Virus record (IMG/VR): IMGVR_UViG_3300028173_000069
Location: 1-21,955 of that record
DNA length: 21,955 nucleotides
Origin: a virus
Strand: one strand, 5' to 3'
Shown here: in pieces, positions 1 through 21,955 of the stretch
How positions within the stretch are numbered: position 1 is the first letter of the stretch
Layout: each line of letters begins with the position of its first letter
The notes under the pieces: model-generated
What the model was told of the DNA's origin: nothing
What the model saw: the letters and a program-made list of their open reading frames with translations, nothing else
The model's database searches: none
Position numbers and translations under genes: made by a program

Positions 1-1537
1 CATCATAAGCAGTAACAAACGCATCTGTTGGCTGACCCCACGTTAGATTTGCTCTAACTTGTGCGCCTTTACCAGTAGCCGTTACATATAATTCTTCAGT
101 TACCGAAAGTGCTGTTGGCGAACCAACTTGAGTAGCATCGGGTAAGTTAGTATTTGGTGCTGTATCCGATATAGGAATAACGCCAAAGTTAAAAGAGTTT
201 GGGTCGTATTCTGAACATAAAACACGCACCTCGTCATTATTCTTTAAAGTGATTTGCATGATGCGAAACAACTTGCCTGCGTTCGCATTAAGTGATGACC
301 AGCCCGGAGTGTCATGCTTTATATAAGCCACATCACCAACTTCACATCTTAGAGCCTCAATAGTAGCTGTAAATTCGCACACGATACTTTGGCGAGACTG
401 ATTAATCGCCAAAGTAGCCAACATCTTAGCCCGGTCAATATCTGAGGTGTATGGCAACTCAATAGTTTTTTCTAACAGAAGTCCATTATCTAATACTCTC
501 AAACTTGGTGAATCAACAACCGCAATGTCCGGCTGATTGTTTCTATATCGGTTTATAAAGTTCGCTCTAATCCTGTTGACTTGAGAATTTTTATCGCCTA
601 ATTTAATAGACCAAGAGCCAATAATATTATCTTCTGAAAAGGTAAAGTTAGCTGTTTCCGGTTTGTTTATGACTAGCTTATACTTACCACCGCTAAAGAT
701 TAAAAACCCTCTACACGAAGTAAGCAATTGTCTTAATATTTGAATTGAGCCTTTTGATGTATCAACAATTCCATTACAAGTATAACGGGATTTGGTTGAG
801 CCACCAATAGTAACATCCTCTTCGCAATAAGTAGCCGCGGCACTAAACGTAGTATCGTCAATTAGTGAGGTGTCAATTCCCCGCCCATAGCGACTATTTG
901 TCAAATAATCACGAATACATAATGCGGGATTATTACTCCAAGATGTTGTTGAATCCCGAGGGTCATAAACCTTAGTTCCTTTAACATCAAAAGTGATAGT
1001 TGGCATGCCTTGCGGATAAGCATCTTGGTCAAATTTTAATCGTATATAAGCGTATGCCGTTCCCTGTAGTCGGTGGTCGTCCGTCCAACCCGACACGTTA
1101 CCCTTTAACCATGTATCTACCGTTTGACTATCTGTACCGTTGTGGGTGTAAGTCCATAAAACGCCATCAAACTTACTATCAGTTGATAGCACATCATTTA
1201 CATATATCTTTTCAACTGAATTGATTTCACCTTCGGATATAGCCAAAACTAAATGAAGTTGTTTGTGGTCTGTAGAGTTTGTTTCAACAAACACCCGAGT
1301 GGCGCCAACAGTCCTTCTTCCATATATGATAGGAATAGGTGCGTTATTGGATGCTTTGTTTATCATTGCCCCTTGTGCGGTACTCATAGCACCAAGGTCA
1401 GGCATATCGGGGATTAAGGCATCTTCCAGATAATCAAACACAACCGCACCAACTACGGCAGAACCAACTACGGCAACAGCAGTCCATCCTACATAAGCAG
1501 CAGCACCACCAGCAACTATTGCTCCAACTACTGCCAT
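1..1537 (-). CDS. Central tail hub / tip attachment protein (J-like), 3' end outside window
   Basis: Open from an ATG at 1537 to the window edge, 512 codons, no stop reached. By family knowledge this is the host-recognition hub at the tail tip, the lambda gpJ or GTA ORFg15 equivalent. The N-terminus (about residues 4-34) is an Ala/Gly/Val-rich hydrophobic stretch, usual for these proteins. It is followed by a hub region with the phrase PIPIIYGRRTVGATRVF (about 68-84), which is typical of phage tail hub proteins. Near the left edge (from about residue 465) an S-P-T-A-L-x-V-T pattern looks like the start of a fibronectin type III repeat. The start overlaps the end of the preceding gene (stop 1528-1530) by 10 bases. 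Position after a tape measure, two tip proteins and an NlpC/P60-like protein supports the call. The receptor-binding C-terminus is not in the window. Confidence 0.85.
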   Translation of the reverse strand, partial: MAVVGAIVAGGAAAYVGWTAVAVVGSAVVGAVVFDYLEDALIPDMPDLGAMSTAQGAMINKASNNAPIPIIYGRRTVGATRVFVETNSTDHKQLHLVLAISEGEINSVEKIYVNDVLSTDSKFDGVLWTYTHNGTDSQTVDTWLKGNVSGWTDDHRLQGTAYAYIRLKFDQDAYPQGMPTITFDVKGTKVYDPRDSTTSWSNNPALCIRDYLTNSRYGRGIDTSLIDDTTFSAAATYCEEDVTIGGSTKSRYTCNGIVDTSKGSIQILRQLLTSCRGFLIFSGGKYKLVINKPETANFTFSEDNIIGSWSIKLGDKNSQVNRIRANFINRYRNNQPDIAVVDSPSLRVLDNGLLLEKTIELPYTSDIDRAKMLATLAINQSRQSIVCEFTATIEALRCEVGDVAYIKHDTPGWSSLNANAGKLFRIMQITLKNNDEVRVLCSEYDPNSFNFGVIPISDTAPNTNLPDATQVGSPTALSVTEELYVTATGKGAQVRANLTWGQPTDAFVTAYD

Positions 1538-1953
1538 CTCAATACCTCTGTTAAGTTGGGTATAGCATTTATTTTTACAATGTCTACACCTATATCATCC
1601 CTAACAATAGCTACAGTTGAGCCTAAACATACAGCGACTGAACGCCAGTATTTCTCGTGTGCTAGTTTTTGTTCCATAACAATTATGTCACCCGTTTGAA
1701 TATGGCTTAATTCTACATTAACGCATCCTTTAGATTTAAGTTGTTCAGAAATATCGCCATTCTTTTTAGCAAATTTCCACGCTGATTTTTGGTCTTTCCA
1801 TTTGCCAGTGTATTCATCTCTTAAAGATGTTCCATACATAGAATCAATCGCACCAGCTACAAATAACGGACAATCATTAACGCCGAATTGAAACGGCTTT
1901 CCGATTGAATCTTGAACAAACATATGTAATGCTATTTCACTTTTAGGATTCAT
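1528..1953 (-). CDS. NlpC/P60-like tail assembly protein (DUF6950-like)
   Basis: 141 residues. The N-terminal phrase FQFGVNDCPLFVAGAID (residues 21-37) has the W/F-G-x-x-D-C core of phage tail proteins related to NlpC/P60 cysteine peptidases (lambda gpK or GTA ORFg14 position); Cys28 would be the nucleophile. A later H-E-K-Y-W-R-S-V-A-V stretch (about 99-108) sits where the HxG-type histidine motif is expected, but the motif is degenerate, so catalysis is not assured. In the family such proteins either cut peptidoglycan during entry or act structurally at the tail tip. The ATG shares one base with the upstream stop (TAATG at 1953), indicating translational coupling. Gene order between a tip assembly protein and the hub protein fits well. 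Confidence 0.75.
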   Translation of the reverse strand: MNPKSEIALHMFVQDSIGKPFQFGVNDCPLFVAGAIDSMYGTSLRDEYTGKWKDQKSAWKFAKKNGDISEQLKSKGCVNVELSHIQTGDIIVMEQKLAHEKYWRSVAVCLGSTVAIVRDDIGVDIVKINAIPNLTEVLRWQ

Positions 1954-2513
1954 TACCTACCCCAGGGTATTTCTTTTACTATCTCTGAGGCATATTCAAA
2001 ACCCATATCCCCGGGGAAGTGGACTTGTTGTTCTTCGTGATTTGTATGCCTGCCTGTTTTGCGGTTAAAATCCACCCAGCTATTTGTAGCACTAACGCTA
2101 ACTGAAGATTTGCCACTCTTAGGGTCTTCGTTAATCGTTGGTTTATCCATACAACCTTCAAAGATTAATACTGGGTCACTTACTAAATCTTGAGCATCAC
2201 CTAAAAATGCTGTGTATATCTTAACAGTACGGTCAATGTATGCCTTATTTAGTACACGCGATACCCATGCTTGGTCAACACCACCTAACGATAATGTAAC
2301 GCTCGAAACAACAACTTGTGAGGATTCTTTTATATCGCTAAAACCCATAAAGTGTCCAACGCCTAAATAATCATTTGAATTATAAGTGATTGTTTTATAG
2401 GCATCAGTCATTCGGACTGTATCATCGTCAAAGTAAACCTCAACTAAATGAACAGGACGGTTTTGCCCTTTAACAACCTCATTTTGAAATGCTGAACTTG
2501 AGCCTCTATCCAT
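1953..2513 (-). CDS. Tail tip assembly protein (DUF2163 / lambda L position)
   Basis: 186 residues. It begins with a phrase of the form PVHLVEVYFDDDTVRMTDAY (residues 20-39), typical of a tail-tip family that precedes NlpC/P60 genes in GTA-like and many proteobacterial phage tails (DUF2163 or BR0599 type, from memory). Mid-protein VTLSLGG and IDRTVKIYTAFL segments and a FEGCMDKP segment are predicted beta strands. No membrane segment or enzyme motif is seen. It couples to both neighbours through TAATG overlaps (2513 and 1953). The probable role is building the baseplate-like ring between distal tail protein and hub. The structural role is well supported by position; the exact family is less certain. 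Confidence 0.65.
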   Translation of the reverse strand: MDRGSSSAFQNEVVKGQNRPVHLVEVYFDDDTVRMTDAYKTITYNSNDYLGVGHFMGFSDIKESSQVVVSSVTLSLGGVDQAWVSRVLNKAYIDRTVKIYTAFLGDAQDLVSDPVLIFEGCMDKPTINEDPKSGKSSVSVSATNSWVDFNRKTGRHTNHEEQQVHFPGDMGFEYASEIVKEIPWGR

Positions 2514-3082
2514 TATACAACCTCGACTAATTTAATCGAGAAGCCAATTAGTTGATTTGTACCAACACTCATAATCTGCTTATCATTAGCAAATGCCATA
2601 GTAAACGGAACGTCTGTATATGTAATAGCTTCATCATCAGCTACCGCACTCATTAACGGAGGCTCTATTGATAATGTTGTTGAAGCATCTGAGGTCAATG
2701 TATAAACTTTATCGTGTCCAGCAAACTTAATAAAATCACCAGCTTTTAAAAGCCCAGTTAAGCCGTCACACGTAATAGATGAATCGCCAGCATCAATGCC
2801 AGTACCATTTACAAGTAATGTGCCAGTAGCTGTACCGCTCGTGTCTTTGTATATAGGTGGTGTATAAAGGAAAGTGCCATATTGTCCTTGTTGAGCATTA
2901 GCAAACGCCCAGAGTGGCGCAAATTCACCTCGGGACATTGGAGGATATTTCGCATCAATCATCCATCTTTGAGCGCCACGGGAGCGTGCCTGTCTTTTTA
3001 ATGAGTGCGTAACACTTGTAAGCGTTGGGCTAATGCCAGTAATCTTAATTGAACTAGCTTTTGGTGTTGTTGGAAAACTCAT
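2513..3082 (-). CDS. Distal/minor tail protein with an inserted beta-rich module
   Basis: 189 residues, first gene after the tape measure, the place of lambda gpM or GTA ORFg12. The N-terminal half has the GAQRWMIDAKYPPMSR and Y-G-T-F-L-Y-T-P-P pattern seen in distal-tail proteins. Residues about 88-155 form a separate beta-rich module (VNGTGIDAGDSSI, then KAGDFIKFAGHDKVYTL), a similar version of which appears in the coat protein of this same phage (its residues about 230-300). The last part (156-189) resumes the tail domain. The start overlaps the tape measure stop as ATGA (3079-3082). A structural role at the tail tip is inferred from order and composition. Confidence 0.65.
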   Translation of the reverse strand: MSFPTTPKASSIKITGISPTLTSVTHSLKRQARSRGAQRWMIDAKYPPMSRGEFAPLWAFANAQQGQYGTFLYTPPIYKDTSGTATGTLLVNGTGIDAGDSSITCDGLTGLLKAGDFIKFAGHDKVYTLTSDASTTLSIEPPLMSAVADDEAITYTDVPFTMAFANDKQIMSVGTNQLIGFSIKLVEVV

Positions 3083-5358
3083 ATTTGTACCGCCTGTCCA
3101 TTTGCGTTAAATGCGTTTCTAATTACGCCAACTATTAACTCGCTATTTTCAACCATAGATTGTTGGAACGACTGTGAATCCATAGCGTTGACTGTAAAAT
3201 CAATATTAACTTCATTGGTTGTCTGTACACCAGACTCACTAACTGAGCCTTGTCCTTTAGTATGGTCAATTACTGTTTCTTTAGGGTGAAGGATAGAAAG
3301 AAAACCACCTTTACCGTCAACACCACCAGAGCGAGAGCCAGAACCAGTAAAACCACCACCCTCTGCTGAAGGTAAACTTGCCATCTGTGCCGAAGCTACT
3401 GCTAACGAAGTTGTAGCTGTAATTCCTGCCATTGCCGGTACTGAGTTAGCACCAAAACTAGCAAGTGATACCATAGCCGCAGCCGGAGTCCATGCAGCCG
3501 TAGTTGCTACACCCGCAGCCACATTTGCTGTTGTTACCGCTGTGATTGCGCCTATCGCTGCCGTTGTTTTTGCTGTTTGGGATGTAATCGTGGATGCTAC
3601 ATCCGCCTTCTTAAATATTAAATCTTTAGCCCAGTTGATAGCCATCTGAACGCCCATCTCAACTACTGAACTTACCACCGAACCTAGAATCATCTGCCCT
3701 AGTTTCTTCATTGTTATACTAGACTTTTCGCCAAACACTAATATTTGAGCAGTCGCATCACCAATACCAGAAGCTAAAGTTCCACCATTGCCAAATATAT
3801 CATCAATACTATCTGCGAACCCTGCCATTGGGTTATCCAATTCAGCCAGCCTTGCTACAGCCTCTTCATAAGCCGTAGTTGTATTTCCAATAGCCTCTGC
3901 TCTTTGCTCTTCAGTTAGTTTATTAGTTTCAGCAAAAGCGTTGATTCTTTCTAACTCATTGCCGTAGTTTTGTAATAGTTTCTCTTCATCACTTAAATTG
4001 ATACCGACATTCTTAATACTTTGAATGTATTTATCATTAGTAGCTATTAGCTTTTTGAACTTCTTGATTGTTGGGTCAACTGTAACTTCCGGTGTTGAAA
4101 CTATATCTTTAACATCTGCCTTCTCACCAGCTTTTAATAGTTTGTCAATACTAGCGTTAGCGTTTTTAATGTTTAAGTTATAACTAAGCATAGAGGCATC
4201 TAAACCCGCTATAACCTGTTGAGCCTCTGTAGCATTGAGTTCCATGTCGCCAAACATACTTGTCTCTTCAACAGCTTTCTTTTGAAGTGCTAGAATCTTT
4301 AACTCAGCCTCGTACCCAACAATAGCCTCTTTTTCTTTCTTTATTTGTGCATGGTCAATAAATACAAAGTCTTTAGGCTTATCAAACTTAGTAAAGGCTG
4401 TAGCTACTTTATCTAAACCTACAGTTAAAGCCGTTATTCCTGCTAATACAACTCTAGCCTTCTTACCACCTAAGAACGCCATGATAACACCTACTTCAAG
4501 AATCCACGGGTCAACCTTCATAAGAGTAGCAAACACACTACCCATAGCCTTACCTACTGACATAATGCCATTACCAAACTCTTTAACCATCGCAATAGTT
4601 TGTGGGTCGCCTAAAGAGCCTGTGATACTTAAAACAATATCCTTAACCTCTTCAAAGATGCCAGTTTCAGCTAGTTGAATCTTTAACTTAAACCACGCAT
4701 CCTCCATCATTGATACTTGACCTTGGAATGTCTTAGCTAATTCTTTAGTAGCACCTACAGCGGAAGTTGTATTTCCTTCCCACATTTCGTTAAGTTTCTT
4801 CTTAGTCTCGTCAGCACTATAAGTCACACCCTGCTCAAATCCCAAGAAGGCGGCTACACCACGTTCACGGAATAAGTCGGCACTAGCAATACCGGATGCC
4901 ATTGCTCTTTGTAGTTGTTCTGCTGTTTTAACGAAGTCAAGACCAGATACCGCAGCAATATCACCTGTCATTTCTAACAAGCCATTTAACTCATCAATAT
5001 CATCTGTGATTGTTAAGAGAAGTGGGGATGCGCTTTGAATGTCCTCTAGTGCGAACGGCACTTTGGATGCGAACTTAGTCATAGTATCAAATGCTTTACC
5101 AGCATCGACCGTGCTACCTGTAAGGAACTTTAATCTTACTCTTAGGCTTTCTAAACCCGAAGCACTTTGGATTACGGACTTCATTACCGCACCAACACCT
5201 AAAGCACCCATTGCGCCATTAAGTGAGAAGATTTGATTCTTAACTCTAGAGGCGGTCTTACCGATGCCTTTAATGGCTGTACTCGCTCTACTTGAGCCAG
5301 ACACCGCCCCTTTAGGGTCAACCTTTACACCATAAGTTGCTATTTTGTTAGTTGCCAT
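3079..5358 (-). CDS. Tail tape measure protein
   Basis: 759 residues, the longest protein here. The N-terminal region (about 20-240) shows the conserved tape-measure pattern with SASGLESLRVRLKFLTGS and M-A-S-G-I-A-S-A-D-L-F-R-E-R-G. It is followed by a helix-rich middle, a hydrophobic segment near 285-310 and a long Ala/Thr-rich hydrophobic stretch at about 589-663. A Gly/Ser-rich linker (about 666-690) and the phrase FLSILHPKETVIDH close to the C-terminus are typical of lambdoid tape measures. The protein sets tail length and is ejected into the host envelope; its hydrophobic parts could cross the inner membrane. The ATG (5356-5358) lies inside the end of the frameshifted gpGT reading frame (stop 5348-5350), the classical G-GT-tape measure layout. 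No lysozyme or peptidase domain is evident. Confidence 0.93.
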   Translation of the reverse strand: MATNKIATYGVKVDPKGAVSGSSRASTAIKGIGKTASRVKNQIFSLNGAMGALGVGAVMKSVIQSASGLESLRVRLKFLTGSTVDAGKAFDTMTKFASKVPFALEDIQSASPLLLTITDDIDELNGLLEMTGDIAAVSGLDFVKTAEQLQRAMASGIASADLFRERGVAAFLGFEQGVTYSADETKKKLNEMWEGNTTSAVGATKELAKTFQGQVSMMEDAWFKLKIQLAETGIFEEVKDIVLSITGSLGDPQTIAMVKEFGNGIMSVGKAMGSVFATLMKVDPWILEVGVIMAFLGGKKARVVLAGITALTVGLDKVATAFTKFDKPKDFVFIDHAQIKKEKEAIVGYEAELKILALQKKAVEETSMFGDMELNATEAQQVIAGLDASMLSYNLNIKNANASIDKLLKAGEKADVKDIVSTPEVTVDPTIKKFKKLIATNDKYIQSIKNVGINLSDEEKLLQNYGNELERINAFAETNKLTEEQRAEAIGNTTTAYEEAVARLAELDNPMAGFADSIDDIFGNGGTLASGIGDATAQILVFGEKSSITMKKLGQMILGSVVSSVVEMGVQMAINWAKDLIFKKADVASTITSQTAKTTAAIGAITAVTTANVAAGVATTAAWTPAAAMVSLASFGANSVPAMAGITATTSLAVASAQMASLPSAEGGGFTGSGSRSGGVDGKGGFLSILHPKETVIDHTKGQGSVSESGVQTTNEVNIDFTVNAMDSQSFQQSMVENSELIVGVIRNAFNANGQAVQI

Positions 5359-5811
5359 TATTCTTATCCTCTAATTTAAAGAAGGCAAACCAACCATGAA
5401 ACTCTTCAACCGTCATAAGGTCTATTTCATATACAGTTTTGTTTAAGCGACTCGCAAGTGCGTAACTTGCGTATAACTCGGAATCGCCTTCTAGTTTCCC
5501 GCCATTTCATCAATAGTTGGAGTTGCTGATATTTCACTAACAACCCTTGTAATAACATCCGGTGATACGTTATTCATAAACGCCACCTTGTCAGATAAGT
5601 CGAACATTTTGTTACCGTCTTTATCCAACGCTTTTAATATGAGTGTTCTTACCATGAATTCAAAGTCATCACCTTTCGCAAACTTCCAAAGTGTTTTCTT
5701 TTCACCCATAGTGAAGGGAGTGGAATATATAACATCATCCCACTCTGGCACATCAATAACCTTTGTATCTAGGGTGTCAAAGTGTGCCTTAGCATTATCT
5801 AAAATGCCCAT
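5348..5811 (-). CDS. Tail assembly chaperone gpGT fusion made by -1 frameshift
   Basis: The gpG frame ends with codons GCG GGA AAC TAG. The last bases form GGGAAAC (5494-5500), a canonical X-XXY-YYZ slippery heptamer in the correct phase. Slipping one base back gives CTA GAA GGC and 48 further codons before a TAA at 5348-5350, which overlaps the tape measure start by 11 bases. The extension ends with the phrase EEFHGWFAFFKLED, similar in style to gpT-type domains. The fusion would be 154 residues. In lambda a similar site (GGGAAAG) makes gpGT at a few per cent of gpG, and the ratio matters for tail assembly around the tape measure. The conserved gene position, correct phase and the fact that the extension fills the 130-base gap make this reading strong; the frameshift itself is inferred. 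Confidence 0.88.
5453..5471 (-). promoter_or_regulatory. Stem-loop downstream of the frameshift site
   Basis: A perfect 7-base inverted repeat (CGCAAGT and ACTTGCG) with a 5-base loop lies in the transcript 22 bases after the slippery heptamer. It could act as a stimulator of frameshifting, although the spacing is longer than the usual 5-9 bases. A pseudoknot partner was not identified. Confidence 0.45.
5491..5811 (-). CDS. Tail assembly chaperone gpG
   Basis: 106 residues from ATG 5809-5811, which shares a base with the tail tube stop (TAATG). An upstream in-frame TTG at 5827-5829 would give 112 residues, but the coupled ATG matches the pattern of neighbouring genes. The protein is acidic, has no membrane segment, and contains the phrase DVPEWDDVIYSTPFTMGEKK, typical of gpG-like chaperones located between tail tube and tape measure. 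In the family it coats the tape measure and recruits tube protein, and it is absent from the virion. Its last two codons carry the slippery heptamer that gives the longer gpGT. Confidence 0.85.
   Translation of the reverse strand: MGILDNAKAHFDTLDTKVIDVPEWDDVIYSTPFTMGEKKTLWKFAKGDDFEFMVRTLILKALDKDGNKMFDLSDKVAFMNNVSPDVITRVVSEISATPTIDEMAGN
5494..5500 (-). promoter_or_regulatory. Programmed -1 frameshift slippery site GGGAAAC
   Basis: On the minus strand the bases read G GGA AAC immediately followed by the zero-frame TAG (5491-5493). Codons GGA and AAC can re-pair as GGG and AAA after a one-base backward slip, fitting the X-XXY-YYZ rule. The stop directly after the A-site codon is common at such sites and may add to the pausing. 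Confidence 0.88.
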
Positions 5812-6203
5812 TACGCTACCGTAGACCAAGTAACCGCACCGTTGGCTTCAAAACTAACTGAAGTCTCAACCATACCGTCTAGTGTAGTTGATACACCTTT
5901 CTCAGTAATTAAAGCAGATAATGTCGCATAAGTATCGCCAGTTGTAGCACCTTCTGGGTATAGATTTAATGTAACTTCAGCACCAACTGTCATTGCACCT
6001 TGTCCATCTGAATCTGTTTCATCCCAAAACGCTGTCATTGAACCACTAGCGGTAGTTAGACTTGTTTTCTTTGTTCTAGCAGAATCGCCCATTGTAGTAT
6101 CATCAATAGTTTCCGCAGTTTCACTTAAACTGAAGTCCTTAATCTCTGCTACTGTGTTTGAACCAACTTTTACTAAACCCTCTGAACCTTTATGATTTGC
6201 CAT
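5811..6203 (-). CDS. Major tail tube protein
   Basis: 130 residues, MANHKGSEGLVKVGSNTVAE start. The pattern of an N-terminal E-I-K-D-F-S-L-S-E-T strand, a TAETIDDTTMGD segment, then SGSMTAFWDE and a final VSFEANGAVTW strand matches the tail tube fold of siphoviruses (gpV-like, tail tube protein family). Its hexameric rings form the tail shaft. It precedes the gpG chaperone (TAATG at 5811) and follows a 51-residue small gene, with which it overlaps by 14 bases in a different frame. A GGAG Shine-Dalgarno precedes the ATG (AAGGAGAATACAG). It has no C-terminal Ig-like extension, so it is a minimal-length tube protein. Confidence 0.87.
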   Translation of the reverse strand: MANHKGSEGLVKVGSNTVAEIKDFSLSETAETIDDTTMGDSARTKKTSLTTASGSMTAFWDETDSDGQGAMTVGAEVTLNLYPEGATTGDTYATLSALITEKGVSTTLDGMVETSVSFEANGAVTWSTVA

Positions 6204-6345
6204 CTGTATTCTCCTTAACCTTTACTTTTTTATTATCGGATTTCTCAACCCAGCCATTCGCCTTCATTTCTTCAATCTTTGAAGGGTGTGGCGTAACACC
6301 TTCTTTACCACCGTTAGGTGGATATAAAACTATTTGATTTTTCAT
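6190..6345 (-). CDS. 51-residue small protein in the head-tail region
   Basis: Read directly from the bases: ATG 6343-6345 to TAA 6190-6192. It has a good Shine-Dalgarno (GGAGAG, 4 bases before the ATG), an ATGA overlap with the preceding tail terminator gene, and ends inside the tail tube gene. The protein has the phrase HPSKIEEMKANGWVEK followed by a lysine-rich tail. The short beta segment, a V/I plus F/M-K spacing and a final G-W resemble small phage proteins of the DUF7302 type (recalled, not checked). A second gene of the same length and layout lies at 7949-8104. Function is unknown; the position suggests a connector or assembly accessory. Confidence 0.72.
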   Translation of the reverse strand: MKNQIVLYPPNGGKEGVTPHPSKIEEMKANGWVEKSDNKKVKVKENTDGKS

Positions 6346-6722
6346 TCGTCTCTCCAATATGGAATATTAACATTAATCTGATGCCACCGGTCATCAGTAC
6401 CTACAGTCTCAACACTTGCTACGTCACAGACCACATCATTAAAACTAACTCCATCAAATATAGTCGCTATTGTATCAGCATAACCTCTGATGGTGTGAGT
6501 ACCAGAATTAGCAGGTGCGAATATCTGAATATTGATAATGCCTGTATGTCGTTTTAAGCCGTTAATTGCTCTATAGCCACTTGTGCCATTAAGTATATTA
6601 AATCTCACCCACTCCGTATTGTTAGGCGTATCAAAATCAGCATTGCCCCATGCGATAGTGGTGGTAGTCCAATTAGTATTGAATCTACCTTCTATGTTTG
6701 TTCTTTCACTAGCGAAGCCCAT
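6342..6722 (-). CDS. Tail terminator-like protein (DUF4128)
   Basis: 126 residues. The N-terminus with IEGRFNTNW, then IAWGNADFDTP and W-V-R-F-N-I-L-N, is the recognisable signature of the DUF4128 / gpU-like tail terminator family. In the family a hexameric ring caps the tail tube and joins it to the head. It sits between the HK97-gp10-like protein and the tail tube, the expected order. Start ATG overlaps the upstream stop (TAATG at 6722), and its own stop overlaps the following small gene (ATGA at 6342-6345). Confidence 0.85.
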   Translation of the reverse strand: MGFASERTNIEGRFNTNWTTTTIAWGNADFDTPNNTEWVRFNILNGTSGYRAINGLKRHTGIINIQIFAPANSGTHTIRGYADTIATIFDGVSFNDVVCDVASVETVGTDDRWHQINVNIPYWRDE

Positions 6723-7078
6723 TATCCTAAACCACTCCCTACGTCATTCATAGTTAATTCAACCATGCCTTTAGGTGCTTGTTTACTTGAGCCTTTTTCA
6801 AGGGCTTGAATATAAGGCAATGAATTAGTTATATAAACAGCCTTTTTGCCTGTTGGCTCGCTATAAGACTGAACGCTAGTCGCACTCTCATTAATACTTG
6901 TATCAGCATTACTTTCAGATAAGTTCCAGTTTCCTCTCGCACGTCCTGTATCTACAGGTGTCTTTAACGTAATACCATTCCACAACTGAAGAGTAACCTT
7001 ACGCACAACTTTATCAGTCTCAAGACCTAAGTCTTTAGCCAATCTGTTTAAGTCCATATTAAATGCGCTTACGCTCAT
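6722..7078 (-). CDS. HK97 gp10-like tail completion/neck protein
   Basis: 118 residues. The core L-K-T-P-V-D-T-G-R-A-R-G-N-W (about residues 38-51) is the hallmark of the HK97 gp10 family, followed by a YITNSLPYIQALEKGSSKQAPKGM segment whose central PYIQALEKG motif is also diagnostic. The family sits at the head-tail joint and is needed for tail completion. It is coupled to both neighbours (ATGA at 7075-7078, TAATG at 6722). Confidence 0.88.
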   Translation of the reverse strand: MSVSAFNMDLNRLAKDLGLETDKVVRKVTLQLWNGITLKTPVDTGRARGNWNLSESNADTSINESATSVQSYSEPTGKKAVYITNSLPYIQALEKGSSKQAPKGMVELTMNDVGSGLG

Positions 7079-7446
7079 CCTACCCTCGTCAATATTAAAG
7101 TGTAAGAAGCTAACGCAGGGTCAGAGATAATACCGTTGATTGCGTATATAACTGAATCTCTAGTAATAGTGTCATTGGTATCCGGAGTAACTGCTAAATC
7201 CCTACTTGCGAAGATAGCAGACAAATCACCTGTGAATTGTGAACTCACATCATTAGAATCCACCTTACCACCCATAGGGCTTAATACAGCTTTGAGTGAA
7301 TAATCTACAGTTGTGTGGGCTACAGCTCCAGTAGTTACGTTGTAAGCGCCAGTTGACCTAGCATTATAAGTAATAGTCTCTGCTAAGTCGCCTACCGATA
7401 CAATAGCCGATTCAACAATCTTACCTATTGATGCCTTTAATCCCAT
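7075..7446 (-). CDS. Head closure / head-tail joining protein
   Basis: 123 residues, beta-rich with no enzyme motif. It lies between the adaptor and the gp10-like protein, the slot for the stopper (lambda gpFII or SPP1 gp16 type). A segment TITYNARSTGAYNVTTGAV (about residues 24-42) followed by YSLKAVLSPM resembles head-closure proteins in which the insert plugs the portal channel. Start is coupled to the upstream stop (TAATG at 7446), and its stop overlaps the next start (ATGA). The role is mainly inferred from order. Confidence 0.7.
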   Translation of the reverse strand: MGLKASIGKIVESAIVSVGDLAETITYNARSTGAYNVTTGAVAHTTVDYSLKAVLSPMGGKVDSNDVSSQFTGDLSAIFASRDLAVTPDTNDTITRDSVIYAINGIISDPALASYTLILTRVG

Positions 7447-7949
7447 TACGTTCTAACTACCGCCACCGTACCAAACTTAGCACGAGCATTAATAGTTCCC
7501 CAGCCTCTCAACATTTCTTGAACAATCTCCGGCATTACACCAGCAGTATCAGTCTTATCAAATGCTAAAGATATAGAGCCTACTGTTAAACTAGATAAAC
7601 CTTTGCCATCAGAATCGCCAGTTGAATCACTAGCCAATAAGTGGCGAGCAAATTCAATAGTAGCGTTTTTAATAGGCTGTGGAACGATAGTTGAAGATAC
7701 TGAATAACCATCATCAACAACACCATCTCTACCCCAAGCTAATGCTTGTTCATCAGTAGTCTTTAAACCTACCCAGTCAATCTTCTCATCTAAGATTCTA
7801 GTAGCCATCTTTAGGGCTTTCTCTTTATTAGCTACCGAAGCGCTAGTCCAGTCTGTTGCATACAAATGATTATCGTGATAGGTATCGCCCTCTGCTACTG
7901 TTGAATAGCTATCTGAAGTTAAACCTTGCGCTGTAGCATCTAAAGCCAT
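7446..7949 (-). CDS. Head-tail connector adaptor (DnaT-like annotated family)
   Basis: 167 residues. The N-terminal segment DSYSTVAEGDTYHDNHLYATDW and W-G-R-D-G-V-V-D-D-G-Y (about residues 72-82) match a phage family often labelled as DnaT-like ssDNA-binding, but whose location just after the capsid gene and helical content make it a head-tail adaptor (gp6/gp15 type). Helices around 38-56 and 90-107 would pack against the portal. There is no evidence for DNA replication genes nearby, so I take the adaptor role as the likelier one. It shares a base with the stop of the preceding small gene (TAATG at 7949). Confidence 0.75.
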   Translation of the reverse strand: MALDATAQGLTSDSYSTVAEGDTYHDNHLYATDWTSASVANKEKALKMATRILDEKIDWVGLKTTDEQALAWGRDGVVDDGYSVSSTIVPQPIKNATIEFARHLLASDSTGDSDGKGLSSLTVGSISLAFDKTDTAGVMPEIVQEMLRGWGTINARAKFGTVAVVRT

Positions 7950-8104
7950 TACTTATATCCTGCGTCTTTGAATTTGTGAACATTGTTAACGTGTACGTTA
8001 GCCTCTAAGCCATCTGCGTTCACCATAACAACGAAATCACCTTTCTTAGGAGTTGCTTTTTTGACTACTTTTTTAAGAGTCTTTTTTATTTTATTAGTTG
8101 GCAT
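7949..8104 (-). CDS. 51-residue small protein after the capsid gene
   Basis: Read directly: ATG 8102-8104, TAA 7949-7951. A GGAGAA Shine-Dalgarno lies 4 bases upstream, and the stop is coupled to the adaptor start (TAATG). The first 21 residues are very lysine-rich (KIKKTLKKVVKKATPKK), followed by a small domain ending NVHKFKDAGYK. That second half resembles the small protein at 6190-6345 in its D/N-G, V-x-x-x-x-V/I, F/M-K and G-Y/W spacing. The basic arm could bind packaged DNA or the capsid surface. It is unrecognised beyond a possible DUF7302-like resemblance. Confidence 0.7.
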   Translation of the reverse strand: MPTNKIKKTLKKVVKKATPKKGDFVVMVNADGLEANVHVNNVHKFKDAGYK

Positions 8105-8164
8105 TTTATTCTCCGTTTTAAATTAGGTGGGATGGTCATAACTCCACCCCAGTTTGATATGATA

Positions 8165-9307
8165 TTAACCCATTAATAGAGCAATATTGTCAGACTTCCA
8201 AGCCTTAGTACCCCAACAAGCGGCAACTTCAATCATCTGCTTACGGTAGCCCTTGTAAACACGAATCTCGAAAACTAAACCTGAATGTGGGTCAACAACT
8301 AACATAGCGTCATCTGCTGAATCACCACCGTTTGGAACAGCAGGTGCTCTCATTCCTAATTCGATAGCGTTTTGATTAAACATTACGTTACCTGTGTAAC
8401 TAGCACCAGTAGCGATAGTCTCATCATTAGCAATAATTGAACGCGCACCATTTTCGTTTAATACAAGTGAAGCACTAGTAGTCTGATTGTTAACAACATA
8501 GTTGTCAGAAGAACCACTAAATGAAACAACATCACCTGCGGCACAATCAGTAGTCTGAGTACCATCTACAGCGATAGCAGTATCACCAACTGCCACAGCA
8601 CCATTAACAACGTGGTCATCAGAACCAACAGTAGTATGAGAAACAACTTGAGCAGACTCTTTAAGCATTACGCCAGATAGGTCAAGTAAAGTACCTTGAC
8701 GTAACATAACATCTGAACCAGCAGTATTAACTTGATTCAATGAAGCAAGGTTACGAAGATTAGTACCAGCCAAAGTGTTCATTACTAAAGACACACGACC
8801 ATCACCAGTAATACCACCATTGTCAGCAATAATCTGACGACATTCAGCGATAGTATTAAAGTTTGAACCGAATGGAGTAGTACCAGCAGTACCTACAGCG
8901 CGTGAAGCACCTTGATAAGCGGCAGTAGCCAAGTCTGATTCAATAGCGTTAGATAGGGTACGCATTGCTTGAGCAATTTGGTCGCCATATACAGTCTCAT
9001 AACCAGAACCGTTGTTTAGATGTTTAACATCCTCACCAGTCATTGGAATCTGAACTGCCTTCGCACTTGAAAGTGTCATAGTTGAACTAGTGATAGTTTG
9101 GTCATCACCTTGTGGAATTGTCATTGACTCAGAAATGTTATTCGCTGTTGCTGATGCTGTTACGAATGAACGAATTGTGTCACCTTTTGCGGCTCTCTCT
9201 GAACCTGCGTTGATTGTAACTGAAGGGATAAAACCTACTAATTCACGACCAACTGTGTCTGCGGCTTTATAAATATCACCGGCTAAGTTTGTTAATGTAT
9301 TTGCCAT
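8165..9307 (-). CDS. Major capsid protein, P22 coat (gp5)-like
   Basis: 380 residues. The N-terminus (ANTLTNLAGDIYKAADTVGR), the IPSVTIN segment and the region from ETVYGDQIAQAMRTLSNAIE to the C-terminal AACWGTKAW fit P22 coat-like HK97-fold capsid proteins. Residues about 230-300 are an extra beta-rich module (DHVVNGAVAVGDTAI then AAGDVVSFSG) that resembles a module in the distal tail protein here. The gene has its own strong promoter (9412-9439) with a structured leader, and an AGGAG Shine-Dalgarno about 8 bases before the ATG, all fitting high expression. Scaffold lies upstream across a regulatory island. No protease gene is seen, consistent with P22-like assembly without cleavage. Confidence 0.88.
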   Translation of the reverse strand: MANTLTNLAGDIYKAADTVGRELVGFIPSVTINAGSERAAKGDTIRSFVTASATANNISESMTIPQGDDQTITSSTMTLSSAKAVQIPMTGEDVKHLNNGSGYETVYGDQIAQAMRTLSNAIESDLATAAYQGASRAVGTAGTTPFGSNFNTIAECRQIIADNGGITGDGRVSLVMNTLAGTNLRNLASLNQVNTAGSDVMLRQGTLLDLSGVMLKESAQVVSHTTVGSDDHVVNGAVAVGDTAIAVDGTQTTDCAAGDVVSFSGSSDNYVVNNQTTSASLVLNENGARSIIANDETIATGASYTGNVMFNQNAIELGMRAPAVPNGGDSADDAMLVVDPHSGLVFEIRVYKGYRKQMIEVAACWGTKAWKSDNIALLMG

Positions 9308-9356
9308 TATATTGACTCCTATTTAATTTTTAAAATCATTAGAGAGTCAAATGCCC

Positions 9357-9402
9357 CCTAATTGTTGTATCTACTCAGTAGAAAATTAGGCAACACTGTT
9401 GC
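9357..9402 (-). promoter_or_regulatory. Structured 5' leader of the capsid transcript
   Basis: Two adjacent inverted repeats lie in the capsid mRNA leader. GCAAC-ACT-GTTGC is at 9390-9402. A nested hairpin has an outer arm CCTAATT (9357-9363) pairing with AATTAGG (9384-9390) and an inner stem CTACT-C-AGTAG (9371-9381). They sit just after the predicted transcription start and about 40 bases before the Shine-Dalgarno, so they could stabilise the message or be protein-binding sites. Confidence 0.5.
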
Positions 9403-9411
9403 TTGATTAGT

Positions 9412-9439
9412 ATCTTATCATAAAACAATACCCTGTCAA
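9412..9439 (-). promoter_or_regulatory. Leftward promoter for the capsid-tail operon
   Basis: On the minus strand TTGACA (9434-9439) is separated by 16 bases from TAAGAT (9412-9417). The -35 is perfect and the -10 matches four of six consensus bases. The predicted start near 9405 gives a leader of about 100 bases before the capsid ATG. It lies back to back with a rightward promoter 25 bases away. Confidence 0.68.
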
Positions 9440-9463
9440 ATGGTTTTTTGTTATATTTCTCTA

Positions 9464-9492
9464 TTGACAAATACGCCCTTTTGACGTATAAT
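9464..9492 (+). promoter_or_regulatory. Rightward consensus sigma70 promoter for the HTH gene
   Basis: TTGACA (9464-9469), 17-base spacer and TATAAT (9487-9492): a perfect match to consensus in both hexamers and spacing. The spacer holds an imperfect inverted repeat (TACGCC and GACGTA around CTTTT, 9472-9488) and a 12-base string shared with the leftward promoter at 10275-10302, so it is a likely target of a repressor. Confidence 0.9.
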
Positions 9493-9497
9493 AAGTA

Positions 9498-9522
9498 CTG
9501 TAGATGGGAGTTTCCACTACAG
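9498..9522 (+). promoter_or_regulatory. 5' hairpin of the rightward transcript
   Basis: CTGTAG (9498-9503) pairs with CTACAG (9517-9522), and TGG (9505-9507) with CCA (9514-9516) after one bulged base. The hairpin would start at or within a base or two of the predicted transcription start, a position known to protect mRNAs from 5'-end-dependent decay. An AAGGAG Shine-Dalgarno (9538-9543) follows. Confidence 0.5.
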
Positions 9523-9550
9523 ATTTAACCAAAGATAAAGGAGATACAAA

Positions 9551-9736
9551 ATGAAGATAAAAGCAATATTAGATGATGCTAAGAAACAACCATCAAAAAT
9601 CCACCTCGAAGATTACAGAGAAATAATAGAAGTATTAAGAGATAAGGGCTACACTTGGAGAGAGGTAGCCACATTTCTGAACGACAGGGATGTACAAGTT
9701 GACCATACTACAATCTATAAGATGATGAGGAAATAA
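9551..9736 (+). CDS. Small helix-turn-helix protein, candidate regulator
   Basis: 61 residues, oriented against the structural operons. The C-terminal half (about residues 34-60) has YTWREVATFLNDR then VDHTTIYKMM, a helix-turn-helix pattern of the kind seen in TraK-like and resolvase-like DNA-binding domains, where the second helix reads S/D-H-T-T-I/L-Y. An AAGGAG Shine-Dalgarno lies 7 bases from the ATG and a perfect promoter lies upstream. By position it could control its own promoter, the divergent capsid promoter, and the leftward promoter at 10275-10302. Whether it represses or activates is not visible. Confidence 0.75.
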   Translation: MKIKAILDDAKKQPSKIHLEDYREIIEVLRDKGYTWREVATFLNDRDVQVDHTTIYKMMRK

Positions 9737-9737
9737 G

Positions 9738-9887
9738 ATGAAACACAAAGACGTAAAATGGATGACAGCACCAGATGGACATTACAGAGTAATAAACGGT
9801 AAGATGGAAGATGTGCCTTTAGGCTCAATTCCAGACAAGTATTTGGTAGTACCGTTATCAGACAGAATAGAACACTCTAAGAAGTAA
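9738..9887 (+). CDS. 49-residue hypothetical protein, second gene of rightward pair
   Basis: Read directly: ATG 9738-9740, TAA 9885-9887, starting one base after the stop of the HTH gene. A GAGGA Shine-Dalgarno is present within the end of that gene. The protein is small and soluble, with a DVKWMTAPDGHYRVINGKME start and a PDKYLVVPLSDRIEH end; no known motif is recognised. Co-transcription with the HTH gene suggests a joint role, such as a regulator partner or a host-takeover peptide. The frame is well supported by coupling and spacing. Confidence 0.65.
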   Translation: MKHKDVKWMTAPDGHYRVINGKMEDVPLGSIPDKYLVVPLSDRIEHSKK

Positions 9888-9914
9888 AACAAAAAGAGGG
9901 CAATTAAGCCCTCT
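9887..9914 (-). terminator. Intrinsic terminator of the 92-residue gene
   Basis: On the minus strand AGAGGGC-TTAATT-GCCCTCT (9895-9914) is followed by TTTTGTTTT, a classical hairpin plus U-tract. It lies between the convergent 92-residue gene and the 49-residue gene. Read rightward, the same hairpin has only a distant T run (about 9926-9931), so termination in that direction is likely weaker. Confidence 0.85.
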
Positions 9915-9935
9915 CCCATTTGGTAGTTTTTCTAT

Positions 9936-10214
9936 CTAAGCGAAACGACCATTTTTCTCATAAAACGACCATCTGCTCTCTAACCACTCTTTATCCCTAG
10001 ATTCCGGCAACCAATCTACTGAATAACTATACTCAGAACGATATACTTTAAGTACATCTTTATTCCCGAATATGTGAAGATAATGCTCTCTCTCAATCTG
10101 AGTAAATCCTAAGATTGAGCCAGAGTTGAAAACCATATTTCTCTCATGAATTTTGAATTGCTCTATGAACGATTCTTTTAGTTTTTTATTCTTAAACTCT
10201 ACAATTATTACCAT
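9936..10214 (-). CDS. 92-residue hypothetical protein with own promoter and terminator
   Basis: Not recognised. The ATG (10212-10214) has a GGAGT Shine-Dalgarno 6 bases upstream. The protein starts with a beta-strand-like MVIIVEFKNKK, has a charged middle, and ends with DKEWLESRWSFYEKNGRF; no membrane segment, signal peptide or known motif is seen. It is an independent transcription unit: promoter 10275-10302, terminator 9887-9914. Its location between the head operon terminator and the capsid promoter, and its separate control, are moron-like. It could be a small early-expressed accessory factor. Confidence 0.8.
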   Translation of the reverse strand: MVIIVEFKNKKLKESFIEQFKIHERNMVFNSGSILGFTQIEREHYLHIFGNKDVLKVYRSEYSYSVDWLPESRDKEWLESRWSFYEKNGRFA

Positions 10215-10274
10215 TTCTTACTCCTTTTTATTTAGTCAAAAATGTAAATAGAATTCACTCTATCTACACCTTTT

Positions 10275-10302
10275 ATTATACGCCCTTTTAAACATAAGTC
10301 AA
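10275..10302 (-). promoter_or_regulatory. Leftward promoter for the 92-residue gene
   Basis: On the minus strand TTGACT (10297-10302), a 16-base spacer and TATAAT (10275-10280). The predicted start near 10268 gives a leader of about 54 bases. The 12-base string ATACGCCCTTTT (10278-10289, plus-strand reading) overlapping its -10 and spacer also occurs in the rightward promoter at 9471-9482. Confidence 0.82.
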
Positions 10303-10314
10303 CTATAATTTAGC

Positions 10315-10340
10315 AAAAAAAACCCTCCAATAAAGGAGGG
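10315..10340 (-). terminator. Intrinsic terminator of the packaging-scaffold operon
   Basis: On the minus strand CCCTCC-TTTATT-GGAGGG (10323-10340) is followed by eight T residues. It lies 30 bases after the scaffold-like gene, and transcription of the capsid operon restarts downstream from its own promoter. A second weak A/T hairpin lies just before it (10343-10360). Confidence 0.9.
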
Positions 10341-10369
10341 CTAAAAACGAGGAGGTTTTTATCTAGAGA

Positions 10370-11068
10370 TTATTTATCTACCACTTTACCACCATCCTTA
10401 GCGAATTTACTTCTATCTTGATGTGACATATTGTCAAATACATCTCGAGAGATTGTATTGTTAGTTCCACTAAAGTTTGAGCCATGCTTTGAGCCACCGC
10501 CAGTTGAAGCGTTGAATAAATGAGGTGCTGATTCTGTTAAGCCTTTAACCCATTCGCTTACATCCATAGGGTCGCTATTGCCATCACCAAAGATTACATT
10601 ACCACTACTATCATGCGGTACAGCCTTACCTTCTTTAATAGAGAAGATTGATTGTGAGCGTAATACAACGTCATCAATAGCTGTATCAATTACACCAGCT
10701 TTAACTGCTGAATCTCTTACTGCGCTATCAATTAACAAATGCTCTAGCTTTTTAGTTAGGTCTAATTGCTGACCTTTCATATTCTCAACTACTTGATTGT
10801 GTTCTTCACGCATCAACTTTGAGCGCTCTTCCATTAGCTCTTCAATCTTACCCTCATCAAGAAGTTTCTTATCTTTAAGGTTTTGAGATTGTTGAAGCAT
10901 ATCATTATAAACATCTAAATCTACACCTTTATACTTTGTGCTAATCTCTTCTTTATCTTTCAGTAAGGCTACGTTGTTAGCACGAAACTCATCTAACTTG
11001 GACTTCATTGCGTTGTAGTCGCTTTCTGAATATGTTTTTTCTTCTTCTTTGTTTTCCGCTTCACTCAT
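10370..11068 (-). CDS. Scaffold-like capsid assembly protein
   Basis: 232 residues, highly charged and strongly helical over about residues 12-120, with many E/K heptad-like stretches (LDEFRANNVALLKDKEE, KLLDEGKIEELMEERSKL), then a Gly/Ser-rich segment near 193-207 and a basic C-terminus (SHQDRSKFAKDGGKVVDK). This coiled-coil core with a basic helical end that binds coat protein is typical of phage scaffolds. It lies between the portal and MuF genes and the coat gene, the usual slot. A GGAG Shine-Dalgarno precedes the ATG by 6 bases. Sequence family is not certain; role is inferred. Confidence 0.75.
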   Translation of the reverse strand: MSEAENKEEEKTYSESDYNAMKSKLDEFRANNVALLKDKEEISTKYKGVDLDVYNDMLQQSQNLKDKKLLDEGKIEELMEERSKLMREEHNQVVENMKGQQLDLTKKLEHLLIDSAVRDSAVKAGVIDTAIDDVVLRSQSIFSIKEGKAVPHDSSGNVIFGDGNSDPMDVSEWVKGLTESAPHLFNASTGGGSKHGSNFSGTNNTISRDVFDNMSHQDRSKFAKDGGKVVDK

Positions 11069-11101
11069 GCTATTCTCCGAATAATTAATTTGTCTCTGAC
11101 G

Positions 11102-11118
11102 TTATGTATTTTACATAA
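11102..11118. repeat. Short perfect inverted repeat upstream of the scaffold gene
   Basis: TTATGTA-TTT-TACATAA, 7-base arms and 3-base spacer, in the 61-base gap between the 59-residue gene and the scaffold gene. It may be an mRNA hairpin near the gene boundary or a protein-binding site. No convincing promoter was found around it. Confidence 0.45.
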
Positions 11119-11129
11119 AGTTAAGATAT

Positions 11130-11309
11130 TTAAAAGTTTATTTCTTTTATCACAGAATCTGGCATAAAACGTAAACACGCAGGATAGACGGCTTTAGTTT
11201 TTAGTTTTTTGTTTTTAACTAATTCATAAACAGGTAGATTACTACCGCCTTCAACATAATCAAACACATACAGTTTTTCATCGCCATTTGTTATTATTAA
11301 ATCACTCAT
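11130..11309 (-). CDS. 59-residue hypothetical protein between MuF and scaffold
   Basis: Read directly: ATG 11307-11309 overlaps the MuF stop (ATGA), TAA at 11130-11132. The small protein has an N-terminal beta-like part (SDLIITNGDEKLYVFDYVE), a lysine-rich KNKKLKTK patch and one cysteine (VYPACLRF). No family is recognised. Translational coupling to the MuF gene supports expression; its role may be in head assembly or linked to the MuF C-terminal domain, for example as a chaperone or immunity-type partner, which is only a guess from adjacency. Confidence 0.65.
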   Translation of the reverse strand: MSDLIITNGDEKLYVFDYVEGGSNLPVYELVKNKKLKTKAVYPACLRFMPDSVIKEINF

Positions 11310-13249
11310 CTTAATCTTACCTCAATATCGATTCCCGCCTTTCTCAATTCTGCCTCTATCGCCTTCTTGGACGCTGGTGTTTTAACTAAAATATACTCAA
11401 CTTCCGCTAGGGTTAGCTTTCCGTATATCTGGGCTTCTACATACTCACCCTTTGTAACTCTAAGCAAATCTTTATAATGAGCTGAAGCCATAAAGTCATC
11501 TGCCTCTTTAAACGTGTTTACTGAGGCTTGATATGTTGTGTCTGTAGTGTGCCTAAAATTTCTGTAGAAACTCTCCTCATTAATCTTGTTAATAGGAGAT
11601 GGTGGTGACGACTGACCAACGCTCGTTGCGTTTCCATTATAAGAGTCGCCAAAGGTTACGGTTGTTCTTTTTCTCACCGAGTCTTTAAACACGATAATAT
11701 TCTCACCGTATTTAAAATCATCAATTCTATCAAAATCAAACTTGTCTTTAGATGCCACAAACCCATACTTAGGGAAGTTTGTAACATCGTCTATGTCGTC
11801 TATACCAAACACATCCTGCTCAAGCCCAATCCTTTCCATCCCTGCGGTTTTGTATGAGCCTTTCCCAGTTTGGAGACTATTCATAACTTCTTTTTGTCTT
11901 ATGGCTTGTTTTAGATTTTTCTGATTGAAAGCCATGTGTATCTTAACACTATCTTTTGATAATGCTTTTGTAGCCTGTTCACTTAAAACATCAACAGTTT
12001 CGCCTGTTATTCTCATACTAACCAAGTTATTCTTTGATGGTGTAATTTCCTCGCCCATAACACGCTTCAAATCCTTATCCCATCCTTGATTTGTTTTCTG
12101 TATTTCTTTTCGGGCTGTATCATAACTTTTTTCCAAGTTCACATACGGCACATCAAAGACAACATCATCAACCATTCCCAACTTGCTTTGTAACTGCCCC
12201 AAAGTCAGCGGGTTTCCACTCTGGTCAACTAAATCACTAAAGCCTAGTTTGCCGTCTTTCCACAGTTTGCGTTTGCCCTTGCCTAACACATCTTCTTGAA
12301 ATGCTTTAGGTTTTCCTTTGAGCCAATCTTCATAGCCTTTTTTCTTAGATACTTGACCATCCATACTTGCTCTAGTTGATTCGGGGATTTCTTTCATCTT
12401 ACGTTTAGCCCCTAACTCTTCCCAACTCTTAATAATTGGTACTTGGGTTGAGCGACAATTCCAATGAGCGGTTACTCCCGGCCACAAAATATTATGACCA
12501 ATAGGCTTACGATTGTTATCCCATGTTAAGCCGTCAAGGCTTTGGCAAGTGTGGGATGTTCTGTTGTCTAAAGTTGCTACCCACTCTACACCTTTAACAA
12601 TATCGTCATTCTCAGCGTATGTTTGTAGTCTAGCCTCGTTTGCTATTGATTGAATACTTGTTCTAACTAAGGCATCAGCACTTCTATAGTTGGCAAACAA
12701 AGCACCATCTTTATATCGGTTTACTTTCTTACCCACTAGGTTAGATATGATTTGGTCTGTAGTTTCACCCTTCATCATTCCAGTACGAACCGTATCAGAA
12801 AACTTTAGTCTGAATGCCTCACCTCTTCTAGCCCACCACTCTTTAGATGGTGCGCCTTCAAATATCGTATCACTCGCTATGGCTTTTAACATTCCACGGC
12901 TCATAGTCGTAGATGCTAGTTCAGCACTAATGGCTGTATTAAGGGATGCTACTGCTTGTGCCTCAGCCAAAGATGCCACCTGTGAAAGTTCGTCAAGGCT
13001 ATCCTTCGCAACTTGTACATACGCAGTTTTAATAGTCTCACGAGTCTGGTCAAGCAAAACCTTGAGCCTCTTCTTTTGTGTTTGGGACATCTTAGCATCC
13101 CATACGGTAGATTTCTTAATCGCATCTACTAAGTCTGATTCAAGTGTTTTGAGTTGTTTAAGTACACGTTTCTTAACCGTTGTCTCTAATCGTTGTAAAT
13201 CAACAGAGTGTCCGGTTATCTCGTCAAGTACCTTATCATTGACTGACAT
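11306..13249 (-). CDS. MuF-type minor head protein with DUF3626/ADP-ribosyltransferase-like C-terminus
   Basis: 647 residues. The N-terminal 180 residues are helical. Residues about 185-270 carry the MuF (SPP1 gp7) domain: R-T-S-I-Q-S-I-A-N-E-A-R, then TLDNRTSHTCQSLDG and a final HWNCRS with Cys235 and Cys265. The plain MuF protein would end near 300. The C-terminal half (about 435-620) reads VKIHMAFN, G-K-G-S, RIGLEQDVFG, FPKYGF, VRKRTTVTFGDS and YVEAQIYG, the same order as in the DUF3626 family as I recall it, which is thought to be ADP-ribosyltransferase-like. MuF proteins enter the capsid and may be ejected; polymorphic toxin C-termini on MuF proteins are documented. Start is coupled to the portal stop (TAATG at 13249). 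Enzyme activity is inferred. Confidence 0.85.
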   Translation of the reverse strand: MSVNDKVLDEITGHSVDLQRLETTVKKRVLKQLKTLESDLVDAIKKSTVWDAKMSQTQKKRLKVLLDQTRETIKTAYVQVAKDSLDELSQVASLAEAQAVASLNTAISAELASTTMSRGMLKAIASDTIFEGAPSKEWWARRGEAFRLKFSDTVRTGMMKGETTDQIISNLVGKKVNRYKDGALFANYRSADALVRTSIQSIANEARLQTYAENDDIVKGVEWVATLDNRTSHTCQSLDGLTWDNNRKPIGHNILWPGVTAHWNCRSTQVPIIKSWEELGAKRKMKEIPESTRASMDGQVSKKKGYEDWLKGKPKAFQEDVLGKGKRKLWKDGKLGFSDLVDQSGNPLTLGQLQSKLGMVDDVVFDVPYVNLEKSYDTARKEIQKTNQGWDKDLKRVMGEEITPSKNNLVSMRITGETVDVLSEQATKALSKDSVKIHMAFNQKNLKQAIRQKEVMNSLQTGKGSYKTAGMERIGLEQDVFGIDDIDDVTNFPKYGFVASKDKFDFDRIDDFKYGENIIVFKDSVRKRTTVTFGDSYNGNATSVGQSSPPSPINKINEESFYRNFRHTTDTTYQASVNTFKEADDFMASAHYKDLLRVTKGEYVEAQIYGKLTLAEVEYILVKTPASKKAIEAELRKAGIDIEVRLR

Positions 13250-14556
13250 TACTCAAGTTCGCCAACCTGTACGCCAATCATATCTTTCTCATCTTCAATG
13301 CTTACATCTGGAGGTAGTATCTCACCCCTCTTCATATTGAATAAGAATGTCTCATGACTAATAGCACCAGATTGCCACGCACCCATAAGTGATGTCATAT
13401 CACCAGCTTGAATCTTAGTATCAACAAAGTCTGTGTTCAAAGTTACTGTCACATCTCCGCTCACACCTTCCCATTCAGCCATAATTCTAAGGGCTTGTGT
13501 TACTGCTCTCTCTACAGATTTAACTGTACTAACCAATGTTGAGGCTTCAGCGTTCTGTCTTAATCTAACTGAATCTGCTGATTCAATACCTGCCTTTTGC
13601 GATTGTAATAGTTGTGCGCCTAGACTTGCCATCATTGAGCGTTTCTCTTCCATGGCTTTTTCTAGTGCTTGAAGTCCTTGTCCACTAAACTCAAGGTATC
13701 CTGCTCTACTAGATGAGTCCGGTAGAATCCATGCTGAACCACTACCAATCTTTAATTCTGATGTTTCATCAATGCCAGTTACATAAGGCGTAGGTAATGC
13801 TGTGAAATGACGACCATGCTCTAAGTCTGCTGAAGTTCTATATAGAGATAAACCTGTATCTGCTAAAGCTAACATAGGTGGAATACTAGGCTCAAGATTG
13901 AAGCCCTCTCCACTTAAACTAATAAACGGAATGTCTGATAATGCCTTACCTAATCTTGAAGGGAATATCTCATCTACTACAGTCCAGCCTTTCTTTTCCT
14001 TTTTCCAGACACGAACTTTGTAGCCTTCACCATCTTTAACTAACTCTCTGTATTGAGTAGCGTATTCTGATTTGTAAATATCATCAGCATCTATCTGACG
14101 GAAGTTCTCTTCCAAGATAATTCTATCGTCTAGCCAGTTTGTAATTTGTTCAGTTGAATAGCCTACAAGGTAAGGACGTTCTTCGTTTCTATCAACAAGC
14201 ACACCTTGTCTGCCCATCAATAATTGTTCAGATAACATATACGAGATAAAGTCATTTAACGGTAAGCCCGTGCCAGTAATATCATCTAACAATGGTTTAA
14301 TCTTATCCGGCACTTCAATGATAGGTTCGACTCTCATCACCGCACCAATTAGACCTTTTACAGTTCGTTCAATACCATTGTAATAAACACCACGTAACTT
14401 GTATGCTTGATACTCGTCATCTGTCTGTCCACTTAATTTAGGAAGGTAATTCTCACCCTCGTTTTTAACGGCATCACTACCTTTGTATGAATCTCTGATT
14501 CGTTGCCATTGTGTTTCTGTATTTGAATAATACGGATGTCTGTTTTCAATTCCCAT
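13249..14556 (-). CDS. Portal protein (DUF4055-like)
   Basis: 435 residues. It follows TerL by one base and precedes MuF, the fixed portal position. The N-terminal HPYYSNTETQWQRIRDSYKG phrase, the KLRGVYYNGIERTVKGLIGA segment and the central GRHFTALPTPYVTG and SAWILPDSSSRAGYLEFSG segments match the DUF4055 family, widely present as the portal in phages with this head type. A long helix with A-E-A-S-T-L-V-S-T-V-K-S-V-E-R-A-V-T-Q-A-L corresponds to the channel-forming stem region. As a dodecamer it would be the DNA channel, the docking site for terminase, and the seed for head assembly. Confidence 0.83.
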   Translation of the reverse strand: MGIENRHPYYSNTETQWQRIRDSYKGSDAVKNEGENYLPKLSGQTDDEYQAYKLRGVYYNGIERTVKGLIGAVMRVEPIIEVPDKIKPLLDDITGTGLPLNDFISYMLSEQLLMGRQGVLVDRNEERPYLVGYSTEQITNWLDDRIILEENFRQIDADDIYKSEYATQYRELVKDGEGYKVRVWKKEKKGWTVVDEIFPSRLGKALSDIPFISLSGEGFNLEPSIPPMLALADTGLSLYRTSADLEHGRHFTALPTPYVTGIDETSELKIGSGSAWILPDSSSRAGYLEFSGQGLQALEKAMEEKRSMMASLGAQLLQSQKAGIESADSVRLRQNAEASTLVSTVKSVERAVTQALRIMAEWEGVSGDVTVTLNTDFVDTKIQAGDMTSLMGAWQSGAISHETFLFNMKRGEILPPDVSIEDEKDMIGVQVGELE

Positions 14557-14557
14557 T

Positions 14558-15766
14558 CTATGCCCCTATAACCCTTGCCATCTTCGGCTTTCCTAAACGC
14601 TTAATCATTGGTTGTAGTGCGTATCTCAACGCATCTATGTAATGATTATTCGCATCAATAATCGTAGGTAATATATCTCCGGTAACTCTGTCAACCTTGT
14701 AACTATATTTCACAAACTCACTTGCTGTCTGTAAACATCTAGTGTGAATGTGTACCTTCCTAAAACTTCTAATATGCTCAATTCCATCTTCAACACTACC
14801 CGCCCACTTATGGACAGATTCAATCTTATATCCTTGTCTTTTAACGAAAGATATAGACTCTGGTCGTGCTGAATCTGCTCTTATTGTATATTGTTTTGAC
14901 TGCGGTATGGCATCAATTAACTTATAGGTGCTATCCAACTCAACTTGAGTGCCACCAGATTCATAGTCAATGTAAAGTTCCCTATCAATGATATAACATC
15001 TTAATACGGCTGTTGGGTCTTGTGAAAAACCCCAGTCTAGCCCGTAATAGAATACAACGCCTTCCGGTGCTTTAAACTCTTCAACGGCAAACTTACCTTT
15101 AAATATCTGTGATTCAGATGAAGTCTTACAATGCCCTTCCCAGATGTGAAGATAATCGTCATAGTCTAATTCTTTTTGATATTCTAACTCATCCCTTAAC
15201 TCATCTCCAAAGTACGGGTTATCCCAATAATTAACCTTAACAACTAATGCGTTATCTCTTTGCTCATTAACAACATACTTAACATAGGTTGGGTCTGTCT
15301 CTAGGTTTGGGTTAAACGATACCCATATCTCTGAACCTGCTTTACGAATAGTAGGTATTAGAATATCCCATGATTCATTACTAATCTTTTGAGCCTCTTC
15401 CACCCAACAAATATCCACACCCTCTAAAGACTTGATTTGCATCGGGTCGTGCTTTAATCCATGAAAAATAAACTCAGTACCATTCCTGCCAAAGATACCG
15501 TCACGGGTTACCCTATAGAAACTGCCAAGTTTTAATATCTCAATACATTGGGATAACAACTTATGTACAGACTGCTTCATTGAGCCTTGTACCTCACGAG
15601 TACATAAAACCCGCTTACGTTGTTTCACTCCCATAATTAGAAGTGTTAATGCGAAACTCCAAGACTTACCCGCACCACGCCCACCATAATAAACTTTATA
15701 TCTATAGTGTTTCCATAGTGGTTTAAATACTCTCGGTATTCTTACTGAAGGTTTCTTAGTCGGCAT
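14558..15766 (-). CDS. terL: Terminase large subunit (PBSX/XtmB-like)
   Basis: 402 residues from ATG 15764-15766, which overlaps the TerS end by 11 bases; an upstream in-frame TTG (15784) would add six residues but is less likely. ATPase: Walker A GGRGAGKS (about 28-35) and Walker B GVDICWVEEAQ (about 116-126) with the catalytic Glu pair. Coupling motif S-F-N-P-N follows. The RNase H-like nuclease carries acidic residues in GLDWGF (Asp244), RADSARPE (Asp298) and NNHYIDALRYA (Asp378). All catalytic positions are present, and length fits the family. It pumps DNA into the prohead at the portal and cuts the concatemer. The packaging mode is not decided by sequence alone. Confidence 0.95.
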   Translation of the reverse strand: MPTKKPSVRIPRVFKPLWKHYRYKVYYGGRGAGKSWSFALTLLIMGVKQRKRVLCTREVQGSMKQSVHKLLSQCIEILKLGSFYRVTRDGIFGRNGTEFIFHGLKHDPMQIKSLEGVDICWVEEAQKISNESWDILIPTIRKAGSEIWVSFNPNLETDPTYVKYVVNEQRDNALVVKVNYWDNPYFGDELRDELEYQKELDYDDYLHIWEGHCKTSSESQIFKGKFAVEEFKAPEGVVFYYGLDWGFSQDPTAVLRCYIIDRELYIDYESGGTQVELDSTYKLIDAIPQSKQYTIRADSARPESISFVKRQGYKIESVHKWAGSVEDGIEHIRSFRKVHIHTRCLQTASEFVKYSYKVDRVTGDILPTIIDANNHYIDALRYALQPMIKRLGKPKMARVIGA

Positions 15767-16127
15767 CTGGGTCAATAAACTCAACGACTAGATTCATGTC
15801 TCCATCAATATCCATCTCTTGTCTTTCAATGTACCCTCTGTTTCTACCTATGGTTTTAAGGAAGAAAATAGTAGCCGTCATGTTCTTGTTTTTAATCTCA
15901 CCCATCAATACAGATTCAGCAAAATCAATGTTCTCTTCTTTGATATTATCGCACTCTTTTTTAAAGGAGTCGAATTTCCCAATATAATTATAGTAGGTTT
16001 GTCTATCTATTTTCGCTGCCCTACAAGCGTGAGCAATGTTTCCAGCACTCTCTTTATAGGCTTTTAAGAAGTTCTTTTTATTATCTTCAGTTATCTGTTT
16101 TCTTACTGGTCTTTGTGATGTATCCAT
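15756..16127 (-). CDS. terS: Terminase small subunit
   Basis: 123 residues directly upstream of TerL. Residues about 15-50 form a helix-turn-helix: NFLKAYKESAGNIAHACRAA then IDRQTYYNYI, typical of TerS DNA-recognition domains, followed by a helical oligomerisation region and an acidic C-terminus (VVEFIDPDAD) likely to contact TerL. GGATAG is a weak Shine-Dalgarno 4 bases before the ATG. It would bind the pac or cos site to start packaging; none of its sites can be identified here. Confidence 0.88.
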   Translation of the reverse strand: MDTSQRPVRKQITEDNKKNFLKAYKESAGNIAHACRAAKIDRQTYYNYIGKFDSFKKECDNIKEENIDFAESVLMGEIKNKNMTATIFFLKTIGRNRGYIERQEMDIDGDMNLVVEFIDPDAD

Positions 16128-16130
16128 TGT

Positions 16131-16922
16131 CTATCCTTTCTTATTTCGTATGTGATTTGCTTCAGCATCGGGATGAACCTCGTTAGGCTTTGGCATATAA
16201 TAATTTGCTGTTTTGTATGGGTACATCTGCTTTTTACACGGTGTCATAATTACATATCCATCTGGTGGCAATGCTGACTCAGCCTTCATTAAAAAACTTT
16301 GCCTTCCACCTTTTGAACACACCCTATGAATACATAAACTCCCTAAATATCTATAGTTGGTATATCCCTCTGAATAAGCAACGCCCGCCCACAAACAGTC
16401 ATCAAATGAATATGGTCTATTTGGTAGTTGTAAAACAAGTTTAGCTATCTTCTTAGAAAATACAAAACCTCCACCTGTGTATATGAGTTTTTGCGAAACG
16501 AACTTATCTTTGTTATCCCTCTTCGCTATTAATGATTCGGTTCTTACCCAGTTACAGCTAATAATTCCTACTTTGCTTTCTAATGCTTTCTCTAATGCTG
16601 TTTTGTAATTAGTTTCTTTAATGACTTCCATATCGTCATCCATTGAAACCCATAATTCTGTATCGGGGTATTTCTCTAATACAGACACTTTTGCAGAATG
16701 TGGTCCCGACTTCTTATCATGCCATACAAACTCTAACCCCCATTCCTTTCTAATCTTTTGTAATGTTAGGAGGTTCTTTTTTACAATGTCCGGTGTTTCT
16801 TGAGCGACCACCACAACCTTGTATTCCGGCATCAGTTTATACAATGAATTAAGACACGCAAATAGTAGTGTTGGTCTATCCCCTGTTGTGGCTACTATAA
16901 TCCGAGTTTGCTCTACAATCAT
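16131..16922 (-). CDS. GT-A-fold glycosyltransferase-like protein
   Basis: 263 residues from ATG 16920-16922, which overlaps the upstream ParB-like stop as ATGA; a longer TTG start (16952) lies inside the upstream gene and is rejected. It opens with a strand and loop RIIVATTGDRPTLLFACLNSL, a nucleotide-sugar-binding-like N-terminus. A DDD triad (about residues 95-97, context VSMDDDME) suits a DxD metal site, followed by TGGGFVFS (149-156) and FDDCLW (173-178), which fit acceptor and catalytic acidic positions in GT2-like enzymes. No membrane segment is seen. Its target could be modified DNA bases, a virion protein or a cell-surface molecule. Location between ParB-like genes and terminase hints at DNA or virion modification. 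Confidence 0.75.
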   Translation of the reverse strand: MIVEQTRIIVATTGDRPTLLFACLNSLYKLMPEYKVVVVAQETPDIVKKNLLTLQKIRKEWGLEFVWHDKKSGPHSAKVSVLEKYPDTELWVSMDDDMEVIKETNYKTALEKALESKVGIISCNWVRTESLIAKRDNKDKFVSQKLIYTGGGFVFSKKIAKLVLQLPNRPYSFDDCLWAGVAYSEGYTNYRYLGSLCIHRVCSKGGRQSFLMKAESALPPDGYVIMTPCKKQMYPYKTANYYMPKPNEVHPDAEANHIRNKKG

Positions 16923-17416
16923 ACAGGGATAACCTTTGTCATTTCCATACAAACAGGACAGATTACTAACACTTCTTCTTGAGGCTCTTCATCTACCGCT
17001 TCTATATCCAGTTCCATTGACATATCTTCTGTTGCTATTCCGAACACACCGTCTAATGTTCCTTCAAAGAAGTTGAGCGTTTCACTCAAGTTTATAATGC
17101 TGTCTAATTCCTTTTGAAGTTCATCCTCGTTCCATTCTGTTAATTCATGAATACGGTTATCAATGATTCTTAACTCTCTAGCCTTCTTGTCGTCTATGTC
17201 TGCTATTACACACGGTACTGTATCCCATCCTAATTCTCTTACTGCTCTGAATCGGGTATGACCACTAATGATTGTATTCTGCCTATCAAGAATCAAAGGC
17301 ACTCTGAATCCATATCTCTCTATTGACTTTACTAGGGCTGGTACAGTTTCATCGTTGTCTCTAGGGTTTCTCCAGTACGGAGTAATGTCATCTAGTTTTA
17401 TATCTACAATATTCAT
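16919..17416 (-). CDS. ParB/Srx-fold protein with C-terminal CxxC, copy A
   Basis: 165 residues. The ParB-like nucleotide-binding domain covers about residues 1-95: ITPYWRNPRDND, then SGHTRFRAVRELGW (51-64) containing the G-H-x-R core, then ELRIIDNRIHELTEW. The C-terminal 20 residues end in ICPVC (152-156), a single cysteine knuckle that may pair with another protein to hold zinc. It aligns without gaps to its neighbour (17413-17958) through the first 100 residues with roughly 40 per cent identity by eye, so the two arose by tandem duplication. There is no separate HTH DNA-binding domain, so a classical partition role is unlikely. In phages such proteins accompany modification genes; activity is unknown. 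Confidence 0.85.
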   Translation of the reverse strand: MNIVDIKLDDITPYWRNPRDNDETVPALVKSIERYGFRVPLILDRQNTIISGHTRFRAVRELGWDTVPCVIADIDDKKARELRIIDNRIHELTEWNEDELQKELDSIINLSETLNFFEGTLDGVFGIATEDMSMELDIEAVDEEPQEEVLVICPVCMEMTKVIPV

Positions 17417-17958
17417 AGTCCTACCTTCTCTGCTTCAACACCAAATTCAGTACCGCAATGCTCACAGCAAATACTTACAATCCTATCTTGTGCTTTATCT
17501 ACTCTATCGCCAAATACATTATCAAAACCATCTGCTGACTTTTTAATATCTTCATCTGTTACTTCGCTTACATCTAAACCGAAGCTAGTTGTTAGGGCTG
17601 ATTCAATCTTCATGTCAAATTCTGACACTAGGTAATCTAATGCTCTTAATTCAACAACCAATAACTCATCATTCCATTCTGATATTTCTTGAATCTTGTT
17701 ATCAATAACTCTAAACTCTTTGTTCTTTTCATCTGACAAATCAGACGTTAAACAATCAATCTCAGTCCAGCCTAGTTTTTGTGCGGCCTTCAATCTAGCG
17801 TGTCCTGCTACAACCACGTTATTTTGGTCTACTACTATTGGAACTACATAGCCATAACGCTCATAAGCATCTGCTAGTTTATCAACTGTTTTATCATTGA
17901 TTCTAGCGTTACCCTCGTATGGCTTTAAATCGCTAATCTTCTTTTTGGTCGTTTCCAT
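17413..17958 (-). CDS. ParB/Srx-fold protein with C-terminal cysteine knuckle, copy B
   Basis: 181 residues. ParB-like domain: ISDLKPYEGNARIND, then AGHARLKAAQKLGW (51-64), then EFRVIDNKIQEISEW. The C-terminus carries SICCEHCGTEF (162-172), a C-x-x-C plus adjacent Cys like half of a zinc ribbon. The start ATG (17956-17958) lies 26 bases inside the end of the IbrB-like gene, with a GGAA Shine-Dalgarno; its stop overlaps the copy A start (ATGA). See copy A for paralogy. ParB-fold domains bind CTP or ATP in characterised proteins; the G-H-x-R motif here keeps the phosphate-contacting residues, so nucleotide binding is a reasonable inference. Confidence 0.85.
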   Translation of the reverse strand: METTKKKISDLKPYEGNARINDKTVDKLADAYERYGYVVPIVVDQNNVVVAGHARLKAAQKLGWTEIDCLTSDLSDEKNKEFRVIDNKIQEISEWNDELLVVELRALDYLVSEFDMKIESALTTSFGLDVSEVTDEDIKKSADGFDNVFGDRVDKAQDRIVSICCEHCGTEFGVEAEKVGL

Positions 17959-18508
17959 CTATGTATTCCTTTCTTAGTCTTAATTGTTTATCTGATTCCC
18001 AAGCGGTTCTGTATTCTACGTTAGCAAATAACTTAGAGAATCCTGTAAGGTGTTTAAGTCTTATAATCTCTTCAGCCTCCATGCCTAACTCTGAACAAAT
18101 TTCAGCATCTGACATTCCATTCTCTAGCATTTTGAATACCATGTCACTCATACCTTCAACCGAGTGTTTGCCTCTAGCCCTGTTGTGTCGCACAGTTGAT
18201 GCCATTCTGTCATTGATATCTTTCTTGATTACAACGATAGGTAGTTTGTTTCCAGTCCTGCGGTTAATCTCTTTATTAATCTTACAACAAGTGAATCTAT
18301 GAAACCCGTCAACGATTGTGTACATATCTCGTTCTTCGTCATAGAATGTTACGACCGGTTGTGTATAACCATCTGCCAAAATGGATGTTTGTAATAACTT
18401 TAATTCTGTCTTTGCTACTGAGTTTGGGTTGTAATTATTAGCCTCAATCTTATCTAGGTCAATCCATAAGACATGGCTGATTGGTTGTGATTCTCTTTCA
18501 TTAGACAT
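17933..18508 (-). CDS. IbrB-like ParB-domain protein
   Basis: 191 residues. The ParB-like domain has NNYNPN near residue 24, VDGFHRF (66-72) in place of the usual G-H-x-R loop, and RHNRARGKH (107-115), a phrase I recall from IbrB proteins. A helical region (GMSDAEICSELGMEAEEIIRL, about 131-151, quoted here only for position of a helix-turn-helix-like stretch) follows. It is adjacent to and overlaps by 8 bases an IbrA-like gene, the same pairing as ibrA-ibrB of Escherichia coli, which activate phage-borne eib genes. A strong GGAGG Shine-Dalgarno lies 6 bases upstream of the ATG. The molecular function of the pair is not established. Confidence 0.82.
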   Translation of the reverse strand: MSNERESQPISHVLWIDLDKIEANNYNPNSVAKTELKLLQTSILADGYTQPVVTFYDEERDMYTIVDGFHRFTCCKINKEINRRTGNKLPIVVIKKDINDRMASTVRHNRARGKHSVEGMSDMVFKMLENGMSDAEICSELGMEAEEIIRLKHLTGFSKLFANVEYRTAWESDKQLRLRKEYIDGNDQKED

Positions 18509-19601
18509 ATCTATCCTCCGTTACATCTTCTTTTTGTTTGTTATTTGCCACTCTGTAGTTATCCAACAAAGTGAAGTGATAATCGTTCTTTAAGATTGTG
18601 TTAATACAAACCCTGTAATATCGTTGTAAATGACCAAACCATCCATCCCATGTTTTAAAGCGTTTTAATATCTTATCCTTGCCAACACCTTCCGGCAATA
18701 AGTTCTCTGCCAAATAGTCTCTATACTCGTGCCACGTCTTAAACATATACGGTAGGTTTTTAGGGCATCCTAAGTCTTTGCCAAACTTACCTTCAGTGTC
18801 AATTCCCTTGAGTCTTTGCGTTAACTTAACCCATGTTTCTTTTTCCACTTCTTGAAGATACTTTAAATTAGATACTGATGTCTCATGGCACAGGCTTGAT
18901 ACTCTCATCTCTAATACCGGAACACCCCAACTAAACTGCTGGTCATAAACCCTGTTGTAGTTCCAGTTGTTATCATGAATTGATTTCCATACGTCTGTGT
19001 AACTCCAGTCATAGATTGGGTAGAACGTGTACTTGTCGTTATCCTTGTCTAGTAACTTACCCCACGTCTCACCCTTGTATGTCACAGCACCAGTTAAAGA
19101 TAATAAACGAGCCGGAGATTCTTCACCTCTAACGCCACCAATGTTTACAGACTTAGGCGCAAAGTCGTGCTTCATAATAGCTGTAAACATAGCCTTGAAT
19201 CTATCAGTTCCATATACGTTTTCAGTAATAGCGTATGGCACTCTAGGTCTCATCCACACATCCTCTTTGTCTTTATCCCAGCAGAATATCCACGGGTCAT
19301 CACTTGAGGTCGCATTAAAGATTTTCATAGGCATTTGAAACCACATAGGCTCTACTTCGTCCGAGGTCATCACCTCTTCCATCAAATCTATAGTTGCTTG
19401 AAGTTCCGCCTCTTGGTCAAGGAATAATACCTTTAAGGGTAGTCTATTGCGCTCTCGTGCCACTATTAAAGTTAATTCATATACGACAACCGAGTCTTTG
19501 CCACCGCTAAACGATACAACCACATCATCAAATTCATCATATAACCAACGAATCCTTTTTAGGGCTTCATCAAACACGTTGTTCTGTTTATATATTCTCA
19601 T
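18501..19601 (-). CDS. IbrA-like PAPS reductase-family PP-loop protein (DUF3440-like)
   Basis: 366 residues. The PP-loop SFSGGKDS (30-37) of the ATP pyrophosphatase/PAPS reductase family is intact, followed by VLFLDQEAELQAT (58-70). NIGGVRGEESPAR (153-165) and YPIYDWSYTDVW (194-205) are further family signatures. The length and C-terminal extension (WDGWFGHLQRYYRVC) match DUF3440/IbrA rather than metabolic CysH, and the CysH C-terminal ECGLH motif is missing, so assimilatory sulfate reduction is unlikely. PP-loop enzymes adenylate a substrate, so nucleic acid thiolation or another modification is possible. Its ATG overlaps the methyltransferase stop (ATGA), and its stop overlaps the IbrB-like start. 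Confidence 0.87.
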   Translation of the reverse strand: MRIYKQNNVFDEALKRIRWLYDEFDDVVVSFSGGKDSVVVYELTLIVARERNRLPLKVLFLDQEAELQATIDLMEEVMTSDEVEPMWFQMPMKIFNATSSDDPWIFCWDKDKEDVWMRPRVPYAITENVYGTDRFKAMFTAIMKHDFAPKSVNIGGVRGEESPARLLSLTGAVTYKGETWGKLLDKDNDKYTFYPIYDWSYTDVWKSIHDNNWNYNRVYDQQFSWGVPVLEMRVSSLCHETSVSNLKYLQEVEKETWVKLTQRLKGIDTEGKFGKDLGCPKNLPYMFKTWHEYRDYLAENLLPEGVGKDKILKRFKTWDGWFGHLQRYYRVCINTILKNDYHFTLLDNYRVANNKQKEDVTEDRYV

Positions 19602-20134
19602 AGTTTTAAACTCGTAAAGATAGTGTAATTTCCTTCGGTATATGTGTGACCACCCTCTAGGTTGTATTCTTCTATCTTGAAATGATTACTACTAGAACCA
19701 GCATATTCATAAGTTACAGGCGAATACCCTTTAGAATAAAACATTAAGTAATAGTCATCTTCTATGAATTTGAATTGAGAGTTGAAATAATCGGGATTAA
19801 CGTAATTCATAGAACCAAACAAAGATACGAAGGCTGTATGGTTTCTTCTAAAACCGTATTTCTCTAAAGTACAAACTCTTGTTTCGTACTCTGGAAATTT
19901 CTTATTTAGGATGCCTACCATTCCATGAGAAGGGTCAATGCCAAGATACTGATGCTCACTTAATGCCATTGTTTCTAAAAGCAAACCTGTACCGCATCCT
20001 ATGTCTAAGATACGCTTCTCTTTAAGTAAGAGTAAGTGTTGTTTTATGCGCTGGTCTTGCGCTTTTGATTCTTCATCGGAAAAATATGAATCGTATTGCT
20101 CCGCAATGGAATCGTAAAAATTCTCTGAATTCAT
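19598..20134 (-). CDS. Small class I SAM-dependent methyltransferase
   Basis: 178 residues from ATG 20132-20134, coupled to the upstream stop (ATGA); a TTG start at 20191 would overlap the upstream gene by 61 bases and is rejected. Motif I is ILDIGCGTG (42-50), with an acidic motif II in YLGIDPSHGM (63-72) and an N-terminal Y-D-S-I-A-E-Q-Y-D-S-Y entry helix typical of UbiE/COQ5-like methyltransferases. No N-P-P-Y or D-P-P-Y signature for adenine-N6 or P-C-Q for cytosine-C5 DNA methylation is seen, so a small-molecule, modified-base or lipid-like substrate is more likely than plain DNA methylation. The C-terminal substrate region is short. Confidence 0.85.
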   Translation of the reverse strand: MNSENFYDSIAEQYDSYFSDEESKAQDQRIKQHLLLLKEKRILDIGCGTGLLLETMALSEHQYLGIDPSHGMVGILNKKFPEYETRVCTLEKYGFRRNHTAFVSLFGSMNYVNPDYFNSQFKFIEDDYYLMFYSKGYSPVTYEYAGSSSNHFKIEEYNLEGGHTYTEGNYTIFTSLKL

Positions 20135-20730
20135 ACAATCGGTTTCTTGTTTATTATTACAGTTAGTGCTAGAGGTGCGCCCATTGACCAATACTTGTGG
20201 TCAATAACATCCCATAATCGGTATGCCCATCCTCTAAAGTTTTCATTATAACCATACTTTCTTATCAATAATACGAAATCATCATAAGGCATCTTCCCAA
20301 CCCAATTCTTGCGTACTGCGTAATAGTGTGGATTCTTTGGCATAGTTTTAGCAAATACAAACTCATTAGCCTGTACCGCTTCCTCTACATCCTCTATTGA
20401 ATAGTCATCTAGCCACGGCATCTCAAAACCTTGTAAATGATTCATTGTTAAAAATCCATACTGAAGTTCTGACCTCACCTGCCAATCTACATCTATACGG
20501 TATTGTTTACCGTCATCACCTTTGTAAGTTACCCCGAATCCATCCGTCTCAACAGGTGTTAAAACCAAACCTATCTCAAGTTCTTTATCAAGTTTCGGTT
20601 GCCACTTATCCACATGGTAACGATACTGTCTCATGCTCTTTTCCGGCACTAGGCAATATCTGTCATTACAGATGTAGAAAAGGCTATCGTTTAATATGTC
20701 GATAGCCCTCGCTTTACTTATTAGCCCCAC
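20131..20730 (-). CDS. 199-residue uncharacterised phage protein
   Basis: It starts at GTG 20728-20730, directly after the stop of the preceding gene, with no good Shine-Dalgarno; expression may depend on coupling. No family is recognised. Residues about 16-28 contain FYICNDRYC. The C-terminal third is aromatic-rich (KNPHYYAVRKNWVGK, then FVLLIRKYGY, then AYRLWDVIDHKYWSMG), which resembles conserved phage proteins of unknown role next to methyltransferases, as far as I can recall. No membrane segment. It is the first gene of the accessory block and overlaps the methyltransferase start. Confidence 0.75.
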   Translation of the reverse strand: MGLISKARAIDILNDSLFYICNDRYCLVPEKSMRQYRYHVDKWQPKLDKELEIGLVLTPVETDGFGVTYKGDDGKQYRIDVDWQVRSELQYGFLTMNHLQGFEMPWLDDYSIEDVEEAVQANEFVFAKTMPKNPHYYAVRKNWVGKMPYDDFVLLIRKYGYNENFRGWAYRLWDVIDHKYWSMGAPLALTVIINKKPIV

Positions 20731-21045
20731 TTAGAAAGGAATATCATCATCAAACTGATTAACCCCATTTACTGCGGGTGGTGGTGATGCTACTGATTGC
20801 TCGTCCGGTTTTGCGTATGGCTCTTTAATTTTTCCGGTTAACATTTTACTACCGTTCTTAGTGAGGCGGTATTGCCCCGTTTCTTTATCTGTTGAAAACC
20901 ATAAGCCAATTTCCTTTTCTACTCCATCAAAGTTTACCTTGATTGTTAAGATTGGTGACTTACCTTTTGCTTGTACGCCTTCAGCGCAGAATAAACCGTT
21001 ATCAACAAATGCTAATGCGGTGTTTGTATTGTCGTAATCTGACAT
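20731..21045 (-). CDS. SSB-like small protein with acidic interaction tip
   Basis: 104 residues. The last residues read FDDDIPF, the hallmark acidic tip by which bacterial and phage SSB proteins recruit repair and replication partners. It is preceded by a Pro/Ala-rich linker (SVASPPPAVNGVNQ) as in SSB. The N-terminal 70 residues are beta-rich (ILTIKVNFDG, IGLWFSTDKETGQYRLT), shorter than the usual OB fold and without an obvious canonical SSB signature. It could be a reduced or divergent ssDNA-binding protein. GGAG Shine-Dalgarno lies 7 bases upstream of the ATG (21043-21045). The neighbouring ERF annealing protein strengthens a role in recombination. Confidence 0.78.
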   Translation of the reverse strand: MSDYDNTNTALAFVDNGLFCAEGVQAKGKSPILTIKVNFDGVEKEIGLWFSTDKETGQYRLTKNGSKMLTGKIKEPYAKPDEQSVASPPPAVNGVNQFDDDIPF

Positions 21046-21063
21046 CTTCTTTCTCCTATTTAT

Positions 21064-21153
21064 TTAGTAAATTAAGTGATAACTTACGGCTATCAAGCGG
21101 ACTATTTCTCTGAACCTAACGATGACGGGGAGACAAATTCTTGGGGAATTCAT
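21064..21153 (-). CDS. Possible 29-residue ORF in the ERF-SSB gap
   Basis: ATG 21151-21153 to TAA 21064-21066 in the gap between the ERF gene and the SSB-like gene. The peptide has a MNSPRICLPVIVRF start, no clear Shine-Dalgarno and no known motif. It may be a chance frame; recorded because this gap is the widest non-coding stretch in the right-hand operon. Confidence 0.2.
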   Translation of the reverse strand: MNSPRICLPVIVRFREIVRLIAVSYHLIY

Positions 21154-21174
21154 GAAACGCCACCGACTAATGGA

Positions 21175-21187
21175 AGGTTGTCAACCT
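21175..21187. repeat. Short perfect palindrome after the ERF gene
   Basis: AGGTTG-T-CAACCT, 6-base arms around one base, 10 bases beyond the ERF stop. As mRNA the loop is too short for a good hairpin of full length, so a protein-binding site is as likely. No T-run follows on the minus strand, so it is not an intrinsic terminator. Confidence 0.4.
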
Positions 21188-21196
21188 CACTAATTT

Positions 21197-21796
21197 CTAT
21201 AATTTAAAAAATACATCCGCACCAAAAAGATTAACACACTTATCCTGTATTTGAATAAGCCCTTCTTTTTCTGCTTGTTTAAACACTTTGATTGCTATCT
21301 TTGTGTCTCCCTTCTTTTTAGCTTCTTCTAAAATCTCAAAGGCATCTACAACTCTTTCATTTAACCTCTGTGTTGGGGTTTGATTATACTCTTTTTTTGG
21401 TGTTTTTGTATTGTTTTTTGAAACTTTGCCGGATGCCATGTTACCGTCATCATCCTCTGTCTCTAATCCAAACATTGATATTAAGGCGTATCTTCTAGCG
21501 TATGTTATAGCACTACCTAGCTTTTGCATATCTGCGCTAGGAAGTAGTAATCTTACGTTAGACTCTATGAACTCTTTAGGGTCATCTGCGACAATGACTC
21601 GTGTCGTTAAAACGTCCATTCCATCTTTTATATTTGGACATTGAGTAAATACTAAACCAAGCTCATTAAGCACAGGTGTAATTGACTCAATCACGCTATT
21701 TATATCTGCGTAGTTATTCTTAAAAAACAGGTTTTTTGCGTTCTTCTTAACCGCTACCGATTTTTGCCTAAACTCTAATAGTTTTAATTCTATCAT
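21197..21796 (-). CDS. erf: ERF-family single-strand annealing protein
   Basis: 199 residues from ATG 21794-21796, which overlaps the upstream stop as ATGA; a GTG two codons earlier is possible but less likely. Family motifs in order: FFKNNYADINSVIESITPVL near residues 25-44, then QKLGSAITYARRYALISMFG and ETEDDDGN (about 91-119), the strongest ERF signature. A linker rich in Lys/Asn/Thr (about 124-140) leads to a short C-terminal helical domain. ERF proteins form rings on ssDNA and anneal complementary strands in phage recombination. The SSB-like neighbour is its likely partner. GGAG Shine-Dalgarno lies about 8 bases upstream. Confidence 0.92.
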   Translation of the reverse strand: MIELKLLEFRQKSVAVKKNAKNLFFKNNYADINSVIESITPVLNELGLVFTQCPNIKDGMDVLTTRVIVADDPKEFIESNVRLLLPSADMQKLGSAITYARRYALISMFGLETEDDDGNMASGKVSKNNTKTPKKEYNQTPTQRLNERVVDAFEILEEAKKKGDTKIAIKVFKQAEKEGLIQIQDKCVNLFGADVFFKL

Positions 21797-21955
21797 TTCC
21801 ACATCTCCTTTTCCGCCTTGTATAAGGCATTTAGTTTTTCTAATACAGTCATCTTGTTTCCTGTTAGGCTGTATTGCTCTTTTGCTATTGAGTATGCTGA
21901 TTTGCCTCTTCTCTTTAGCCCTTTTGTTTCTAGTTCTAATGCCTTAGTTAGCGCC
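21793..21955 (-). CDS. Partial hypothetical protein, 5' end outside window
   Basis: The last 53 codons are visible, ending TGA 21793-21795 and overlapping the ERF start (ATGA). The visible part is helical and basic, with KGLKRRGKSAYSIAKEQ and LEKLNALYKAEKEMWK. Not recognised; a small DNA-linked phage protein is possible given the charge and neighbours. Confidence 0.7.
   Translation of the reverse strand, partial: ALTKALELETKGLKRRGKSAYSIAKEQYSLTGNKMTVLEKLNALYKAEKEMWK

Follow-up and report, generated by a model that had tools for sequence, protein, structure and literature searches.

IbrA and IbrB have been described as co-activators of prophage transcription, and the published accounts that we found treat them as regulators and mention neither the FAKTM domain nor the decorating enzymes exchanged around the pair, both described below (PMC8813620, PMC4490671). 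Homologues of the pair are present in hundreds of phage records as well as in bacterial genomes and mobile elements of archaea, and they carry the regulator label only. A literature search for IbrAB together with DNA modification returned nothing useful. Another described system shares a component with the locus studied here: the CmoX/CmoY pathway, a proven route of phage DNA hypermodification that includes an AMP-forming ligase, is accompanied by ParBc proteins (PMC12783734). We analyzed a window of 21,955 nucleotides (nt), the whole stretch available from a viral record (IMG/VR IMGVR_UViG_3300028173_000069), in which IbrA and IbrB are full-length members of the known pair (phrog_2302 and phrog_2159) in the usual order. 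The gene set around the two proteins turned out to be widespread among phages and barely described, and it links IbrA/IbrB with a domain that is conserved but undescribed and with rotating decorating enzymes. From the sequences, we predict that the block represents one form of a modular cassette that probably hypermodifies the phage's own DNA.

The block comprises seven consecutive open reading frames (ORFs) on the minus strand (16131 to 20730), all present where an earlier note on this DNA had placed them, between recombination and packaging genes. The upstream flank is formed by an SSB-like gene (20731 to 21045), with ERF further upstream, and the downstream flank by TerS, TerL, and portal genes. 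TerS, the terminase small subunit and block boundary (15756 to 16127, minus strand; phrog_4044, 6.4e-7), adjoins TerL and is separated from the last block gene by a 3-bp gap. Two start codons were corrected: that of the methyltransferase (MTase) gene from 20191 to 20134, based on the homologue in locus L007 and a 4-bp ATGA overlap, and that of the glycosyltransferase (GT) gene from 16952 to 16922, giving a 4-bp ATGA-type overlap with its upstream neighbor. With these starts, neighboring genes overlap by 4, 4, 8, 26, 4, and 4 bp from the FAKTM gene to the GT gene, so that the genes, previously called nearly all overlapping, each overlap the next by 4 to 26 bp. The six block genes with sufficiently diverged relatives are under purifying selection (dN/dS of ∼0.03 to 0.13 in comparison to loci L005, L124, and L004); the MTase value rises to ∼0.28 against L007, but dS is near saturation there. 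The GT gene is 100% identical in L004 and missing from the other relatives compared, and hence has no dN/dS value.

IbrA (18501 to 19601, minus strand) combines an N-type ATP pyrophosphatase domain with DUF3440. It exceeds the curated Pfam cutoffs for PAPS_reduct (PF01507; 1.7e-15, 57.9 bits versus 22.5) and DUF3440 (PF11922; 5.4e-9, 36.5 bits versus 25) and matches phrog_2302 at 6.2e-84. Across 174 IbrA sequences, the SGGKDS PP-loop and the GxRxEES region are conserved, and no cysteine is (the best Cys column reaches 75% and the next 33%). IbrA does not classify as a PAPS reductase (CysH): it scores 25.7 bits against the curated CysH/PAPS reductase model (cutoff, 165), and the catalytic cysteine is not conserved. 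By sequence, its closest relatives in the PDB are CysD (1zun), a sulfate adenylyltransferase subunit, and an FAD synthase (8rom); PADLOC matches to BrxP (E value of 3e-10) and DndC (2.5e-7) were also obtained.

The earlier note had suggested that the block may build a modified base or other decoration of phage DNA that might contain sulfur and be glycosylated. Modification of nucleic acid is the part that stood, as the best-supported reading, and the sulfur part is not supported. A Dnd/Ssp/BREX-4-like modification (phosphorothioate or thio-base) would fit the PAPS reductase fold common to IbrA, DndC, BrxP, and SspD. However, no cysteine is conserved across the 174 IbrA proteins, while a cysteine dyad is present in DndC (PMC10853773), the score against the curated DndC model is far under its cutoff (21.1 bits versus 290.4), adenylyltransferases are the closest solved relatives, and the seven block proteins, encoded on a 22-kb fragment, include no desulfurase and no DndD or DndE partner. 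With neither conserved cysteines in IbrA nor partner genes in the block, sulfur chemistry was rejected, and we regard this explanation as very improbable.

The three genes that follow encode ParB-fold proteins. IbrB (17933 to 18508, minus strand), of the ParB/Srx fold, matches phrog_2159 at 3.5e-72 and ParB_N at 23.6 bits, just under the Pfam cutoff of 26.3, and its motifs NPNxVA, DGFHR, and TxRHNRARGxH recur in 87 sequences. In 82 of the 98 nonredundant loci that make up our IbrA locus set it lies immediately 3′ of IbrA, with an 8-bp overlap in the window. ParB1 (17413 to 17958, minus strand) and ParB2 (16919 to 17416, minus strand) both exceed the PF02195 cutoff of 26.3 bits (4.7e-7, 30.2 bits, and 6.4e-12, 45.8 bits, respectively) and match phrog_620 (9.5e-41 and 4.9e-42, respectively). 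ParB2 ends in a CxxC segment, and ParB1 has one CxxC, half a zinc knuckle, near its C terminus; this is found in 81 of 82 homologues and never in two copies. The block ParB proteins are related to phage ParB-DNA-methyltransferase fusions (phrog_498), specifically to their ParB half.

The first gene of the block (20131 to 20730, minus strand) encodes a protein of 199 amino acids that matched no family in Pfam, PHROG, NCBIfam, or PADLOC, and tblastn against cultured phages gave nothing useful. It is not a lone orphan: behind a variable N-terminal part of ∼110 amino acids, its C-terminal half (residues 114 to 196) is a previously undescribed domain of ∼85 amino acids, termed FAKTM here, with the motif FAKTMPxxPHxYxxR … YW … IINR/K. 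The domain was found in 77 proteins, often joined to a class I methyltransferase, and the gene has a dN/dS of 0.10 to 0.13 (compared to L004, L005, and L124). Its structure model is confident (pLDDT above 90 across most of the domain), and a fold search against the PDB gave no match at an E value of ≤0.001, a sequence search against the PDB nothing useful. A viral fold library returned a single uninformative match of 93 amino acids. The adjacent class I SAM-dependent methyltransferase (19598 to 20134, minus strand; Methyltransf_25, 2e-10) is a separate gene in the window and one protein with FAKTM in many relatives; it also weakly matches tRNA methyltransferase families (phrog_4752, 5.8e-8). 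Family searches thus bore out the earlier assignment of IbrA, IbrB, two extra ParB-fold proteins, and a methyltransferase.

Across the 98 loci, the regular neighbors of IbrA are IbrB, a ParB protein with one C-terminal CxxC, and FAKTM, and after unsupervised clustering of neighbors, block genes and terminase genes are the only ones that appear in more than 20 loci. When viral contigs were searched blindly with an alignment of FAKTM, 80 loci were recovered, 74 of which contain IbrA; some of the loci without it are contig ends or partial blocks. Loci found by IbrA alone, with at least 2.5 kb on each side, hold a ParB-family gene in 31 of 31 cases, IbrB in 30, and FAKTM in 26. The linkage persists across phages whose IbrA proteins are just 34 to 85% identical. 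These comparisons show a core, retained among highly divergent phages and usually located beside terminase genes, that consists of IbrA, IbrB, FAKTM, and either one or two ParB proteins. Most chromosomal IbrA/IbrB lineages lack FAKTM, which indicates that the domain is not required for every IbrAB function.

The near-obligate IbrA-FAKTM link (74/80) bears on the established view of the pair, according to which IbrA and IbrB would co-activate transcription of phage genes, ParB1 and ParB2 would serve in DNA binding or partition, and the methyltransferase and glycosyltransferase would be unrelated accessories. The literature cited above names the pair as regulators, and ParB-fold proteins do bind DNA. 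That view leaves the FAKTM link unexplained, however, together with the ATP pyrophosphatase active-site loop in IbrA, the recurrence of decorating enzymes, and the exact slot swap described below, and we consider it improbable; the reported activation of transcription could itself be a consequence of DNA modification. A variant compatible with DNA modification is that the block marks DNA so that the adjoining terminase recognizes or tolerates it. In 53 of the 98 loci, a TerL gene of the type found in the window is no more than 4.5 kb away, and in Microbacterium phage Hendrix TerL comes after IbrB-ParB-ParB; on the other hand, some loci (e.g., L113, L132, and L135) have no recognizable terminase alongside, and accessory genes are often inserted at terminases. 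We give this variant a low probability.

Around the core, enzymes are exchanged. The interchangeable set consists of a class I methyltransferase, a DPPW amino-methyltransferase, a Mom-like GNAT acyltransferase, two types of glycosyltransferase, and a SAM decarboxylase. The gene directly upstream of IbrA is DPPW in 24 loci, GNAT in 22, a FAKTM-MTase in 10, a glycosyltransferase in 9, and a methyltransferase in 5. On the IbrA tree, decorating genes change state 7 to 17 times, with SpeD as the exception (2 changes). The window's own decorating enzymes, as assigned from sequence and predicted fold, are the methyltransferase and the glycosyltransferase. The latter (16131 to 16922, minus strand) has no significant match in Pfam, PHROG, or NCBIfam, and tblastn against cultured phages gave nothing useful. 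Its AlphaFold model (pLDDT of 85.9) matches the GT-A fold of GalNAc-T2 (E value of 5.8e-10, probability of 1.00), and the acidic DDD (DxD) motif is invariant in 11 homologues, in line with the earlier reading of this gene; a relative in L034 weakly matches Glycos_transf_2 (E value of 0.0048). Near relatives swap the GT gene cleanly or go without it: L005 has a phrog_854 glucosyltransferase in its position, L006 and L124 have a DPPW methyltransferase there, and the gene is absent from L007. DNA homology between the window and L005 stops exactly at the last base of the ParB2 stop codon and returns inside TerS, at window position 16103. The expectation that all seven genes travel together was therefore borne out for IbrA, IbrB, ParB, and FAKTM across the neighborhoods, and for the complete set among the closest relatives only, because methyltransferase and GT genes are exchanged among loci; an obligate seven-gene unit was ruled out.

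The decorating enzymes also bear on the likely substrate. Modification of tRNA often involves PP-loop enzymes, class I methyltransferases, and GNATs, and together with the weak tRNA methyltransferase matches this would suit a cassette that acts on tRNA or mRNA and sustains phage translation. However, the block adjoins the terminase, and sister loci hold ParB proteins, SNF2 helicases beside IbrA/IbrB (2.2e-11 in a Streptococcus phage and 4.1e-9 in a Flavobacterium phage), and DPPW enzymes that are N6_N4_Mtase-like, i.e., of the DNA type. The helicases, these DPPW enzymes, and the phrog_498-related ParB proteins point to DNA as the substrate, and an RNA target seems to us unlikely. Decoration of a host surface glycan or virion protein (seroconversion or superinfection exclusion) is very improbable: GT-A glycosyltransferases, methyltransferases, and acyltransferases are typical there too, but the block genes include no membrane glycosyltransferase or flippase partner, the core consists of ParB proteins plus an ATP pyrophosphatase, many loci carry no glycosyltransferase, and SNF2 helicases occur in sister loci. 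We thus regard DNA modification as the predicted and quite likely function of the block.

The block is also present in cultured phages. The IbrA/IbrB pair adjoins the terminase in mycobacteriophage Phlyer and Faecalibacterium phage Taranis, and Microbacterium phages Hendrix and Leaf carry one or more glycosyltransferases, a FAKTM-MTase, and GNAT, followed by IbrA, with IbrB, ParB, ParB, and TerL at the opposite end of the record. The two record ends of Hendrix are adjacent, because its genome is circularly permuted (PMC7302621); the passages that we found in that description do not take up the block. The right-end operon of Rogerhendrixvirus (Hendrix, Leaf, Dewdrop, and Rasputia) thus resembles the window in its core order, FAKTM-MTase, IbrA, IbrB, ParB, ParB, and TerL in Hendrix and Leaf, and differs in that a GNAT and at least one glycosyltransferase are added upstream. 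This operon is annotated gene by gene only. Since cultured Microbacterium phages carry the block, its function can be tested directly.

A mechanism can be proposed for such a cassette. The ParB-fold proteins IbrB, ParB1, and ParB2 would bind DNA as well as nucleotide, and would load the enzymes onto the DNA or position them there. With ATP, IbrA might then adenylylate an oxygen atom on a DNA base and release pyrophosphate, as in TilS, GMP synthetase, and FAD synthase; we put this activating step forward tentatively. The activated position would be replaced, probably by an amine, yielding a chemical handle, and that the handle is an amine is doubtful. The FAKTM protein would present the handle site to the methyltransferase; the last group, in the window a sugar, would come from the slot enzyme. 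A bulky end product may block host nucleases, so that shielding of phage DNA is plausible, and swapping the slot enzyme may alter the end group as defenses adapt. That IbrA, IbrB, ParB, and FAKTM together form a new DNA-base-activating machine, with a lysidine-like amine handle capped with methyl, acyl, sugar, or aminopropyl groups, is a speculative possibility, somewhat less likely than adenylylation itself; if true, it would imply a family of new DNA bases and a misnaming of IbrAB as a transcription regulator. DNA modification by the block would in itself add a widespread route to modified phage DNA, with a bearing on restriction, CRISPR, and nanopore reading, and would be a source of new DNA-modifying enzymes.

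In comparison to known modification systems, the block shares with Dnd/Ssp/BREX-4 phosphorothioation a PAPS-reductase-fold protein (DndC, SspD, or BrxP), and with Dnd also a ParB-superfamily partner (DndB), and differs in the cysteines and partner genes discussed above. In many sister loci the decorating slot holds a GNAT-type acyltransferase, which recalls the adenine modification by Mom of phage Mu; a GNAT is missing from the window, and none of the sister matches exceeds the Mom cutoff (best match, E value of 0.035, 14.2 bits versus 27.1). PF00303, the thymidylate-synthase-like hydroxymethylase of T4-type glucosylation, is absent from 18 related records, including the complete Hendrix and Leaf genomes, which speaks against a classical hydroxymethylase-based pathway, within the limits of a window that is itself a 22-kb fragment. 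Serratia phage eta has unmodified DNA and is uninformative for the comparison. Iyer et al. reportedly predicted in 2013 that phages contain lysidine-like pyrimidines as well as bases produced with the help of modified SAM derivatives, a prediction that would fit the PP-loop enzyme and SAM decarboxylase of IbrAB loci. CmoX/CmoY, which carboxymethylates and amidates cytosine (PMC12783734), differs from the block in that the window methyltransferase lacks the SPPC motif and that an N-type ATP pyrophosphatase replaces the AMP-forming ligase, which is absent from the block proteins. Both systems combine a SAM-type enzyme, an ATP-using activating enzyme, and a ParBc protein, and in both the handle would come first and the decoration second.

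The window, a viral record of 21,955 bases that is complete as a record, is probably part of a larger genome. All seven ORFs that the earlier note had placed between recombination and packaging genes are present on the minus strand (16131-20730), flanked by SSB/ERF on one side and TerS/TerL/portal on the other. Comparison with homologues moved the start of the methyltransferase gene (MTase) to 20134 and that of the glycosyltransferase gene (GT) to 16922, each now overlapping the gene upstream by 4 bp; overlaps along the block are 4, 4, 8, 26, 4, and 4 bp, and the block is a single, tightly coupled array. Estimates of dN/dS were ∼0.03 to 0.13 for six measurable genes against the related loci L004, L005, and L124, and rose to as much as ∼0.28 in the comparison with the distant L007, for which dS nears saturation; GT was left out, as the L004 copy is identical and the other compared relatives lack it.

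IbrA matched PAPS_reduct (1.7e-15) and DUF3440 (5.4e-9) and belongs to phrog_2302, IbrB belongs to phrog_2159, and MTase is a class I methyltransferase. ParB1 (17413-17958) and ParB2 (16919-17416) both belong to phrog_620 and resemble the ParB portion of phage proteins in which ParB is fused to a DNA methyltransferase (phrog_498). With a single C-terminal CxxC, found in 81 of 82 ParB1 homologues, two subunits may together form one zinc site. The GT protein itself had no match in family searches; its predicted model (pLDDT 85.9) showed a GT-A fold by structure comparison, and a DDD motif is invariant in the homologue alignment.

The first gene of the block had no family match in four libraries (Pfam, PHROG, NCBIfam, and PADLOC). 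It is nevertheless no orphan, as its C-terminal ∼85 residues, named FAKTM here for the motif FAKTMPxxPHxYxxR, recur in viral contigs as stand-alone ∼90-aa proteins and as fusions to class I methyltransferase. Because of these fusions, the first gene and MTase look like a split form of a FAKTM-MTase protein. The FAKTM model was confident over most of its length, and a fold search against the PDB gave no match at E ≤ 0.001. The N-terminal ∼110 aa (20400-20730) were poorly modelled and are confined to a few of the nearest relatives (L002, L004, L005, L008, and L124).

An IMG/VR search with FAKTM retrieved 80 loci, 74 with IbrA; two of the remaining six end early, L175 in an IbrB fragment and L130 shortly past FAKTM. 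Among 31 loci retrieved by IbrA alone and flanked by 2.5 kb or more in both directions, a ParB-family gene was present in 31, IbrB in 30, and FAKTM in 26. When all neighbours were clustered without labels, no genes other than those of the block and the terminase exceeded 20 of the 98 non-redundant loci. Since IbrA identity spans 34 to 85% (median, 48%) across 58 FAKTM loci, the FAKTM-IbrA linkage is not simple recent descent. These linkage results carry the caveat that many IMG/VR contigs are short and that the queries were biased toward relatives of the window.

The enzymes between ParB, FAKTM, and IbrA vary: DPPW methyltransferase, GNAT acyltransferase, GT854 (a phrog_854-type glucosyltransferase), window-type GT, class I methyltransferase, and SAM decarboxylase. 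By parsimony counts, made without a shuffle comparison, GNAT, DPPW, GT854, and MTase each show at least 11 to 17 presence changes on the IbrA tree and FAKTM 8. The GT position is the cleanest case of exchange: DNA homology between L005 and the window (86%) breaks off exactly where the ParB2 stop codon ends, restarting within TerS, and the position holds a 195-aa phrog_854 glucosyltransferase in L005, a DPPW methyltransferase in L124 and L006, and no gene in L007. IbrA, IbrB, ParB, and FAKTM travel together, whereas MTase and GT are exchanged among relatives, and all seven genes stay together only in the closest ones. SAM decarboxylase lies within the block in L013, L018, L021, L028, L148, and L194 and was identified in L015 (AdoMet_dc, 3e-22), hinting at aminopropyl transfer. 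Another slot protein that recurs (L082, 6501-7004; L061, 4312-4824; L098, 4024-4527) has ∼167 aa, an HTDPRYPRYTW-type motif, and only weak cupin/hydroxylase-like matches; this decorating enzyme may be a dioxygenase.

Elsewhere in the window, a MuF-like head protein (11306-13249, minus strand) has 647 aa, versus 357 aa in L005 and L007, and a DUF3626 C terminus (4.1e-7); DNA homology with L005 is interrupted at ∼11144-12209. The extension looks like the MuF polymorphic-toxin type, and the 59-aa ORF that follows (11130-11309, minus strand) like a possible immunity gene. A small ORF with a helix-turn-helix motif (9551-9736) lies on the plus strand of an otherwise minus-strand late region.

In the cultured-phage collection, FAKTM-MTase was found only in Microbacterium phages of Rogerhendrixvirus, with modest matches (E values of 5e-6 and 4e-4) to proteins annotated as methyltransferases and lying close to IbrA (41 to 43% identity). 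At the opposite end of the Hendrix record are IbrB (53%, 2.6e-59), two ParB genes, and TerL; this genome is circularly permuted (PMC7302621), which joins the two ends, so that the gene order matches that of the window. In other cultured phages, IbrA and IbrB occur with FAKTM not detected, often next to an SNF2-type helicase (Streptococcus and Flavobacterium) or to ParB and a methyltransferase (Arthrobacter phage Salgado). The helicase form is a second architecture of the IbrAB system, in which the helicase gene lies directly upstream of the pair or close to it in Streptococcus, Flavobacterium, and Lactobacillus phages (L039, 2776-4011; L037, 2240-3451; L038, 2806-3984). Many bacterial loci (L218, L220, L225, L266, and others of L199 to L278) have a ∼120- to 130-aa gene between or beside IbrA and IbrB; of those tested, some are GNAT-like (L266, 7e-9) and others, e.g., L225, had no clear Pfam match.

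Beyond the observed composition, order, linkage, and exchange of the cassette genes, we infer DNA as the substrate from the presence of SNF2 helicases, methyltransferases of a DNA type, and ParB proteins and from where the block lies. IbrA would adenylylate, given its PP-loop family and kinship to CysD and FAD synthase; the absence of a conserved cysteine in IbrA counts against sulfur transfer, and hence against the sulfur-containing base that the earlier note had considered. From its fusions, FAKTM might be guessed to be a presenting subunit. Iyer et al. (2013) reportedly predicted related systems. Cultured phages with the block allow a direct test of the DNA-modification claim.

Papers mentioning IbrA/IbrB treat them as regulators (PMC8813620, PMC4490671), and a search covering few subscription papers found none tying IbrAB to DNA modification. 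CmoX/CmoY, a proven hypermodification pathway, has ParBc proteins alongside it in phages (PMC12783734).
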